64,000 nt of DNA. It comes from Bradyrhizobium sp. 1. GTDB lineage: Bacteria > Pseudomonadota > Alphaproteobacteria > Rhizobiales > Xanthobacteraceae. The stretch is from NCBI RefSeq assembly GCF_023073315.1, contig NZ_JADPJH010000011.1, forward strand, positions 300,837 through 364,836, written 5' to 3'. This document shows positions 1 to 64,000 of the stretch, piece after piece. Numbering within the stretch: the stretch's first letter is position 1; each line of letters starts with the position of its first letter. The notes below the pieces were generated by a model. It had not been told where the DNA came from and did no database searches. It saw nothing but the letters and a program-made list of their open reading frames with translations. The position numbers were made by a program, and so were the translations under genes.

Positions 1-244
1 CCGGCCTGCATGTCTCGCGCGTCAACGCCGATCGACCCGCAATTGGTCTGCAACAGGCAAAACGCCTGCCGCATCCCACATCAGCTCATGCCCGCACGAT
101 GTGCATCAGCCGCAGCCCATCGTACTGGAAAACACCACGGATAGGTGCGACACATTGGAAGGGCAAGATAGGGCCGAGGCCGCCGGTTGCGGTCATCAAA
201 GCTACGAAAGCTACGGCATTTCTGTCGCAATTGATGGGGTGATC

Positions 245-1435
245 ATGTGGGGATCCATCATATCGGAATGGGCGAGCCTGCTGCTCCGCTGGCTGCACGT
301 GGTCGCCGCGATCGCCTGGATCGGCAGTTCCTTCTATTTCATCGCCCTCGACCTTGGCCTCAAGCCGAAGTCTGACTTGCCAGACGGCGTGCAAGGCGAA
401 GCCTGGCAGGTCCATGGCGGCGGCTTCTACCGGATCATGAAATATCTGGTCGCCCCGAGCCAGATGCCGGACGAGCTGACCTGGTTCAAATGGGAGGCCT
501 ACACCACTTGGCTGTCCGGCTTCGCGCTGATGGTGGTGGTGTATTATCTCGAGGCCGATCTGTTCCTGGTCGACAAGTCGATCCTCGACCTCACGCCGTT
601 CCAGGCCGGGCTGTTCAGCTTCTTTAGCCTCGCGCTGGCGTGGCTGCTTTATGAAGCAGCCTGCCGCACCGGGCTCGCGCAGCGCGAGTTGCCCTTCGCC
701 ATCGGCGGCTATGTGTTCCTGGTCGTGTTGACCTTTGCCTTCACCCATGTGCTGAGCGGCCGTGGCGCCTTCAACCAGATCGGCGCACTGATCGGCACCA
801 TCATGGTCGCCAACGTCTTCGCGGTGATCATCCCGAACCAGAAGAAGATCGTGGCGGCGCTGATCGCGGGACAGGCGCCCGATCCGAAACTCGGCAAGAC
901 CAGCAAGGAGCGCTCGGTTCATAACAACTATTTGACGCTCCCCGTCGTCGTGCTGATGATCAGCAACCACTATCCCCTGCTCTACGCCACCCGCTTCAAC
1001 TGGATCATCGTCGCGATCATCTTGGCGCTCGGACCGGTGATCCGCCATTTCTTCAACGAGGGCCATGCCGGGCGCAAATCGCCATGGTGGGTGTGGGGCG
1101 TGGCAGCCGTTGGCGTGATCGCGATCCTCTTCCTCTCCGCCGCCGGCCCGCGCGAGGTAAAAACGGGAGCGCTGTCGGCGCCGGTCACGGTCGCCAATGT
1201 CGAGGAGATCGTGATGTCCCGCTGCAGCATGTGCCACGCAGCTGAGCCGGTCTGGGCCGGGATCGTGACCGCGCCGAAGGGCATCTTGCTCGATGCGCCC
1301 GAGCACATCCATCGCAACATCCGCCTGATCGGCCGGGTCGCTGCGTGGTCCAATGCGATGCCGCCCGGCAATATCACCGAGATGACCAGCGAGGAGCGCG
1401 CCATCCTCGCTGCCTATATCGAGCAGGCGCGTTGA
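245..1435 (+). CDS. puuD: Membrane urate hydroxylase PuuD-like protein with C-terminal cytochrome c domain
   Basis: The 396-residue product has an N-terminal membrane domain with about eight hydrophobic helices (starting SEWASLLLRWLHVVAAIAWI) and a periplasmic c-type haem domain. The haem motif CSMCH is at residues 327-331, followed by a Met-containing segment (AMPPGN) that could supply the distal ligand. This matches the PuuD family, which oxidises urate to 5-hydroxyisourate and passes electrons to the respiratory chain. I chose ATG 245 because the preceding 48 codons look non-coding and the family starts just before the first helix. No other purine-degradation gene is visible in the window; any partners would lie to the left. 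The family call is fairly secure from the architecture; the activity is inferred. Confidence 0.85.
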   Translation: MWGSIISEWASLLLRWLHVVAAIAWIGSSFYFIALDLGLKPKSDLPDGVQGEAWQVHGGGFYRIMKYLVAPSQMPDELTWFKWEAYTTWLSGFALMVVVYYLEADLFLVDKSILDLTPFQAGLFSFFSLALAWLLYEAACRTGLAQRELPFAIGGYVFLVVLTFAFTHVLSGRGAFNQIGALIGTIMVANVFAVIIPNQKKIVAALIAGQAPDPKLGKTSKERSVHNNYLTLPVVVLMISNHYPLLYATRFNWIIVAIILALGPVIRHFFNEGHAGRKSPWWVWGVAAVGVIAILFLSAAGPREVKTGALSAPVTVANVEEIVMSRCSMCHAAEPVWAGIVTAPKGILLDAPEHIHRNIRLIGRVAAWSNAMPPGNITEMTSEERAILAAYIEQAR

Positions 1436-1577
1436 CGCCGTCGCCTCGACGTTTCGCCGAACGGAATTCCGCATTTCCCACCGATTTGAAAATGACTTGA
1501 CCGCTCATCCGGCGTAGACAGGGCCAGCGGCCGTTGATGCCGCGGTTCAAGTCAGTTTGCATTCGGGGATAAGAACA

Positions 1578-2435
1578 ATGGCCCTCAAGAACGTCATCGG
1601 TATCGACCACGCCGTGGTCATGGTTCAGGACCTCGACAAGGCCGCCGAGAGCTACCGGCAGCTCGGTTTCACCCTCTCCCCGCGCGGCACCCACAGCGCG
1701 CATATGGGCACCGGCAATTACACCATCATGTTCGACCCCGACTATATGGAGCTGCTCGGCGTGCTGGTCGCGACCGAGCACAATGCGCCCGCGCGCGCCT
1801 TTCTCGACAAGCGCGGCGAAGGCATCGAGCGCATCGCCTTCACGGCGGTTGATTCCGCAGCCGGCGCGGAGGAGATCCGGGCGCGCGGCCTGACGCCGAT
1901 CGGCCCGACCGATTTCGAACGGCCGGTGACGCTGCCGGACGGTACGGTTTCGGCGGCAAAATTCCGCACCTTCATGTGGCCGACCGCGGAAGCACCAGGC
2001 GGCGTGCGCATTTTCGCCTGCCAGCACAAGACCCGCGACACCGTGTGGATTCCCGAATTGATGAAGCACGCCAACGCGGCCAAGCGGATCAAGCAGACGC
2101 TGATCGCAACGCCCGAGCCCGCGCAGGAAGCCGCGCATCTCGGCCGGCTGATCGACCGCGAACCGAAGGCCGAGGCGGACGGCGCGGTCACCGTGCCCTC
2201 CGGCGGCGATCGCGCCGACTTCGTCTATTTGACGCTGGACCAGCTCGGCAAGCGCTATCCCGGCGTACCGCTGGGCGGTCTCTCCAAGCGTGGCGGCGCG
2301 GCGCTGGTCCTCGTCAGCGGCGATCTCGCAGCGACCGAGAAGGCGCTGGGTTCGGCGGCGTTGCGCAGCGGACCTGCGATCTGCGTGCCGCCGGCCAAGG
2401 CCAATGGCACCCTGCTCGCCTTCGTTGCCGGCTGA
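1578..2435 (+). CDS. VOC (glyoxalase-like) family protein
   Basis: The 285-residue protein begins ALKNVIGIDHAVVMVQDLDK, a typical start of a vicinal-oxygen-chelate beta-alpha-beta-beta-beta module, with metal-ligand candidates His in IDHAVV and Glu in MELLGV. A second half (about residues 130-285) looks like a further degenerate module. It resembles the Glyoxalase_3-like subgroup of predicted lyases or dioxygenases, whose substrates are mostly unknown. ATG 1578 is preceded by a GGGGAT ribosome binding site, so an upstream ATG at 1557 is unlikely. It lies 142 bp after puuD on the same strand and could be separately transcribed. Fold assignment is good; function is unknown. Confidence 0.8.
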   Translation: MALKNVIGIDHAVVMVQDLDKAAESYRQLGFTLSPRGTHSAHMGTGNYTIMFDPDYMELLGVLVATEHNAPARAFLDKRGEGIERIAFTAVDSAAGAEEIRARGLTPIGPTDFERPVTLPDGTVSAAKFRTFMWPTAEAPGGVRIFACQHKTRDTVWIPELMKHANAAKRIKQTLIATPEPAQEAAHLGRLIDREPKAEADGAVTVPSGGDRADFVYLTLDQLGKRYPGVPLGGLSKRGGAALVLVSGDLAATEKALGSAALRSGPAICVPPAKANGTLLAFVAG

Positions 2436-2512
2436 TTTTAACTAATTCTTTAACGAGTATTTACCCGGCGGCTCTAGGATTCCCGGCAGTCCAAGCCGTC
2501 GGGGCCAAGCGC

Positions 2513-2788
2513 ATGTTCAAAGAGGAATCGCCGATCGCTTATGACGCGCCGGCCGAACTGAAGAAGTGGCCGTCGCTGAAGGGCGAGAGGCAGAAGGACC
2601 GCGGTCCTCCCTATATGGTCTACAACGGCACGCTCGCCGACTGCGTCCGCGAGCTGATGGGCAAGCCCATCAAAGGCATCTCGCTCTACGACATCATGAC
2701 GAGGCCGCAAGTAGCGTTCGACCAGACCGTGCTGTCGCCCGGCGATGCCGCCGAGATCGCGATGCGCAAGGATTTTCCCAAGGCGTAA
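2513..2788 (+). CDS. Small conserved-looking hypothetical protein (91 aa)
   Basis: A 91-residue soluble protein starts MFKEESPIAYDAPAEL and carries several charged and aromatic clusters (LKGERQKDRGPPYMVYNGTL). It has no signal peptide, membrane helix or recognised motif. The frame has good coding character: GC-rich third positions and no low-complexity translation. It follows the VOC gene by 77 bp; that gap is AT-rich and may carry its promoter. I do not recognise a family. The alternative that it is spurious is less likely because no other frame here codes convincingly. Confidence 0.6.
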   Translation: MFKEESPIAYDAPAELKKWPSLKGERQKDRGPPYMVYNGTLADCVRELMGKPIKGISLYDIMTRPQVAFDQTVLSPGDAAEIAMRKDFPKA

Positions 2789-2993
2789 GCGCCAACCTCC
2801 CGCCGCAAGATCACTCGCGCGTCGCGTTTGCCCGTAGCCGCGGGGCCAGCGGCGCGTGTTCCACTATTGGACTCCCGTACTAATACCTGCCGCCCTGCGG
2901 AATCGCAGCTTTGCCGCAATTACGGTTAATGAAGTCCTCGTCACCGGCGCCCCCCGCTGGTCGTTCCCCCACAGTTCGAGGACTCTTATCGAG

Positions 2994-3947
2994 ATGCGAT
3001 TTCTCGTCGCGGCTTGCGCTGCGTTCCTGATTCTGATGTGCGACGTCGGCACGTCGCCGTCCACGTCAAACCTCAATCGCGCCACGTCCAACACCGATCG
3101 CGCGCCCTCGCTGGTTCCACTCGTCGAGCTTTTCCTCGCAAGCGTGCAGGCCATCGAACTCGCGAATGCGCGCGCGGCGTACGAGGAGACGAGCGAGCCG
3201 GTGCGCGCGGTCGAAGCCGTCGTGCAAGTCCCGGCTTCACCGACCGAGCAATTCTGCCACGCGCTTCGCGAAGCCGCCGAGGCGAGCGGCATTCCCGTGC
3301 CGTTCTTCGCGCGCCTGCTCTGGCAGGAGAGCCGCTTCAAGTCGAACGAAGTCAGCCCGGCCGGCGCCCAGGGCGTCGCGCAGTTCATGCCGGAGACTGC
3401 CGCCGAGGTTGGGCTTGATGATCCCTTCGATGCCATGAAGGCGTTGCCGGCATCGGCGAGGTTTTTGCGAAAGCTTCGCGATGATTTCGGCAATCTCGGC
3501 CTCGCCGCGGCCGCCTACAACGCAGGGCCGGGCCGCATCCAGAAGTGGCTCGCCCGAGAAAGCGAGCTGCCGCGCGAGACACGCGACTATGTCCGCATCA
3601 TCACTGGCACCAGGGCCGAGGACTGGACCGAGCGCGCGGAAGCTCTCGCGATCCGGATCGACCTGCCGCGCGAGGCGCCCTGCGAAGGCATCGGCAGCCT
3701 GTCGAAGACCAAGGAGGTCGCCTGGGTTCCGGTGAACCTGACGCCGTCGGTCGTCACCATCATGCGCAAGGCCGAGCAATTGGCAGCGCGCCTCTCGGCA
3801 AACCGTGCGCGCAAGCGGTTCGTGTCCCTGCTGCACAAGAACGCCTCGGCCCATGGCAAGGCGCGCAGCATGATCGCGACCCGCGCGGCGAAGGGAACGA
3901 AAACGCGCGCCATCCGCATGGCGGCGCGCGAGCGCTCCTCCGGCTAG
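2994..3947 (+). CDS. Exported lytic transglycosylase (SLT domain)
   Basis: The 317-residue protein starts with a hydrophobic export signal (MRFLVAACAAFLILMCDVG). The SLT domain spans roughly residues 85-205 and shows the family landmarks: FARLLWQESRF with the catalytic Glu, SPAGAQGVAQFMP and LAAAAYNAGPGRI. Such enzymes cleave peptidoglycan between MurNAc and GlcNAc to give 1,6-anhydro products, in wall remodelling or assembly of envelope-spanning machines. The C-terminal 100 residues are basic (Arg/Lys/Ala-rich) and may bind wall or polyanions. ATG 2994 was chosen because it starts the signal peptide; the frame extends upstream without coding character. The next gene is convergent and ends 1 bp away. 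Confidence 0.88.
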   Translation: MRFLVAACAAFLILMCDVGTSPSTSNLNRATSNTDRAPSLVPLVELFLASVQAIELANARAAYEETSEPVRAVEAVVQVPASPTEQFCHALREAAEASGIPVPFFARLLWQESRFKSNEVSPAGAQGVAQFMPETAAEVGLDDPFDAMKALPASARFLRKLRDDFGNLGLAAAAYNAGPGRIQKWLARESELPRETRDYVRIITGTRAEDWTERAEALAIRIDLPREAPCEGIGSLSKTKEVAWVPVNLTPSVVTIMRKAEQLAARLSANRARKRFVSLLHKNASAHGKARSMIATRAAKGTKTRAIRMAARERSSG

Positions 3948-3948
3948 G

Positions 3949-4332
3949 TCACACCGGCTTCTCGTCGTCTGTGACCGGCGACGTCACCACCAGGAACACG
4001 AGGTCGGTCAGGCCCGAATTCGAGATCGCGTGCTCGACACCGGGCGGCAGGAAGATCACGTCGTGCCTGCGCACGACATGGTTCTTGCCGGCGATCTCCA
4101 TCAGTCCCTCGCCGTCGAGCATGTGATAGACCTGCTCCTGCACCTTGTGATGATGCCGCGCGACATAAGCCATCGGTTGGTACATCGAGATTCGATAGTC
4201 GATGTGGCGCGCGGCAGAGTTCTCCGGCATCACCAGCGGCTTTGACAGTGCGCCGCCAAAATGGTTGGCGAATTCGCGCCAGGGCACTTCTGCGATATTG
4301 CGGATGAAGGCGCCGCCAGTCTCCTCGGCCAT
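3949..4332 (-). CDS. Cupin-domain protein
   Basis: The 127-residue protein is a single small beta-barrel cupin. Motif 1 is seen in ARHHHKVQEQVYHMLDGEG (three adjacent His plus Glu as metal ligands) and motif 2 in LPPGVEHAISNSG. It is the last gene of a minus-strand run with an SDR (11 bp upstream) and a ThDP-dependent enzyme. The context suggests an isomerase, dioxygenase or metabolite-binding role in the same catabolic route, but the substrate cannot be read from the sequence. The ATG start at 4332 is unambiguous. Confidence 0.82.
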   Translation of the reverse strand: MAEETGGAFIRNIAEVPWREFANHFGGALSKPLVMPENSAARHIDYRISMYQPMAYVARHHHKVQEQVYHMLDGEGLMEIAGKNHVVRRHDVIFLPPGVEHAISNSGLTDLVFLVVTSPVTDDEKPV

Positions 4333-4343
4333 GATCGTGCTCC

Positions 4344-5048
4344 CTAGTTCACCAGTGCGCCGCCATCGACATAGACGATCGAGCCCGTAGCAAAACCGTT
4401 CGCCATGAAGCTTCCTATCTGCCGGGCAATGTCCTCGGCCATACCGACGCGACCAACGGGCAGCGCAGCCGCCGTCTTCGCCAGCATCTCCTTCCGCGCC
4501 GCCTCCGGCATCGCCGCCCGGATCGGCGTGTCGATCACGCCCGGCGAGACCGCGTTAACGCGCACCGGCGCAAGCTCGAGCGCGAGTGCACGGGCGAGCG
4601 ATTCTAGTGCACCGTTCGCAGCACTGATGATCGCCGAGTTCGGCCGCGGCCGAATGCTGAGAAAACCTGTGACCAGCGTCAACGAGCCGCCGGGCCGGAT
4701 CTCGGCCTCGCGGGCGACGCGCCATGCACCCCAGAATTTTCCTTCCATCGTCGCACGCACGTCCTCCATCGAGACCGTCTTGAATGGACCGGTGCGAAGC
4801 TGAGCGGCCGTCAGGACGACGTGATCGACGGGACCAGTGCGGCGGAACAGATCAGCGACGCTCTGGTCATTGGTGACGTCGGTGGAAATGGCCGTCACCT
4901 TCAACCGCTCCGCGACGGGATCGAGCTTTGCCGCACTGCGCGAGGCGATGACCACGTCGGCGCCCTCTCTCTTCGCGAGCTCTGCCGTGGCAAGCCCGAT
5001 GCCTGAGGAGCCACCGATCACGACGACCTTCTTGCCTGCGAGCGTCAT
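4344..5048 (-). CDS. Divergent short-chain dehydrogenase/reductase
   Basis: The 234-residue Rossmann protein has a nucleotide-binding motif (VVVIGGSSGIGLA) near its N terminus, an Arg-rich cofactor loop (SRSAAK) that suggests NADP(H), and a C-terminal glycine pair typical of SDRs. The expected YxxxK catalytic pair is not present: the aligned segment reads IISAANGALESLARAL, with Ile and Asn at the two positions. A divergent SDR subgroup is known to show this, so it may use a different residue or be non-catalytic. The second ATG (5048) sits 6 nt after an AGGGGAG site, whereas the first ATG abuts that site. It lies between the ThDP enzyme and the cupin, probably in one operon. Confidence 0.82.
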   Translation of the reverse strand: MTLAGKKVVVIGGSSGIGLATAELAKREGADVVIASRSAAKLDPVAERLKVTAISTDVTNDQSVADLFRRTGPVDHVVLTAAQLRTGPFKTVSMEDVRATMEGKFWGAWRVAREAEIRPGGSLTLVTGFLSIRPRPNSAIISAANGALESLARALALELAPVRVNAVSPGVIDTPIRAAMPEAARKEMLAKTAAALPVGRVGMAEDIARQIGSFMANGFATGSIVYVDGGALVN

Positions 5049-5093
5049 TCCCATCTCCCCTGGTTTTCTTGATTGATGATTTGCGCTGCGCGA

Positions 5094-6893
5094 TCAGCCA
5101 GGCTGGAAGCGCGTGCCGATGCCGGCCTTGCTCTGGCCAAGGCCCGGCAACTCCCAGACACCGGCGCCAACCGGATTGATGTCAGCGGCGATGTCGACGT
5201 CGATCAGATACGGCTTGTTGGCGGCGATGCCCTTGCGAATCGCCTCGCCAAGATCGCTGGCGCGATCGACCCGCACGCCCTCAACGCCGCAGGAGCGCGC
5301 CATCGCCGCGAAATCCGGATTGTAGCGCTGGCCCGTCTCCGGATGCTTGAAGTCGGTCGCGAGCTCGCGTCCGCCGAGATAGCCGCGCTGAAGCCCGCGG
5401 ATCGAGGCGTAGGCGTAATTGTTCCAGACCACCCAGACCACGGGTAGATTGTACTCGACCGCCGTGCCCAACACGTTGGCGTGCATAAAGAAGGCGCCGT
5501 CGCCGCACACGGAGACGCAGGGCCGATCGGGCGCGGCGAATTTTGCGCCCATCACGCCGGCGACGCCAAAGCCCATCGGGCCGAACCCCATCGATCCGAT
5601 CAGCGAATCCGGCCGCTTCGGCTTGCAGAAGCCGAGCAGCCAATTGTGGTGCACGCCGATGTCGGAGACCAGGATCGCATCCTCCGGCAGCGCCTTGTCG
5701 ATCTCGGCGGCTGCGCGCTGCGGGTTGATCGGCGTGGTGTCGTCGGAGAAGCCGGGCGCGACGAACTTGTCCCACTCCTTGCGATAGCCGTCGATCTGCG
5801 CCAGCCATTTTTTGCGCGCGTCGGACTTTTTAAAGAGGTTGTCGCGGCGATCGAGCTCGGCATGCACCTGGCGCAGGAATGTGCGGACATCGGCCATCAA
5901 TCCGAGTGCGACGGGATAATTGCGGCCAATCTCTTCAGGATCGATGTCGACGTGGATCAGCCGCGTCGGCGGGATCGTGAAGGAATAGCCGGGGATCCAC
6001 GAGCTCGAGGTGCGGTCGTCGAAGCGGACACCGAGCGCGAGAAGCACGTCGGCCTGGCGCGTGGCGTGATTGGCCTGATAGTGCCCGGCACGCGCGACGA
6101 GGCCGAGCGCGAGCGGGTGCTTGACGTCGAGCGCGCCGAGCCCGCTGGCCGAGGCCGCAACCGGAATCTGAAGCCGTTCGGCGAGCATGCGCAGCTCGTC
6201 CGCCGCGCCGCCATAGCGCACGCCCTGCCCGACCAGCATCACCGGCCGTTCGGCCGCAAGCAGCATGTCGACGGCCTTCTCCACGCCTTCCGGATCGGCA
6301 CCGCAGCGGCTGGAAATATTGGCGCTCCACTCGCTCGCCTTCGGCGCCTCTTCGGCGGCCGCCTCCATGAAGACGTCGAAGGGGACGTCGATCACGACAG
6401 GCCCCGGCCGTCCCGTCACCATGGTCTTCCAGGCCTGCCGCACCGCGAGCGGCACCATCTCCCCGCGCGTCGGCTGAAACACTTTCTTGCACATCGTGCG
6501 CACGGTGGAGGGGAAGTCGGCCTGATAGTGCCGGTACATCTCCTGGAACGCGCCGCGGTTGAACTGGCTGGTCGGCACGTTGCCGGTGATCGCCATGAAC
6601 GGCACGGAATCGAGGAAGGCATTCGCCAGCGAGATCGGCAGATTGGCCGAGCCCGGCCCGCAGGAGGTGAAGGTCGCCGTCGGCCTGCCCGAGACCCGGT
6701 AATAGACGTCGGCCATAAAACCGGCGACGCTCTCGTGATGCACGGAGATGGTCTTGATCTCTTGGGAGCGCTCATACAGCGCGTCGATGAACTGGATGTT
6801 GCCGTGGCCGCAAAGCCCGAACACCTGCGGCACCTTTTCCTGGATCAGATAATCGACAATGACCTGGGCGCCATTGAGCATGTTCTTCGACAT
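5094..6893 (-). CDS. Thiamine-diphosphate-dependent enzyme (acetolactate-synthase-like)
   Basis: The 599-residue protein has the three-domain layout of the pyruvate oxidase/acetolactate synthase family. The cofactor-activating Glu lies in VHHESVAGFM (Glu54). The ThDP/Mg motif starts GDG at 464-466 and ends NN at 491-492. The middle domain (about 190-340) is of the FAD/ADP-fold type. No ilvN-like small subunit is nearby. Association with an SDR, a cupin, an IclR regulator and a Liv-type transporter suggests a catabolic carboligase or decarboxylase rather than valine/isoleucine synthesis; the substrate is unknown. The start is ATG 6893; a TTG codon immediately upstream is in frame but unnecessary. 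Confidence 0.86.
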   Translation of the reverse strand: MSKNMLNGAQVIVDYLIQEKVPQVFGLCGHGNIQFIDALYERSQEIKTISVHHESVAGFMADVYYRVSGRPTATFTSCGPGSANLPISLANAFLDSVPFMAITGNVPTSQFNRGAFQEMYRHYQADFPSTVRTMCKKVFQPTRGEMVPLAVRQAWKTMVTGRPGPVVIDVPFDVFMEAAAEEAPKASEWSANISSRCGADPEGVEKAVDMLLAAERPVMLVGQGVRYGGAADELRMLAERLQIPVAASASGLGALDVKHPLALGLVARAGHYQANHATRQADVLLALGVRFDDRTSSSWIPGYSFTIPPTRLIHVDIDPEEIGRNYPVALGLMADVRTFLRQVHAELDRRDNLFKKSDARKKWLAQIDGYRKEWDKFVAPGFSDDTTPINPQRAAAEIDKALPEDAILVSDIGVHHNWLLGFCKPKRPDSLIGSMGFGPMGFGVAGVMGAKFAAPDRPCVSVCGDGAFFMHANVLGTAVEYNLPVVWVVWNNYAYASIRGLQRGYLGGRELATDFKHPETGQRYNPDFAAMARSCGVEGVRVDRASDLGEAIRKGIAANKPYLIDVDIAADINPVGAGVWELPGLGQSKAGIGTRFQPG

Positions 6894-6971
6894 CAACCCG
6901 TCTCCCTCTCGGCCCCTCGAACTCTTCTGTACCGATGCGGGGAACGCGGCCGGTCATCACTGGGCCGCCGG

Positions 6972-7020
6972 GAGCCTATTTCTCATAATGCTATACGTCA
7001 ATTTATATTGTGGTAGGCTC
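6972..7020. promoter_or_regulatory. AT-rich divergent control region between ThDP enzyme and IclR gene
   Basis: Between the divergent starts lies an AT-rich island (about 6977-7012) in otherwise GC-rich DNA. It is flanked by a perfect 7-bp inverted repeat: GAGCCTA at 6972-6978 and TAGGCTC at 7014-7020. Inside it is a smaller CAAT-TTAT-ATTG repeat. This is the natural place for the divergent promoters and for autoregulation by the adjacent IclR protein. The repeat is seen; its use as an operator is inferred. Confidence 0.45.
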
Positions 7021-7122
7021 TTCCCCAGAGGAAACGCAGAGCTCCGCGCCGACGGCCGCGCTTGTTGCGTGCTAGTCTCGCAAGAACGGAGCCATGACGA
7101 TTCACCAGAGGGGGCCTTGTCC

Positions 7123-8034
7123 TTGAAATCGCGTACCAAGCCCACGACCGGCGAGAGGCCCGCAAGCCCGCGCAAGGCTGCGATCGCCAAGCTGGTCCCT
7201 GCTCCCAAAGCCGCTGGCGGCGACGAGGCCGACGACAAGCAGCGCGCCGGCGGCGTACAGTCGCTGGGCCGCGCCTTCTCGATCCTCGAAGAGGTCGCGC
7301 GACATCGTGAGGGCATCGGGCTTGCGGAGCTGAGCAAGCTGGTTGGGCTGCACAATTCGACGACCTTTCATCTCGCCAAGACGATGGTTTCGCTCGGCTA
7401 CCTCCGCCAGGAGAAGGACAGCAAGCGCTATCGCATCGGCCGTCCCTTGTTTGCACTCGCGGCAAGCGCGCTCGACGAGATCGAGATGGTCAATGTCGCA
7501 ACGCCCGTGCTGGAGGAGCTATCGCGCCAAACCAGCGAAAGCAGCCATTTTGCCGTGCGAATGGGCGATGCCGTGATCGTCATCGCCCGCACCAGCGGCC
7601 CCGGCGCGTTCCAATTGACCGACCGCGTCGGCGTGGTGCGCCCGGCTCACTGCACCGCGCTCGGCAAGATCATTCTGGCCTCGCTTCGGCCCGAGCAGCT
7701 CAAGCGCTTCATCGATCGCGCCGAGCTGAAACCGTCGACGCCAAAATCCATCACCGATGCCGCCGTGCTGATGCGCGAGATCGCGGAGATACAGCGCACC
7801 GGCGTCGCCTTCGACGACGGCGAGTTCAATCCGGAAGTGCGCTGCGTCGCCGTGCCGGTCACCGATTTCACCGGACAGGTGATCGGCGCGCTCGGCATTT
7901 CAGGTCCGATCTGGCGTCTCTCCAACCAGGCGCTGCACGCCGGTGCCCAAATCGTGCAGGCCGCCGCCGACCAGCTGTCGATCGAGTTCGGCGCCAAGGA
8001 CCGGGCCCACAAGGCGTTCACGCAAAAAGCCTGA
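7123..8034 (+). CDS. IclR-family transcriptional regulator
   Basis: The product of about 303 residues has an N-terminal winged helix-turn-helix (about residues 45-112, starting GGVQSLGRAFSILEEVARH, recognition region NSTTFHLAKTMVSLGYL) and a C-terminal IclR effector domain (VARTSG-like region, EVRCVAVPV, GALGISGP). No ATG fits well. TTG 7123 (or TTG 7117) follows an AGAGGGGG site; the longer frame upstream would begin inside the neighbouring promoter. A Lys/Ala-rich linker precedes the DNA-binding domain. It is divergent from the ThDP enzyme operon and upstream of the Liv-type transporter, so it probably controls one or both. Confidence 0.85.
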   Translation: MKSRTKPTTGERPASPRKAAIAKLVPAPKAAGGDEADDKQRAGGVQSLGRAFSILEEVARHREGIGLAELSKLVGLHNSTTFHLAKTMVSLGYLRQEKDSKRYRIGRPLFALAASALDEIEMVNVATPVLEELSRQTSESSHFAVRMGDAVIVIARTSGPGAFQLTDRVGVVRPAHCTALGKIILASLRPEQLKRFIDRAELKPSTPKSITDAAVLMREIAEIQRTGVAFDDGEFNPEVRCVAVPVTDFTGQVIGALGISGPIWRLSNQALHAGAQIVQAAADQLSIEFGAKDRAHKAFTQKA

Positions 8035-8062
8035 GACGCAACCCAAGCGCCGATTTTGCCGG

Positions 8063-8091
8063 TTGACACCGGCGACGGCGTTCGGGATTAT
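8063..8091 (+). promoter_or_regulatory. Sigma-70-type promoter for the Liv-type transporter genes
   Basis: TTGACA at 8063-8068 is followed after 17 bp by GATTAT at 8086-8091. The -35 is a perfect consensus and the -10 matches 4 of 6 positions. It lies 86 bp before the binding-protein start, after the IclR stop. A perfect 10-bp palindrome, CGGATATCCG (8125-8134), lies within the inferred leader and could be a regulator site. Confidence 0.6.
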
Positions 8092-8176
8092 CCTCCAGCA
8101 TTAGAACAAGGTCTCTCACAATATCGGATATCCGGTTTTGAAGGGAGGCAGGCGATGCACCCGGGAGGAGACAGAC

Positions 8177-9421
8177 ATGATCCGCTACCCGCGACGGAGG
8201 TTGTTGCAGGCCGGCGCAGCGTTCGCTGGCGCAACTGCATTTGGGTTTCCCGCAATCGTCAGGGCGCAGGCCGAGAAGATGCGGATCGGGCACCTCACCC
8301 CGCTCACCGGCTTCCTCGGCGTGATTGGCAGCTACGCCCAGCTTGGCGTGAAGCTCGCCGCCGAAGAGATCAACGCGTCCGGCGGCATTTTGGGCAAGCC
8401 GATCGACCTGCTCTCGGAAGACTCGATTAATCCGGCAACCGCCGCGACCAAGGCACAGCGCATGCTGGAGCAGGATGGCGCGGTGGTGCTGCTGGGAGAG
8501 ATCTCATCGGCCTCCTCGCTCACCATCATGCAGGTGGCCGAGCGCAACAAGAAGGTGTTCTTCTCGACCGGCGCGCGCTCGGACGCGCTGCGCGGCAAGA
8601 ACTGCAACAAATACTCCTTCCACTGCGACATCCCGAACACCGTGATGGTCAACGCGGTCGGCACCGCGCTGTCGCAGAAGGGCATGGTGAAGGGCAAGAA
8701 GTTCTTCACCCTCACGGCCGACTACATCTTCGGTCATGACCTGCTGAAGGCGGCAAAGACCTTTTTCGGCGCGCATGAGGCGAATTTGATCGGCGACGAA
8801 CTGATCGCAACTGATGTCACCGACTTCAGTCCGTACCTGCTGAAAGTGCGGCAGGCAAAGCCCGACGTGGTCTGCTGCAACCTCGCCGGCAACCAGGTGA
8901 CCAACCTCGTCAAGCAATATGCCGAATTCGGCTTCCCCTATCCGCTGGTCGGCTTCAATCTCAACACCGGCGATGCCTGGGCCGCGGGCGCCGGCAATCT
9001 CAGCGGGACCTGGCCCACCGTCTGGTATCACACGCTAGCCAATCCCACATCGCAGGCGTTCGTCGCGGCGTTCACCAAGAAATACGGCAAGCCGCCGGAG
9101 AACCACGCTTGGATCGACTACATCACGCTCAAGCTCCTTGCGGAGGCGATCAACACGACGAAGTCGACCGACAGCGGCGAGCTGATCGCTTATTTCGAGA
9201 AGCAGGCGCAGTTCGACATCGGCAAAACGCGAAAGGCCTATTTCCGCTCGTGGGATCATCAGCTGGTGCAGGAGGCCTATCCCTTTACGGTGAAGCCGAA
9301 GGACCAGATGAAGGACCAGTGGGACATGCTGGTGCTCGGCGACGTGGTGCCGGCGGCGAACGATGCGCTGGAGACGATCTATCCGACCAGAGAGCAGAAC
9401 CCCTGCGAGATGAAGGCCTGA
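8177..9421 (+). CDS. Branched-chain-type ABC transporter substrate-binding protein
   Basis: The 414-residue protein starts with a twin-arginine-like signal (YPRRRLLQAGAAFAGATAFG) and continues as a type I periplasmic binding protein (MRIGHLTPLTGFLGVIGSYA, LAAEEINASGGILGKPIDL). It belongs to the LivJ/AmiC-like group that captures amino acids, amides, urea or aromatic acids outside the membrane. A GGGAGGAG ribosome binding site precedes ATG 8177, which replaces an upstream in-frame start at 8138. It heads a transporter operon with the permease genes directly downstream. The ligand cannot be read from the sequence; the IclR/ThDP context suggests an organic acid rather than an amino acid. Confidence 0.86.
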   Translation: MIRYPRRRLLQAGAAFAGATAFGFPAIVRAQAEKMRIGHLTPLTGFLGVIGSYAQLGVKLAAEEINASGGILGKPIDLLSEDSINPATAATKAQRMLEQDGAVVLLGEISSASSLTIMQVAERNKKVFFSTGARSDALRGKNCNKYSFHCDIPNTVMVNAVGTALSQKGMVKGKKFFTLTADYIFGHDLLKAAKTFFGAHEANLIGDELIATDVTDFSPYLLKVRQAKPDVVCCNLAGNQVTNLVKQYAEFGFPYPLVGFNLNTGDAWAAGAGNLSGTWPTVWYHTLANPTSQAFVAAFTKKYGKPPENHAWIDYITLKLLAEAINTTKSTDSGELIAYFEKQAQFDIGKTRKAYFRSWDHQLVQEAYPFTVKPKDQMKDQWDMLVLGDVVPAANDALETIYPTREQNPCEMKA

Positions 9422-9448
9422 CGCGCACCCACGCGGCAAGGACGCAAC

Positions 9449-10324
9449 ATGCAGTTCGAGTTCCTGCTGGAACAGGTGGTCAACGGCCTCGTGCTCGGAG
9501 GCTACTACCTGCTCATCGCGCTCGGGCTATCGCTGATCTTCTCCGTCGGCGGCATCGTCAACCTCGCGCATGGCGCTTTCTATGCGCTCGGCGCCTATGT
9601 CTGCGTCGAGCTGACGAAACGGGTCGGCTTCGGCGCCTCGGTGGTGATCTCGCCGTTTGTGGTTGCCCTGCTCGGCATTCTCTTTGAACGCTTCATCCTG
9701 CGCCGCTTCTACACGGCCGATCCCATTCTCAGTCTGCTCGTGACCTTCGGACTCGCGATGGTCGCGGAGCAGGCGATCCGCATGATCTGGGGTGCAGCAC
9801 CCGTTTCAACGGAGATCCCGCAAAGCTTTCGCGGCTCGGTCATCGTCGGCGATTTCCTGTTCTCGCGCTATCGCCTGCTGATCCTCGCCGTCGTCGCCGC
9901 TATGCTGCTCGGCATCTGGCTGCTGCTGCAAAAGACCTCGTTCGGCCGCGTGGTGCGCGCCGGCATCCAGCGGCCCGACATGGTCGCAGCGCTCGGCATC
10001 CGCCTGCAGCCCTACATGACCGCGGTAGTGATGCTCGGCGTCGGCATGGCCGCACTCGGCGGCGCTTTCTTTGCGCCGATCACCACCGTGCATCCGGCGA
10101 TGGGCGCCGAGATCATGACGGTCGCCTTCGTCGTCGTCGTGATCGGCGGCCTCGGCAGCTTTTGGGGCGTCGTCATCTCAGCCCTCCTCGTTGGCGTGGT
10201 GCGCGGCATCACCATTCACTTCGAACCTGCGGCCGGTGAAGCCTCGATCTACGTCCTGATGTTCCTGGTGCTGCTGGTGCGCCCACGCGGACTGCTCGGC
10301 GAGCGCATCGAGAAGTTCGAATGA
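9449..10324 (+). CDS. LivH-type ABC transporter permease
   Basis: The 291-residue polytopic inner-membrane protein begins MQFEFLLEQVVNGLVLGGYY and contains the LivH hallmark IVNLAHGAFYALGAYV near its N terminus. Its last codons overlap the next gene (ATGA, 10321-10324), implying translational coupling with the fused permease-ATPase protein. With that partner it would form the membrane pore of a branched-chain-type importer. Confidence 0.9.
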   Translation: MQFEFLLEQVVNGLVLGGYYLLIALGLSLIFSVGGIVNLAHGAFYALGAYVCVELTKRVGFGASVVISPFVVALLGILFERFILRRFYTADPILSLLVTFGLAMVAEQAIRMIWGAAPVSTEIPQSFRGSVIVGDFLFSRYRLLILAVVAAMLLGIWLLLQKTSFGRVVRAGIQRPDMVAALGIRLQPYMTAVVMLGVGMAALGGAFFAPITTVHPAMGAEIMTVAFVVVVIGGLGSFWGVVISALLVGVVRGITIHFEPAAGEASIYVLMFLVLLVRPRGLLGERIEKFE

Positions 10325-12861
10325 GAAGCACCCCGACCATCGACAGGCTGAGGCCGCTGCTTATCGCGACCGCGGCGGTCGTCGCTCTGCCCTTGCTGTT
10401 GAAGGCATTCGGCCTGTCACTGAACACCGGTACGTGGATCGTCGGTCTCGCGATCGCGACCATGGGGCTCAACCTCTGCATCGGCTATACCGGCCTCGTC
10501 TCGTTCGGCCACAGCGCCTGGTTCGGGATCGGTGCCTACGCCGCAGGCCTGATCCAGCTGTGCTTCTTCCCCGGCGAGATCTGGCTGCCTCTGCTCGGGT
10601 CGATGGTCGTTGTCGCCCTCGCATCAAGCGCGATCGGCATGCTGATCCTGCGCCGGCGCGGCGTCTATTTTTCGCTGCTCACGCTGGCGCTCGCGGCGCT
10701 GGTCTACACCACCGCGTTCCGCTGGACGAGCCTCACCGGCGGCGAGGACGGGCTTGGCGGGCTGAAGCGCGGCGGCATCGGACCCATCAGCTTCGACACC
10801 GCGCTCAACTATTACATCGTGGTCGCGATCATCGGGCTCGCCGTGCTCTATGTGCTGATGCGCCTGGTGCGCTCGCCGTTCGGGCATGTGCTGGTGGCGA
10901 TCCGCGAGAACCAGCTGCGCGCGAGCTTTCAGGGCTATCCGGTCGAGCGTTACAAGCTTGCGATGTTCGTGATCTCCGCCGTCGTCACCGGCCTTGCCGG
11001 CGCGCTGATCGCATTCCTGAACTATCTCGTTTCGGCCGAAGCCGTCTCGGTGCCGTTCGCCGGCGAGCTGCTGGCGATGGTGGTCATCGGCGGGATGCGC
11101 AGCCTCTTGGGCCCCGCGCTCGGCGCGCTGTTCTTCATCCTGTTCCGCGAGCTGTTCTCGATCTGGACGTCGGACTGGCTGTTCTGGTTCGGCCTGACCT
11201 TCGTGGCCTTCGTGATGTATTCGCCCGGCGGCCTCGTCGGCATCGGCTCGCTGATCATGCGGCGGCTCCGTCCGCCTGCGGAAGAGACGGCCGCGATGAG
11301 CCGGCGCAAGATCTATGACGGTTTGCCGCTGCCCGACTTCCTGCGGCCGGAAGCATTGAAAGGCACCGTGCTCGAAGTCAGCGGCGTCTCGCGGAAGTTC
11401 GGCGGCATCCGCGCGGTCGAGAATGCCAGCATCAAAGTCGCCGCCGGCGAGATCCATGCGCTGATCGGGCCGAACGGCGCCGGCAAGACCACGCTGTTCA
11501 ATCTGGTCTCCGGCCTCTACGCGCCGGACCAGGGCACGATACGTCTGCAGGGCCGCAACATCGCCGGCGTGCGCGCCAACCAGATCTGTCATCAGGGGCT
11601 GGCGCGCTCGTTCCAGATCACCAATCTGTTTCGCGGGCTCTCCATCTACGAGAACTTGCGGCTATCGCTGCAAGCGCGCCGCCCGATGCGATTCAACATC
11701 TGGAATGACATCGACGCGTATCCAGAGATTCATGCCGAGACCGCGGCGCTGACAAAATTCCTCGGGCTCGAAGGCATCGAGGAGATCGAGGGCGGCGAGC
11801 TCTCCTATGGCGGACAGCGGCTCGTCGATCTCGGCATCGCGCTCGGCTCAAAACCGCAGGTGCTGCTGCTCGACGAACCGCTCGCAGGGCTCGCCGCTGC
11901 CGAGCGCGAGCGCGTCTCCAACCTCGTCAGGAACATCGCAGCCAACATTCCCGTGCTGATCGTCGAACACGACATCGATCGCGTGCTCGGCTTCTCGCAA
12001 ATCGTCACCGTGATGAACCAGGGCGAGGTCCTGATGTCCGACTGTCCGAAAGCTGTTCGGGCCGATCTGCGGGTGCAGGAGATCTATACTGGCAAGGGCA
12101 TTCCCGCCGTCGAGCATCGGCGCAGCCCTGAGGAGGCCGGCGAGCACGAGACCGTGCTGCGCCTCGATCGCGTCAACACATTCTATGGCAAGAGCCACAT
12201 CCTCAACGACGCCGCGCTCGACGTCCGCGAGGGCGAAATCGTCGCGCTACTGGGCCGCAACGGCGCCGGCAAGTCGACGCTGCTCAAGTCCATCGCCGGG
12301 CTGGTGCCGGCGGCGTCAGGCAGCATCGAGTATCGCGGCATCGACATCGCGCGCCTTCCCGCTCCCGACATCGCGCGCCGCGGCGTCGGCTATGTGCCGC
12401 AGGGGCGCGGGCTGTTTGCCGGCATGACCGTGCGCGAAAACCTCGCGCTCGGCCGCCTCGCGCGCAAGACCGATGGCAGCGACGGCGTGGTCTGGAGCGA
12501 GGAGCAGATCCTGCACACTTTCCCGCGCCTGAAGGAACGCATGAACGTCGCCGCGGACTATCTCTCCGGCGGCGAGCAGCAGATGGTTGCGGTCGCTCGT
12601 GCGATGTCCGGCAATGTCCGCCTGCTGCTGTTGGACGAGCCGTTCGAGGGTCTCGCGCCGGCGGTCACACTCGAATTGTTCAAGGTGTTCGACCAGCTTC
12701 GCCGGCACATGTCGATCGTCGTCGTCGAGCACAATCTCGACCTCGTGCTCGCACTCGCCGACCGGGTCTTTGCGCTCGAGCGCGGCGCCGTGTTCCACCA
12801 GGGACCGGCGGCGCCGCTGCTGAACGATCTCGGCTATCGCAAGCAGATCCTGTGGCTCTAG
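10321..12861 (+). CDS. Fused LivM permease - LivG ATPase - LivF ATPase
   Basis: The 846-residue protein joins three normally separate subunits. Residues 1 to about 320 are a LivM-type permease. Residues about 345-590 are a LivG-type ATPase with Walker A at 383-390 (GPNGAGKT), signature LSYGGQ at 494-499 and Walker B LLLDEPLAG. Residues about 605-846 are a LivF-type ATPase with Walker A at 645-652 (GRNGAGKS), signature LSGGEQ and LLLDEPFEG. All catalytic motifs look intact, so the fusion should work with the LivH-type partner. Permease-LivG fusions are familiar; the triple fusion is less so. No stop codon or frameshift separates the parts. Confidence 0.92.
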   Translation: MRSTPTIDRLRPLLIATAAVVALPLLLKAFGLSLNTGTWIVGLAIATMGLNLCIGYTGLVSFGHSAWFGIGAYAAGLIQLCFFPGEIWLPLLGSMVVVALASSAIGMLILRRRGVYFSLLTLALAALVYTTAFRWTSLTGGEDGLGGLKRGGIGPISFDTALNYYIVVAIIGLAVLYVLMRLVRSPFGHVLVAIRENQLRASFQGYPVERYKLAMFVISAVVTGLAGALIAFLNYLVSAEAVSVPFAGELLAMVVIGGMRSLLGPALGALFFILFRELFSIWTSDWLFWFGLTFVAFVMYSPGGLVGIGSLIMRRLRPPAEETAAMSRRKIYDGLPLPDFLRPEALKGTVLEVSGVSRKFGGIRAVENASIKVAAGEIHALIGPNGAGKTTLFNLVSGLYAPDQGTIRLQGRNIAGVRANQICHQGLARSFQITNLFRGLSIYENLRLSLQARRPMRFNIWNDIDAYPEIHAETAALTKFLGLEGIEEIEGGELSYGGQRLVDLGIALGSKPQVLLLDEPLAGLAAAERERVSNLVRNIAANIPVLIVEHDIDRVLGFSQIVTVMNQGEVLMSDCPKAVRADLRVQEIYTGKGIPAVEHRRSPEEAGEHETVLRLDRVNTFYGKSHILNDAALDVREGEIVALLGRNGAGKSTLLKSIAGLVPAASGSIEYRGIDIARLPAPDIARRGVGYVPQGRGLFAGMTVRENLALGRLARKTDGSDGVVWSEEQILHTFPRLKERMNVAADYLSGGEQQMVAVARAMSGNVRLLLLDEPFEGLAPAVTLELFKVFDQLRRHMSIVVVEHNLDLVLALADRVFALERGAVFHQGPAAPLLNDLGYRKQILWL

Positions 12862-12867
12862 GGCCCC

Positions 12868-13851
12868 CTACTCCGCCTTGATGTTCGCGGCCGCGACGAC
12901 CTCGGCGAGCTCCTTTGTCTCCTTCGCGATCTTCGCGGCATACTCGGCCGGGGTCAGCATGCTGACGACGCCCTGCGAGCCGAGCTTCTCCTCCACTGCC
13001 TGATCCTTGGCGGCCGCGACGATCTCCCGGTGCAGCGTCTCCAGGATCGGGGCAGGTGTCGCCTTCGGCATGAAGAAGCCGACCCAGAACGAGAGATCGA
13101 AGCCGGGATAGCCGGCTTCCGCGACGGTCGGCACGTCGGGCAGCGACGGCAACCGCTCGGCCGATGACACCGCCAGCGCACGCAGCTTTCCGCCTTTCAC
13201 CAGCGGCACCGCAGACAGCGGATCGAACACCGCCAGCACCTCCTGCGCGAGAATGCCGACCTCGGAAGCCGCGCCGCCGCGATAGGGCACGTGAATCATC
13301 TTGATGCCGGCCTTCTGGCTGAGCAGCTCCATGGCGAGGTGGGCGAGGTTGCCATTGCCGCCGGAGCCGTAAGCGAGCTCGCCCGGCCTGGCCTTCGCCG
13401 CGGCGACGAGATCGGCGACGGTCTTGATGTGGGCGGTCTTGGGGTTCTCAGGATTGACGACGAGCACGAGCGGCGCCGAGACGACGGTGGTCAGCGGCGC
13501 GAAGTCGCCTTGCGGATCGTAGCGGATATCCTTGAACAAGGTCTTGTTGAGCGTGATCGTGGATGAGTTGCAGGCGAGCATGGTGTAGCCGTCCGCGTCC
13601 GCATGCGCCACGCCTTCGGCAGCGATCATGCCGTTGGCCCCGGCGCGGTTCTCGACCACGAAGGGCTGTCCGAGTTTTGCACCTAACCGATCGCCGATGA
13701 TGCGCGCGACGACGTCGACCGGACCTCCTGCGCTGAAGCCGACCATGACCTTGACCGGCCGCGTCGGGTATTTCTGGGCGACGGCCTGGGTCGAGAGTGC
13801 AGAGGCGAACAATCCGGCGATGACTGCCAGCAGGCGAGCCGTTCGTTGCAT
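12868..13851 (-). CDS. TctC/Bug-type tripartite tricarboxylate transporter binding protein
   Basis: The 327-residue secreted protein has a signal peptide (MQRTARLLAVIAGLFASALS) followed by the Bug-family start YPTRPVKVMVGFSAGGPVDV and the VENRAGANGMIA motif. These periplasmic proteins bind organic acids and related carboxylates. ATG 13851 is preceded by GGGGAGAG, so a longer frame from 13998 is not used. No TctA/TctB membrane partners are adjacent, as is usual for the greatly expanded Bug family. It is convergent with the Liv-type operon (6-bp gap). Confidence 0.9.
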   Translation of the reverse strand: MQRTARLLAVIAGLFASALSTQAVAQKYPTRPVKVMVGFSAGGPVDVVARIIGDRLGAKLGQPFVVENRAGANGMIAAEGVAHADADGYTMLACNSSTITLNKTLFKDIRYDPQGDFAPLTTVVSAPLVLVVNPENPKTAHIKTVADLVAAAKARPGELAYGSGGNGNLAHLAMELLSQKAGIKMIHVPYRGGAASEVGILAQEVLAVFDPLSAVPLVKGGKLRALAVSSAERLPSLPDVPTVAEAGYPGFDLSFWVGFFMPKATPAPILETLHREIVAAAKDQAVEEKLGSQGVVSMLTPAEYAAKIAKETKELAEVVAAANIKAE

Positions 13852-14282
13852 TCGTTCTCTCCCCGGACCGCATTGCGCCGCTTGTGCATGTTTGTTGATA
13901 CGGCGCGTGTGACCCGCATGATTAGCGGTCTCGCCGGAATTCGCAATCGCGTTTGTGCGCCGGCATTCCGCCGCGCGGCAGGTGAGACCGGCGTCCAAAT
14001 AAGAAATGCGAAAACAACCCCATGCACAGTAGCCGGCGCCTGCGAGAACAAGGACTTACGCGCGAGGTAAATTTTTCGGATACAGCGAATTAGATGTTGA
14101 CCCGTCGGGCAAAACACTGGCAGAATGCCACTATCGCAACAATCGTCGGCGTCCGCACCGGACTGGCCCAGGCCATGCCGACGCTGTTGCGCGCAAACCC
14201 TTCATCGACATCTCGAAATTCGCAATCGCGCGCAGCAAGCGAACGATCGCTCGCGCGCCTGCGCCAGCAAAGGACACAGCAC
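13852..14282. other. Intergenic region with no gene seen
   Basis: This 431-bp stretch separates the divergent TctC-type gene and the 14283 gene and must hold both promoters. I see no convincing reading frame, terminator or RNA gene. The 14-mer AATTCGCAATCGCG occurs at 13938-13951 here and again at 14217-14230, near its right end. Confidence 0.5.
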
Positions 14283-14891
14283 ATGACAACGACAGCTCCG
14301 AACTGCCTCGGCACTGCGCCGGCTGCGGCAAACGATCGCAGAGACTTGCCTGCGAGCCCGCGCGTAAAACTCTACAAGCGGCGCATCGCGATCCGCCATC
14401 CGGACCCGCAAGCCGGCGAGCGTCTTCTGGCCGATTCACTTGGCGCCGTCGACCTTGACGCCATGCACGGCATTCTGAAGCAATTGGTCAAAGCGAGCGC
14501 GATCGGGCAGAAGCCTGATGAGGCCAATCTCGCCTTCATGATCTCGATGATCAGGAGCATCGCGCCGAGGGATTCCATCGAGGCCATGCTGGTATCTCAG
14601 ATGGTCTCCGTTCATATGGCCGCGATGCGCTGCGCTTGTCGTCTCGCGTGCACGGACGATCTTGCGCAGCAGGAGAGCGTCACACGCGCCCTGACCCGGC
14701 TCACCCGCACCTTCGCCGCTCAGGTCGAGGCGCTGAGCCGTCACCGCAACAGCGACGAGCGCGCGATCACGGTGAAAAACCTGTCCGTGCAGGACGGAGG
14801 ACAGGCAATCGTAGGCAACGTCACCCAGCATGCCAACGTGCTTGTTGCGGAGGCGGCAACGGGGGGGACGCGGCAAGGCGCAGGCCTGTGA
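14283..14891 (+). CDS. Hypothetical helical protein, first gene of an HGG-type pair
   Basis: The 202-residue soluble protein has a disordered Ala/Arg-rich N terminus and a helical body (about 60-165) with Met/Cys-rich helices (QMVSVHMAAMRCACRLACTDD). It ends in NLSVQDGGQAIVGNVTQHANVLV, a short segment that looks beta-strand-like. AAAGGA lies 8 nt before ATG 14283. Its stop overlaps the GTG of the next gene (GTGA), so the two are probably co-translated. I do not recognise the function. The pairing with an HGG/SGAP small protein is, from memory, recurrent in related genomes and may have a phage origin. Confidence 0.7.
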   Translation: MTTTAPNCLGTAPAAANDRRDLPASPRVKLYKRRIAIRHPDPQAGERLLADSLGAVDLDAMHGILKQLVKASAIGQKPDEANLAFMISMIRSIAPRDSIEAMLVSQMVSVHMAAMRCACRLACTDDLAQQESVTRALTRLTRTFAAQVEALSRHRNSDERAITVKNLSVQDGGQAIVGNVTQHANVLVAEAATGGTRQGAGL

Positions 14892-15157
14892 CCGGCACTC
14901 ACGCCCGCAACACCGGCCCGATGCGAGCCAGCCCCCGCTGCGGCGCCCGAACTCGCGACGGCGCCGCGTGCCGCGCACCGGCGGCACACGGGAAGGAGCG
15001 ATGTCGCATGCATGGTGGGGCGCGGAGAAGCGGTGCGCCGAGAGGAAACGGGAATGCCAAACGGCACGGGCTGTTCACGAGCGATGCGATCGCCGAACGA
15101 GAACAGGCCCGGGTGTTGCTCGACGAAGCACAAGAATTGCTGCAGAAGTTGAGGTGA
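14888..15157 (+). CDS. Small Cys/HGG-motif protein (89 aa)
   Basis: The predicted 89-residue protein carries a possible metal site (CGARTRDGAACRAP, ending CRMHGG) followed by SGAPRGNGNAKRHGLF and a short acidic helix. The HGG...SGAP...N..KHG pattern is a familiar but uncharacterised bacterial and phage motif. Start: the GTG at 14888 overlaps the upstream stop and has AAGGCG ahead of it; ATG 14921 (78 aa) is the alternative. It is followed by about 160 bp without a gene. A nucleic-acid-binding role is plausible but only inferred. Confidence 0.65.
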   Translation: MTGTHARNTGPMRASPRCGARTRDGAACRAPAAHGKERCRMHGGARRSGAPRGNGNAKRHGLFTSDAIAEREQARVLLDEAQELLQKLR

Positions 15158-15316
15158 TCGACCGTCTGGCCCTGCCACCTCTCCCTGGAATGGGTCGGCT
15201 TCGCTTCCCATCCCTCCGCCCTGACAATTTATGCGTGCCTGTGAACTGCTTCACACGCGTGCCTTCGCCGATCTCGGTAGTCTGGGCCGATCTCGGTGAA
15301 ACAGGCGGAGGGTGTC

Positions 15317-18300
15317 ATGGGGGCATTAAACCTTTCACAGGTTCTTTGGGAAGAGCGGCGGGCGCTCGCCGGCGCTCCTCTGGGATTCCCGCGTAAAGAC
15401 GAGAACGGTCCGGCACCCGGCCCTTCGCCGGTGGCGGCACAGCCAGCGGCCGAGGCTTCGCCAAAACCAGCCTACGACTTATCGGTTTCGAATTCGATTT
15501 CAAATCAACCACCGTCCTCCGAAACCCCGCCGGACTCGTTGCCGCCGCCGACGGCTCCCGTGCCAGAGCAACTCCTCACCGTCTACCGGGCCCTGAACGC
15601 GGACGACCGATGGGCGCTGTGCCTGTCCGGCGGAGGAATCCGCAGCGCGGCGTTTGCGCTCGGCATCCTGCAAAGGATTGCGGCGCTGGAGGTCACGTCG
15701 AAGCGCAAAGGCGATGCGCAAGGTTCGGCACTGAAGCAGTTCGAATATCTTTCGACCGTGTCGGGAGGTGGATATATCGGCAGCTGGCTATCGGCCTGGC
15801 TCTATCAGCAGCGTAAGCCACCTCGTGACAGGGCTGGCGATCATAGGAGCGACGTCAGTCAGGGCTCCACTCCGGACCCGGTGGTTTCAGCACTGAATCG
15901 GCGAGAGAGCCGCGGCCAACTCGGAGATCACGAAGAAGCAGAGCCGATTTCCAACCTTCGGCGCAACTCGCACTTTCTCTCGCCAAGCTTCTCGTCGTTG
16001 TCTCCCGACCTGTGGAGCGATGTTGCCAGCGTCCTGCGCAATCTGTTTCTCAACTGGATCCTGCTCGTCCCTCCCATGATCCTTGCGGTGCTTGTCACCA
16101 AGGCGCTCTCCTTTGCTCTGATCGACGCCCACGGCATCACAGAAAGGTCGATCTGGTTCCTGGTCGTGATGGCCATACCAACGCTGTGCTTGTTGGTTTC
16201 CCTGTCCTTCTCTGTCGCGAACCGCCCCGCCCGCGGCTGGATCAATGTCCCGCAACCCCGCTTTCTCCTGTGCGATCTCACCCCCTTCCTTGTCGGCGCC
16301 GCACTGCTGGTTTTCGTGTTGCAAAGTCCGTATGGCCTGAAGACGCTTTCGGGCCTGCTCGCCGCCGGAGGATTCGGATTTCTCGAGCAATTCGAACGCG
16401 ACCACCTGCTCGCGGCTGTGCTGATCCGCGGAACGATCCTTGGGGTGGTCTTTTTTCTCGTGTCCTGGGGGCTGGCGCCGCTGTGGACCGTCATTTTCGG
16501 GAGATCGGCCCGCCCACCACCTGCGGCGCGTCCCAAGCATCCCGCGCTCGAGCCCTTCGCCTGGGCCATCGCCGGCGCGGCTTTCGGTCTGCTGAGCGCC
16601 GCGGGACTGATTTTGCTCTGGAGCATCAACCCGTCCGACTCCGCCGCGACGGCAGCGGGCTTTGCCTGCGTGCTCGGGCTGCCCTGGATCGTGCTGGCGC
16701 GCATCGTCGCCGACGTGATCTATATCTCGTTTGCCGAATTTCTGTCCGAGGTCGACGTCGGGCTCGAATTTCAGGCGCGGTCGAGCGGGCTTTTCACGCT
16801 GGCCTATCTCGGCTGGCTGTTGTGGTTCGGGCTCGTGCTCGGCGCGCCACCGGCCGCAAGATGGATCGAGAGTCAGCTTGGTGCTGCAACCGTCCCCTCG
16901 CTCGCAGCCGGGGGAGGCCTTTCCGGCCTGTTCTCCATCATTCTCGGAGCGAGCTCGAAGACAAAGACCGCCGCCGAGCAGGTGTCGGGCCTGAGGCAAT
17001 ATCTCGGACTCAACACGATCGCAGCCGTCGCGGCGGCGATCTTCGCGGCGGTTCTGGTTGCCCTGCTGTCCATTGGTTGGGATGCGGCTTTCAAATTGCT
17101 CGCCCCTGGGGCCGTCGGCCACATGCCCTGGACCATCGTGTTGGTCGTGGGCGCCTTGCTCGGCGTGCTGATCTATGCGGCCGCACATGTCCTCAGCATC
17201 AACCGATACTCACTCCACGGCCTCTACCGGAACCGTCTGGTTCGTGCCTTTCTCGGTGCCTCGCGCAACGAAAAGGAGCGTGACAAAACTAAGAATGCCT
17301 TTACGGATTTCGACGGTCGCGACAGCCCGCTCCTGCACGAGCTTTGGGAGCATGGCGTCACACCGACGGGCGCCAATTGGAAGCCGTTCCACGTCATCAG
17401 CGGAGCGCTCAACCTCGTCTCGTCCAAGAACTTGGCATGGCAAGAACGGATGGCGGCGCCTTTCACGTTCTCGCCGCTGCATTGCGGCAGCGCCATATTC
17501 TCAGACGGTGCGTACCGGACAACCTACGCCACGACCGACCAGCCGCAGCCCTATGGCGGAAACCTGACGCTCGGAACCGCCATGGCGATTTCCGGCGCGG
17601 CCGTGAGTCCGAGCATGGGCTACAACTCGTCGCCTGGCGTCGCCTTCCTGATGGCACTGTTCAATGTGCGCCTCGGCTGGTGGCTGGCCAATCCGCGCAG
17701 CGACAACCCCTATTATTCAGAGATCAAGCCGACAAACGCACTCCGACCGTTTTTCATGGAGATGTTCGGCCTGACGAGCGAGACCGAGCGCTGGGTCTAC
17801 CTCAGCGACGGCGGACATTTCGAAAACCTCGGCCTCTACGAAATGGTTCGCCGACGCTGCCGCGTGATCGTGGTCAGCGATGCCGGCTGCGACCCCGACT
17901 ACTCCTTCGAGGACCTCGGCAACGCGCTTCGCAAGATCTGGATCGATCTCGGTGTGCGGATCGACCTGCACGGCCTGGACCTTCTCAAGAAGCGATTCAC
18001 GGAACGGCCCAGCCCTGCAAAGCAAGGACCGTACTGGGCGGTCGGCGATATCCTCTATAGCGAGGCCGACGGTGGCAAGTCGCAGAACGGCGTGCTGCTG
18101 TATTTCAAGTCGGGCCTGCACGGCACGGAACCCATGGGCATATTGAGCTATGCGATCGCCCACGCGACCTTTCCGCATGAGTCGACGCTGAACCAGTTCT
18201 TCTCGGAATCGCAATTCGAGAGCTATCGTTCGCTCGGTTACGAGATCGCAGACCGCGCATTCGAAACCGGCGAGGGCCTTGCGGTCGACGCAGCGACCGG

Positions 18301-18394
18301 GGCGCCCCCCACGCTCCTGTCGATCATCGGGAAGCTCAAAGGCAAGAATTGGGGAGAAGTTGAGTCTGTCGCCACACTGTCCGGCAAGTCGTAG
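15317..18394 (+). CDS. Large membrane patatin-like phospholipase
   Basis: The 1025-residue protein has a patatin catalytic core split by a long membrane region. The oxyanion motif SGGGIR lies at 104-109, the candidate nucleophile is Ser149 in STVSGGGYIG, and the catalytic Asp831 is in the DGG motif followed by HFENLGLYEM. Between them (about 230-640) are some ten hydrophobic segments. Patatins hydrolyse acyl ester bonds of phospholipids; this architecture suggests an integral inner-membrane acyl hydrolase. The first 90 residues are Pro/Ala-rich and probably disordered. ATG 15317 follows a GGAGGG site; a GTG at 15296 is in frame upstream. It appears monocistronic. Confidence 0.82.
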   Translation: MGALNLSQVLWEERRALAGAPLGFPRKDENGPAPGPSPVAAQPAAEASPKPAYDLSVSNSISNQPPSSETPPDSLPPPTAPVPEQLLTVYRALNADDRWALCLSGGGIRSAAFALGILQRIAALEVTSKRKGDAQGSALKQFEYLSTVSGGGYIGSWLSAWLYQQRKPPRDRAGDHRSDVSQGSTPDPVVSALNRRESRGQLGDHEEAEPISNLRRNSHFLSPSFSSLSPDLWSDVASVLRNLFLNWILLVPPMILAVLVTKALSFALIDAHGITERSIWFLVVMAIPTLCLLVSLSFSVANRPARGWINVPQPRFLLCDLTPFLVGAALLVFVLQSPYGLKTLSGLLAAGGFGFLEQFERDHLLAAVLIRGTILGVVFFLVSWGLAPLWTVIFGRSARPPPAARPKHPALEPFAWAIAGAAFGLLSAAGLILLWSINPSDSAATAAGFACVLGLPWIVLARIVADVIYISFAEFLSEVDVGLEFQARSSGLFTLAYLGWLLWFGLVLGAPPAARWIESQLGAATVPSLAAGGGLSGLFSIILGASSKTKTAAEQVSGLRQYLGLNTIAAVAAAIFAAVLVALLSIGWDAAFKLLAPGAVGHMPWTIVLVVGALLGVLIYAAAHVLSINRYSLHGLYRNRLVRAFLGASRNEKERDKTKNAFTDFDGRDSPLLHELWEHGVTPTGANWKPFHVISGALNLVSSKNLAWQERMAAPFTFSPLHCGSAIFSDGAYRTTYATTDQPQPYGGNLTLGTAMAISGAAVSPSMGYNSSPGVAFLMALFNVRLGWWLANPRSDNPYYSEIKPTNALRPFFMEMFGLTSETERWVYLSDGGHFENLGLYEMVRRRCRVIVVSDAGCDPDYSFEDLGNALRKIWIDLGVRIDLHGLDLLKKRFTERPSPAKQGPYWAVGDILYSEADGGKSQNGVLLYFKSGLHGTEPMGILSYAIAHATFPHESTLNQFFSESQFESYRSLGYEIADRAFETGEGLAVDAATGAPPTLLSIIGKLKGKNWGEVESVATLSGKS

Positions 18395-18449
18395 ACGCAC
18401 CGCCTCCGGCGGGCCCTTAGGATGAGGTCGCGTTGTGGGGCTGGACCGC

Positions 18450-19019
18450 TCAGCGGACATGCGCGAGATAGTAAGCGAGGTCGCCGATCTGGTCCTTGCC
18501 GACGGTCTGCATCACGTCGGCCATGGTGGCATCGTAGCCGTGACGGGTGTTGTCCTTGTACTCCGCGAGCGTCTTGGCGAGATAGTCCTCGCGCTGGTTG
18601 GCGATCCGCGGGACGCTCTCCTTTCCGGAGTAGTCGGTGTTGTGGCAGGTGTTGCAGCGGTTCTGCTTTGCCAGCACCTCGCCGCGCGCCATGCGAGCGG
18701 CGTCAACGGCATCAGTCGGTGCCGCCGGCTTCGGCAGCGCGGCGATGAAGTCGGAGAAAATGCGCAGATCATCGTCCGTCAGCGACTTCGCCATCTCGTT
18801 CATGGGCTCGAACACGCGCAGCTTCTCGCGGAACATGAAGAGCTGGATCAGCGCGTAAGGCGCCTGCTGGCCGCCGAGCGAAGGGGTGTTCTCGGTCTCG
18901 GAGGCGCCACGCTCGCCGTGACAGGCAAGGCATGGCGCGGCGCGCTCCTGGATGGTTTCTGCGGATGCGGAGAAGGCGATTGAGGCAAGCGCCAGAGCAG
19001 CGATTATTGTTTTTTGCAT
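18450..19019 (-). CDS. Exported dihaem cytochrome c (c4-like)
   Basis: The 189-residue protein starts with a signal peptide ([20 protein letters not shown]) and has two CxxCH haem sites, CLACH in the first half and CNTCH in the second. This is the layout of the cytochrome c4/c553 class of periplasmic electron carriers. ATG 19019 is preceded by GGAGAG. The frame extends further upstream only because it reads through a palindromic repeat, so the longer version is rejected. It follows the sorbosone-dehydrogenase-like gene on the same strand and is its likely electron acceptor. Confidence 0.88.
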
Positions 19020-19040
19020 TGGCCGCTCTCCGCGTACTCC

Positions 19041-19124
19041 GTCATTGCGAGGAGCGAAGCGACGAAGCAATCCAGTCTGTTGCCGTAGAGGCATTCTGGA
19101 TTGCTTCGCTTCGCTCGCAATGAC
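19041..19124. repeat. Dispersed palindromic repeat (REP-like)
   Basis: Two long inverted arms face each other: left arm 19041-19075 (begins GTCATTGCGAGGAGCGAAGC) and right arm 19096-19124 (ends CGCTCGCAATGAC). They differ only by small insertions in the left arm. In RNA this forms a stem of about 29 bp with a loop of about 20 nt. Elements of this type (GTCATTGCGAG...GAAGCAATCC) are very common between genes of Bradyrhizobium and relatives. It lies between the dehydrogenase and cytochrome genes. Confidence 0.85.
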
Positions 19125-19142
19125 GGTGGGTGTGGTTGGCAC

Positions 19143-20408
19143 TTACTGCGCCGCGACCTTCTGCTTGCCATAGGTGATGCGGTAGACCGCGCCGTTCCAG
19201 TCGTCGGAGACGAGCATGGAGCCGTCCTTCAGCAGCATGACGTCGACGGGGCGGCCGACATATTTGTTGTCCTCGATGAAGCCGGTCAGGAACGGCTCCA
19301 TCGACTTCACGGTGCCGTCCTTGTTCAGCTTGACGACGACGACGTCTCCGCCCTGCTTCTGCGACTTGTTCCAGGAGCCGTGGCGCGCGACGAAGATCGC
19401 ATTCTTGTATTGCTTCGGGAACATGCTGCCGGTGTAGAAGCGCATGCCGAGCGCCGCGGTGTGCGGGCCCATCAGGCCGACCGGCGCCGAGTAATTCTTG
19501 CAGTCCTTGCCCCAGCCGAGCTCCTGGTCGATGATGTTGCCCTGGTAGCAGAACGGCGCGCCGAAATCTTCGCCCGCCTTGGTGACGCGGTTGAGCTCGT
19601 CCTCAGGCACTGATTCCGACAGCCAGTCGCGGCCATTGTCGGTGAAGTAGAGCTGCCTGGTCTCGGGATTCCAGTCGAATCCGACCGTGTTGCGCACGCC
19701 GACCGCGTAGACCTCCGCGCCGGAGCCGTCGAGATTCATCCGGCGGATCTGGCCGTGATCGGCATCGTGCAGCACGTTGTTGCCGGGCTGGCCGACCGGG
19801 ACATAGAGCTTGTTGTCGGGGCCGATGCCGATGAACTTCCAGCCATGCGCCTCGTCCTTCGGCAGTTTGTCGTAGATGAGCGTCGGCTTCGGCGGGCTGT
19901 CCAAGACGTCGTCGATCTTGTCGATCTTGGAGATCTTCGACAGCTCGGCGATGTAGAGCGTGCCGTCCTTGAAGGCGACGCCGTTCGGACGATAGAGGCC
20001 GGACGCGATCACCTTGACCGACCGTTTGCCGTCCTTCTCGGCGATGGCATAGACCTTGTCGACGAGACGGCTGCCGACGAACACGGTGCCCCTGTCGCTC
20101 TGCGCGAGCGAGCGTGCATTGGCCATGCCGGACGCATAGACCTCGACGTTGAATCCAGCGGGTACCTTGAGCTTGGCAAGCGGCAGTTTGTCTGCCGAGG
20201 CCGGAATCGGCGGCGGCGCAACGGGGGCGAGCTTGGCGGCAGCCTCACCGTCCGGACGCCCGATCATGGGTGAGCCTGGAGGAAGCGGTTGGGCCGCAGG
20301 CGCGGCGGGCGGAGTGGCGGGCTGCTGCGCCGCGGCGGACAGCGTGAACGCACCGAAGACAGCGCCGGCCAGCAACAGGCGGCGCGACGCGGACGACATA
20401 CTCATCAT
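19143..20408 (-). CDS. Exported sorbosone/glucose-type sugar dehydrogenase (PQQ-like six-bladed propeller)
   Basis: The 421-residue protein begins with MMSMSSASRRLLLAGAVFGA, an export signal, followed by a Pro/Ala-rich linker. The rest is a beta-propeller of the sorbosone dehydrogenase/GSDH family: LPLAKLKVPAGFNVEVYASG, RGTVFVGSR, RPNGVAF, EDELNRV, FVARHGSWNKS and GRPVDVMLLKDGSMLVSDD. Family members oxidise sugars or aldehydes with PQQ in the periplasm. A GGGGAGA site precedes ATG 20408. The dihaem cytochrome downstream probably takes up the electrons. The substrate is unknown. Confidence 0.86.
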   Translation of the reverse strand: MMSMSSASRRLLLAGAVFGAFTLSAAAQQPATPPAAPAAQPLPPGSPMIGRPDGEAAAKLAPVAPPPIPASADKLPLAKLKVPAGFNVEVYASGMANARSLAQSDRGTVFVGSRLVDKVYAIAEKDGKRSVKVIASGLYRPNGVAFKDGTLYIAELSKISKIDKIDDVLDSPPKPTLIYDKLPKDEAHGWKFIGIGPDNKLYVPVGQPGNNVLHDADHGQIRRMNLDGSGAEVYAVGVRNTVGFDWNPETRQLYFTDNGRDWLSESVPEDELNRVTKAGEDFGAPFCYQGNIIDQELGWGKDCKNYSAPVGLMGPHTAALGMRFYTGSMFPKQYKNAIFVARHGSWNKSQKQGGDVVVVKLNKDGTVKSMEPFLTGFIEDNKYVGRPVDVMLLKDGSMLVSDDWNGAVYRITYGKQKVAAQ

Positions 20409-20609
20409 GTTGATCTCCCCAGAAGCGGAAGCCGTCTTCAGACGCGGGCGCGTCCGCGGCTTTTCCGAGTCATAGTGTGTGAACTTGTCCGAACAAATGC
20501 AATCGGAAACGAAGCTGAGGACACCTGACATCGCGTCCGGTCGTTTCCACTTCAAATCGCAAGCGCTGGCGAGCCTCACGCCATGCAAGCAGTTCCCACC
20601 ACGCGCGCC

Positions 20610-20635
20610 GGCCGGCGCCGCATCCGGCGCCGGCC
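20610..20635 (-). terminator. Hairpin after the sugar ABC operon
   Basis: A perfect 10-bp stem (GGCCGGCGCC at 20610-20619 and GGCGCCGGCC at 20626-20635) with a 6-nt loop lies 12 bp beyond the stop of the sugar-binding protein. There is no T-run, so it may act as a transcript 3' end rather than a classical intrinsic terminator. Confidence 0.6.
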
Positions 20636-20646
20636 ATATCCCACCC

Positions 20647-21594
20647 CTACTGTGTCCGATCCGAGGTCCAGCCCTTGTACTCGCCGACATTGTCGCGCGT
20701 CACGAGCTTCGACGGCAGCAGCTCGACCGTGGACGCCGGCTTCTGGCCGTTGAGGATGCCGACGCCGACCTGCACGGCGCGGCGGGCCATGAAGAACGGG
20801 TCCTGCGAGGCGGACGCCTGGATCTGCGCCGCCTGCGGGTCCTTCAGCGCGGCTTCGATGTCGGGCGCGCCGTCGACCGCTGTGATGACGATGCCGGTGC
20901 GCTGCTGCTGGCGCGCCGCAAGGTCGGTGCCGATGGCCTGCGGATCGTTGATGGCAAAGATGGCGTCGATCTTGGCGAAGCGGGTCAGATAGCCTTGCGC
21001 CACCGTGAGGCCGCCTTCGCGCGAGCCCTTGCCGTCCTGGTCGTTGGACAGGACCTTGATGCCGGGGGTCTTGCCGAGCACGTTCTTGCAGCCGACGACG
21101 CGGTCGATCACCGCGGAGACCTGCGGGCCGTTCTCGATGATCACGTCACCTTTGCCTCCCAGCTTGTCGACGATGTACTGGCAGGAGATCTCGCCGGCCT
21201 GGACGTTGTTGGTGGTCACCGTGGCGTCGGCGCCGTCGGCGGCGGTGTCGACGGCAACGACGACGATGCCCGCGGCCTGCGCCTTCTTGATCGCGGGGCC
21301 AACCGCCTTGGGATCGCCGGGATTGAGCAGGATCAGGTCGACGCCGGCTGCGATGAAATTGTCGATCTGGGTGACCTGCTTGCCGAGATCATACTCGAAG
21401 CCGACGGTGGTGATCTTGACGTTGGGATTGGTCTTTTTGGCCTCGAACTCGGCGCCCTTCGACAACGCGACGAAGAACGGATTGCCGAGCGAGCCCAGCG
21501 AAATGCCGACCGATTTGAGCTCCTTGGCGAAGGACGGCGCGGAGCTCAGGACGAGCGCCATCGCGGCGCCGGCAAGCGAGATCGTCTTCAACAT
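20647..21594 (-). CDS. Sugar ABC transporter substrate-binding protein (RbsB-like)
   Basis: The 315-residue secreted protein has a signal peptide ending SSAPSFA and the type I sugar-binding fold: VGISLGSLGNPFFVALSKGAE, QIDNFIAAGVDLILLNPGDP, VVAVDTAADGA, FAINDPQAIG. GGGAGGA precedes ATG 21594. It is the last gene of the transporter operon (ATPase, permease, binding protein). With xylulokinase upstream, a pentose or pentitol such as xylose, xylitol or arabitol is the likely ligand, though this is inferred from context only. Confidence 0.88.
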   Translation of the reverse strand: MLKTISLAGAAMALVLSSAPSFAKELKSVGISLGSLGNPFFVALSKGAEFEAKKTNPNVKITTVGFEYDLGKQVTQIDNFIAAGVDLILLNPGDPKAVGPAIKKAQAAGIVVVAVDTAADGADATVTTNNVQAGEISCQYIVDKLGGKGDVIIENGPQVSAVIDRVVGCKNVLGKTPGIKVLSNDQDGKGSREGGLTVAQGYLTRFAKIDAIFAINDPQAIGTDLAARQQQRTGIVITAVDGAPDIEAALKDPQAAQIQASASQDPFFMARRAVQVGVGILNGQKPASTVELLPSKLVTRDNVGEYKGWTSDRTQ

Positions 21595-21691
21595 TGGCTT
21601 CCTCCCTGGTCTGTTGAATCTCCGGCGCGGCGACCAGTTGCCGTGACGGAATGAACATGACGGCGCAGCGCCGGCGACATTTCTCTCCCGC

Positions 21692-22732
21692 TCAGGTCCG
21701 GGCCGAGCCCTGCAGCCGATAGCGGTCCAGCGCCACCGCGCCGATGATCACCAGGCCCTTGATCACATATTGCCAGACGTCGGACACGCCGATCAGGATC
21801 AGGCCGTTCGACAACACGGCAATGATCAGCGCGCCGACCAGCGTTCCCCAGATCGAGCCGATGCCGCCGACAAAGGAGGTGCCGCCCAGGATCACCGCGG
21901 TGATGGCGTCGAGCTCGTAGGACTGGCCGAGCTGCAGGCCATTGGCGGCGTAGAGGCGCGCCGCCTGCATCGCGCCGCCGAGGCCCGCGAGCAGGCCGGA
22001 CACGGCATAGACGAAGATCAGCACGGCCCAGACCTTGATGCCGGCGAGCCGCGCTGCGCTCTCGTTGCCGCCGACCGCATAGATGTGCACGCCGAGCACG
22101 GTGCGCTTGAGCACCAGCCACGACACCAGGATGACCAATAGCGCGATCACCCAGAGCCAGGGTATCGACACGACGCCGGGAATGAGGGTCACGGCGCCGT
22201 TGCCGATGAATGCATAGGGAATCGAGGGATTGAACACCGTGGTGTCGGCGCCGAGCAGGCGTGCCGCGCCGCGCACGGCGGTCAGCGACCCCAGCGTGAC
22301 GATGAAGGGCGGCAGGCGCAACAGCGCGATCAAGGCGCCATTGAGGATGCCGAAGACGGCGCCGGTGAGCACCGCTGCCGGCAACCACAGCGGCCCGAGA
22401 TCGGGGAATTTGGAGACGATCAAACCGGCCATCGCCGACGCCGCCAGGATGGAGCCGACCGAGAGGTCGATGCCGCCGGTGAGGATGACGAAGGTCATGC
22501 CTGCGGCCAGCACGGTATTGACCGCGGACTGCTGCACCACGATGCCGATGTTCTGGCCGGTGAAGAAGCGGCCATCCGACAGGACGTGAAAGCCGATGCA
22601 CAGCAACAGCAGCACCGGCAGCATGCCGACCGCGCGAATGATCATCCGCGTCCGCTGCCGCTTGGTCTCCTGCGCGGCGGCGCCACCTGACGCGGCCGGG
22701 GCAGCCTTGGTGATCGCACCGTTCTCAGGCAT
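21692..22732 (-). CDS. Sugar ABC transporter permease (RbsC-like)
   Basis: The 346-residue polytopic membrane protein has the RbsC/XylH motifs [20 protein letters not shown] and [25 protein letters not shown]. Its ATG at 22732 overlaps the end of the ATPase gene by 8 bp, indicating coupling. It forms the translocation pore with the ATPase encoded just upstream. Confidence 0.92.
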
Positions 22733-24248
22733 CGAGCTGCTCCGTTCCGGTGGCGAGTGCCATGATCTCCTCCTGACTGAGCGGCGATGTCGCGTCGCGC
22801 CGGATCTGGCCGGCGATCTGCCCTGCGCGCATCACGATGACGCGGTCGCAGATGCCGATAATCTCGGGCAGGTCGGACGAGATGACGAGAACCGCGGTGC
22901 CCGACTTCGCGAGATTGTCGATGATCGAATAGATCTCGGACTTGGCGCCGACATCGACGCCGCGGGTCGGCTCGTCCAGGATCAGGATTTTCGGACCGAT
23001 CGCCAGCAGCCGCGACAACAACACCTTCTGCTGGTTGCCGCCGGAGAGCCCGCCGGCGGCAACGCCGACATTGGCGGCACGGATGCCGAGCGCCGCGAAC
23101 GCGCGCTTGGCGCGGTCGCGGGCCTTGTCGCGGTCGAGGATGCCGCCGAATTTCGCATCGCGTCCCAGCACCGCGAGATTGATGTTGTCGAGACAGGACA
23201 TGTCGAGGAACAGGCCGAGCGCCTTCCTGTCCTCGGTGAGATAGGCAATGCCCGCGTCCAGCGCCTCGGCGGGCGTGCGGATGCGGACCGCGCGGCCCTC
23301 GATCTCGACATGGCCCGAGATCATTGGCACGGCGCCGATGATGAGATGCGCAAGCTCGGTGCGGCCGGCACCGACCAGGCCGGCAAGGCCGACCACCTCG
23401 CCCGCATGCACCGTCAGCGAACATCCCTTGACGCGCCTGTGGTCGGCGATGTCGACGGCCGCGAGCACCGGAGCTCCCGGCCGCGCCTTGAGATCATGCT
23501 CCTTCTTGTAGAAGGACGAGATGTCGCGCCCCACCATCATCCGGACGATGGCGTCGGCGCGGATGTCCGGCTTGTCGAGCGAACCGACCAGCGTGCCGTC
23601 ACGCAGCACGGTGACGCGGTCGCCGAGCGCATAGACCTCGTCCATGCGATGCGAGATGTAGATGATGGCAAGACCTTCGGCGCGCAGCTGGCGGATCAGG
23701 GCGAACAGCCTTTCGCTCTCACCGGCCGACAGCGCGGTGGTCGGCTCGTCCATGATCAAAATCCTGGAGCGGGCGTGCAGCGCGCGCGCGATCTCGACCA
23801 GTTGACGCTGACCCATCGAGAGGTTGGCAACCTGCGTCTGCGGCGTGAAATCCGCGCCGAGCCGCGCCAGGATCGGCCCCGCGCCGGCCTGCATCGCCTC
23901 GCGCGCCAACAAGCCGCCGCGGGAAACCTCGCGACCGAGATAGATATTCTCCGCGACGCTCAGATTGGGGGCGAGCGAGAGTTCCTGATAGATGATCGCG
24001 ATGCCGGCCGCGCGGCCGCCGAGCGGGCCGCTGATCTGGACCGGCTGGCCGTCGATGCGGATTTCGCTGCCCGGATCCGGCCGGTAGGCGCCCGACAAGA
24101 TCTTCATCAGGGTGGATTTGCCGGCGCCGTTCTCGCCCATCAAGGCGTGGATCTCGCCCGCATAGACGGTGAGGTCGACGTCGCGCAGCGCCTTGATGCT
24201 GAAGAACGATTTGGAGACCCGGCGCATCTCGAGGATGGGCTCGCTCAT
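22725..24248 (-). CDS. Sugar ABC transporter ATPase with two nucleotide-binding domains (RbsA/XylG-like)
   Basis: The 507-residue protein contains tandem ATPase domains. The first has a full Walker A ([12 protein letters not shown]), signature LSMGQRQ and Walker [11 protein letters not shown]. The second has the degenerate Walker A usual for this class ([10 protein letters not shown]), signature LSGGNQQK and [21 protein letters not shown] lies 4 nt before ATG 24248. It energises the import system encoded by the two downstream genes. Confidence 0.93.
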
Positions 24249-24458
24249 CACACCTCCCCGACGCGCCGACGGCGGCATCGTAATCTCACCCGCGTCTCGT
24301 TGGTCCCTGGCGCGGGTGCGAGCATTAAACAAAAGGTTGTGGCGCAGGGCAATACCTCCCGCATGCCGACGAACGGTCCGCCGCTGCTTTTATCTTTTGC
24401 GAACGGAACCGATCTCGAACGTGACGCCTTTTCTTCGCCACATCATCGCGTATCGCGA

Positions 24459-25904
24459 TCAGCGCCGCGGCCGGTACAGGCGGCGCCATTCCGGAAGCCG
24501 CTCGGCATAGGCCTGCGCAAGCGCGGGCTCGGGCTCGAACGTCTCGACGCGTTGCGGCGCGGTGCAGACGGCCTCGATCGCCTCCCCGGTGACGGCGATG
24601 CGGCCGAGCCGCGCCGCACCGAACGCCGCGCCCGTCTCGCCGTCGGCAAAGCGATGCACGGGCACGTTCAGGACATTGGCCAGCACCGACAGCCAGAACC
24701 GCGAGCGCGAGCCGCCGCCGATGACATCGGCTTCCGCGATCGCCAATCCGGTCTCGGCAAGCACGTCCCGGCAATCCGCCAGCGCAAAGGCAACGCCTTC
24801 GAGCACGGCTTGCACGATGGCGTCACGATCGGTGGCGTGACTGAGCCCGTCGAGCATGCCGCGCACATCCGGGTCGTCATGCGGGGTGCGTTCACCGGAG
24901 AGGTACGGCAAGAAGCTGACCGGCGACGGCGCCCTCGGGCGGAACCCGAGCGGCGCCAGCAGGTCGGCCTCGGAGGTCCCCAACAGCCGCGCGATCCAGG
25001 CCAGGCACGATGCCGCCGAGAGGATCGCGCCGGCCTGAATCCATCTGTCGGGGACGGCATGACAGAACGTGTGCACGATCCGCTCCGGGTTGGCCGCGAT
25101 CGTCTTGGTCGGCACCAGCAATGCGCCGGAGGTTCCGAGCGAAATGAAGGCCGCGCCGGGATTGATGGCACCGATGCCGACGGCTCCCGCCGGATTGTCG
25201 CCGGCCCCGCCTGCGATCATCGGCCGCCCGGTCATGCCCCAGCGCTGCGTCATCTCGGTCCGCAGCCGCGCCGACGGCACGCAGCCCTCGACCAGACGCG
25301 GCATCTGCCGGCGCGACAGAGCGGTCGCGGCGAGCCCCTCATCCGACCAATCGCGGCCGACAACATCGAGCCACAGCGAACCCGAGGCGTCCGAGACATC
25401 CTCGATCGCTTCGCCCGTCAGCACCAGGCGCAGATAGGCCTTGGGTTGCAGCACGAGTTTTGTCGCCGCGAAAATCTCCGGTTCGTGCCTGGCGACCCAC
25501 AGCAATTTTGGCGCCGTGAATCCCGGCATCGCCTTGTTGCCTGTCGTCGTCCGCAATGCGGGCCAGCGCTGCTCCAGCTCGGCGCATTCCGCGACAGACC
25601 GTCCGTCATTCCAGAGAATGCAGGGCCGCAACGGCACGAGACCGGCGTCGAGCAGCGTTGCGCCATGCATCTGGCCGGACAGACCGATGCCCTCGACAGC
25701 GGCCAATTCGCGCGCATGATCTGTCTTCAGCGCGTCCAGCGTCGCGAACGTGGCCTCGATCCACTGCGCCGGGTCCTGCTCGGAATGGCCGGGACGCTTT
25801 GAGCTGACCGTCAGCGACCGGCTGCGGCTCGCCACCACGTGTTGCGAATCGTCAACCAGAACGATTTTGACGGCCGACGTGCCGAGATCGATGCCGAGAT
25901 ACAT
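24459..25904 (-). CDS. xylB: Xylulokinase (FGGY family)
   Basis: The 481-residue protein has the length and motifs of XylB: MYLGIDLGTSAVKIVLVD (phosphate-binding start), GIGLSGQMHGATLLD, CILWNDGRS, GGAGDNPAGAVG, the ATP-site region SLGTSGAL and GGGSRSRFWLSVLANVL. It phosphorylates D-xylulose to xylulose 5-phosphate, feeding the pentose phosphate pathway. ATG 25904 starts directly at the nucleotide fold. No xylose isomerase or pentitol dehydrogenase is in the window, so the entry sugar is unresolved. It is the first gene of the minus-strand sugar operon, 210 bp before the ATPase gene. Confidence 0.9.
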   Translation of the reverse strand: MYLGIDLGTSAVKIVLVDDSQHVVASRSRSLTVSSKRPGHSEQDPAQWIEATFATLDALKTDHARELAAVEGIGLSGQMHGATLLDAGLVPLRPCILWNDGRSVAECAELEQRWPALRTTTGNKAMPGFTAPKLLWVARHEPEIFAATKLVLQPKAYLRLVLTGEAIEDVSDASGSLWLDVVGRDWSDEGLAATALSRRQMPRLVEGCVPSARLRTEMTQRWGMTGRPMIAGGAGDNPAGAVGIGAINPGAAFISLGTSGALLVPTKTIAANPERIVHTFCHAVPDRWIQAGAILSAASCLAWIARLLGTSEADLLAPLGFRPRAPSPVSFLPYLSGERTPHDDPDVRGMLDGLSHATDRDAIVQAVLEGVAFALADCRDVLAETGLAIAEADVIGGGSRSRFWLSVLANVLNVPVHRFADGETGAAFGAARLGRIAVTGEAIEAVCTAPQRVETFEPEPALAQAYAERLPEWRRLYRPRR

Positions 25905-26015
25905 GATGCCGCTTGCCTCAGGCGTCCATGACATTGCGGACATGGCGTTCCCGATGTTGGCATGCTCCCGCTAATCATGTAACCCCACCCGAAACCTTCT
26001 CGGGACGGGATGCTC

Positions 26016-27254
26016 ATGACTGCCACCGACGACGCGGGCGAGGCCACCCGCGCGCTGATCCTTGCGCTGGTTGCGCTGGCCTGCGGGCACATGCTCTCGA
26101 CCTTGCTGCGCACGATTCCGGCGATCAGCCTCGATTTGATGGCGGCGGATTTCCACATGGAGCCGCAGGCGCTGGCGAGCCTCACCTCGGTCTATCATTT
26201 CGCCTTTGCCGCGTCGCAGATTCCGGTCGGTGCGGCGATGGACCGGTTTGGCGTGCGGCCCGTGTCGCTTGCTTTGCTGGCGGGAACCGTGCTCGGCGCG
26301 ATCGCGTCGGGGTTTGCAACGGGGCCGGAAAGCTTTGCGGTCGGGCAGCTGATGCTGGGCGTTGCCACCTCGGGCATGCTGATGTGCCCGATGACGCTGG
26401 CCGCCAAGCAATTGTCGGCTGCGCGCTTCGGCCTGTGGTCGGGCGCGATCCTCTCGATCGGCAATATCGGCATGCTGCTGTCGTCGAGCCCGCTCGCTTT
26501 CGTGATCGACACTTACGGCTGGCGCGCCGGCTTTTGGATCTCCGCGATCGGCGGCGTCCTGGTCGCGCTCGCGGTGTTCGTGCTGGTGCCGAACCAGCCA
26601 GCCGAGCACAAGGACGAGTCTTCGCCACTGTCGCAGATGATGGAGGTGCTCAGGCTCGGCCTGTCGCGTCCCTTGCGCGGCCTGATCGCGCTGGCGCTGG
26701 TGTCGCTGGCGAGCTCGCTGGTGCTGCGCGGCCTGTGGGGCGGGCCGTGGCTGATGCAGATCAAGGGACTGACGCGGGTCGAGGCCGGCAACCAGCTCGG
26801 CGCGTTCACGTTGGCGATGATCGCAGGGCCGCTGCTGGTCGGCATGATCGACCGCAGGATCGGCCGCCGCCGCGCGCTGGTGGCCGGTACCCACGCGTTC
26901 GCGGCGCTGCTGCTCGCGCTGATGGCGCTGGGCGCGCCGCACTTGCCGGTCGCATGGCTGTTCGGCGTGACCGTGATGCCGCCGTCCTACGATCTCGCGC
27001 TGTTCGTGCTGATCGGGCTCTTCACCTCCGCGCAGCCGCTGCTGTTCGGCATGTCCAGGCAGCTCGTCGACGCGCAGGTCGCGGGCAAGGCGCTCGCTGC
27101 GGTGAACCTCGCCTTCTTCCTCGGCACGGCGCTGATGCAATCCATCACCGGCGCAGTGGCCGCGCTCGCGGGGCTGCCGGCGGTGCTGCTGTTCATGGCG
27201 GCCGCGCTGCTTGTTGGTGTGGTGATTTTCCTGGCGTACACGCGGAGTGAATGA
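26016..27254 (+). CDS. MFS transporter
   Basis: The 412-residue protein has about twelve hydrophobic segments in two halves and a major-facilitator loop motif between helices 2 and 3 (PVGAAMDRFGVRPV). It resembles the YNFM/nitrate-type or general MFS permease group. The second ATG (26016) has better spacing to GGGACGGG than the first (26010). It is divergent from xylB across about 110 bp and may share a control region with it. The substrate is not inferable. Confidence 0.83.
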   Translation: MTATDDAGEATRALILALVALACGHMLSTLLRTIPAISLDLMAADFHMEPQALASLTSVYHFAFAASQIPVGAAMDRFGVRPVSLALLAGTVLGAIASGFATGPESFAVGQLMLGVATSGMLMCPMTLAAKQLSAARFGLWSGAILSIGNIGMLLSSSPLAFVIDTYGWRAGFWISAIGGVLVALAVFVLVPNQPAEHKDESSPLSQMMEVLRLGLSRPLRGLIALALVSLASSLVLRGLWGGPWLMQIKGLTRVEAGNQLGAFTLAMIAGPLLVGMIDRRIGRRRALVAGTHAFAALLLALMALGAPHLPVAWLFGVTVMPPSYDLALFVLIGLFTSAQPLLFGMSRQLVDAQVAGKALAAVNLAFFLGTALMQSITGAVAALAGLPAVLLFMAAALLVGVVIFLAYTRSE

Positions 27255-27276
27255 AGCAGTAAATTTGCAGTTGCCC

Positions 27277-27309
27277 CTGTCGCGACAGCCTCAGTGGCAA
27301 GTCGCGACT
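27277..27309. promoter_or_regulatory. Tandem GTCGCGAC palindromes upstream of the outer-membrane gene
   Basis: CTGTCGCGACAG (27277-27288) and AGTCGCGACT (27300-27309) are perfect palindromes sharing the GTCGCGAC core. Their centres are 22 bp apart, about two helical turns. They lie in the 233-bp gap upstream of the Omp31-like gene. This is the pattern expected of paired dimer-binding sites; the regulator is unknown. Confidence 0.5.
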
Positions 27310-27487
27310 CGCAGTGGTCGTTATTTCCAATGTGGCCCGGTGGTTACAGCCCGCGCATGACATGCGGGGTAGAGTGACCAGATCGCGAAGTCGCACAACG
27401 CACCAGATGAAGTTGCTGGCCTGTGCAGTACCGGCTCGCGGGATAGGCTTCAGGCGCCGTCGCCGTTAGTTGAAGGAAAATTCTCTC

Positions 27488-28249
27488 ATGACGACCAAAA
27501 CCATTTTCGGCGCCATTGCGCTGGCAGTTTCGACCTTGACCTCAGCCATGGCGGCGGACGTGTCGATGCCCTACAAGGCGGCGGCCGCGGCCCCCGCCTT
27601 CTCCTGGACCGGTTGCTATGTCGGCGGCAATGGCGGCGGCGGCCGCGGGGTTAACGAGCAGCAGCCGCTCGCCGGGCTGACATTCAATGCCGATCACAAC
27701 AGCGGCTGGCTCGCCGGCGTGCAGGGAGGCTGCGACTATCAGGTCGGCTCCCTCGTGGTCGGCGTGGAAGGCCAATTCGATTGGGCCGACATGAAAGACA
27801 CCAGCGCGACCCTGCCTGCGGGTGGCGCCATCGGCTTCCTGCTGACGACGCAGCTCGACCGCGTCGCTACCGCGACGGGCCGCATTGGCTACGCTTTCGA
27901 CCGCGTGCTGTTCTACGCCAAGGGCGGCGCCGCCTTCGCCCACTTCACCCATCAGTTTACCCAGACCGATTTCGCCGGCTTGGCGATCGATTTCAAGGGC
28001 TCACGCGATGTGGCGGGATTCGTCGTCGGCGCCGGCCTCGAATATGCGCTGCTGCCGAACTTGTCGCTGAAGGCCGAATACAATTATTTCGACTTCGGAA
28101 CGAACGGTTACACCTTGAACTGTTCCGGCAATCCGGGATGTGCCGGCACTCCTTTCTTCCCGGTCAGCGTCCGGCAGAACATGCAAACCGTCATGCTCGG
28201 CGTGAATTGGCGCTTCAATACCCTCGCCCCGCTCGCCGCGCGATACTGA
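27488..28249 (+). CDS. Omp31-like outer-membrane beta-barrel protein
   Basis: The 253-residue protein has a signal peptide (MTTKTIFGAIALAVSTLTSAMA), then FSWTGCYVGGNGGGG, the usual N-terminal strand of rhizobial Omp25/Omp31 proteins. Alternating beta strands follow (GVQGGCDYQVG, ATGRIGYAFDRVLFYAKGGAAF, LSLKAEYNYFDFG), ending VMLGVNWRF. It should form an eight-stranded barrel in the outer membrane. GAAGGA precedes ATG 27488. A strong hairpin follows the stop codon, so it is probably a single-gene unit. Confidence 0.88.
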   Translation: MTTKTIFGAIALAVSTLTSAMAADVSMPYKAAAAAPAFSWTGCYVGGNGGGGRGVNEQQPLAGLTFNADHNSGWLAGVQGGCDYQVGSLVVGVEGQFDWADMKDTSATLPAGGAIGFLLTTQLDRVATATGRIGYAFDRVLFYAKGGAAFAHFTHQFTQTDFAGLAIDFKGSRDVAGFVVGAGLEYALLPNLSLKAEYNYFDFGTNGYTLNCSGNPGCAGTPFFPVSVRQNMQTVMLGVNWRFNTLAPLAARY

Positions 28250-28270
28250 TTGATTTGCTGAACACATCGG

Positions 28271-28294
28271 CGGCGCGTCGGGTTCGACGCGCCG
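28271..28294 (+). terminator. Hairpin terminator after the outer-membrane gene
   Basis: A perfect 10-bp stem (CGGCGCGTCG at 28271-28280 and CGACGCGCCG at 28285-28294) with a 4-nt loop (ggtt) begins 21 bp after the stop codon. No T-tract follows, as is common in GC-rich alphaproteobacteria. Confidence 0.65.
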
Positions 28295-28406
28295 TGTCGG
28301 TGATTCGGCGCGCCCCGACCCAAATTCACCGGACTGTCCAAGAGGCCTTGCGAAACACGGCGCAGCGAAGGATGCTAGCGCTTGCCGTGCATCAAAGGAA
28401 CGCCTC

Positions 28407-29612
28407 ATGCCTGTCGACACCAAAGCCGCCACTGACCGCCTTATGCGCTTCCTCGCCATCGAGGGCGTCACCGGACAGGAGGCGGCGATCGGGCGTGACC
28501 TTGCCGCTGCGCTGAAGGAGGTCGGCGTGCCCGCGAAGGCGATCCGGCTCGACGATGCCAACACGCGCATTCCGGTGCCGACCGAGACGGGCAATCTCAT
28601 CGTCGACCTGCCCGGCCGCGGCGCGCTGCACAACCAGCCGCGGATCATGTTCATGACCCATATGGACACCGTGCCGCTCTGCGCCGGCGCCAAGCCCAAG
28701 AAATCCGGGCGCAAAATCGTCAACGAGGCCAAAACCGCGCTCGGCGGCGACAATCGCTGCGGCTGCGGCGTGCTGGTGACGCTCGCGGCCGAGCTCGAAA
28801 AGCAGAAGCTCGATCATCCGCCGATCACGCTGCTGTTCTGCGTGCGCGAGGAGAGCGGGCTCTACGGCGCGCGCCATGTGAAGCTCGACGAGCTCGGCTC
28901 CCCGCTGATGGCCTTCAACTACGACGGCGGCTCGGCCTCCAATGTCGTGATCGGTGCCGTCGGCGCAGACCGCTGGAATGTCGAGATCTTTGGCCGCGCC
29001 TCGCATGCAGGCGTCGCGCCGGAGCGCGGCATCTCCTCGACCATGATCATGGCGCTGGCGCTCGCCGACGTGAAGGCCGGCGGCTGGTTCGGCAAGGTGG
29101 TGAAAGGCAAGGGTGCGAGCGCGCGGCAGGGCACCAGCAATGTCGGCCCCGTCACCGGCGGCGAAGGCCGCCCCGCGGGCGACGCCACCAACGTCGTCAC
29201 CGACTACGTGCATGTGCGCGGCGAAAGCCGCAGCCATGACGGAAAGTTCTTCAAGGAGATCACGAAAGCCTACAAGGCCGCGTTCGAGAAGGCGGCCAAG
29301 AAGGTCACGAATACACAAGGCAAGTCCGGCAAGGTCAAGTTCAAGGCCGAGACCGACTATTATCCGTTCCGCATGAAGGAGAACCTCCCCGTCGTGAAGC
29401 GTGCGATCGAGGCGGTGTCCGCGGTCGGCGGCACGCCGAACGTTCGCGCCGCCAATGGCGGACTGGACGCGAACTGGATGGTCCGCCACGGCGTTCCAAC
29501 CGTGACCTTCGGCGCCGGCCAGAACGAGGCGCACACGATCGACGAGTGGATCAATCTCGACGAATATGATCGTGCCTGCGCACTGGCCGTGCAGCTCGCG
29601 ACGATGCGGTGA
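28407..29612 (+). CDS. M20-family metallopeptidase (PepT-like)
   Basis: The 401-residue protein has the metal-ligand motifs of the M20 group: THMDTVP (His85, Asp87), GGDNRCGCGVLVTL (bridging Asp) and REESGLYGARHV (catalytic Glu). A dimerisation-domain segment WNVEIFGRASHAGVAPERG follows. It resembles tripeptidase T-like cytosolic aminopeptidases, although substrate class is uncertain in M20. The Lys-rich insertion (KKVTNTQGKSGKVKFKAE) is unusual but in frame. AAAGGA precedes the ATG. Confidence 0.85.
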   Translation: MPVDTKAATDRLMRFLAIEGVTGQEAAIGRDLAAALKEVGVPAKAIRLDDANTRIPVPTETGNLIVDLPGRGALHNQPRIMFMTHMDTVPLCAGAKPKKSGRKIVNEAKTALGGDNRCGCGVLVTLAAELEKQKLDHPPITLLFCVREESGLYGARHVKLDELGSPLMAFNYDGGSASNVVIGAVGADRWNVEIFGRASHAGVAPERGISSTMIMALALADVKAGGWFGKVVKGKGASARQGTSNVGPVTGGEGRPAGDATNVVTDYVHVRGESRSHDGKFFKEITKAYKAAFEKAAKKVTNTQGKSGKVKFKAETDYYPFRMKENLPVVKRAIEAVSAVGGTPNVRAANGGLDANWMVRHGVPTVTFGAGQNEAHTIDEWINLDEYDRACALAVQLATMR

Positions 29613-29624
29613 GGCGCGCCTTGC

Positions 29625-30464
29625 GTGAGCGCTGAGAGATCGTTGCTCGCGAAAGACGGCACCGTCATCGGGTACCGACAACTCGGTTCAGGTCCTGGCC
29701 TGGTGCTGCTCCATGGCGCGATGCAGAGCGCAGCGAGCTTTGCCGACCTTGGAGCGGCACTGGCTGACCGCTTCACTGTCCTCATCCCGGACCGCCGGGG
29801 TCGGGGCCTGAGCGGAGCATTCCGGCCCGATCACTGCATGGCGACCGAGATCGATGATCTCGGTCGGCTTCTCGCCGAGACGGGTGCGCGCAATGTGTTT
29901 GCGTTGAGCGCCGGTGCATCGATTGCCTTGCACACCGCGCTCGTCAATCCAGCGATCTCGCGCCTTGCGCTTTACGAGCCGCCGCTCGAATTCGGCGCGG
30001 TCCAGCCGAGATGTTGGGCCGCTGGCTATGAAGCGGCCTTGGCAAAGGGGGATTTGCCCGCGGCCTTGGTCGCCGTGCTCAAAGGCACCGGCGACAACGA
30101 GGTCATGACAAAGCTCCCTGCGTCTGTCCTCAGGTCGTTCTTCGCCATGATGATGCGGCTACGGCCAAACGCAGCGGCGGGCAATGGGCCGCCTCTGGCG
30201 ACGCTGATCCCGACGGTTCATTACGATATCGAGCTGATTGCGGAGACGGCCGGCGATCTCGATCGCTTCAAGGGCTTGACAACGGAAACACTGCTGCTTG
30301 GCGGCGACCGAAGCCAGGAATATCTGACTGCCGCGCTCAATGCGCTCGTCGAGATTCTGCCAAACGCCACACGCGTCGAATTCAAAGGCGCCGGCCATAT
30401 CGCGGCCGACAACGAAGGCGACCCAGCCCGGGTCGCCGCGGAGCTGCGTCGCTTCTTCACGTGA
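29625..30464 (+). CDS. Alpha/beta hydrolase
   Basis: The 279-residue protein has the alpha/beta-hydrolase landmarks: oxyanion segment VLLHGAMQ, LIPDRRGRGLSG, nucleophile elbow ALSAGAS (Ser flanked by Leu and Ala, first Gly replaced), and a C-terminal GAGHIAADNEG carrying the catalytic His. The start codon is GTG at 29625, 12 bp after the peptidase stop, so they are probably co-transcribed. The substrate is unknown; esterase, lactonase or dehalogenase-like roles are all possible. Confidence 0.82.
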   Translation: MSAERSLLAKDGTVIGYRQLGSGPGLVLLHGAMQSAASFADLGAALADRFTVLIPDRRGRGLSGAFRPDHCMATEIDDLGRLLAETGARNVFALSAGASIALHTALVNPAISRLALYEPPLEFGAVQPRCWAAGYEAALAKGDLPAALVAVLKGTGDNEVMTKLPASVLRSFFAMMMRLRPNAAAGNGPPLATLIPTVHYDIELIAETAGDLDRFKGLTTETLLLGGDRSQEYLTAALNALVEILPNATRVEFKGAGHIAADNEGDPARVAAELRRFFT

Positions 30465-30535
30465 TGTCGAAAGACGTACCAGCGTTGCCGCAAACGCGGT
30501 TGCCTGGCGGTGCACGCCGCTCTAGCCTGCAAAGA

Positions 30536-30565
30536 AAACGTAGGGAGGCCAAACGTAGGGAGGCC
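30536..30565 (+). repeat. Tandem 15-bp duplication of the ribosome binding site
   Basis: AAACGTAGGGAGGCC occurs twice head-to-tail (30536-30550 and 30551-30565), ending 2 nt before the ATG at 30568. Each copy contains the Shine-Dalgarno core AGGGAGG. Confidence 0.9.
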
Positions 30566-30567
30566 AA

Positions 30568-31656
30568 ATGGCACGCATCGCAGCGATCGAGACCGGATTC
30601 TACCGGATCCCCCTTCCCGTCACGCTGTCCGACTCCACCCATGGCGAGATCGAGGCGTTCGAGCTGATCACCTGCCGCATCCGCGATGCCGACGGCGCGG
30701 AGGGCGTGGGCTACACCTATACGGTCGGGCGCAATGGCGGGGCGGTCGCCGATATTCTCAAGCGCGAGATCCCGCCACTGGTCGAGGGCCGCGAGGCCGA
30801 TGACACCGAGGCCGTCTGGCATCACGTGTGGTGGGCGCTGCATTATGGCGGCCGCGGCGGGCCGGCGGTGCTGGCGCTGTCCGCACTCGACATCGCGCTG
30901 TGGGATTTGAAGGCGCGGCGCGCGAGCCTGCCGCTGTTTCGTTTGCTCGGCGGCTTCGACGCGCACGTGCCCTGCTATGCCGGCGGCATCGACCTCGATC
31001 TCTCGGTCGAGGCGCTGCTGGAGCAGACCGACGGCAATCTCGCCAAGGGCTTTCGCGCGATCAAGATGAAGGTGGGCCGGCCCGATCTCAAAACCGACGT
31101 AGCGAAGGTCTCCGCGATGCGACAGCATCTCGGCGACGGCTTTCCGCTGATGGTGGATGCCAACATGAAATGGACGGTCGAGGAAGCGATTCGCGCCGCC
31201 CGAGCGTTCCAACCCTACGATCTCACCTGGCTCGAGGAGCCGATCATCCCCGACGACGTCGCGGGACACGCCCGCATCATGCAGGCCGGCGGCGTGCCGA
31301 TCGCGGCCGGCGAGAATTTGCGCTCGCTGTGGGAGTTCAAGAACTACATCGCCGCGGGCGCGGTGTCCTATCCCGAGCCCGACGTTACCAATTGCGGCGG
31401 CGTCACCGCCTTCATGAAGATCGCGCGGCTCGCCGAGGCCTTCAACCTTCCGGTGACCAGCCACGGCGCGCACGACATCACCGTGCATCTGCTCGCGGCC
31501 TGCCCGAACCGATCGTACCTGGAAGCCCACGGATTCGGGCTGGACACATATATCGAGCACCCGCTGGTGCTCGAGGACGGCAAGGCGCTGGCGCCGTCGC
31601 GGCCGGGCCACGGCATCGGTTTCGACTGGAAGGGGCTGGCGAAGCTTTCGCCTTAG
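30568..31656 (+). CDS. Enolase-superfamily enzyme (mandelate racemase/muconate lactonizing type)
   Basis: The 362-residue protein shows a complete mandelate-racemase subgroup active site: KMKVG (KxK base), VDAN, LEEP and AGEN as the three metal ligands, and SHGAHD with the second-base His. Such enzymes abstract the alpha proton of a carboxylate to racemise or dehydrate sugar acids or hydroxyacids. The N-terminal capping domain begins MARIAAIETGFYRIPLPV. It sits between a hydrolase and an M20 amidohydrolase on the same strand. Acid-sugar dehydratase or racemase activity cannot be separated by eye. Confidence 0.88.
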   Translation: MARIAAIETGFYRIPLPVTLSDSTHGEIEAFELITCRIRDADGAEGVGYTYTVGRNGGAVADILKREIPPLVEGREADDTEAVWHHVWWALHYGGRGGPAVLALSALDIALWDLKARRASLPLFRLLGGFDAHVPCYAGGIDLDLSVEALLEQTDGNLAKGFRAIKMKVGRPDLKTDVAKVSAMRQHLGDGFPLMVDANMKWTVEEAIRAARAFQPYDLTWLEEPIIPDDVAGHARIMQAGGVPIAAGENLRSLWEFKNYIAAGAVSYPEPDVTNCGGVTAFMKIARLAEAFNLPVTSHGAHDITVHLLAACPNRSYLEAHGFGLDTYIEHPLVLEDGKALAPSRPGHGIGFDWKGLAKLSP

Positions 31657-31761
31657 GCAACGCGCGTTGCTGCACGCGAGCCATTCCAAGGCACTGGATG
31701 CAGGGCGCGGATAATCGGCTAGGGTGGCGGTAGCCGGCCCTCCCCAGCGAAAGCCCCCGCC

Positions 31762-32910
31762 TTGACCCCCGAGCTGCACCAGAAACTGACCGCGTGGCGC
31801 CGGCATCTGCACGCCCACCCCGAACTGTCCTTGCAGGAGAAGGCCACTGCCGCCTTCGTGCAGGAGAAGCTCACGGAGCTTGGCATTCCCTTCGAGGCCG
31901 GTGTCGGCGGCCACGGCGTCGTCGCGACCTTGACGCGCGGGCAGGCACAGGGCCGCGTCGGCTTGCGTGCCGACATGGACGCGCTGCCGATCACCGAGGA
32001 CACCGGCCTGCCCTATGCCTCGACGACGCCAGGCGTGATGCATGCCTGCGGCCATGACGGGCACACCGCCTCGCTGCTCGGAGCGGCTGCGCTGCTCGCT
32101 ACTGATCCCAGCTGGAGCGGTAAGGTCGATTTCATCTTCCAGCCGGCCGAGGAAGGTTTTGGCGGCTCGCGCGCGATGGTCGCGGCGGGGCTGTTCGAGC
32201 GCTTTCCGATGGACCGGGTATTCGGCTTCCACAACTGGCCGGGTCTTCAGGCCGGCACGGTTGCGGTCCATGACGGTGTGGTCATGGCCTCCGGCGGACG
32301 CGTCAGCATCACCATCGATGGCCATGCGGGACATGCCGGCATGCCGCATCTGACGCGCGATCCGGTGATGGCGGCGGGCCATCTCATCGTGGCGCTGCAA
32401 TCGATCGTGTCGCGCAGCGTCGATCCGCTCGACACCGCCGTGCTCTCGCTGTGCACGCTCGAAGGCGGCACGGCGCGCAACCAGATCGCAGGACGTGTCG
32501 CGATCGGCGGCACGCTGCGGTACCATCGCGAGGCGGTGAAGGACGTCCTGCTTGCGCGGATCGGCGAGATCTGCGCCGGCATCGCCACGAGCTTCGGCGT
32601 CAAGGTCACGCCCGAGACCGTCATCGGCGTCGGCGTCGTGATCAACACGCCGGCAGAAGCGGACCTGGCGCGCCTCGCCGCCGAGAAGGTGCAGACGCCG
32701 GTTCGCCGCGATCTCGCGCCCAGCATGGCCGGCGAGGATTTTGCCCACTATCTCGCGCACCGGCCCGGCGCCTTCGTCTGGATCGGCAACGGCGAGCTGC
32801 GCGACGGCGCCGAGCTGCACGGTCCGCGCTACGATTTCAACGACGCGATCCTCCCCGTCGCATCCGGCTGGATGGCCGAGGTCGCGAAGACGGCGCTGGC
32901 ATCCAACTAG
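31762..32910 (+). CDS. M20 amidohydrolase (hippurate hydrolase/carboxypeptidase-like)
   Basis: The 382-residue protein has the M20D pattern: RRHLHAHPELSLQE, GLRADMDALPI, MHACGHDGHTA (metal ligands), QPAEEGFGGSRAM (catalytic Glu) and a late PSMAGEDFAHYL with the final His region. Relatives remove acyl groups from N-acyl amino acids or deacylate auxin conjugates. The start is TTG 31762; no ATG or GTG fits the conserved N terminus. It follows the enolase-superfamily gene by about 105 bp. Confidence 0.88.
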   Translation: MTPELHQKLTAWRRHLHAHPELSLQEKATAAFVQEKLTELGIPFEAGVGGHGVVATLTRGQAQGRVGLRADMDALPITEDTGLPYASTTPGVMHACGHDGHTASLLGAAALLATDPSWSGKVDFIFQPAEEGFGGSRAMVAAGLFERFPMDRVFGFHNWPGLQAGTVAVHDGVVMASGGRVSITIDGHAGHAGMPHLTRDPVMAAGHLIVALQSIVSRSVDPLDTAVLSLCTLEGGTARNQIAGRVAIGGTLRYHREAVKDVLLARIGEICAGIATSFGVKVTPETVIGVGVVINTPAEADLARLAAEKVQTPVRRDLAPSMAGEDFAHYLAHRPGAFVWIGNGELRDGAELHGPRYDFNDAILPVASGWMAEVAKTALASN

Positions 32911-32938
32911 CGATGCGCCGGCTCTCAGGCCGCCGCCA

Positions 32939-35900
32939 TCACGCCTCGTCGAGCAGCTCGAACAATTCCTCGACCCTGTCGAACGGGGCATCGCGCAGCT
33001 GGCTGTGATAGACGACGCGGTCGCCGTCGCGTTGCAATGATCGCCCGCGCGATTTCCGCAAGCGGCCCGGCAGGAACGTCGCGGCCACCGCACTTGTGCC
33101 GACGTCGAGGCGGACGATACCCCGCCGCCTGCAATCCAGCCTCAGCCTTGCCGCAGCGAAGAAGTCGCAGGCGATCTTCGGCAGCTGCCCGAACCGGCGC
33201 GAGGTTTCCTCTTCGAGATCGTCGAGCTCGTCCTCGCTCCGGCACCGCGCGGCCCGGGCATAGAGTTCGAGCCGCACGGGCTCGGACTGCACATAGGTTT
33301 CGGGAAGCATGTCCGCGATCGGCAGATTGAGGTCGGGCACCCACATCTCGACCCGTCCGTCAGCGACCTTCTCGGAGGCCATTTTCAGCAGGTGGCTGTA
33401 GAGCACCGGCCCGAACACCTGGACGTGGCCGGACTGCTGCTCCGAAAACAGATCGCCCGCGCCTCGCAAGTCCAGATCGCGCTCGCTGATGGCAAAGCCC
33501 GCGCCCGGCCGGCTGAACTCCTCGAGCACGGCGAGCCGCTTCTCGGATTGCTCGGAGCCGGTCTCGTTCAGCAAATAGGCGAAGGCGCGGATGCCGCCGC
33601 GGCCGACGCGCCCGCGCAGCTGGTGGAGCTGGGCGAGACCGAATCTCTCGGGCCAGCAGACCACGATCGTGTTGGCGCGCGGGATATCGAGGCCGCTTTC
33701 CACGATGTTGGTCGCGAGCAGCACGTCGGCCTCGCCCTCGACGAAGCTCATCATGCGGTCGTCGATCTCGTCGGCCGGCAATCTGCCGTGGAGACAGACG
33801 ATGCGCAGATCAGGAGCCACTGCCTGCACGCGTGCCAGCATCGGCTCCAGATCCTGGATGCGCGGACAGATCAGAAAACTCTGGCCGTGACGCCTTTGCT
33901 CGCGCAACAACGCCGGAGCGATCGCGGCGTCCGACAGGGGCGCGATCTTGGTCGCGACCGGAAGCCGGTGAACCGGCGGCGAGGCGATGACGCTGAGGTC
34001 CCGGAAGCCGGCAAGACCCGCGGCGAGCGTCCGCGGGATCGGCGTGGCGCTCATCCACAGCGTATGGACATTCTTGGCAAGGCCCGACAGCTTCGCTTTC
34101 TCGGCTGCACCAAAATGCTGTTCCTCGTCGATGATGACGAGGCCGAGATCATCAAATTTTACGTCCTTCGAGCCGAGCGCCTGCGTGCCGACCACGATTT
34201 TCATCCGGCCGCTGCGCAAGGCCTCCTTGGTCTGGCGCAACTCCGCACCCGACGTCGCACGCGACAAATTGCCGACGTCGATGTCGAACGGGGCAAAACG
34301 CTTGCGGAAGGTCGCGACGTGCTGCCGTGCCAGCACCGTCGTCGGCACCGCGATCGCCACCTGCTTGCCCGACAGCACCACGGCGGCTGCGGCCCGTAAC
34401 GCCACCTCGGTCTTGCCGAACCCGACGTCGCCGCAGATCACCCGGTCCATCGGATGGCCGGAGGCGAGATCGTCCAGGACGTCATTGATGGCTTTGGCCT
34501 GATCGACCGTCGTGAAGTAAGGAAAGCGCGCGACGAATTTCTCGTAGGCCGAGCCAGGCGGCACCAGCTTGGCAGCCCGCCGCCGACGGCGCTGGCTGAT
34601 GTGTTTGGCGAGCGCCTTGCCGGCGAGCTGGATCTCCTGCTCGGCCGAGGTGCGGCGGGCCCACCATGTGCTCCCATCCGCCTTGTCGAGCGCGAGCTTG
34701 CCGGGCTCGGTCGCATAGGGCCACATCAGACCGAGATCGGGCGGCGGCACGAGAGCGGCATTGCTTCCCGCAAACACCAGCCTGACCATCTCGCGCAAGG
34801 CGCCGCCGCCGGTGTTGACCGTCTGCAAGCCATCGAGCACGGCGAGGCCGCGCTGGAGATGAACCACCACCGTGCCCTGCTCCGGCACGTCGGCATGATC
34901 GAAGGCCGCGATCCAGCTGCGCGCCATCGGCTGCGGATGATGGGCCCTGCTGCCGAGCACGTCGGACGCGGTCAGCACGACGACGGCCTTTCGCCCGGGC
35001 ATGACAAAGCCGGCGTCGAGATCGGCGATCAGTGCCGCTTCGCGATTGCGCGTGCGCATGGCCGCGTCCCAATCCGCGACGCGTTCCGCCTTCACGCCGC
35101 TCATCCGCTCCATCGCGCGCAAATCCTCTTCCTGCGCGGCGACGAAGATCAGGCGTGAATCGGCTCGCCGCGTCTCCTCGACGAAGGCGCGAAGGGCTTT
35201 GCGCGAAGATGTCAGCTTCGAGAACTCGGGCGTGGGCTGAAACGGCGCCTTCCGCGGCAGCACCTTCATGCCCCGGGTCGCCTGCTTCCAGTCGCGCGAC
35301 CCGAGATATTCGCGCTCCCGGTCCGCGCGCACTGCTGCGTCCTCGATCGTGCTGAGCCAGCCGTCGGCGTGCAACGGAACCCCGGCATCGGCGATCCATT
35401 TGGCGCGTCCGCAATAATCGAACAGCGTCGCGCGCTTGCCGCGGCCGGCCATGGCGAGCCGCTCCGACATCGGATCGACGAGCAGCTCCTTGGTCTCGAA
35501 AATGACGTCGTGCTCTCTGGGGTCGAACGCCACGATCCGGCTGATGGTGCGCCCCGAATGCTCGATCCGGAACGGACCGAGCGCGCCAGCTGGGAATATC
35601 TCGAAGGTCTGCCCGTGGAACAGGGCGCCGCCCGGATAATCCGGCTCGTCCTCCAGATCGTAGCCCAGCGCCTCAAGACGCACGCGAAGCTCGGCTTCCG
35701 AGAAGGTCCCGCCGACCTTCAGGCTGGTGTTGAGGCGGAGCAGGCTCGCCGGCAGTGGCAAGCGCTCCATCACCGCTTCCGCCGTCGAGATCAGAAAGAT
35801 CGGACTTTTGGATTTCGCCAGGCGCCGCAGCACGGATGCGCGCCGGCCGGCGATTTCGTGAGACGGTTCCAGTTGGTCGAACGGCAAGGTGTTGAGCCGC

Positions 35901-36268
35901 GGAAACACCAGCACCTCGCAGGAGGGGTCGAGCCCGTGAAGGATGCTGCCGAGCCGCTCCGCCCTGTTCTCGCTCTCGGCGAGGAACACCAGACCGCTGC
36001 TGCCGGACTGCTTGTATTGCTCGAGTAGATGAAGCGCCATCAAACCAAGGGGCGACGACGACGAGACCGCGGCGCGTTGCGACGCCTTGCTCTTCGCCGG
36101 CGCGCTCTTGCGCGGCGAAACCTTGCGCGAGCTGTTCCCTGAACTTTTCCTTGAACTTTTCTCTGGCGAACTCTTCTTTGGCAAAGCCTTCTTTGCTGAA
36201 GTCTTGCGCGAGAGCGTGTCTCCCGACTTCTTGGCCAGCCGCGTTTTTGTGGAATGCCGCACGTTCAT
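32939..36268 (-). CDS. Mfd-like (TRCF) DNA translocase paralogue with Lys/Ser-rich N-terminal tail
   Basis: The protein of about 1109 residues resembles transcription-repair coupling factor. It has a UvrB-homology half (VFPRLNTLPFDQLEPSHE), a divergent RNA-polymerase-interaction region (GTVVVHLQRGLAVLDGL), a superfamily 2 helicase core with Walker A GDVGFGKTE (Lys619), DEEQHFG and SATPIPRTLAAGLAG, motif VI HQLRGRVGRG and a C-terminal TRCF domain. The first 80 residues are Lys/Ser repeats, absent from standard Mfd. It may be a paralogue of the housekeeping mfd, which is not in this window. ATG 36268 and ATG 36292 are both possible starts; neither has a strong ribosome binding site. Confidence 0.82.
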   Translation of the reverse strand: MNVRHSTKTRLAKKSGDTLSRKTSAKKALPKKSSPEKSSRKSSGNSSRKVSPRKSAPAKSKASQRAAVSSSSPLGLMALHLLEQYKQSGSSGLVFLAESENRAERLGSILHGLDPSCEVLVFPRLNTLPFDQLEPSHEIAGRRASVLRRLAKSKSPIFLISTAEAVMERLPLPASLLRLNTSLKVGGTFSEAELRVRLEALGYDLEDEPDYPGGALFHGQTFEIFPAGALGPFRIEHSGRTISRIVAFDPREHDVIFETKELLVDPMSERLAMAGRGKRATLFDYCGRAKWIADAGVPLHADGWLSTIEDAAVRADREREYLGSRDWKQATRGMKVLPRKAPFQPTPEFSKLTSSRKALRAFVEETRRADSRLIFVAAQEEDLRAMERMSGVKAERVADWDAAMRTRNREAALIADLDAGFVMPGRKAVVVLTASDVLGSRAHHPQPMARSWIAAFDHADVPEQGTVVVHLQRGLAVLDGLQTVNTGGGALREMVRLVFAGSNAALVPPPDLGLMWPYATEPGKLALDKADGSTWWARRTSAEQEIQLAGKALAKHISQRRRRRAAKLVPPGSAYEKFVARFPYFTTVDQAKAINDVLDDLASGHPMDRVICGDVGFGKTEVALRAAAAVVLSGKQVAIAVPTTVLARQHVATFRKRFAPFDIDVGNLSRATSGAELRQTKEALRSGRMKIVVGTQALGSKDVKFDDLGLVIIDEEQHFGAAEKAKLSGLAKNVHTLWMSATPIPRTLAAGLAGFRDLSVIASPPVHRLPVATKIAPLSDAAIAPALLREQRRHGQSFLICPRIQDLEPMLARVQAVAPDLRIVCLHGRLPADEIDDRMMSFVEGEADVLLATNIVESGLDIPRANTIVVCWPERFGLAQLHQLRGRVGRGGIRAFAYLLNETGSEQSEKRLAVLEEFSRPGAGFAISERDLDLRGAGDLFSEQQSGHVQVFGPVLYSHLLKMASEKVADGRVEMWVPDLNLPIADMLPETYVQSEPVRLELYARAARCRSEDELDDLEEETSRRFGQLPKIACDFFAAARLRLDCRRRGIVRLDVGTSAVAATFLPGRLRKSRGRSLQRDGDRVVYHSQLRDAPFDRVEELFELLDEA

Positions 36269-36537
36269 CTGTCTCAAATCGTCAACAATCATCGATGGCA
36301 CGCGCGCCGAGCCTGCTTCGATTCGGCGGTCCGTTGCCATGCATATGGGATTTGCCGTGCGAACGCACGCGTTCCGCCGCGTGGATTCGCCCGGCACCGC
36401 GGTTCTTTTTTGCCTGCTTCAGCAGGGCGGTACTGCGATAAACCGGATTGCAGGGGGGACGCGGCACGCTGCGGCATCAGCGCGTCACTGTCAAGGACGA
36501 TGGCTGCGTCTGCGAACTTGCGGAAGCGCGAACCTGC

Positions 36538-36753
36538 TCACGAGATTTCGCGGGGCAGCTTCCAGTCCGGCCGGGGCTCGCAGATCTCGTCCACCCGCGC
36601 GACGTGATATCCGGCCGGAAGAAGCTGGCCGCCCTCCTCGTCCGCAACCGGAACGTCGGTGACCAATCCCTCGATCAGCGCAGCCTCCCACACCTCTTTC
36701 TCGGTGGGAAAGGGATCGCCGATCTGCTTGTTGCCTTCGAACAGCGCATACAT
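36538..36753 (-). CDS. Small hypothetical protein (71 aa) under an EcfG-type promoter
   Basis: The 71-residue soluble acidic protein (MYALFEGNKQIGDPFPTEKE) has no signal or recognised domain. Its coding reality is supported by a clean ATG, a sharp hydrophobic/charged pattern and a perfect general-stress promoter 50-75 bp upstream on the same strand. I do not recognise a function; a role in the stress response is inferred from the promoter. Confidence 0.75.
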   Translation of the reverse strand: MYALFEGNKQIGDPFPTEKEVWEAALIEGLVTDVPVADEEGGQLLPAGYHVARVDEICEPRPDWKLPREIS

Positions 36754-36801
36754 CGATCTAGGCCTGCCTGAATGGGACGGAGGTCGAGCCTCCTTTCAAG
36801 C

Positions 36802-36826
36802 AACGTATTTTCTCCATGGACGTTCC
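36802..36826 (-). promoter_or_regulatory. EcfG-type general stress promoter
   Basis: On the minus strand GGAAC (36826-36822) is followed after exactly 16 bp by CGTT (36805-36802), matching the alphaproteobacterial sigma-EcfG consensus GGAAC-N16/17-CGTT. Transcription would start near 36795 and read the 71-residue gene beginning at 36753. Confidence 0.75.
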
Positions 36827-36877
36827 TCCACGAGCAGGCGCGGCCCGTTCCCACCGCGCGATGGTGGCACGTGACCA

Positions 36878-37600
36878 ATGGCGCGTATTCTGATCGGAAC
36901 CTCCGGCTGGCACTACGATTCATGGCGGGGCCCGTTCTTTCCCGACGGCCTGCCGCTGAAGCAGCAGCTTCGCTACTATGCCGGGCAGTTCGAGACCACC
37001 GAGCTCAACGGCGTGTTCTACCGCACGCCGACGCCGGAGGCGGTGAAGGCGTGGCGCGAGCAGACCGGGCGCGATTTCGTCTTCGCCTGGAAGGCATCCA
37101 AGTTCATCACGCATTGGAAGCGTCTGTCGGACCGCTCCGTCAACAGCCTCGCGCTGCTCGAGCAGCGGATCTCATTGCTGGGCGGTAAGGCCGGTCCGAT
37201 CCTGTTCCAGCTCCCGCCCCAGTTCGAGGCGAACGCCGACAGGCTCGCGTCCTTCTTCAAACTGCTGTCGAACAAGCGCCAGTACAGCTTCGAGTTTCGT
37301 CATCCGAGCTGGTATCAGCCCCGCATCCTGCGGATGCTGGCCGACGAAAATATCTCGCTGTGCCTGTCGGACCACCATGACGCGCCGGCGCCCTGGAAGC
37401 GCACCGCGGACTTCGTCTATGTGCGCGGACACGGCCCCGGCGGGCGTTATCGCGGCCACTATTCGCCGGCGGCCCTCGCGCAATGGGCGCGGCGGATCAA
37501 ATCCTGGAAGCGGCAAGGCTGCGACGTCTATGTCTATTTCGACAACGACCAGAAGAGCGCAGCTCCGGCCGATGCGCTGAAGCTGAAGGCCCTGCTTTGA
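36878..37600 (+). CDS. DUF72-family protein
   Basis: The 240-residue protein has the DUF72 signature throughout: IGTSGWHYDSWRGPFFPDGL at the start, ELNGVFYRTP, FAWKASKFITHWKRL, LFQLPPQFEAN, FEFRHPSW, VYVRGHGPGGRYRGHY and VYVYFDND at the end. The family folds as a TIM barrel and has no settled biochemical function. ATG 36878 is internal to the first conserved strand as expected. It is convergent with a 57-residue gene ending 8 bp beyond. Confidence 0.9.
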   Translation: MARILIGTSGWHYDSWRGPFFPDGLPLKQQLRYYAGQFETTELNGVFYRTPTPEAVKAWREQTGRDFVFAWKASKFITHWKRLSDRSVNSLALLEQRISLLGGKAGPILFQLPPQFEANADRLASFFKLLSNKRQYSFEFRHPSWYQPRILRMLADENISLCLSDHHDAPAPWKRTADFVYVRGHGPGGRYRGHYSPAALAQWARRIKSWKRQGCDVYVYFDNDQKSAAPADALKLKALL

Positions 37601-37608
37601 CGGGCGAG

Positions 37609-37782
37609 CTACGGCCCGCCGGCAACAGAACCCGCGATCACCATCACCAGATCGGCAAGATCGATCTTGCCGTTGACGACCAGCTCTTCGGACGAGCCGT
37701 CGACCTTCAGCGCTTGCGGCCGGTTGGCGGCCTGACGCTTGAGCTCACCGACGATGGCTTCCTTGAGTTTCTCTTCCAGCAT
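37609..37782 (-). CDS. Very small hypothetical protein (57 aa)
   Basis: ATG 37782 opens a 57-codon frame beginning MLEEKLKEAIVGELKRQA and ending in a TAG at 37609. AAAGGA lies 6 nt before the ATG. The sequence has an amphipathic N-terminal helix, a strand-like middle (LVVNGKIDLADLVMVIAG) and no signal peptide. It fills the space between the DUF72 gene and the flavoprotein gene on the latter's strand and sits 19 bp downstream of it, so it is probably co-transcribed. Function unknown. Confidence 0.65.
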   Translation of the reverse strand: MLEEKLKEAIVGELKRQAANRPQALKVDGSSEELVVNGKIDLADLVMVIAGSVAGGP

Positions 37783-37801
37783 CCTTCATCCTTTCGGGCA
37801 G

Positions 37802-38878
37802 TCATTTGGGATTCGGGTCTTCAAGGCCGGCCCCAGGCTCATCGAGCCGTCCGCTCCGTGCGAGCCGCACCGCGCCGCCGAGCGCGCGCGCGGCATTGCG
37901 CACCTCCTGCTGAAATTCACCGTCCTCGTCCAGCTCGCGGTGGGATGTCGCGTATTGCTCCATGTAGCCGACATAGCCGTCGAGCTCGCCGAAGCGCCCC
38001 GCTGAGATCAGGTGCATGTCGGTCAGCCAATCGGACAATGTCCGGCGCACCCCCTCGGCGCCGACACTGTCGCCGTGAACGACGACGCCGAAATGGCGGC
38101 CGGCGAGGTGACGCGGATAAGGCCAGCCCTTCAGCTCGATGGCTTTGGCTTCATCCGCCTTCTTGCCGTGCGTCGAGGTCGGATCGGGATTGCCGCCGTC
38201 GGCACAGACCAGACGATCCATCATCGCCTTGAGCCCGCCCGGCACGTGATACCAGTTCACCGGCGCCACGATCAGGATGCCGTGGGCCGCGACCCAGAGC
38301 GGATAGATCTCGTTCATCCAGTCGCCGGTCTGGCCCAGCGAATAGTTCGGATAGCAGCTGCACGGCCAATGGCACAGCGGCATGGCGGTGGAGACGCAGG
38401 ATTTGCAGGGATGGATGTTCCTGCCGAACTCCGATGTCAGGCGCGAGAGATCGAGAATATCCACGGCAAATCCCATCTCGGCGAAGACGGGCTCGGCCAG
38501 CTTGACCATGCGCCAGGTCTTGGACATTTCGCCGGGACAGGTGTGCTCGCTGCGGGCCGAACCGTTGACGATGAGGATGCGCGGTGTCGCGCTGACATCG
38601 TCATGTTGCCGCTGCGCCTCCAGAATCGAGGCGCGCGTCGCAAGCCAATCCACGGCGAGGTCGTAGTCGGGATCGGCGAAGCCCACACCCGCCTTGCGCG
38701 TCACAGGCGCTTTGCGCGAATGACTGTAGGCATCCCAGGCGGCGGCGACGATGGCATCGAGCTCGCGCTGGAGCGTTACAAAGGCCGGATCGACGAACTG
38801 GCTCCTGTAACGCCTCTCGAATGCCTCGCGCGACAGTTTGACGGGCGGCATTCCCTTGCGAACGTCCGGTTCCGTCAT
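37802..38878 (-). CDS. NADPH-dependent FMN reductase-like flavoprotein with a cysteine cluster
   Basis: The 358-residue protein has a flavodoxin-like core beginning RILIVNGSARSEHTCPGEMS (about 100-120) and continuing PVNWYHVPGGLKAMMDR. An insertion at 158-175 carries five cysteines in a C-x2-C-x7-C-x3-C-x-C pattern (HPCKSCVSTAMPLCHWPCSC), which could bind an Fe-S cluster or act as redox thiols. The first 95 residues are helical and not part of the flavodoxin fold. GAGGAGCG precedes ATG 38878. It probably reduces quinones or metal ions, but the partner is unknown. Confidence 0.8.
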   Translation of the reverse strand: MTEPDVRKGMPPVKLSREAFERRYRSQFVDPAFVTLQRELDAIVAAAWDAYSHSRKAPVTRKAGVGFADPDYDLAVDWLATRASILEAQRQHDDVSATPRILIVNGSARSEHTCPGEMSKTWRMVKLAEPVFAEMGFAVDILDLSRLTSEFGRNIHPCKSCVSTAMPLCHWPCSCYPNYSLGQTGDWMNEIYPLWVAAHGILIVAPVNWYHVPGGLKAMMDRLVCADGGNPDPTSTHGKKADEAKAIELKGWPYPRHLAGRHFGVVVHGDSVGAEGVRRTLSDWLTDMHLISAGRFGELDGYVGYMEQYATSHRELDEDGEFQQEVRNAARALGGAVRLARSGRLDEPGAGLEDPNPK

Positions 38879-39131
38879 TCTCGCTCCTCGTTTAATCGGT
38901 ACAATCCGACCAACCCGGGGCCCCAAGCACGGTTCCAAGCGGCGCGAGCAGCGAACCAAAGCGCCTTGGCAGCGTTGACCGACGCACCGCCGGGTGACAA
39001 CCGGACACAACGGGGACGATGAGCGTGGCGCATTTTTCCGGTTTCTGCCCACGATAGCAACGCATTGGTACGCGCTGACATCTGACCTGTTCCCGGCGCG
39101 TGCAGCTCGTGAACCCCAGACGCTTCGCGTC

Positions 39132-39740
39132 CTACTCGCGCCAGAACTCCGTCAGCTCTTCCGCCGTCACGAGATCGACCTGACCGTGAAAGCGGGTGCG
39201 GTACATCGTCATGAGCGCATCGTGCCCGACGTCTGACGAGCTGCACAGCGCGTCCTCGACGATGACGACCCTGAAGCCGAGATCGACCGCGCTCAACACC
39301 GTCGAGAGAACGCAGACATCTGTCTCCGCGCCTGATATCACCACCGTGCCGATGTTCTTGTCGATCAGCAGGCTTGCAAGGCCCGGATTGCTGAATGCGG
39401 AATAGGCCGGCTTGTCGATAAGCCGGGCAGGAGGGACGTAGCGCGCCAGCGCCGGCACGAGATCGAGGGCAGACGGTGCCAAGCGGCTGCGGGTTGCCTC
39501 GCGCCAGCGTTGAAAATAGGCGCGCCACTGGCCGGGACGGTCTTCCGGATCCTGCGGCGTGATGAAGCGCGTGAAGATCGTCCTGGTCTGATGCCGCGAA
39601 ACGATCGACGCGATCGTCGGCAGCACCTTTTCCATCCACGGGGTTTCCCAGAGCCCCCCGGGCGCAAAAATGTTCTGCATATCAACACAGAGATGAACGG
39701 CATGCCGGATCTGGCTCACGGTCGACCTTTCGTCCCTCAT
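39132..39740 (-). CDS. Isochorismatase-family cysteine hydrolase
   Basis: The 202-residue protein has the family's catalytic triad in context: Asp20 in LCVDMQNIF, Lys in LIDKPAYSAF, and Cys in SGAETDVCVLSTVL. Relatives cleave isochorismate, nicotinamide, ureidoacrylate or carbamates; substrate choice is not visible. GGAGAGAAGACC precedes ATG 39740. It lies about 250 bp upstream of the flavoprotein gene on the same strand, in a neighbourhood of small and stress-type genes. Confidence 0.88.
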   Translation of the reverse strand: MRDERSTVSQIRHAVHLCVDMQNIFAPGGLWETPWMEKVLPTIASIVSRHQTRTIFTRFITPQDPEDRPGQWRAYFQRWREATRSRLAPSALDLVPALARYVPPARLIDKPAYSAFSNPGLASLLIDKNIGTVVISGAETDVCVLSTVLSAVDLGFRVVIVEDALCSSSDVGHDALMTMYRTRFHGQVDLVTAEELTEFWRE

Positions 39741-39971
39741 GGTCTTCTCTCCGGCCTCGCGCGGGCAATCAGAACGGTCTGCGTTAGCAGCGTGGCATCA
39801 AATGCAGGCCACGAATTCCGTTCCGGAGCTAATGCCGATGACACTCCACCATGATGCCTCGCGGGGCTCGTACAGCTCTTCGTCGCAATAAATCATCAGG
39901 ATTACCGCACCGCACATTAGGAACCACTACAGACAGATCGAATTGTCCCGCCACAAATTGGAGGACCCAGC

Positions 39972-40046
39972 ATGGACGGGATCATCTACCTTGTCGGTTT
40001 GATCGTGATCATCATGTTTGTCTTATCCCTTTTCGGCCTGCGGTAG
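39972..40046 (+). CDS. 24-residue single-helix membrane peptide
   Basis: ATG 39972 opens a 24-codon frame with a strong GGAGG site 7 nt upstream and a TAG at 40044-40046. The product is nearly all one hydrophobic helix (GIIYLVGLIVIIMFVLSLFG) with an acidic residue at the N terminus and Arg at the C terminus, consistent with an inner-membrane microprotein. It lies 8 bp before the next membrane-protein gene, suggesting co-expression. I recall near-identical tiny frames in other Bradyrhizobiaceae, but this is memory, not a search. Confidence 0.7.
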   Translation: MDGIIYLVGLIVIIMFVLSLFGLR

Positions 40047-40053
40047 TGTCGCC

Positions 40054-40938
40054 ATGACAATGGAAACGCCCGTTGCAACCAACGAGACAACGCTTCGAAT
40101 GCCTGACAGGGGCGAGACCTGGGGACTGCAATGGCCCCCCATCATTGCCGGTGCCTTCGTAGCATCAGCGCTCTCGCTCATCATGATTTCGTTCGCGACG
40201 GCTCTCGGCCTCGGTGTCGCCTCGACAGCGCCGACATGGCGGGATGCATCCTTCGCACTCTGGTTGCTCTCGGGCATCTATCTGATCTTCCAGGCCCTCA
40301 TCAGCTTCGGCTGCGGTGGCTATTTCGCGGGCCGCGTCAGAATTCCCTATGTCTCCGCCGCCGAAGACACAGAAACCCGCGACGGGCTTCATGGTATTGC
40401 GTCGTGGGCGCTGGCGGTTTTGATCGGCGCCGTCCTTGTCGCACTGGTTGCCTGGGCCTCCAGCAGACCGGCCTCGACTACGCAGCCGTCGTCGTCGTCC
40501 GAGCCATCGGTTCTGAGCTACGAGCTCGATCATTTGTTTCGCGCACCGCGTCGGCCACCGAATGTCGACCTGACGGCAGAGCGAGCCGAGGCCGCACGGA
40601 TTCTGATGACGTCCTCCAGCCATAACGGCGTTGCGACCGACGACAGGGCCTATCTCATTCAACAAGTGACCGCTCTGACAGGCCTCGCTGCACCGGATGC
40701 GGAAAGGCGGGTCGACACAACAATCGCCAATGCGAGGAGCGCAATTTCAAGAGCACGCGCTGCAAGCATCATCGTTGCCTTTTCTGCCGCCGCGGCGTTG
40801 CTGTTCGGCGCCGTCGCTGCCTGGGCCGGAGCTGCGGCCGGAGGGCGACATCGGGACGGAGTACCCATTTCGGATTGGATGGTCCATTCAAACCGGTGGT
40901 CTCGGCGCCGAACGCCGGTACCGCGGCCGATGCCCTAG
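40054..40938 (+). CDS. Membrane protein of unknown function (294 aa)
   Basis: The 294-residue protein has four predicted hydrophobic helices: PPIIAGAFVASALSLIMIS, SFALWLLSGIYLIFQALIS, WALAVLIGAVLVALVAWAS and ASIIVAFSAAAALLFGAVAA. A Ser/Pro-rich and helical soluble segment of about 90 residues lies between helices 3 and 4. I do not recognise the family with confidence. It begins 8 bp after the 24-residue peptide gene; ATG 40054 and ATG 40060 are both possible. It may be an envelope-stress membrane protein given its neighbours. Confidence 0.72.
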   Translation: MTMETPVATNETTLRMPDRGETWGLQWPPIIAGAFVASALSLIMISFATALGLGVASTAPTWRDASFALWLLSGIYLIFQALISFGCGGYFAGRVRIPYVSAAEDTETRDGLHGIASWALAVLIGAVLVALVAWASSRPASTTQPSSSSEPSVLSYELDHLFRAPRRPPNVDLTAERAEAARILMTSSSHNGVATDDRAYLIQQVTALTGLAAPDAERRVDTTIANARSAISRARAASIIVAFSAAAALLFGAVAAWAGAAAGGRHRDGVPISDWMVHSNRWSRRRTPVPRPMP

Positions 40939-41000
40939 TAGCCTGGCATGCAGAAAGTAGAGAAGACGGCGCGACGACTAACACAAGACTTCAGTCCGAT

Positions 41001-41393
41001 TCAAAGGCCGAAGCTTTCACGCGCCGTGTAGGTCACAGCTTCGATCTTGTTGCCATCGAGATCGCGCACGAAGGCTCCGTAGCAGTTGGCGTTGTAGTGT
41101 TCACGGATACCCGGCGCGCCCTCATCGCGTCCGCCATTGGCCACGGCCGCGCTGTGGAAACGCCTCACCGTTTCCCGGTCGGGCGCCTGGAAGGCGATAT
41201 GAACGCCGTTTCCCGCACTGGCGGGCGCGCCGTTCACCGGCGTTTCGAGACTGAAGACAATGTCGGATGCGCCGTAGTGAACGGAGCGATCCGAACACTT
41301 GAGGACCCGAAAGCCGATCAACGCCATCAACGGATCGTAAAACGCGCGCGCCCGAGGCACGTCGTTCGTTCCGAGGGATACGTGATGGATCAC
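41001..41393 (-). CDS. VOC (glyoxalase/bleomycin resistance-like) protein
   Basis: The 130-residue protein is a single-chain VOC module: HHVSLGTNDVPRARAFYDPLM at the N terminus, YGASDIVFSLETP, GVHIAFQAPDRETVRRFH and CYGAFVRDLDGNKIEAVTY at the C terminus, with His and Glu metal-ligand positions present. GTG 41393 matches the family's usual start (a short residue run before HxxLxxxD); TTG 41408 is the alternative. Function unspecified; such proteins detoxify aldehydes, electrophiles or antibiotics. Confidence 0.82.
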   Translation of the reverse strand: MIHHVSLGTNDVPRARAFYDPLMALIGFRVLKCSDRSVHYGASDIVFSLETPVNGAPASAGNGVHIAFQAPDRETVRRFHSAAVANGGRDEGAPGIREHYNANCYGAFVRDLDGNKIEAVTYTARESFGL

Positions 41394-41479
41394 CGGCTCA
41401 GACCCCAATCACAACGGCGCGCAGCAGAGCACGAGAACAAGCGAGCATCGGCTCGCGCTCCGCCGGGATTTCCGATGAG

Positions 41480-41782
41480 TTAGCAATCCTTGCCGGCGGT
41501 GCTGGTCGTTGTCTTCGACTGTTCGGCGGCCGTCGGCTGGCTTTGCATCTGACGCTGCGCGTCCTGGGACGAGGTCGCCGTGCTCTCGGTTGCCTTGTTC
41601 ATGGCTGAGGTCGGCGGATGCTCCGTGGCACCTGGCGAGGTGACACCGGTCGTCCCGGTCGCCTGGCCGGTCGTGACCGGTCCCGAACCGGCGTCGCGGT
41701 TGGCGATGTTGCAGGGACCGCCCAAAGCGATGGTCGAGCTGGCTGCCAGCATGGCGCCAACCAGCATTGATCTTGTAAGCAT
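41480..41782 (-). CDS. Small exported Thr/Ser-rich protein
   Basis: The 100-residue protein has a signal peptide (MLTRSMLVGAMLAASSTIALG) followed by a low-complexity Thr/Ser/Gln/Ala region and a terminal Cys (STAGKDC). It is probably disordered in the periplasm. A strong GGAAGGAGAT site precedes ATG 41782. It lies 25 bp after the SDR gene on the same strand and is likely in its transcript. No family recognised. Confidence 0.75.
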   Translation of the reverse strand: MLTRSMLVGAMLAASSTIALGGPCNIANRDAGSGPVTTGQATGTTGVTSPGATEHPPTSAMNKATESTATSSQDAQRQMQSQPTAAEQSKTTTSTAGKDC

Positions 41783-41807
41783 GACAATCTCCTTCCTGCA
41801 GGGCAGG

Positions 41808-42593
41808 CTAATGCTCGGCGGAGCCGGGTTCCGCCATTTTGCGATGCTGTTTCGCGAGCATTTCCGCAGGCGTGACGTTTGCCACCGCGGACTGAATCTT
41901 GTTCTTGAGGCCCGTGACGATATCGCCCTCGCCCTTCATCATGGCGTCGAAGCCCTGGCGCGCGACCATGGCCGGATCGTCCTTGTCCTGCGTGCCCACT
42001 TTGGTGTCCAGCATGTCGGCGCGCTCGAAAAACGCGGTTTCAGTCGCGCCCGGCATCAGACACGTCACGGTGATCGCGGTATCGCGAAGCTCCTCGCGAA
42101 GCGCAAACGACAGTGAGTTCAGATAGGCCTTCGATGCGTTGTAGACCGCCTGAAAGCTGCCCGGCGTAAAGCCGGCGATCGAGCCTGTGATCAGGATGCG
42201 CCCTCGATTGCGGCGCCGCATGTCATTTCCGACCTTGTGAAGCAAGCTCGTCGTTCCCGTAACGTTTGTGTCGATGACATCGCGGATGCGTGCGAGCTCC
42301 TGATCGAGAAACGCGTGCCCGAGACCACGCCCGGCATTTGCCATCAGGACGTCGATCGCGCGGCCCTTGGCGGCAGCGTAGAGCTGCTCTATCCCTTCCT
42401 GCATCGCAAGATCAACGTGGAGAGCTTCAACGGTTCCAGCATCAGGTTCGCCGCGCAGGCTGGCTGCTGCCGTCTCGATTTCAGGTTCGTCCGCTGCAAT
42501 CAGCAGGTCAAATCCTTCGCGTACGCAAATGCGCGCAAGCTCGTAGCCGATCCCCGTCGACGCGCCAGTCACGATCGCAAACGGCCTGTCCAT
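41808..42593 (-). CDS. Short-chain dehydrogenase/reductase
   Basis: The 261-residue protein is a classical SDR with TGASTGIG at the cofactor loop, NAGRG, ITGSIAG with the catalytic Ser, YNASK with the catalytic Tyr and Lys, and MPGATET. Both the catalytic and nucleotide motifs are intact, unlike the SDR at 4.3 kb. The C-terminal extension (TPAEMLAKQHRKMAEPGSAEH) is charged. The substrate is unknown. A GGAAC box lies upstream at the right distance, but its -10 is poor. Confidence 0.88.
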   Translation of the reverse strand: MDRPFAIVTGASTGIGYELARICVREGFDLLIAADEPEIETAAASLRGEPDAGTVEALHVDLAMQEGIEQLYAAAKGRAIDVLMANAGRGLGHAFLDQELARIRDVIDTNVTGTTSLLHKVGNDMRRRNRGRILITGSIAGFTPGSFQAVYNASKAYLNSLSFALREELRDTAITVTCLMPGATETAFFERADMLDTKVGTQDKDDPAMVARQGFDAMMKGEGDIVTGLKNKIQSAVANVTPAEMLAKQHRKMAEPGSAEH

Positions 42594-42647
42594 CCTCGCT
42601 CTCCGCTGTCTCGAAAGTTGTTTGTCTAATCGCGCAAGGCATTGGCT

Positions 42648-42667
42648 GTTCCTAAAGCAATAGGAAC
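42648..42667. repeat. Inverted repeat GTTCCT-N8-AGGAAC
   Basis: Perfect 6-bp arms (42648-42653 and 42662-42667) with an 8-bp spacer lie between the SDR gene and the degenerate region on its right. The arms carry GGAAC cores facing outward, resembling divergent EcfG -35 boxes, but neither has a good CGTT partner. Confidence 0.5.
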
Positions 42668-42715
42668 TTCGCGGCAGGGGATCAGCTTAGCTGTCATCCC
42701 GTTTTGGAGTTCCCG

Positions 42716-42805
42716 ATGAAAGCTCTCACTTGGCACGGCAAAGGCGACATTCGGTGCGAGAGGGTGCCGGATCCAAAGATCGAGCGCAGGGAGAAATCGC
42801 GCTGA
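42716..42805 (+). pseudogene. 5' remnant of a zinc-dependent alcohol dehydrogenase gene
   Basis: An ATG with a GGAG site opens 29 codons, MKALTWHGKGDIRCERVPDP and so on, which is the recognisable N terminus of the Zn-dependent (formaldehyde dehydrogenase-like) ADH family. The match breaks off after about 24 residues, exactly where the metal-binding domain should follow, and a stop comes 5 codons later. The next 107 bp (to 42912) hold an unrelated 35-codon frame overlapping by 1 nt. Most likely a deletion scar; intact copies are usually about 390 residues. Confidence 0.65.
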
Positions 42806-42937
42806 TGCACGGCTATGCCGGCATCGAAGCGGTGCGCCGGGCCACTCGAAATATGCTGGCAAACAATTATAAAGCGGCGCAGGGACAAGCCGCGAGATCA
42901 GACCGGTATTAGCCGCTGCAATCGTGCCCACACGCGC

Positions 42938-43972
42938 TCATCGCGCGTCCGGCTCCATGGCCGTTTTGCGGTGCGATTTCGCCGACGTTTGCCGAAGCTG
43001 TTCCATACGACACTGGGAAGGCTTCTTGTCCGGTCGCCAGCGCAGGATCTTCGTGCCGTGGCGAAACCGGTCACCGGACACATGGTCATAGCAGACCTCG
43101 ACGACGTGAATGGGACGCACCGGCTGCCATTCGGCAGATCGCTTCGTCGACCATCGGCTCGGACCGCCCGGCGTTTTGCCGGTAAAGCTGCTCTTGCTGA
43201 TGATCTTTTCGAATTTGTCGGTCAAGCCGGGCCGATCCGACGTCTTGATCGCCGAAGTGAAGCCGACGTGATGCAGGAGCCCTGATTCGTCGTACAGGCC
43301 GAGCAGGAGCGAGCCGATCACCTTGCGTCTGCCCTGCTTTTTCTCGGCATATCTGAACCCACCGACCACGCAATCGGCCGATCGCAGCAGCTTGATTTTT
43401 TGCATCCCGTCTCGCGTGCCGCTGCAATAGGCGAGGTCCAGCCGCTTCGCGACGACGCCGTCGTGGCCGTCTTCCACGCGTTGGAGCCAGGATTTCGCCT
43501 CGGCATAATTGCGGGTCTTGGGCGAGAGCGCGAAAACGTCGGTGCCCTTGAAGTGGCGCTGCGCGAATTTTTCGAGTGCGGGCCGGCGCTTCGCCAGCGG
43601 CAGCGCCGCGATATCCGTTTCGGCCGATCGCAGCAGGTCGAAGGCCATGAAGCGGGCCGGCGTCTCGCCGGCGAGGCGCTTGACCCGGCTGGCCGCCGGA
43701 TGGATGCGCTGAAGCAACGCGTCGAACGCATAGCCATCCTCGCGCTGGATGATCAGCTCCCCATCGAGGGTGAATGAGCCGGCAGAGAGAGCCAATGCGG
43801 CGGAGGCGACTTCCGGGAAATAGCGGACGAGATCGCGCCCGCCTTTCGACTGCATCCTGACCCTCTGTCCATTGCGGACGAGCAGGCAGCGGAAGCCGTC
43901 CCATTTCGGCTCGTATTGCCATTGCGCTCCGCGGGGCAGTTCGGCGACGGATTCGGCCTCCATCAGCTCCAT
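42938..43972 (-). CDS. ATP-dependent DNA ligase (LigC/LigD ligase-domain type)
   Basis: The 344-residue protein contains the nucleotidyltransferase core with the adenylated Lys23 in YEPKWDGFRCL (KxDG motif), LDGELII, FMAFDLL, EDGHDGVVAKRLD and a C-terminal OB-fold region (VVGGFRY, GSLLLGLYD). It lacks polymerase and phosphoesterase domains, so it is a stand-alone repair ligase like those that support non-homologous end joining or stress repair. No ku gene is in the window. ATG 43972 is chosen; GTG 43981 is possible. It is downstream of a 62-residue gene in a stress-flavoured cluster. Confidence 0.88.
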   Translation of the reverse strand: MELMEAESVAELPRGAQWQYEPKWDGFRCLLVRNGQRVRMQSKGGRDLVRYFPEVASAALALSAGSFTLDGELIIQREDGYAFDALLQRIHPAASRVKRLAGETPARFMAFDLLRSAETDIAALPLAKRRPALEKFAQRHFKGTDVFALSPKTRNYAEAKSWLQRVEDGHDGVVAKRLDLAYCSGTRDGMQKIKLLRSADCVVGGFRYAEKKQGRRKVIGSLLLGLYDESGLLHHVGFTSAIKTSDRPGLTDKFEKIISKSSFTGKTPGGPSRWSTKRSAEWQPVRPIHVVEVCYDHVSGDRFRHGTKILRWRPDKKPSQCRMEQLRQTSAKSHRKTAMEPDAR

Positions 43973-44025
43973 GATCAGCACTCGCAATACGCTTCGACCG
44001 TCTCGTTCTTCTCCGTCCCTTGGCT

Positions 44026-44214
44026 TCAATCGGGTTTGGCGGGATGCGCCGTGCGCGGATGACGATCGTGCAGCAGTCGCGCGAGCGCTTCCCGGTCTCC
44101 GGCATGGCCTTTCATCGCCGTCTCGAACAGGGCTTCCTGGACGTCGCGCGGCATATCGCCCCACACGTCCATGGCGGCCTGGCCCAGCAATGTGGCGAAG
44201 CGCTCGTCGGGCAT
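44026..44214 (-). CDS. Small hypothetical protein (62 aa)
   Basis: The 62-residue soluble protein MPDERFATLLGQAAMDVWGD... is acidic then basic and probably helical. CAGGGAGC lies a few nt upstream of ATG 44214, and the coding pattern is good. It lies 53 bp before the ligase start and is probably co-transcribed with it. No family recognised. Confidence 0.7.
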   Translation of the reverse strand: MPDERFATLLGQAAMDVWGDMPRDVQEALFETAMKGHAGDREALARLLHDRHPRTAHPAKPD

Positions 44215-44243
44215 ATCGATGCTCCCTGTCCGTTCCGTGAATA

Positions 44244-44268
44244 GGAACTCCGAGCGCTCGCCGACGTT
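44244..44268 (+). promoter_or_regulatory. EcfG-type general stress promoter
   Basis: GGAAC at 44244-44248 is followed by exactly 16 bp and CGTT at 44265-44268, a perfect match to the EcfG consensus. It lies 49 bp before the start of the DUF892 gene, a classic general-stress gene. Confidence 0.85.
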
Positions 44269-44316
44269 CCAGAAACAGTCGTCAAGACCAGCCATTGCGA
44301 GAGGGAGACATTGCAG

Positions 44317-44832
44317 ATGGGACTGTTCACCAAGGACATCAAATCGATGGAAGACCTGCTGATGCACGGTCTTCAGGACATCTATTACGCGGAGCAGCAG
44401 ATCCTGAAGGCTCTGCCCAAGATGATCGACAAGGCCACCAGCCGCGACCTCGTGACCGGACTCACGAACCATCTCGAGGAGACCAACAAGCAGGTGGAGC
44501 GGCTCGAGAAGGTGTTCGCGAAGCTCGACAAGGAGCCCAGCGGGACCCAATGCCCGGCCATCGACGGCATCATCAAGGAAGCCGACGAGACCGCTGGCGA
44601 GATCGAGGACAAGGCCGTGCTGGACGCCGCCATCGTGGCAAACGCGCAGGCCGTCGAACATTACGAGATGTGCCGCTACGGGACGCTGATCGCCTGGGCC
44701 GAGGAGCTCGGGCACAACGAGATCGTGCGTTTTCTCACGACGAACCTGAACGAGGAAAAGGCCGCGAACACCAAGCTGAACACAGTGGCCCTGCGCAAGG
44801 GCGTCAACGCCAAAGCATCCAGCGCGGCGTAG
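44317..44832 (+). CDS. DUF892 (YciE/YciF-type) ferritin-like stress protein
   Basis: The 171-residue protein is a four-helix ferritin-like bundle. It begins MGLFTKDIKSMEDLLMHGLQ and carries the expected metal-ligand pattern: DIYYAEQQILKALP, NHLEETNKQ, AQAVEHYEMCRYG and NLNEEKA. Relatives (YciE/YciF) are strongly induced in general stress and starvation. GAGGGAGA precedes ATG 44317. A perfect EcfG promoter is directly upstream. Single-gene unit, divergent from the ligase cluster. Confidence 0.92.
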   Translation: MGLFTKDIKSMEDLLMHGLQDIYYAEQQILKALPKMIDKATSRDLVTGLTNHLEETNKQVERLEKVFAKLDKEPSGTQCPAIDGIIKEADETAGEIEDKAVLDAAIVANAQAVEHYEMCRYGTLIAWAEELGHNEIVRFLTTNLNEEKAANTKLNTVALRKGVNAKASSAA

Positions 44833-44883
44833 CGCGGGCGAAGACGGCGGGCCTGGCACGCAGCCCGCCGCCTTCAAGGACGA

Positions 44884-45171
44884 TCAGCAGCCGCGGCAGA
44901 TGATCAGCTTGCGATCGATCTCCACATCGAGCCGTCGCAACTCGACGTCGGCGGACGACGCCTGCACAGGCTCCGACATGTCGCCGGGCCGCGGCTGCCG
45001 GTGACCGATGGGAGCTTGCCGGTACAAATCCGCGAACCTTGTCGGGCCGGGATTGCTGATCGGAACGAACGTCGTGCGGGCGCCGGCACTTTCTCCTGCC
45101 CTGAGGCTCGAAAGCGGCCAGCACAACAACGCAGCTGCGACGATGGACGGACCAAGTCTGATCGACATCAT
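44884..45171 (-). CDS. Small exported protein with C-terminal CRGC
   Basis: The 95-residue protein has an export signal (MMSIRLGPSIVAAALLCWPL), a polar middle and a C terminus ending DRKLIICRGC. GAGGAG lies a few nt before the first ATG (45171). A longer frame from 45663 is only the antisense of the kinase gene and is rejected. It may be a small periplasmic thiol protein; I do not recognise a family. It lies downstream of the kinase gene on the same strand. Confidence 0.7.
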   Translation of the reverse strand: MMSIRLGPSIVAAALLCWPLSSLRAGESAGARTTFVPISNPGPTRFADLYRQAPIGHRQPRPGDMSEPVQASSADVELRRLDVEIDRKLIICRGC

Positions 45172-45307
45172 GTATCTCCTCTCGCGGTGACATTGCGAAC
45201 ACGCGCCCGCGAGGATTAGGAGATGCCGGCTACTCCGCCATTTCGCCCGTGGCGATATCGCGTTACGGCTGAAACCGCCTGCAACGCCGTCGCGCGCCGG
45301 ACTGGCG

Positions 45308-47809
45308 TTACGAAACCCCGGCCGCCCGCCTCGATGTTCCGCTCCTGACTGATGCGACAAGGCTCCGCGCCAGCGCACCGGCGAGCTCCGCCGACACCAG
45401 CGGGTGGTGAACGAGCTCAGTGATTCCTGACGTCTTGAGCGAGGGAATCGCCAGGTCGCGCGTCGAGGGCGCTGCCAGGATGATCGGCAGATCAGGCACG
45501 GCATCATGCAATGCCGCTGCGAGTTCGAGCGAGGAGCCTCCGGGCAGGTGACACACCAGCGCCGCGTCGAACCGGGCGTGCGCGGCCCGGCAGGCGTCGA
45601 TCGCCTCCGCCAGCCCGGTGAAGCCGACGGGTTCATAACCCAATGCAGCGAGGATTTCCTCATAGCGCAACAGGCGGCGGCGGTCGGTGTCGATCACGAG
45701 CACGGTTTCGCCGGCGCCCCGCAGCGCCGGATCGTGGCCGCATTGAGCCGGCCGCGGCTCGTCGGGGTCGCCCGACGGCAGCCAGACGTCGAAGCGCGTG
45801 CCGGCATCGGGCTTGCTCTGCACGGCGATGGCGCCGCCATGTTGCTCGACGATCTCGCGAACCGTTGCGAGCCCGAGGCCGTTACCATCCGGGCGAGTGG
45901 TGAAGAACGGCTCGAAGATCTGCTCCAGCGTCGCCTCGTCCATGCCGGGTCCGGGATCGGTGACAGAAATGACGGTGAAGCGGCCAGGACCGACTTCGCT
46001 GCGCCCGATCGGTAGCGCCCTTGCAAGCTCCCGCGTCTCGATCCGGAGCTCGATGCGGCCTGGCTCCTTCATCGCCTGCGCCGCATTGTTGCACAGGTTC
46101 AGGATGACCTGTTGCAACTGGGCCGGCTCGCCCGTCACGAACGCCGTATCGGCGGCATCGCTGACCTCGAACTTGACGTGCGAGGGTAGTGATGCCGCCA
46201 GCAGCGATTTGGTTTCGTCCACCAGGGTCTTGACGCAGACACGCTCCCGCCTGCCCTCGCCGCGGCGCCCGAAGCTGAGAATCTGCTCGACCAATTCGCG
46301 CGCCCGCTCGCCGGCCCGGCGGATCTCGGCGAGGCTCGCGGCCGGACGGCTTCCCGACGGGACCCGCGCATCGGCCATTTCGGCATAACCGAGAATGGCA
46401 CCGACGATGTTGTTGAAGTTGTGGGCGATGCCGCTGGCGAAGGTGCCGATGGTCTCCATGCGGCGCGCATGCTGCAAACTCGCCTGCAGGCGCTCCTTCT
46501 CGCCTTCGAGCCGGGCCCGCCTGATCGCGTTGCCGATCGCGTCGAAGGCCATGCGAAACAGGGACACTTCGGCCCAGTATGTGAGCGCGCCGCCGCGCAC
46601 GGCATCGAAGCCGAGAATGCCGTCGCGGCTGCCATAGGCCGCCATGATGCATAGCCAGCCGCTCACGCCGGCCTCGGCGAGCAGGTTCATCGTGTCATGG
46701 CGATGTGAGCCGTTGACCTTGGGAATATAGACGATGCCGTCGTCGCCGCCGTCAAATCGCGGCGCGAGCCCGAGCAGCCGCTCCGGCCAGCCCGGCTCGA
46801 ACGCGACGCCGTCGCGGGACCACCGGTAGGTGTGCATCGTGGTCCCGACCACGCAGGCAAAATAGGCGCGGTCCGCGCCGATATATCCGGCAAGCTGGTG
46901 CAGCGCCATCTCGACATCGGTGGCGATCCGTTCGTTGCTCGAGTTGATGAACAGCATCGAGATGTTGGCGATCGCGTGCTCGAACGTCGCGCGCCGGCGC
47001 AGCGTCACGGCCCGTTTGCGGAGCAGCACGCCGAAATAGAGGATGCCGGAGAGCAGCAGCAGCGAGGTGATATACTGAAGCAACCGCGTCTGGCGCGCCG
47101 AGGCGCGCGCGGCAAGCTGGCGTTTCAGGATGAGGGCCAGCATGGCATCCTGCTCGCGGTTGTTGGACTCGGCGACGAGCGTCTTCAGGATGATGTCGAT
47201 ATCGGGCAGTAGGTCATGCAGCATCTGTCCATGAGTCAGCAGCGCGCTGACCGAGTCCTTCTCCGCCGGCGGCGTTTGCAGTTGCGCCAGCTCTTCCAGC
47301 CGGTCCTCGACCTGGCGCGCCGCCGCGTCCGAGGTATCGAGCGTCAGGCGCAGCATGGCGGCCGCCAATGCGGAGGACGCCGTCACCAGCGGCCGCGTGT
47401 CCGATTCAGCCAGCTTGTCGCTGAACAGAACGAAATAGGCGAACGAGTTCTGGAGCAACGCGTTCCTGCTCTTGAACCGTTCGATCAGGCTTTCCTGCCG
47501 GCCGGCCCGCGCCGACAGCACGTCGATCGCGCCGGTCTGCTCGACGTCGAGGCCCGCCGTATCGCGCAACTTTGTCAGGGCATCGTCATAGGCATTCACC
47601 ATTTCCACCAGCCCGTCATAGTTGCGCGACAGGCCGGCGCGCGCAGTGAGGACTTCCCTGGTCATCCCGCGTTCGAACCGGCTGAAATCCCCGAGCGCCT
47701 GCAACTGGGTGTCGTAGCGCGCCGAATTGACGTTCAGCCCGTTGAGCAGGAGCCAGGTGAGAAGCGCGAGCACGAATGCAACGCAGGCGACGAGCGGAGC
47801 AGATCTCAC
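45308..47809 (-). CDS. VirA-like membrane sensor histidine kinase with degenerate receiver
   Basis: The 833-residue protein starts by GTGA overlap with the upstream dihaem gene. Helix 1 spans about 4-24 and helix 2 about 247-267, flanking a long helical periplasmic sensor. It then has a GAF-like domain (about 285-440), a HisKA domain with His463 in SGIAHNFNNIVGA, an HATPase domain (NLCNNAAQAM, DPGPGMDEATL, GNGLGLATV) and a C-terminal receiver-like domain (VLVIDTDRRRLLRYEEILAALG). In that last domain the phosphoacceptor Asp is missing (segment DAALVCHLPGGSS), as expected for an inhibitory receiver. The order matches Agrobacterium VirA, whose partner VirG has a close relative at 49.7 kb. Confidence 0.88.
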   Translation of the reverse strand: MRSAPLVACVAFVLALLTWLLLNGLNVNSARYDTQLQALGDFSRFERGMTREVLTARAGLSRNYDGLVEMVNAYDDALTKLRDTAGLDVEQTGAIDVLSARAGRQESLIERFKSRNALLQNSFAYFVLFSDKLAESDTRPLVTASSALAAAMLRLTLDTSDAAARQVEDRLEELAQLQTPPAEKDSVSALLTHGQMLHDLLPDIDIILKTLVAESNNREQDAMLALILKRQLAARASARQTRLLQYITSLLLLSGILYFGVLLRKRAVTLRRRATFEHAIANISMLFINSSNERIATDVEMALHQLAGYIGADRAYFACVVGTTMHTYRWSRDGVAFEPGWPERLLGLAPRFDGGDDGIVYIPKVNGSHRHDTMNLLAEAGVSGWLCIMAAYGSRDGILGFDAVRGGALTYWAEVSLFRMAFDAIGNAIRRARLEGEKERLQASLQHARRMETIGTFASGIAHNFNNIVGAILGYAEMADARVPSGSRPAASLAEIRRAGERARELVEQILSFGRRGEGRRERVCVKTLVDETKSLLAASLPSHVKFEVSDAADTAFVTGEPAQLQQVILNLCNNAAQAMKEPGRIELRIETRELARALPIGRSEVGPGRFTVISVTDPGPGMDEATLEQIFEPFFTTRPDGNGLGLATVREIVEQHGGAIAVQSKPDAGTRFDVWLPSGDPDEPRPAQCGHDPALRGAGETVLVIDTDRRRLLRYEEILAALGYEPVGFTGLAEAIDACRAAHARFDAALVCHLPGGSSLELAAALHDAVPDLPIILAAPSTRDLAIPSLKTSGITELVHHPLVSAELAGALARSLVASVRSGTSRRAAGVS

Positions 47810-48795
47810 GGCGAGCCTCCCACGGGCGCGCCGCGATAGGTCCCGGTCAGGCTGCCCAGAAAAGCGACGAGCGACCTGGCCTGCTGGTCTGTCAGCGTCG
47901 CGTTCAACTGGGCCATCGCCATCTTGCGAACCGCGTCCTCGAGCGTCGGTGAGCTGCCGTCGTGAAAATAAGGCGGCGTGGTCGCGACGTTGCGCAGGCT
48001 CGGCACGCGCAGGATCTTCGGCTCGGGCGAGGCGAGAGGATGGAATATGCCGTGTCGCTCGTACAAATTGCCGCCGACATTGACGCCCTGATGGCAGGCC
48101 GAGCAACCCAGCGACTTGAACAGGCGATATCCGTCCAGTTCGTCCGCCGACAGCGCTGCATCGTCGCCCTGGAGCCAGCGATCGAACCTGCCGCCCGGCG
48201 TGAGCAGCGTGCGCTGAAAGCTTGCAAGCGCGTCGACGACATCGTCGCCCTCCGGACGGCGGCCATAAGCCGCCATGAAGCGGCCGCGCATGTCGAGATC
48301 GGCATCGAGCTTTGCGGCAATCTCCGCCGCGCTGCTAGCCATGGTGCGCGGGCTTTCCAGCGATGCGTTGATATCAGCCTCGACGGTGCGGAATTTTCCT
48401 TCCCAGCTGAAACGAAAGCTGAGCGTCGAGTTGAAGACGGTGAGCGAGTTGAGCGCAAGCTCCACCCCGTCGAGACCGACATCGTGCCGCTTCTGGCTGG
48501 CGCCGTTGGTCGCGATGTCATGGCAATATTGGCAGTTGCGGGAATTGTCGTGCGATACCCGGCGGTCGCTGAACAGTTTCTCACCGAGCGCGACCTTGAG
48601 CGGGTCGATGGCGGGAGCCGAAGGAATCGGCGTGATCGGCTCGCCGCGGTCCAGCACGACTGGCGGCGGCGATTGCGACGGCGCAGGCGTGACTTCCACG
48701 CAGCACAACAGCACCGCGCAAATGGCGATGACGCCGCCCCGATAGCCGGCGCCTGGCCCGGCTCCGCGAAATCCAATCAATGGTCGCACTGTCAA
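47806..48795 (-). CDS. Dihaem cytochrome c peroxidase/MauG-like protein
   Basis: The 329-residue exported protein has a hydrophobic N-terminal signal (VIAICAVLLCCVEV), CQYCH and CSACH haem-binding sites, and the CcpA/MauG layout KVALGEKLFSDRRVSHDNSRNCQYCH, ALNSLTVFNST and GFxxFxxLGC-like region. It should act in the periplasm on peroxide or in oxidative modification. The start is uncertain: TTG 48795 and GTG 48789 are both possible and no ATG fits. Its stop overlaps the start of the VirA-like kinase gene, so expression of sensor and haem protein is coupled. Confidence 0.84.
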   Translation of the reverse strand: MTVRPLIGFRGAGPGAGYRGGVIAICAVLLCCVEVTPAPSQSPPPVVLDRGEPITPIPSAPAIDPLKVALGEKLFSDRRVSHDNSRNCQYCHDIATNGASQKRHDVGLDGVELALNSLTVFNSTLSFRFSWEGKFRTVEADINASLESPRTMASSAAEIAAKLDADLDMRGRFMAAYGRRPEGDDVVDALASFQRTLLTPGGRFDRWLQGDDAALSADELDGYRLFKSLGCSACHQGVNVGGNLYERHGIFHPLASPEPKILRVPSLRNVATTPPYFHDGSSPTLEDAVRKMAMAQLNATLTDQQARSLVAFLGSLTGTYRGAPVGGSP

Positions 48796-48982
48796 TCATA
48801 TGGGGGTGGAAGCGAAACCAGCTGCATCTGTTCAAGGGCTTTTGATCGAAGCGCGATGATTTCGTGAACGCGGCCTTGGCCAGATCCGGACGCCGAACAT
48901 GCCGGCGTTGAAGCCGCTCGAGATCATCAAACGGCACATGGCGTGGCAGAGGTCCAGCCCGGCGAAGGCAAGATAGAACGCA

Positions 48983-49591
48983 TCAGCAATCACGGCAGTA
49001 CCTCACCGTTCGCTCGACGTCCGAACGGCAGCAGATTCCGAGATCGCGCAACGTCCGGTCGTCGAGCTCCTCGAGAGCGACAACCGCCCGTCTGATCTCG
49101 CGCTCGCGGCGCAGCTGCGCCGGCCATGCCGCCAACGTCTCGCCCGCTGCGCGCAGCCAGCTCCAGTGCCGCTCCGGTTGCGCCCCGAGCGGCCGGACGT
49201 GATCGAGCTTGACCACGTTGCCGGCGCCGGCACGGTCCTGCACCGGCTCCGGTGGCTCGCTGACGTCAGGGGGCGGCTCGCGATCTCTTGTTGCCGCCAG
49301 GATGGCATGAACCGGCATGGCGGCCGTCGGATGCAACGCCGCGCCATAGAGGGCAAAGCCTTCCATCAAGGCAAAGAGCAGCTTCCACCAGAATGAGCCG
49401 GCGCTCCGCCCCGGCTCCGCTTCGGGCCGCACCGGATGCGAACCGATGTCTGCAACGCTCTGCATCCCGGTACGGTCAAAACCGAAATGAACGAGGCCAC
49501 GGCCGTCGGACCGTGCAAGCCAGCCCGGTCCGTCAGGCTCGGTGATACTCAGGCGGACAACACGGGCTACACTGCGAGACTGCGCTTTCAT
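48983..49591 (-). CDS. DUF1127 protein with long N-terminal extension
   Basis: The 202-residue protein ends in a DUF1127 (YjiS-like) domain: EIRRAVVALEELDDRTLRDLGICCRSDVERTVRY. Small free-standing DUF1127 proteins act in phosphate, carbon and RNA-related stress responses in alphaproteobacteria. Here it is fused to about 150 residues of polar and Trp-rich sequence with a possible amphipathic or membrane segment (WWKLLFALMEGFALYG). ATG 49591 is unambiguous. It lies 188 bp upstream of the dihaem gene on the same strand, so the three genes may share one transcript whose 5' region carries a vir box. Confidence 0.85.
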   Translation of the reverse strand: MKAQSRSVARVVRLSITEPDGPGWLARSDGRGLVHFGFDRTGMQSVADIGSHPVRPEAEPGRSAGSFWWKLLFALMEGFALYGAALHPTAAMPVHAILAATRDREPPPDVSEPPEPVQDRAGAGNVVKLDHVRPLGAQPERHWSWLRAAGETLAAWPAQLRREREIRRAVVALEELDDRTLRDLGICCRSDVERTVRYCRDC

Positions 49592-49598
49592 CGTAAAT

Positions 49599-49621
49599 CT
49601 CCCACACGCTGTTGGTGGGAG
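49599..49621 (-). other. Leader hairpin upstream of the DUF1127 gene
   Basis: CTCCCAC (49599-49605) and GTGGGAG (49615-49621) form a perfect 7-bp stem with a 9-nt loop, starting 8 bp upstream of the start codon. In the minus-strand transcript this would sit next to the ribosome binding region and could influence translation. Confidence 0.5.
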
Positions 49622-49671
49622 GCAATCTGAATACAGGCCGTTACACCGAGATCACCACCGCCGGCAAAGGA

Positions 49672-49685
49672 GTTACAGTTGCAAT
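49672..49685. promoter_or_regulatory. vir-box-like site upstream of the DUF1127/dihaem/kinase run
   Basis: GTTACAGTTGCAAT agrees with the vir-box consensus RTTDCAWWTGHAAY (as I recall it from Agrobacterium VirG work) at 13 of 14 positions. It ends 81 bp upstream of the DUF1127 start and is 12/14 identical to the perfect site at 52027. The VirG-like regulator gene lies immediately beyond. Confidence 0.65.
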
Positions 49686-49738
49686 CAGGCGGTGGCATTT
49701 TTGTATACGCGTGATCTTCGCGCAAACGCGTTCTGCGC

Positions 49739-50464
49739 CTAGAACGGATCTACGGGAACCGCGAAGACATAGCCGACGCCTCGCTCGGTCTGAATGACGC
49801 GCGGTGCGCTCGGATCGGACTCCAGCTTGCGCCGCAGCCGCAGCACCTGAACGTCGATGCTGCGATCGAAAATGTCCTCGTGGATGCGGGTCGCCTGAAG
49901 CAGGTGCTCACGGGTCAATGGCCGCTGCGGCGCTTCGAGGAAGGCCAGCAACAAGGCATATTCGCCCTTGCTGAGCGGTACCGGCGCTTCGCTGGGATCG
50001 ATCAGCTTGCGGCCGCGGCGCTCCAGCTTCCATCCGCTAAAGCGATAGCCGCCGCGCTCGGGATCGCGGGCGCGCGCGGCACGGCCCATCTCCTGTCGCC
50101 GCAACACCGCGCGGACACGTGCCAGCAGCTCTCGCAAGGAAAACGGCTTGATGATGTAGTCGTCGGCGCCGAGCTCGAGCCCGACGATACGATCGATTTC
50201 ATCGGGGCGGTGGCCGGTCGTGATGATGACGGGCACGTCGGAATGCGAACGGATCTCCCGCAGCAGATCCAGACCGTCTTCTTGACCAAGCCGAAGGTCG
50301 AGAATGATCAGGCTGGGCTGGCCGGCTTCGAGGTAGTGGTTCAACTCAGTCCTGTTGGAGGCCGCCCTGGTCGGGACGTTGTGCTCCTCGAGATATCTTA
50401 TCACCATCTGTCGCAAGGTGGGATCGTCGTCGACAACGACGATGTGGCCAACATCTGCAAGCAT
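49739..50464 (-). CDS. VirG-like OmpR-family response regulator
   Basis: The 241-residue protein has an N-terminal receiver with Asp12-Asp14, phosphoacceptor Asp56 in IILDLRLGQEDGLD, Thr82/Thr83 and Lys106 in YIIKPFS. The C-terminal OmpR-type winged helix includes LSKGEYALLLAFLEAPQRPLT, EDIFDRSIDVQVLRLRRKLE and RGVGYVF. Several stretches (REDGLD-like, LLLAFLE, YDRSIDV, LRLRRKLE) recall Agrobacterium VirG closely. Its partner is most likely the VirA-like kinase at 45.3-47.8 kb. The vir-box-like sites at 49672 and 52027 are plausible targets. Confidence 0.9.
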   Translation of the reverse strand: MLADVGHIVVVDDDPTLRQMVIRYLEEHNVPTRAASNRTELNHYLEAGQPSLIILDLRLGQEDGLDLLREIRSHSDVPVIITTGHRPDEIDRIVGLELGADDYIIKPFSLRELLARVRAVLRRQEMGRAARARDPERGGYRFSGWKLERRGRKLIDPSEAPVPLSKGEYALLLAFLEAPQRPLTREHLLQATRIHEDIFDRSIDVQVLRLRRKLESDPSAPRVIQTERGVGYVFAVPVDPF

Positions 50465-50911
50465 ACTTCTCTCTCAAAATCTGCCGTCACCAACAGAGTC
50501 GCGATCTGATATCCGCAATCACTCAGAATAATATAGGGGACAGCCAAAACCTCACCATGCGCGAGACCGTCCATAACGCTCTGTTGGCGCCGTATCCCGG
50601 TATTTCTGCGGCTAATTCCATCGGATATCGCAGACGTGAAGCATTGTGATCCGAGGGAATGCTACTTTTGAGCGATTCCAATCTGTCCGCCTGCGTCATT
50701 GTTCGCCGGAGACGAAGGGATTGTCCGGCGGTGACGACGCCCCTGCGCGACTGGCAGCGAAGACTGTGAAAGCTTTGCTGCCTGCGCAACGTCGACGTCC
50801 GCAACGCGCGTGCTTTTCCCGATGCCGCTGCACTGTACGCGTATCGGACGCGTGATGACGACGGTGCAGCCGGGGCGAGACCGGCCGCACCAGATTATTT
50901 GACACGATTTG
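50465..50911. other. Intergenic region with no gene seen
   Basis: This 447-bp stretch is less GC-rich than its surroundings and must include the regulator's promoter. I see no convincing frame or terminator. It contains GATATCCG (50508-50515) and its reverse complement (50622-50629). No vir-box-like sequence is visible here, unlike autoregulated Agrobacterium virG. Confidence 0.5.
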
Positions 50912-51862
50912 TCAGGAACGCGGGAGAGCCGTCAGGTACTGGTAGATCGCTGCCAGCTCGTCGTCGTCCATCCGCCCGATCGGCCGCCAGGGCATTTGCT
51001 CTTCGAGCCGATGTCCGTTCGGATCGACACCCGTGCGCATGGTGGCGATGAACTGTGCCTGGCTCCAACCCTTGACGATGATGAGGTCGGGTCCGAGCGG
51101 CGGCAATTGGCCGGGCACGCCGCCGGCGAGATCCTTGCCGTGGCATTCACGGCAGTCCTGATAGGACAGGAGGTACCTGCCATAGCGAGCCGTCGGCGCC
51201 TTCGGCGGCGCGATGATCGCACCGGTGAACACCGGCTTGGCGTCCGGCAGCAGTCCGGCGCCCAGCATCGCCAGCCCCAGCAGGCTGAAATGATCCGGCG
51301 GATCCCGGGTCGGCTCCCCCGTCGCGGGCAAGCTGCGGATATAGGCGATCACCGCCCTGGTGTCGTCGTCACTGAGTCGGCCGGCATTGGTGAAGGACAT
51401 GATCGCCAGCCATCGCCCCTGCGCGTCGACGCCATTGCGAATCGCGCGAAAGATCTCGCCGTCGGACCATTGCTTCAACGCTCCGGCGGGCGTTAGATTC
51501 GCCGGCACGAAGGAGCCGATCGGAAGCGGGAGATCCTCGCCGACGTCGCCGCCGCCGGACAACACGCCGCTGTTCGAATGACATCCGGCGCAGAAGCCAT
51601 CCGCGACCGCCCGGCCGCGGGCGATTTGCTCCGGCGTCGCATCGATCTTGAGATCGGGGACCGGCGCAGAACGGGCATGCTGCTTGACGATGCCGGCCGC
51701 GGTCAACGCGCCCATGCCTGACACCGCGATGGCCAGTGCTGCCACCAGCACCACGCCGCCCCACTTCACCACAAGATGATCTGCCCGCAAGGCGCGAACG
51801 CCGAGCCAGACCAGTAGCGCGATGAGAGCGACCATCGCAGCCAGGGCGACAACATCCTGCAT
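50912..51862 (-). CDS. Membrane-anchored dihaem cytochrome c
   Basis: The 316-residue protein starts with two hydrophobic segments (MQDVVALAAMVALIALLVWL, VVLVAALAIAVSGMGAL), so it is probably anchored to the inner membrane with its haem part outside. CAGCH and CRECH are the haem sites. The layout resembles cytochrome subunits of alcohol or aldehyde dehydrogenases and c-type electron carriers. GAGGAGT precedes ATG 51862. A perfect vir box lies 165 bp upstream, shared with the divergent glycosyltransferase gene. Confidence 0.85.
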   Translation of the reverse strand: MQDVVALAAMVALIALLVWLGVRALRADHLVVKWGGVVLVAALAIAVSGMGALTAAGIVKQHARSAPVPDLKIDATPEQIARGRAVADGFCAGCHSNSGVLSGGGDVGEDLPLPIGSFVPANLTPAGALKQWSDGEIFRAIRNGVDAQGRWLAIMSFTNAGRLSDDDTRAVIAYIRSLPATGEPTRDPPDHFSLLGLAMLGAGLLPDAKPVFTGAIIAPPKAPTARYGRYLLSYQDCRECHGKDLAGGVPGQLPPLGPDLIIVKGWSQAQFIATMRTGVDPNGHRLEEQMPWRPIGRMDDDELAAIYQYLTALPRS

Positions 51863-52026
51863 GGCGTACTCCTCAAAGAATTCTGCGCGGTCACAACCGC
51901 GCGATATCCTGGTCGTCAATAATTGCCTTCGGCCAAATCGCCGTTGAATGTCCGCGGCACGCCAAACGGCGCTTTGTCGGATTACGGGCGCGGCATTACC
52001 GCCTCGTTTCACGGCAGGCCGCTCGC

Positions 52027-52040
52027 GTTACAATTGTAAT
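52027..52040. promoter_or_regulatory. Perfect vir box between divergent cytochrome and glycosyltransferase genes
   Basis: GTTACAATTGTAAT matches every position of RTTDCAWWTGHAAY (consensus recalled from VirG studies). It lies 165 bp before the cytochrome start and 183 bp before the glycosyltransferase start, so it could serve either or both. Its core is a 12-bp perfect palindrome, TTACAATTGTAA (52028-52039). Confidence 0.75.
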
Positions 52041-52222
52041 GCTTGCCCGGCAGCGCCATCGCTGCCTTCACCGGCCTTGGCCGCGCCACGATGCGTTGCC
52101 GACGTAACCATTTGGTGGTCATCGGAAGCCTTGGTGTAACGGCGATCCCCTCAATTCCCTCTTGCTCACGCGAGCGGCTGCCCTGTGGCAACCGTGCATC
52201 GATCATCAAGAGGTCATCTCCT

Positions 52223-53575
52223 ATGAAGATTCTTATCGCTTCGACACCTGCGACCGGTCATCTCAATCCGATGCTAGCGATCACGCAGATCCTGGTCGGC
52301 GACGGCCATGAGGTCGCTCTCATGACCGGCACCGCCTTTCGTGCCCGCGTCGAAGCCAGTGGCGTCAAGTTCTTTCCCCTGCCGGAGGATGCGGACTTCG
52401 ATCCGAACGACGTCTTCTCACGGTTCCCCGAGCTCAAGACCATCCCGCCGGGGCTCGAGTGGTTCCGCGTTGCCTGCGAGCGCCTCTTCGTCGACGCCAT
52501 TCCGGCCCAGCACCAGGGGTTGCTGCAGGCGCTGCAGCAGTTTCCCGCCGACATCATCGTCGGCGACGACATGCTGTTCGGCGTGCTGCCGATGCTGCTC
52601 GGACCGCGCTCGCAACGGCCGCCGATCGTGCTCTGCGGGACCTCGTTCCTGCATTGGGCGCGCGAGGATGGCGCCCCGAATTTCCTCGGCCTGCAGCCGG
52701 CAAAGAGCGACGACGAGCGCGGTCAATATGCGGCGATGGCGCGGGATTATGATGCGGCAGTCGACCAGCCGGTGTCGCTGCGCCTGAATCGGGCGCTGAA
52801 GACCCTCGGCGTCGGACCGATCTCGATGCCGCTGTTCCATTCCGTGGTCGCGCTCGCGGATTCCTATATGCAATTGTCGGTGCCGAGCTTCGAGTTTCCG
52901 CGCGAAATCCCGTCCTCCGTGCACTTCGTCGGCACGCCTCCGATCATCCCCAACCAGGTGCCGCCGCCGGCCTGGGCCGAAGACCTCGACGGTTCGCGCA
53001 AGGTCGTTCTGGTAACGCAGGGAACGGTGGCCAATCACAATTTCAACCTGCTGGTCGCCCCGACGCTGGCAGCGCTTGCCGACGAGCCCGACATCCTGGT
53101 GATCGCGACCGCGGGCGGACGGCCGGTGAACGCCATCCCCGGCAAGGTCCCGTCGAATGCGCGCATCGCCCGCTATCTGCCGTTCGAATGGCTGCTGCCG
53201 AAGGTCGACGTGCTCGTCACCAATGGCGGCTATGGCAGCGTCAACCAGGCCATGAGCTACGGCATCCCGCTGGTCACGGCGGGACTGACCGAAGACAAGG
53301 CCGACGTCAACGCGCGGGTGGCGTGGTCCGGCGTCGGAATCAATCTCGAGACCAACGAGCCAACTCCGGAAGCCTTGCGCAACGCCGTGCGGGCGGTGCT
53401 CGACCAGCCGCGTTATCAGTTGCGCGCAGCGCAGATCGCGGACGAGTTCGCCGGGATCAACACACGGGCGGAGGTTCTCCGGGTCATCAGCGAGCTCGTG
53501 ACCGACGAGACCGAAGTGTCGCGCCAGCGCGCGATCGCTGCGAGCCAGGGACGGCGTGCCAGCCGGCGCGCCTGA
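52223..53575 (+). CDS. Family 1-type (UGT/MGT) glycosyltransferase
   Basis: The 450-residue protein begins MKILIASTPATGHLNPMLAI, the acceptor-domain start of GT-B enzymes of the UGT/macrolide glycosyltransferase group. Near its C-terminal half it has the nucleotide-sugar signature VLVTNGGYGSVNQAMSYGIPLV. Such cytosolic enzymes glycosylate small lipophilic acceptors or antibiotics. AGAGGT precedes ATG 52223. A strong hairpin follows its stop, and a Bcr/CflA efflux gene is immediately downstream, so a modify-and-export function is plausible. Confidence 0.86.
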   Translation: MKILIASTPATGHLNPMLAITQILVGDGHEVALMTGTAFRARVEASGVKFFPLPEDADFDPNDVFSRFPELKTIPPGLEWFRVACERLFVDAIPAQHQGLLQALQQFPADIIVGDDMLFGVLPMLLGPRSQRPPIVLCGTSFLHWAREDGAPNFLGLQPAKSDDERGQYAAMARDYDAAVDQPVSLRLNRALKTLGVGPISMPLFHSVVALADSYMQLSVPSFEFPREIPSSVHFVGTPPIIPNQVPPPAWAEDLDGSRKVVLVTQGTVANHNFNLLVAPTLAALADEPDILVIATAGGRPVNAIPGKVPSNARIARYLPFEWLLPKVDVLVTNGGYGSVNQAMSYGIPLVTAGLTEDKADVNARVAWSGVGINLETNEPTPEALRNAVRAVLDQPRYQLRAAQIADEFAGINTRAEVLRVISELVTDETEVSRQRAIAASQGRRASRRA

Positions 53576-53592
53576 TCCGCAGCTGGAGAAAA

Positions 53593-53625
53593 GCGATGGA
53601 GCGCGGCACGACCGCGCTCCATCGC
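53593..53625 (+). terminator. Hairpin after the glycosyltransferase gene
   Basis: A perfect 14-bp stem (53593-53606 and 53612-53625, arms GCGATGGAGCGCGG and complement) with a 5-nt loop lies 18 bp after the stop codon and 38 bp before the next gene. There is no T-run. It may be an attenuator that lowers expression of the downstream efflux gene. Confidence 0.7.
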
Positions 53626-53663
53626 CGCGTGAAAATTCATCACACCTCACCGGATATTCGTCC

Positions 53664-54917
53664 ATGCGGATCGAACCAGATTCTTTTGCATTCACGCTGC
53701 TGCTCGGCGCGCTCGCAGCCGTGCCGTATTCCGGCATCGACATCAATCTGCCGGCACTGGCCGCCACCGGCGCCGCGCTTGGTGTGAGCGCGTCGGATGT
53801 CGGGCTGACGATGAGCGCCTTCATGCTGAGCCTCGCCACCGCGCCGCTGATCTACGGACCGGTCTCGGACCGCATCGGCCGCAAGCCGGTCCTGGCCTTC
53901 GGCCTCGCGCTGTTCATCGCCGCCAGCATCGGCTGCGCCCTCGCCGCCTCGCTGCCGGTTCTGCTGCTCTGCCGCTTCGTCCAGGGCATCGGCGCCGCCG
54001 CAACCGCCACGACCTTCGCCATCATCCGCGATCTCTTCGACGGCGACGCCGCGCGCGGCAAGATCGGCAACATCATGGTCGCGGTCAATGTCGCGACCGT
54101 GATCGCGCCGACGGCGGGCGCCGCGCTGCTGGCGGCGGCCGGCTGGCAATCGATCTATGCGACCCAGGCCGCGGTCGGCTTCATGCTGCTGGTGGTGGTG
54201 ATGTTTCGCTTCGCCGAAACCGCGGCGGACGCTCCATCCGGCCGCATGATGCCATCAACCGTGATCGACAGTTATCGCCGGGTGCTGATGCATCCGGTGT
54301 CGCTCGCCTACATCCTGGTCGGCGCCGCGGGCGGCGCGACGGTGTTTGCCTACGTCACCGGTGCCTCGCTGTTCTTCGTCGGCGCCGTCGGGCTCTCGCC
54401 TGCGCAATACGGCCTGATCTTCAGCGCCTGCTCGGCGTCGGTGATGGCCGGCGCCCTCCTCGACGGCCAGCTTGGCCGGCGCGGGATATCCTCGGGCCAC
54501 ATGCTCGCCATCGGACTGACACTGTCGTCCGCGGCGAGCCTCGCCTTGCTCGCGATGACATTGGCCGGCTGGATGCCCACGGCGGTCGTCGTCGCGCTGC
54601 TGATGGCGGTGGCGCTCGGCTTCGGGCTGAGCGTGCCGAACGTGATGAGCACGACGATGCAGCATCTCCCCGACATCGCCGGCGCCGTCAGCGCCGCTGC
54701 CGGGAGCATTCAGCTGATCGCAGGTGCGATATCGAGCGGACTGGTGGCGGTGCGCTTCGACGGACGGACCGCGCTCTCGATGACGGCGGTGATGGCCGCA
54801 TCATCGCTGCTCGCACTGGTGCTGTATGTGCTGGTCGCGCGTCCCGCCGACCGCCGCCTGCATGCGCAGACGATCGATGCCGGCGCCGCAGCGATCCGGA
54901 ACCCCACGCGCTCCTGA
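53664..54917 (+). CDS. Bcr/CflA-type MFS drug efflux transporter
   Basis: The 417-residue protein has twelve predicted helices and the DHA1/Bcr signature: FTLLLGALAAVPYSGIDINLPAL at helix 1, PLIYGPVSDRIGRKPVLAFG between helices 2 and 3 and a conserved Arg in CRFVQGIGAA (helix 4). Relatives export chloramphenicol-, sulfonamide- or sugar-like compounds by proton antiport. It begins 88 bp after the glycosyltransferase, separated by a hairpin. The vir-box-like control upstream of the glycosyltransferase may include it. Confidence 0.88.
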   Translation: MRIEPDSFAFTLLLGALAAVPYSGIDINLPALAATGAALGVSASDVGLTMSAFMLSLATAPLIYGPVSDRIGRKPVLAFGLALFIAASIGCALAASLPVLLLCRFVQGIGAAATATTFAIIRDLFDGDAARGKIGNIMVAVNVATVIAPTAGAALLAAAGWQSIYATQAAVGFMLLVVVMFRFAETAADAPSGRMMPSTVIDSYRRVLMHPVSLAYILVGAAGGATVFAYVTGASLFFVGAVGLSPAQYGLIFSACSASVMAGALLDGQLGRRGISSGHMLAIGLTLSSAASLALLAMTLAGWMPTAVVVALLMAVALGFGLSVPNVMSTTMQHLPDIAGAVSAAAGSIQLIAGAISSGLVAVRFDGRTALSMTAVMAASSLLALVLYVLVARPADRRLHAQTIDAGAAAIRNPTRS

Positions 54918-54976
54918 GGTTCGCGCGGCGGCATCTGAACGCGCGCCTCGTCCTTAGACGACCGCTCCACGGTCTC

Positions 54977-55061
54977 CTCAGGATGAGGCTAAAGCCGGAC
55001 CCCTGTTGAAACTGTCGCCACACACTCCGTCCTCATCCTGAGCGCCCGCCAAAGGCGGGCG
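54977..55061. repeat. Dispersed palindromic repeat element
   Basis: CTCAGGATGAGG (54977-54988) and its reverse complement CCTCATCCTGAG (55031-55042) face each other. The second arm runs straight into a small hairpin of CGCCCGCC and GGCGGGCG arms (55043-55061), followed by GTCTCGAAGGATGG. CCTCATCCTGAG...GTCTCGAAGGATG is, from memory, a frequent intergenic repeat in Bradyrhizobium and relatives. It follows the MFS gene and may serve as its 3' end. Confidence 0.75.
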
Positions 55062-55213
55062 TCTCGAAGGATGGCCGCGGGCGAACAGGCCTCAAATGCG
55101 ATAGCCCTCGCGTTCGCTTGGATGACGTGTTTCTGCGCACTGCAACCCTCTGAACTTGCTGCGGCAATGCATCCCCGACGGGGTGCGTTGCCGCGCCGCT
55201 TCCACCCCCGCGC

Positions 55214-55242
55214 TTGACGCATCGCGCCTGGAAAGGTCTAAT
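55214..55242 (+). promoter_or_regulatory. Sigma-70-type promoter of the symporter operon
   Basis: TTGACG (55214-55219) and TCTAAT (55237-55242) are separated by exactly 17 bp, giving a near-consensus promoter. Transcription should start near 55249, about 90 bp before the symporter ATG. Confidence 0.75.
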
Positions 55243-55251
55243 AGATTCCAA

Positions 55252-55274
55252 GAACAATTGTTCGCATTCCGAAC
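55252..55274. promoter_or_regulatory. Overlapping palindromic operator next to the symporter promoter
   Basis: GAACAATTGTTC (55252-55263, perfect 12-bp palindrome) overlaps GTTCG-N5-CGAAC (55260-55274), so three GAAC/GTTC half-sites are regularly arrayed. It sits just downstream of the -10 box, covering the expected start site and early transcript, where a repressor would block initiation. The regulator is unknown. Confidence 0.65.
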
Positions 55275-55339
55275 ATAACTCCATCGGACCAAGCGGGCTC
55301 ACAACACCGCATCCGCGTCACCAGAGGAAACGTCCACCG

Positions 55340-56770
55340 ATGCAAGCCATTCTCAATGGCGACAGCACGCCCATCGTCGCGATGATCGTCGCCTACATCG
55401 CCTTCACATCCTGGCTCACGTTCAAGCTGCGCAGCCGGACCAGCGACCAGTTCATGACCGCCGCGCGCGCGATGCCGGCCGTCGTCGTCGGCGTGCTGAT
55501 GATGTCCGAATTCGTCGGCGCCAAATCGACCGTCGGCACCGCGCAGGAAGCGTTCCAGTCCGGCATGGCAGCCGGGTGGGCCGTGCTCGGCGCCTCGATC
55601 GGCTTTTTGCTGTTCGGGCTGTTGATGGTGAAGAAGCTCTACAATTCCGGCGAATACACCATCTCGGCGGCGATCGCGCAGAAATACGGCAAATCGACCA
55701 TGCTCACCGTATCGGTGATCATGATCTACGCGCTGCTGCTGGTGAATGTCGGCAATTACGTCAGCGGCGCGGCCGCCATCACCACTGCGCTGCATGTCAG
55801 CATGCCCGTCGCGATGTGCATCATCGCGGTGGTCTCGACCTTCTATTACGTGTTCGGCGGATTGAAGGGCGTCGCCTGGGTGACGATCCTGCACAGCGGC
55901 TTCAAGGTGATCGGCATCGTCATCATCTTTTCGGTCGCGATGTCGCTGACCGGCGGCATCGCGCCGATCCAGGCCAAGCTGCCGGCCTACTATTTCACCT
56001 GGGACGGCAAGATCGGTTTTGCGACCATCTTCGCCTGGACCTTCGGCACCGTCGGCGCGATTTTCTCGACGCAGTTCATCGTGCAGGCGATCTCCTCGAC
56101 GCCGAGCGCCGATGACGCCCGCAAGGCGACCTACTATGCGGCGGCGTTCTGTCTCCCGCTTGGCTTCCTGCTCGCGCTGATCGGCGTCGCCGCGAAGTAT
56201 CTCTATCCCGATATGAACAGCCTCTACGCGCTGCCGGTGTTTCTGGAGAAGATGCCGCCGCTGGCATCCGCCTTCGTGACGACCTCGCTCGTCGCATCGA
56301 TCTTCGTCAGCGTCTGCACCGTCGCGCTCGCGATCGCCTCGCTGGTGGTCCGCGACTTCTACGTGCCCTACTGGAAGCCGGCGCCGGAGCGCGAGCTGAA
56401 GATGACCCGTGTGTTCTCGATCGTGATCGGCCTCGCGCCGCTGGTGTTCGTGTTCTTCATTCCGGAGATCCTCAAGCTGTCGTTCTTCACGCGCGCGCTG
56501 CGGCTGTCGATCACGATCGTGGCGATGATGGGCTTCTACCTGCCGCTGTTTGCCAGCAACCGCGGCGCCACGACCGGCCTGATCGGCGCCGCCGTCTCGA
56601 CCACGGTCTGGTACATGCTCGGCAACCCCTTCGGCATCGACAACATGTATGTCGCGGCGGCAACGCCGCTGGTCGTGATGGCGATCGAGCGCCTCGTGCT
56701 GGGCCGCACGCCCGCCGCGACGCCGGAGACGGCGCAACCCAATGCATTCGTGGAGAGGACTTCGACTTGA
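55340..56770 (+). CDS. Sodium:solute symporter (SSS family)
   Basis: The 476-residue protein has about thirteen helices and SSS features: SDQFMTAARAMPAVVVGVLMMSEFVGAKSTVGTAQEAFQSGMAAG near the N terminus and VSGAAAITTALHVSMPVAMCI in the core. Family members import sugars, sialic acid, acetate, proline or other carboxylates with sodium. AGAGGAAA precedes ATG 55340. Its stop overlaps the start of the Asp-box protein gene, so transport and the first processing step are coupled. Confidence 0.88.
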   Translation: MQAILNGDSTPIVAMIVAYIAFTSWLTFKLRSRTSDQFMTAARAMPAVVVGVLMMSEFVGAKSTVGTAQEAFQSGMAAGWAVLGASIGFLLFGLLMVKKLYNSGEYTISAAIAQKYGKSTMLTVSVIMIYALLLVNVGNYVSGAAAITTALHVSMPVAMCIIAVVSTFYYVFGGLKGVAWVTILHSGFKVIGIVIIFSVAMSLTGGIAPIQAKLPAYYFTWDGKIGFATIFAWTFGTVGAIFSTQFIVQAISSTPSADDARKATYYAAAFCLPLGFLLALIGVAAKYLYPDMNSLYALPVFLEKMPPLASAFVTTSLVASIFVSVCTVALAIASLVVRDFYVPYWKPAPERELKMTRVFSIVIGLAPLVFVFFIPEILKLSFFTRALRLSITIVAMMGFYLPLFASNRGATTGLIGAAVSTTVWYMLGNPFGIDNMYVAAATPLVVMAIERLVLGRTPAATPETAQPNAFVERTST

Positions 56771-57975
56771 TCATCGATACCGAGATCGTGACCACCGACA
56801 TCGAGATCGCCGCCGACGGCATCGTTCGCCAGGCGGCCGGCGACCCTGTCAGGTTCGACGCCTTCATCCCCTCGCCTTGCGTGCAGAACCACGCCGCCAA
56901 TCTGATGCCGCTCGCCAATGGCGATCTGGCCTGCGTCTGGTTCGGCGGCACGCAGGAGGGCATGTCGGACATATCAGTCTACTTCTCGCGCCTGCCCCGC
57001 GGCGCGGCGCAATGGTCGCCTGCCGAAAAGCTGTCCGACGACAAAGGGCGATCCGAGCAGAACCCGGTGCTGTTTCCGGCCCCGGACGGCGCGCTGTGGC
57101 TGATGTGGACGGCGCAGCTCGCGGGCAACCAGGACACCGCCATCATCCGCCGCCGCATCTCCCGCGACCATGGCAAGAGCTGGGGCCCGATCGAAACGCT
57201 GTTTCCCGAGCATCGCGGCCGCGGCACCTTCATCCGGCAGCCGATCGTGGTGCTCGACAACGGCGACTGGCTGCTGCCCGTGTTCTATTGTCACAGCACA
57301 CCGGGGCGGAAATGGAACGGCGACGAGGACACCAGCGCGGTCAAGATCTCGTCCGATGCCGGTGCGACCTGGCGCGACATCGACGTCCCCGGCAGCCGCG
57401 GCTGCGTGCATATGTGCATCGCGCGGCTCGACGACGGATCGCTGATTGCGGTGTATCGCAGCCGCTGGGCCGACAACATCTATCAGAGCAGGTCCGAGGA
57501 TCACGGCCTCACCTGGTCGGAACCTGAAGCGACCGTGCTGCCCAACAACAATTCCTCGATCCAGCTGACGCGGCTCGACAACGGACATCTCGCGCTGGTC
57601 TTCAACGATTCCAGCGCCAGGGATGCGACCGGGCGCCGCCTCTCGCTCTATGACGAAATCGAGGACGATCTGCCGCCCGTGCTCGCCGGCGGTGGCCAAA
57701 GGGCGGACGGACGCACCGCGTTCTGGGGCGCGCCGCGGGCGCCGATGACGCTGGCCGTCTCCGCCGACGGCGGACGGAGCTGGACCAAACGCAACGTCGA
57801 GACCGGTGACGGCTATTGCATGACCAACAATTCGCGCGACCAGACCAATCGCGAGCTGTCCTATCCCTCCGTCAAACAGACCGCCGACGGCGCGCTGCAT
57901 ATGGCATTCACCTTCCATCGCCGCGCGATCAAATATGTGCGCGTGACAGAGGCATGGGTGAGGAGAACTGGGTGA
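56767..57975 (+). CDS. Asp-box (BNR, sialidase-fold) protein without signal peptide
   Basis: The 402-residue protein has four Asp-box repeats that mark a six-bladed beta-propeller: SRDHGKSWG, SSDAGATWR, SEDHGLTWS, SADGGRSWT. Between them are typical sialidase-superfamily segments (GDWLLPVFYCHSTPG, LIAVYRSRWAD, ELSYPSVKQTADGALHMAF). No signal peptide is seen, so it is probably cytosolic. The start is TTG at 56767 (TTGA overlap with the symporter stop). Neuraminidase activity is possible but the true substrate may be another acidic sugar. Confidence 0.82.
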   Translation: MIIDTEIVTTDIEIAADGIVRQAAGDPVRFDAFIPSPCVQNHAANLMPLANGDLACVWFGGTQEGMSDISVYFSRLPRGAAQWSPAEKLSDDKGRSEQNPVLFPAPDGALWLMWTAQLAGNQDTAIIRRRISRDHGKSWGPIETLFPEHRGRGTFIRQPIVVLDNGDWLLPVFYCHSTPGRKWNGDEDTSAVKISSDAGATWRDIDVPGSRGCVHMCIARLDDGSLIAVYRSRWADNIYQSRSEDHGLTWSEPEATVLPNNNSSIQLTRLDNGHLALVFNDSSARDATGRRLSLYDEIEDDLPPVLAGGGQRADGRTAFWGAPRAPMTLAVSADGGRSWTKRNVETGDGYCMTNNSRDQTNRELSYPSVKQTADGALHMAFTFHRRAIKYVRVTEAWVRRTG

Positions 57976-57990
57976 AGCAGGACTGAGAGC

Positions 57991-58671
57991 ATGGACAAGA
58001 GGCCTCACGCACTCGTCACCGGCGCCAGTTCAGGGATTGGCGCGGCGATCGTCGAGCGCCTGTTGCGCGATGGCTGGCGCGTCACAGGCATCAGCCGCCG
58101 GCCTGTAACGTTCGATCATCCGGCGTTCGATCATCTGACGCTCGATCTGAACGATGTCGACGGGGTTGGGGATGCTGTCGCAAAGATTGCGCCGACTGCG
58201 CTCGTTCATGCCGCCGGCATGCTGAAGGTTGGCCAGCTCGGATCGCTCGATCACGACGATGGCGCTGCGATGTGGCGGCTGCATGTCGACGTCGCCGAGC
58301 GTCTCGCCAATGCGCTGGCGCCGCGGCTGCCGAACGGAGGGCGCATCGTCTTCATCGGCAGCCGCACCGCATCGGGTGCAGCCGGCCGCGGGCAATATGC
58401 CGCGACCAAGGCGGCGCTGGTCGCGCTGGCGCGGTCCTGGGCGATCGAGCTCGCGCCGAAGGGCGTCACAGTCAACGTGGTTGCGCCCGCTGCCACCAAG
58501 ACAGCGATGCTGAAGGATCCCTCGCGCGCCAATGTCACGCCAAAGCTGCCGCCGATCGGCCGCTTCATTCTTCCGGAGGAAGTTGCCGGCGCGGTGGCGT
58601 TCCTGCTGTCGACTGAGGCTGCGTCCATCACCGGACAGCAGCTCGTCATCTGCGGCGGCAGCTCGCTCTGA
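57991..58671 (+). CDS. Short-chain dehydrogenase/reductase
   Basis: The 226-residue protein is a classical SDR with TGASSGIGAAI, an Arg-containing cofactor loop (SRRPVTF), YAATK catalytic Tyr/Lys and APAATKTAM. It follows the Asp-box gene by 15 bp and probably acts on the same substrate path, oxidising or reducing a sugar or keto intermediate. It is convergent with the aldolase gene (2-bp gap). Confidence 0.88.
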   Translation: MDKRPHALVTGASSGIGAAIVERLLRDGWRVTGISRRPVTFDHPAFDHLTLDLNDVDGVGDAVAKIAPTALVHAAGMLKVGQLGSLDHDDGAAMWRLHVDVAERLANALAPRLPNGGRIVFIGSRTASGAAGRGQYAATKAALVALARSWAIELAPKGVTVNVVAPAATKTAMLKDPSRANVTPKLPPIGRFILPEEVAGAVAFLLSTEAASITGQQLVICGGSSL

Positions 58672-58673
58672 AC

Positions 58674-59606
58674 TCAGCGCGTGGCCGCAATCCTGGCGCG
58701 GAAGCTCGCCTGACCCTGCATGATCTTGTCGAGCAGCGCATCGAGCGCCCAAAAGCGCTCGTGGATGTCGAAGTCGACGGCACGGCTGCGGATGCACGAG
58801 AAGGTGCCGAGCCTCTGATGATACAGCTTCGCCAGTTTTGGATATCCCATCGGCTCGGCCATCGCGGCGAGCGCGAGATAGACGGAGAGATCATCCGCCA
58901 GTGCGGGATGCCTGGCGCTGCCGGTCAGCAGCCATTTGTAGAGGTCGGGGTGGAAGTTGGTGAACACGCCGGTGAAGCCGGCTGATCCGGTCTTCATGGC
59001 GTCGAAGGCGATCGCTGCATTGGCGTTGACGATGGCAAGCGACGAGCCTTTCGTCAGCGCCACGCGGCGCTTCACGATGTCGAGATCGCAGGACACATCC
59101 TTGAGGATCGCGAAGCGCCCGCTGCCGGCGCAGAACTTAATCTCGTCGTCGGACATGAGCCGGCGGAACGGCGCGGGACATTCGTAGAGGCCGAGGGGAA
59201 GAACCGACGGCAGCGCATCGAGCAGTGCGCGCAGATTGTCCATGAAGACGCTGCCGCCCTGCCCCTTCGGATCGAACCGGTTCGTCACGAGTACCAGTCC
59301 GTCCACGCCGGTCTTGGCGATCGAGGTCAGCTCAGTCACCTGATCGTCGCGGGATTCACTGACGTGCCCCGATGCGATGACTGGCACCCGACCCGCCGCC
59401 TGCCGCACGACGAAGCGCGCCAGCGCGACGCGCTCATCGAGGCTCAGAAACTGCATCTCGCTCGACTGGGCCACGGCGAACAGCGCATCGGCGCCGTTGG
59501 CAATGTACCACTCGATAAGGTTTTCGAGGCCCGCATAGTCGATCGCGTCGGCTTCGGTGAATGGCGTCAGCATCACCGGAATGATGCCCTTGATGGTTGC
59601 AGTCAC
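58674..59606 (-). CDS. DHDPS/N-acetylneuraminate lyase-superfamily aldolase
   Basis: The 310-residue TIM-barrel protein begins IKGIIPVMLTPFTEADAIDY. The Schiff-base Lys169 lies in FAILKDVSCD and Tyr141 in LPLGLYECP, both in the family positions. The usual GTTGE motif is replaced by VAQSSEMQFL, so substrate preference differs from dihydrodipicolinate synthase. It should cleave or form a 2-keto acid such as a sialic-acid-type or keto-deoxy sugar. The start is GTG 59606 with GGGAG ahead. It is the last gene of the LacI-controlled binding-protein unit, after a hairpin. Confidence 0.87.
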   Translation of the reverse strand: MTATIKGIIPVMLTPFTEADAIDYAGLENLIEWYIANGADALFAVAQSSEMQFLSLDERVALARFVVRQAAGRVPVIASGHVSESRDDQVTELTSIAKTGVDGLVLVTNRFDPKGQGGSVFMDNLRALLDALPSVLPLGLYECPAPFRRLMSDDEIKFCAGSGRFAILKDVSCDLDIVKRRVALTKGSSLAIVNANAAIAFDAMKTGSAGFTGVFTNFHPDLYKWLLTGSARHPALADDLSVYLALAAMAEPMGYPKLAKLYHQRLGTFSCIRSRAVDFDIHERFWALDALLDKIMQGQASFRARIAATR

Positions 59607-59652
59607 AAATCGGCTCCCAGGATGTTGAAATCGATGACAGGCAGGAGCCTGC

Positions 59653-59680
59653 CGCTCACGCGTCTTGCAACGCGTGAGCG
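59653..59680 (-). terminator. Intercistronic hairpin between binding protein and aldolase
   Basis: An 11-bp perfect stem (CGCTCACGCGT at 59653-59663 and its complement at 59670-59680) with a 6-nt loop lies in the 93-bp gap. It has no T-run; it may reduce read-through so that the binding protein is made in excess of the aldolase. Confidence 0.6.
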
Positions 59681-59699
59681 CAACTGTTCGGGCCGGTGA

Positions 59700-61097
59700 T
59701 CAGTTGCCCGCGACGTCCTTGATGCGCGCGATCATGTCGTCGACAGCCTTCTCGACCGGTTCCTTGTTGGTGACGATGGCATTCACGGCCTTGATCCAGA
59801 CGTTCTCGTTGTAGAGCGTGGTGAACTTGTAGTTCTTGCTCATCTCGTAGCCGCCGACGCCGGCGAAGAACTGGTCACGCTCGGCGCGGCGATGCACGTC
59901 GCCGTCCCAGAAGGCGGACTTCTGTGCTGCCGTCTTGACCGGGAACCAGCGACCGAGCGCGCCTTCGACATACGGCTGGAGATTTTCGTCGCGCAACAGG
60001 AACGAGACGAACTCCTTGGCGCGCTCCTTGTTCTTGGCCTGCTCGAAGATCAGACCGATCACCACGGACGCGCGGGTGTGGACCGGCGTGCCATCGGGCT
60101 TGTCGGGCCAGACCATGGTGCGGATGCGCTCGTAATAGTTCTTCTTCGCCTCGTCCCGCTGCTCGGCGGTGAGCGTCTCGTTGTTGGCGTCATCGAGCCA
60201 TTTGCCAGGCACCGAAATCGTCGAATTGTGCGTCATGATCGTCGTCTTGTTGTGGAAGGCGACGTTGTTGTCGGGGTCCTTCCAGCTCGTCGCCGACTGC
60301 GGCGTGCAGCCCTTCGCGGCGATCTCGACGTAGTCCTTCATGGCGGCGACAAGGCCCGCCTTCACCTTGGGATCGTCGACCAGGAGCTTGCCGTTGTCGT
60401 CGACGAGCACGACGTTGTAGGCGTCCATGAACACCAGGAACGAGATGAAGCTGTCGGTGGCGTCGACGCCCATGGGATGGCCGATGCCGTAGATGCGTTT
60501 GCCGGACGCCTTGCGCACGGCCGGCTGCGCCTTGTCGCACCAGAACGACCAGAAGCCCTTCCAGTCCTTCGGGATGTCGGTCTCCTTGAGACCGCCCTCC
60601 TCGAGCATGTCCTTCCAATAGTGCAGATGCAGCGTCGCCTGCTTCAACGGAAAGGCGTAGTAGGCCTTCGCCTTGGTCTTGTCGTTGTAGAGCATGACCG
60701 TTTCGAGCGACTGCGGCGAGAACTCGCCCTTGATCGGCGCGAGGACCGAGCTGAGATCGACCAGCTTGCCCTCGGAAGCCCACTTGCCGGCGCCCTGGAA
60801 ATGATAGGTGTCCGCATAGGAGACGTCGGGCGGACTGCCGGCATCGAGCGCCGCCACCAGCTTGGGCATCATGTCCTGCGTCGCATATTGCGACAGCTCG
60901 ACCTTGACCCCGGTCTTGGCCTCGAACTTCTTGATGACGGCAAGCAGCGCGTCTTCCTCGGCCTTGTAATAGCCCTTGTTCCACCAGACGACGAGCTTCT
61001 CCTCCGCGGCCGCGGGGCTCGCCGTTCCCATCACGGGCGCGAGCAGAGAAACCGCCATCGAACAGTGTCTCGCCCATCGCAAAATTCTGTCGCGCAT
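59700..61097 (-). CDS. Family 1 extracellular solute-binding protein (sugar ABC type, orphan)
   Basis: The 465-residue protein has a signal peptide ending about PAAAEE and the family 1 sugar-binding fold: KLVVWWNKGYYKAEEDALLAVIKKFE, VALDAGSPPDVSYADTYHF, KDWKGFWSFWCDKA, and a C-terminal VEKAVDDMIARIKDVAG. GGAGAGGAAA precedes ATG 61097. No permease or ATPase gene is nearby, so it must use proteins encoded elsewhere or have another sensing role. A perfect palindromic LacI-type operator lies 70 bp upstream. Confidence 0.87.
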   Translation of the reverse strand: MRDRILRWARHCSMAVSLLAPVMGTASPAAAEEKLVVWWNKGYYKAEEDALLAVIKKFEAKTGVKVELSQYATQDMMPKLVAALDAGSPPDVSYADTYHFQGAGKWASEGKLVDLSSVLAPIKGEFSPQSLETVMLYNDKTKAKAYYAFPLKQATLHLHYWKDMLEEGGLKETDIPKDWKGFWSFWCDKAQPAVRKASGKRIYGIGHPMGVDATDSFISFLVFMDAYNVVLVDDNGKLLVDDPKVKAGLVAAMKDYVEIAAKGCTPQSATSWKDPDNNVAFHNKTTIMTHNSTISVPGKWLDDANNETLTAEQRDEAKKNYYERIRTMVWPDKPDGTPVHTRASVVIGLIFEQAKNKERAKEFVSFLLRDENLQPYVEGALGRWFPVKTAAQKSAFWDGDVHRRAERDQFFAGVGGYEMSKNYKFTTLYNENVWIKAVNAIVTNKEPVEKAVDDMIARIKDVAGN

Positions 61098-61166
61098 TGT
61101 TGTTTCCTCTCCGTCTCATCCCGGCGAGGAGCCCGCCGGTTGCTCTCATGGCTTTTAAAACGGGCT

Positions 61167-61184
61167 TATGTAAGCGCTTACATA
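61167..61184. promoter_or_regulatory. Perfect LacI-family operator
   Basis: TATGTAAGCGCTTACATA is an 18-bp perfect palindrome with the AAGCGCTT centre typical of LacI/GalR sites. It lies between the binding-protein start (61097) and the LacI gene end (61258), so it should govern the binding protein/aldolase unit. Confidence 0.8.
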
Positions 61185-61257
61185 TTCGGAGTCAAGCCGC
61201 CCTCTTGCGGGGACGTTGTGCGCTATCGAAGAGAGGAGAGGTATCCGCCGTGAGGGA

Positions 61258-62313
61258 TCAGTGTCCCCTGGCCTCGCCGGCGCTCTCGCGGATTTTCAGA
61301 ACGGGCACGACTTCGCGGGACTGCGCCTGCTCTTGCCGGCCCGCGATCACCGCGAGGAGCTCGTTGGCCGCCAACACGCCGATTTCCTGATTGTCGACTT
61401 TCATCGTCGTGAGCCCAGGAGAAAAACGTGATGAAATCGCAAGATCATCGAAGCCGGTGATGGAAAAATCCCCCGGCGCATCAAGGCCACTCTCCCGTGC
61501 AGCCATCAACGCACCGAGCGCCAGATTGTCATTGCCGCAAACGATCGCGGTCGGCCTGACATCAACCGGCTGCGCCATCAATCTTGCAAAGCTTGCCGCG
61601 CCGAATTCCAGCGTCGAGGGCCCCATCATCAGATCCTGCGCCGCAATTTCCAGGCCCGCAACCGCGAGCGCCTCGCTGATGCCGCGAAGCCTTTCCTTGA
61701 CGCGGTCGTTATTGGTGTCCGGCTGAAAGACCGCGGCAAACCGGCGATGGCGAAGAGACAGCAGATGCTCCGTCATGCGCCTGAACGCGGCGCGATTGTC
61801 AAAGCCGATGCACGGGTGCGATGACAGCTTGTTGTAGGAGTAGGTCACGACGTAGGGAATGCCCCGCGAGTTGAGCGCGTCGAACAGCTCGGCAGGATGA
61901 TTTTCACCGACCACGGCAAGCGCTTCCACGCCGCGCGCAAGCATCGCTTCGGCCTGCTTCAAGCCTTCGTCCGGATCATAGTTCGAGCAGCCCAGGAACA
62001 GCGTGAAGCCGCGTTCGCTGAACACAGTCTGCATGCCACCAATCTGGTGGGCAAAGATCTCGTCGTCGAGCGTCGGAATGATGGCGCCGGCGATATGTGT
62101 CCTGCGCGAGGCCAGCGCCCTTCCGGCTGCATTCGGAATCCAGTTCAGCGCGCGGGCGGCGTCCTTGACCCGCTGCCTGACCTCTTCGGAGACCTTGTCG
62201 GGCTCGTTGAATGCGCGCGATACGGTCGCAGTCGAGACATTGGCCTTGCGGGCGACCTCATCGAGCTTGACGCGGCCGCTTCCCCCGCGCGCTCTCTTTG
62301 AACCAGCTACCAT
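61258..62313 (-). CDS. LacI-family transcriptional regulator
   Basis: The 351-residue protein has an N-terminal LacI headpiece (VKLDEVARKANVSTATVSRAFNEPDKVSEEVRQRV, hinge ALASRRTHIAGAIIP) and a type I periplasmic-binding-like effector domain ending PGLTTMKVDNQEIGVLAANEL. It should bind the palindrome at 61167-61184 and respond to a sugar or sugar-acid ligand. ATG 62313 fits the headpiece; the longer frame to 62541 is rejected. Confidence 0.9.
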   Translation of the reverse strand: MVAGSKRARGGSGRVKLDEVARKANVSTATVSRAFNEPDKVSEEVRQRVKDAARALNWIPNAAGRALASRRTHIAGAIIPTLDDEIFAHQIGGMQTVFSERGFTLFLGCSNYDPDEGLKQAEAMLARGVEALAVVGENHPAELFDALNSRGIPYVVTYSYNKLSSHPCIGFDNRAAFRRMTEHLLSLRHRRFAAVFQPDTNNDRVKERLRGISEALAVAGLEIAAQDLMMGPSTLEFGAASFARLMAQPVDVRPTAIVCGNDNLALGALMAARESGLDAPGDFSITGFDDLAISSRFSPGLTTMKVDNQEIGVLAANELLAVIAGRQEQAQSREVVPVLKIRESAGEARGH

Positions 62314-62521
62314 CCAGGCCACGGTTGAATGCGATTTGATCAGTGCCTTGCCATGGTATTGATGACGATGTGGGTCCTCAACGAAAATCTCCTCGCCTGG
62401 GCCCCGGCTGGCGATCGTTTCCAGATGAAAAAGCGCGGCGTGCTGCCCAATCGGCAGATCGGTGCCAGCGGCTCCGCTGAGGGCGGGCCGCCGGTGCATA
62501 CGCTGCGATGCGAGCTCCTCG

Positions 62522-62543
62522 GCATGCCCGCAGACGGGCATGC
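62522..62543. terminator. Bidirectional hairpin between LacI and porin genes
   Basis: A perfect 9-bp stem (GCATGCCCG at 62522-62530, CGGGCATGC at 62535-62543) with a 4-nt loop lies 30 bp beyond the porin stop. It is followed on the plus strand by atctttt; on the minus strand there is no T-run. Confidence 0.55.
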
Positions 62544-62573
62544 ATCTTTTGTATCGGACGGCTTACCGTCACA

Positions 62574-63923
62574 TCAGAAGTGGACCTCGGTGCGCATGCC
62601 AAGGACCACGGCATTGTCGGTCTTCAAGCCTGCGGCGTTATAGCCGCGCCCGCCGGGATTGATCACATATTGGGCGTCGAACTTGAGGTTCAGCCAGCCG
62701 GTCGCCTGCCATCCGTACCACGCTTCGATCGGCACTTCGTTGCCGCCGGCGTTGGGGCTGAGGGCGGCCGAGTTCACATGGGTCGTGCCCACCGCGAAGC
62801 CGACTTCGTCCTGCGGACGCCAGGTGAACGTTCCGGTATGCCGGAAGCCTCCGGCGATCTGGTAGTCCTGGTACGACGTCCGATGATCGGCAACAGTCGT
62901 ATTGAGGAAGGTATACCAACCCACCGCACCGGGGCCGTCGATGGTCAGCCGCTGCACGACCGACTCGTAGACGCCAAAGCGGCCTCTTTGATCTCCGAGA
63001 TTTTGATCCGGGACGCCACCGACGCCCGGGATGGTCGAAATGATACCCGGCAGGCCGCCATCGATTGTCGATGCGTTGTCGTACCAGCCGCCCAACCTCC
63101 ATGTCCCGTTCAAGGGACCTTTCGGCGCCCAGACCAGCTCCACCGGCACCAGCACGCCGCTGGCAGGATTTGAGCGGGGGACGCCCGGCAAGAAGTAGGT
63201 GGTGGGATCGTCCGTCGTCAGGTAATTCGGATTGGCATCGTAGACGCCGACCGAAATCGTGAATTCCGGCGCGATCTTGTAGTGGACGACACCGGCCCAC
63301 TGGCTCACCGGCCAGTTATAGATGTAGCCGCCCTGGATGTTGCCGGGCTGGCCGCCGCAGAAGGTCAGGTTGACGAACTCGCACAGGCCGAAGAAGAAGT
63401 CGGAGCCGACGGGCAGACGGCCGCCCTTGAGTTCGAGGCGGTCATCGAAAAGTTTCTGCGAGTAGTAGAGCTGCGTCAGGCGCAGGATGTTGCCGCGGCC
63501 GAACACTTCGTTGGTCAGCTGCAAGGCGGGAATACCCGCCTGGTCATTCAGATTGCGGCCGAAGCGATCGACCAGCGTAAGGCCAACCGTGCCGCCGGGG
63601 ATGCCGGCAAGCTTCGCCATATCGAGCTTCGCGCCGAACCACAACTGACCAGCATTTGCTGCGGTGTTCTTGCTTCCACCCGTGACGTTGCCGACGGCTT
63701 CGTCGCCCAGCGTGAGGCCGAGCTCGATGCCCCGCTCCTTCAGCTTTGTCCTGCCGAGATCGCCGAACAAATACGGCCTGGTCCAGAAATCATCGGTTTC
63801 GGCATAAGGAACAGGAGCAGCTTTCGTTACAAGATCGGCCGCATGCACTCCACCACCCAATAGCGATGACAAAGCAATCCCGACACCGCACACACCTGCA
63901 GTGCTCACTAACCTGCGCAACAT
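62574..63923 (-). CDS. OprB-type carbohydrate-selective porin
   Basis: The 449-residue outer-membrane protein has a signal peptide (MLRRLVSTAGVCGVGIALSS) and an N-terminal OprB motif (WTRPYLFGDLGRTKLKERGI). Alternating beta strands follow (LTQLYYSQKLFDDRLELKGGRLP, FCGGQPGNIQGGYIYNWPV, INPGGRGYN), closing in VVLGMRTEVHF with a terminal aromatic residue for outer-membrane insertion. It lets sugars enter the periplasm. GGGAGGA lies 8 nt before ATG 63923. It fits the transport genes in this block, though its own control is not visible. Confidence 0.9.
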   Translation of the reverse strand: MLRRLVSTAGVCGVGIALSSLLGGGVHAADLVTKAAPVPYAETDDFWTRPYLFGDLGRTKLKERGIELGLTLGDEAVGNVTGGSKNTAANAGQLWFGAKLDMAKLAGIPGGTVGLTLVDRFGRNLNDQAGIPALQLTNEVFGRGNILRLTQLYYSQKLFDDRLELKGGRLPVGSDFFFGLCEFVNLTFCGGQPGNIQGGYIYNWPVSQWAGVVHYKIAPEFTISVGVYDANPNYLTTDDPTTYFLPGVPRSNPASGVLVPVELVWAPKGPLNGTWRLGGWYDNASTIDGGLPGIISTIPGVGGVPDQNLGDQRGRFGVYESVVQRLTIDGPGAVGWYTFLNTTVADHRTSYQDYQIAGGFRHTGTFTWRPQDEVGFAVGTTHVNSAALSPNAGGNEVPIEAWYGWQATGWLNLKFDAQYVINPGGRGYNAAGLKTDNAVVLGMRTEVHF

Positions 63924-64000
63924 TTTCGTCGTCCTCCCGCGTCTTTGGCTTGGTCTGTTTTGCCTCACGTCCTTGCCCGAAGCCCACGAGCCCAAGACGC

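Follow-up and report, generated by a model that had tools for sequence, protein, structure and literature searches.

The sensor kinase VirA of Agrobacterium is a classic inter-kingdom sensor that responds to plant-wound signals such as phenolics and ChvE-sugar. A 64,000-nucleotide stretch of DNA from the soil bacterium Bradyrhizobium sp. 1 (contig NZ_JADPJH010000011.1; called the window in what follows) raises the question of what a kinase of this type might sense when it is found outside any vir region, with its gene overlapping that of a dihaem protein. The original prediction for this locus was that of a kinase with VirA-type architecture that might read the dihaem protein in the periplasm. 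The relevant features are collected in Table 1.

Table 1. Features of the kinase locus, with coordinates given in the numbering of the window.
Feature	Coordinates	Strand	Basis or remarks
VirA-like hybrid histidine kinase	45308..47809	−	NF010411 match; Pfam DAHL, HisKA, HATPase_c; AlphaFold model
DAHL periplasmic sensor domain, residues 27–242	47084..47731	−	Pfam, alignments, separate fold model
Second membrane helix and GAF-like linker, residues 243–430	46520..47083	−	Secondary structure of model
HisKA and HATPase_c core, residues 440–685, phospho-acceptor His463	45755..46492	−	Pfam, alignment, Foldseek
Pseudo-receiver, residues 700–820 (Asp to Cys753, Lys to His802, Thr/Ser to Ala779)	45350..45712	−	Alignment, model, Foldseek
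Dihaem CCP_MauG protein, probably periplasmic	47806..48795	−	PF03150, 137.8 bits; alignments
DUF1127-tailed protein, encoded between the regulator and the dihaem protein	48983..49591	−	PF06568
Palindrome-like site TTACAGTTGCAA	49673..49684		82 bp upstream of the DUF1127–dihaem–kinase gene row
VirG-like OmpR-family response regulator, Asp56 and Lys106 intact	49739..50464	−	NF010430 best model
Two-haem cytochrome c protein, adjoining the regulator	50912..51862	−	Two stretches matching each of Pfam Cytochrome_CBB3 and Cytochrom_C
Palindrome TTACAATTGTAA, candidate site of the VirG-like regulator	52028..52039		Between the divergent genes for cytochrome c and the glycosyltransferase
UDP-glycosyltransferase-like protein, candidate target gene	52223..53575	+	PF06722, PF00201
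MFS transporter, candidate target gene	53556..54917	+	PF07690

The kinase gene starts with GTG and encodes 833 residues followed by a stop codon. Its product passes the NCBIfam model of VirA-like sensor kinases (NF010411) over residues 1–831 with 976.6 bits against a cut-off of 647, which bears out the predicted architecture and family. The Pfam matches include DAHL (PF19443, residues 27–242, 143.2 bits, above the gathering cut-off of 38), HisKA (455–519), and HATPase_c (561–679), and two hydrophobic helices, judged by eye, are positioned one on either side of the DAHL domain; the Pfam scan gave no match to GAF or Response_reg. In the AlphaFold model of the whole kinase (mean pLDDT 80.3, pTM 0.37), a helical periplasmic part is followed by an α/β domain (approximately residues 292–402), described here as the GAF-like linker, then by the kinase core and by a β/α fold comprising residues 702–832. 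Judged from the alignment, the catalytic residues are intact, with His463, Asn571, Asn575, Asp618, Gly620, Gly622, Gly642, and Gly644 invariant in all 43 sequences. The location outside any vir region was also borne out, as a search of the whole genome for a VirB4-type gene (PF03135) found no match.

Since a Foldseek search with the complete model returned kinase cores, the periplasmic domain was folded separately. The resulting model (pLDDT 89.6, best Foldseek E value 0.01) adopts a TorS/McpS-like fold and can be superimposed on the TorS sensor (3i9y, Z 16.0, 198 residues aligned, rmsd 2.6), on McpS (2yfb, Z 15.6), and on TorS of the TorS–TorT complex, so named in the PDB title of 3o1j (Z 14.3). 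Because simple four-helix sensor domains also reach Z scores of 14–15, the likeness of the model to TorS may be only a common arrangement. TorT is the periplasmic partner that docks on TorS and gives it its signal. The window system would resemble this pair in having a helical periplasmic sensor of like fold that receives its signal from a periplasmic partner, whereas it differs in that the partner is a dihaem cytochrome and in a sequence identity of only 8–10%.

Residues 701–831 of the kinase model superimpose on 6zxb_A (Z 18.5, rmsd 2.1, 128 residues aligned), in a stretch that we take to be the receiver of 6zxb. As the phosphoacceptor, Lys, and Thr/Ser positions are all substituted in the alignment (Table 1), the C-terminal domain is, on the evidence of sequence and model, an Asp-less pseudo-receiver that keeps the receiver fold. 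The predicted loss of the Asp thus holds for the window kinase, but the likeness to VirA that was drawn from it does not: D766 is present in the VirA receiver, according to an excerpt of PMC4705274, and both Asp and Lys are kept in all five aligned vir-region kinases, which rules out that VirA, too, is devoid of the receiver Asp. Among the module kinases, the Asp is kept in 11/101 and the Lys in 10/101. The counter-argument envisaged for this locus, a closer relationship to a kinase subfamily whose receiver is intact and whose partner is another, applies by half, since deep relatives of the window kinase do have the receiver Asp, but their dihaem partner is the same. Simple decay of the receiver can be rejected as well, since in ten near relatives it is conserved about as well as, or better than, the periplasmic domain (76 versus 65% in L016, 61 versus 38% in L027; slightly lower, 91 versus 92%, in L013); in distant relatives both values are low (24 versus 27% in L123, 23 versus 18% in L126). 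Pseudo-receivers in which the phosphorylation-site Asp is absent and the fold is kept are described in an excerpt of PMC12632262. The window receiver shares both features with them, yet it forms the C terminus of a hybrid kinase, and the deeper relatives of that kinase have the Asp.

The reading frame of the dihaem protein stops within the first codons of the kinase (GTGA), so that the predicted overlap is confirmed and amounts to 4 bp. The same arrangement recurs elsewhere. In all 98 non-vir loci having upstream DNA, the dihaem gene is found within 3.5 kb of the kinase, directly upstream in 97 and downstream in one (L133), and the junction is an overlap of exactly 4 bp in 87 of them; in the genus search it was present at 63 of 64 kinase loci, the remaining one having 2 bp of upstream DNA. 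The VirG-like regulator, which was not part of the original prediction and is located 1.9 kb upstream of the kinase in the window, has NF010430 (VirG) as the best of all models (250.2 bits), yet stays below the cut-off of 344; it is the best VirG match in the genome, at 249.7 bits with the runner-up at 199.8 bits. The module regulator of Rhizobium johnstonii exceeds that cut-off (394.7 bits), and Asp and Lys are conserved in all 60 sequences of the response-regulator alignment. As read from these loci, the genes of the regulator, the dihaem protein, and the kinase form a conserved three-gene module.

The linkage extends to a wider set of 67 DAHL proteins over the Pfam cut-off, sampled from Pseudomonadota, of which 58 have a dihaem gene directly upstream and nine do not, two of these for want of DNA; among weaker matches below the cut-off, it was upstream in 0/7. 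Outputs scanned in 15 dihaem-linked DAHL proteins included 12 kinases or hybrid kinases and two GGDEF domains, with none in one protein. Chance neighborhood was rejected on the frequencies of overlap and linkage, CCP_MauG genes being present just twice in the 8 Mb of the genome. A link between DAHL or VirA-like kinases and dihaem proteins was not found among the literature matches listed, drawn from openly accessible papers, which is weak evidence of absence; the dihaem protein is proposed here as a partner for DAHL, a Pfam domain that had none in the literature searched.

The window dihaem protein contains two CXXCH motifs, axial Met292, and Trp131, but has no distal His, catalytic Glu, or Pro, the latter two positions in the distal pocket being occupied by Thr and Ser. 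In its own family, two CXXCH motifs and Trp131 are present in 55/55 proteins and the axial Met in 54/54 (one row is incomplete), whereas the Glu is found in at most 1/55 and the Pro in 0/55, compared with both in 5/5 solved bacterial cytochrome c peroxidases (bCCPs). The designation MauG-like proved too loose. Although the protein belongs to the same CCP_MauG fold family as MauG and MbnH-type enzymes, its axial ligand aligns to Met instead of the Tyr of MauG, the Glu is lost, and the scores are far below the cut-offs of the MauG model (106.8 bits, cut-off 443.85) and of a second, MauG/MbnH-type model (123 bits, cut-off 362.85), and a MauG-type enzyme was rejected on the axial Met and the low scores. 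By sequence it is nearer to the bCCPs, with their Met ligand, and its best solved relatives include 9qdt (1.5e-55) and Nitrosomonas 1iqc (2.6e-53). Both CXXCH motifs, the Trp, and the axial Met are shared with the bCCPs; the missing distal residues and the overlap with a kinase gene are not. According to an excerpt of PMC6405878, the distal Glu and Pro are conserved across bCCPs, MauG, and BthA, and a Glu variant lost activity. Since the glutamate required for peroxide turnover is lost in the window lineage, the dihaem protein is more likely a signal-input subunit there than an enzyme. The dihaem partners in the wider DAHL set could be enzymes, as the catalytic Glu is retained in 39/44 of them.

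That the kinase reads the dihaem protein is now backed by residue conservation and co-loss in the aligned sequences. The DAHL signature of the window kinase comprises R57, D65, E110, K113, N121, S122, and H193. Dihaem-linked and unlinked kinases differ at D65 (101/101 versus 2/12), N121 (100/101 versus 3/12), H193 (97/101 versus 1/11), and K113 (93/101 versus 4/12); Asp65, Asn121, and His193 are thus near-invariant where the dihaem gene is present and mostly lost where it is not, and across the alignment the signature co-varies with that gene. The best tree contains five changes, with three pairs on well-supported branches, of which D65 behaves as predicted in two, in the opposite way in none, and without difference in one; the sign test for D65 cannot reach 0.05 because there are so few independent events. 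For K113, the co-loss signal is weaker, at 1.3 for the prediction and 0.1 against it.

In the vir kinases, D65, K113, and H193 are each absent (0/5). The window kinase shares with VirA the model NF010411 (977 bits, versus 1177 for VirA of pEHA105) and the domain order DAHL–linker–HisKA–HATPase–receiver, and VirG is the best model for its OmpR-type regulator; the differences are the lack of vir genes, the dihaem gene in the operon, and the loss of the receiver Asp and Lys. Without vir genes and an equivalent of Asp766, it is, by sequence comparison, a relative of VirA but not VirA proper, and in the tree it is placed in a clade apart from the five vir kinases. VirA and VirG are nested with dihaem-linked clades (node 100/98 in the kinase tree and 100/100 in the regulator tree). 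The root of the module is unsure because betaproteobacterial kinases without a dihaem gene fall within the kinase tree (89/91, unstarred). A CCP_MauG gene was found on 0/5 vir plasmids, and one on each of the two module plasmids searched alongside. As the dihaem pairing is common in the relatives and missing around VirA, the comparison suggests that the wound sensor VirA evolved from a sensor listening to a haem protein.

We consider it probable that three genes make up a system gated by redox state or by a haem ligand, with the kinase as its membrane component, and that VirA and VirG descend from such a system after loss of the dihaem gene. Beside the conserved gene trio, the fixed dihaem–kinase overlap, and the DAHL co-variation, which are read directly from the sequences, we infer a contact, a signal, and an output. 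The dihaem protein would dock on the DAHL domain as TorT does on TorS and ChvE on VirA, with which ChvE acts according to excerpts of PMC9149312 and PMC4285021. The helix running through TM2 into the linker would be set either by the redox state of the dihaem protein or by a ligand bound to its permanently open P haem, and His463 would phosphorylate the VirG-like regulator at Asp56. The receiver, devoid of its Asp, would take no part in a phosphate relay and might recruit or restrain the regulator, as suggested for the VirA receiver in an excerpt of PMC4705274. The phosphorylated regulator would bind sites of the TTACAATTGTAA type and turn on the operon, and in the window strain also the glycosyltransferase–exporter pair. 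VirA/VirG of the Ti and Ri plasmids would be descendants of such a module once the dihaem gene was lost.

Were the dihaem protein instead to make or destroy a small molecule (an oxidized phenolic or a peroxide product) bound in a DAHL pocket, no protein contact would be needed, and the signature residues would represent a ligand site, as in McpS, which binds dicarboxylates. In its favor, the fold comparison ranks the ligand-binding domain of McpS (2yfb, Z 15.6) among the best matches, and the wider DAHL partners mostly keep the catalytic Glu. This explanation is nevertheless unlikely, given the near-absence of Glu and Pro in the window family, the activity lost in the Glu variant of an otherwise conserved distal site (PMC6405878, in part), and the gene overlap, which a maker of a diffusible product would not need.

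The palindrome TTACAATTGTAA, a candidate binding site that we assign to the VirG-like regulator from sequence, is enriched near the modules, with 16 matches of at most one mismatch in 55 loci versus 0.2 in shuffles. Exact copies occur in 10/55 loci, compared with 0/55 for 59 other palindromes of the same composition, although the majority of the loci are without it and several matches come from close relatives. When the DNA preceding the regulator gene (at most 450 bp) was aligned from 16 loci, no clear footprint emerged. For comparison, the vir-box consensus was assumed to be TNCAATTGAAAY, a string not found in the literature searched for it; excerpts of that literature give the vir box a length of 12 bp. 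In the two Skermanella loci L027 and L054, palindromes precede the dihaem gene itself, a related site precedes the operon in Bradyrhizobium, and regulators frequently adjoin their targets, so that the dihaem gene might be merely a co-regulated target, a feedback output of the two-component system rather than its input. We regard this as improbable, since it would leave unexplained the loss of periplasmic residues together with the dihaem gene, the retention of that gene with other DAHL outputs (GGDEF, hybrid kinases), and the fixed 4-bp overlap. Least credible is oxidation of a DAHL residue by the dihaem protein, by which exposure to oxidants would be remembered covalently, for although MauG, of the same superfamily, oxidizes a partner protein (PMC6405878, in part) and Trp131 is conserved throughout, the axial ligand is Met and not the Tyr of MauG, the Glu is lost, and the sole near-invariant periplasmic Trp/Tyr, Tyr64 (56/57), is present in vir kinases as well (5/5).

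With docking of the dihaem protein on DAHL as the preferred reading, a broader one seems to us slightly more likely than not: across Pseudomonadota, DAHL would serve generally as the receptor of a periplasmic dihaem protein dedicated to it, with kinase and cyclase outputs; VirA/VirG would be a branch that lacks this protein and has turned into a plant-wound sensor; and in the window branch both the pseudo-peroxidase and the pseudo-receiver would be catalytically dead and serve signaling only. We can speculate that the dihaem-linked relative offers VirA an origin as a redox or haem-ligand sensor, and that VirA owes its helical periplasmic domain to an ancestral need to bind a partner protein, whose place ChvE would now have taken. 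The near relatives, in which the receiver stays conserved after loss of the Asp, provide a natural comparison for the VirA receiver, and the idea of haem proteins as detachable input subunits of membrane sensors becomes testable.

Among the neighboring genes, the UDP-glycosyltransferase-like gene recurs in 14 further Bradyrhizobium loci, where it precedes the kinase by 3–6 kb, and in ten of these an MFS transporter adjoins it. The DUF1127-tailed protein has matches at the same position in related Bradyrhizobium loci, and the gene of the two-haem cytochrome c protein is retained in part of the related loci.

The system comprising the VirG-like regulator, the dihaem protein of the CCP_MauG family, and the VirA-like kinase is real, conserved, and informative. 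The genome is Bradyrhizobium-like, and the closest relatives that carry names are Bradyrhizobium species. In the window, the kinase gene starts with GTG within the dihaem stop codon, so that the two genes, whose overlap was noted in the original prediction, share 4 bp. The kinase had also been placed outside any vir region, and indeed no VirB4-type gene (PF03135) was found in the whole genome. NCBIfam model NF010411 ("two-component system VirA-like sensor kinase") scores the kinase at 976.6 bits (cut-off 647). VirG is the best model for the regulator (250.2 bits, below the cut-off of 344), which tops the genome-wide ranking of VirG matches at 249.7, followed by 199.8. Pfam recognizes DAHL, HisKA, and HATPase_c in the kinase; its receiver is too diverged to match Response_reg, and the AlphaFold model predicts a receiver-like fold there. 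The DUF1127-tailed protein between the regulator and dihaem genes belongs to the Bradyrhizobium versions of the module.

Genes and candidate regulator sites in the window
Feature	Position	Strand	Remark
VirG-like OmpR-family regulator	49739-50464	-	first in transcription order
DUF1127-tailed protein	48983-49591	-	second in transcription order
Dihaem protein	47806-48795	-	third in transcription order
Kinase	45308-47809	-	fourth in transcription order
DUF892 protein	44317-44832	+	downstream of kinase, opposite strand
TTACAATTGTAA	52028-52039		window and near relatives; between cytochrome and glycosyltransferase-MFS genes
Site related to TTACAATTGTAA	49673		ahead of operon

At genus level, 61 of 265 genomes carry a kinase of this family (E <= 1e-100); at class level the count is 6 of 385 and at order level 9 of 397 (7 above the cut-off), with the window's own genome included each time. 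With further named loci added, 103 loci were analysed, several genomes being counted in two collections. A dihaem gene lies within 3.5 kb of the kinase in 98 of them, with an exact 4-bp overlap in 87 of the 98; the other five are L021, L042, and L031, with 0 or 110 bp of upstream DNA, and the vir loci L125 and L126. The genus search places the dihaem gene directly upstream in 63 of 64 loci (all 65 match rows), the remaining one, L208, starting at a contig end. In L133, one of the 98, the dihaem gene is downstream (4465-5457, cut by the locus end) and a short dihaem-like match lies just upstream (1280-1477), possibly reflecting duplication followed by decay. On annotated or searched plasmids of Skermanella, B. 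barranii, Indioceanicola, Sinorhizobium, and Rhizobium, all three genes are neighbours; the regulator lies upstream, on the same or the opposite strand, except in Indioceanicola, where it is downstream. Of the 103 loci, 62 have a VirG-like regulator no more than 3.5 kb away: it is upstream in 61 (same strand in 51, opposite strand in 10) and downstream in 1. Many short loci stop before its position.

In the kinase tree, the five kinases of vir regions group with four plasmid modules that carry the dihaem gene, from Rhizobium and Sinorhizobium (L123, L124, L144, and L145; node 100/98), and are joined next by the dihaem-linked L139 (100/98). The wider nodes around this group are unstarred, yet contain dihaem-linked kinases; a second kinase tree was a quick one with more rows. 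In the regulator tree, VirG sits with the same four modules (100/100), followed by L122 and L146 (96/83, 96/89). In the dihaem tree, the proteins of the four modules and L139 form a single clade (99). No CCP_MauG gene was found on any of the five vir plasmids searched, and one was present on each of two module plasmids in the same search. The simplest history is that the vir clade lost the dihaem gene once, at its base. Three betaproteobacterial outgroup kinases fell, unstarred, inside the kinase tree, which weakens the rooting of the module but not the connection between VirA and the Rhizobium-Sinorhizobium modules. VirA looks like a derived member descended from the module, reversing the comparison with VirA. 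On two vir plasmids, pRi_26-59 and pAtAB2-73d, a cytochrome P450 gene is located directly upstream of virA, in the place of the dihaem gene in the modules (L142:1-1114, L143:1632-2648); the modules of Skermanella and Indioceanicola (L120, L122) have P450 genes nearby as well. Betaproteobacterial VirG-like regulators (L151, L152, and L153; 48-53% identity) lie near hybrid kinases that match in the kinase-receiver part only, with no dihaem match in these stretches.

The module dihaem proteins keep both CXXCH motifs and the Trp (55/55), as well as the axial Met (54/54, one row being incomplete). The distal His and catalytic Glu are each present in at most one of 55, the Pro in none, and the Gln in 34. 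Five solved peroxidases all have Gln, Pro, and Glu, and four have the distal His. According to the literature, Glu, Gln, and Pro are conserved across bCCPs, MauG, and BthA, BthA altered at the Glu is reported to lose its activity (PMC6405878), and Glu is assigned a role in O-O cleavage (PMC10094543). Among 44 dihaem partners of other DAHL proteins, 39 retain Glu and 34 retain Pro, and the 43 of them listed for the distal His all lack it. Retention of Glu and Pro in this wider set and their loss in the module lead us to propose that the pair may originally have consisted of a functional peroxidase, always open, and its sensor, the enzyme having likely turned into a non-enzymatic input subunit in the VirA-like branch. 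The only other CCP_MauG gene of the genome, L002 (C16:543951-544568), encodes a protein that is, by its residues, closer to MauG-type enzymes than the dihaem protein of the window is, since it has an axial Tyr and retains Glu and Pro.

Several periplasmic residues of the kinase track the dihaem gene. Among 113 aligned DAHL domains, 101 dihaem-linked and 12 unlinked (7 from the wider set, 5 vir), Asp65 is present in 101/101 linked vs 2/12 unlinked, Asn121 in 100/101 vs 3/12, His193 in 97/101 vs 1/11, and Lys113 in 93/101 vs 4/12. Within the VirA-like module, R57, D65, K113, N121, S122, and H193 are invariant (57/57); D65, K113, and H193 are absent from all five vir kinases. The best tree needs five linkage changes; on the three pairs on well-supported branches, Asp65 agrees in two, opposes in none, and is the same in one, and because there are only three such pairs the tree-aware test of its co-loss is without power. 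In the predicted DAHL structure (pLDDT 89.6), the signature residues are spread over several helices. Its best fold matches are TorS (3i9y, Z 16.0, 198 aligned, rmsd 2.6) and the ligand domain of McpS (2yfb, Z 15.6), with Z 14.3 for TorS from the TorS-TorT complex; shorter four-helix sensor domains also reach Z 14-15, as helical bundles match easily, and Foldseek alone gives a best E of 0.01. TorS takes its signal from a partner protein in the periplasm. VirA is described as read through ChvE (PMC9149312, PMC4285021). By analogy, the dihaem protein would be the periplasmic partner of the DAHL domain; that the kinase reads it, as originally suggested, is the best-supported reading, inferred now on additional grounds.

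The receiver was expected to match VirA in lacking its phosphoacceptor Asp, which proved incorrect: vir-region kinases retain both Asp and Lys in 5/5, and D766 is described for VirA (PMC4705274). The window kinase has Cys at this position; an alignment of 101 module kinases, with near-copies counted, shows 11 with Asp, 50 with Cys, and 20 with Gly, and 10 keep Lys at the Lys position. The loss of Asp looks derived, because the deep branches L055, L059, and L146 have it. The Asp-less receiver appears to be maintained among near relatives, since its identity to ten of them (L011-L027, 61-95%) is about equal to or greater than that of the periplasmic domain; it falls to 23-24% for the distant L123 and L126. 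Recruitment of VirG, the role suggested for the VirA receiver in the same paper (PMC4705274), would suit an Asp-less receiver.

With one mismatch allowed, 55 loci (54 named-search loci and 20 kb of the window) contain 16 copies of TTACAATTGTAA, compared with a mean of 0.2 and a maximum of 2 in 20 dinucleotide shuffle sets. Exact copies are found in 10 of the 55 loci, most having none, and 59 other palindromes of the same composition in 0/55. In two Skermanella loci TTACAATTGTAA precedes the dihaem gene by ~80 bp, and in L046 it stands ahead of the regulator. Its core resembles the vir box, and the regulator may bind sites of this type.

Beyond the VirA-like family, a Pfam DAHL search of 299 Pseudomonadota genomes gave 77 matches in 57 genomes, 67 over the cut-off. 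A dihaem gene stands beside the DAHL gene in 30/30 short loci, one being the window's own. In 60 longer stretches (the listed DAHL places minus 14 over-cut-off ones covered by short loci and three weak ones), it is directly upstream on the same strand in 44, comprising 44/53 over the cut-off and 0/7 below. Combined, 58 of the 67 over-cut-off places have it directly upstream, and two of the other nine have no more than 165 bp of upstream DNA. The outputs of 15 linked proteins scanned were kinase or hybrid kinase (12), GGDEF (2), and no output domain (1); all three unlinked ones scanned are kinases. What DAHL proteins have in common is the periplasmic domain and the dihaem neighbour. Two proteins that combine DAHL with GGDEF and follow a dihaem gene (L225:2422-4869, L272:2134-3474) are candidate haem-protein-gated diguanylate cyclases. 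DAHL proteins with no upstream dihaem gene (L245, L261, L262, L263, L264, L269, and L271) have, in most cases, a degraded signature, and these seven are possible independent cases in which a sensor changed its partner, like VirA.
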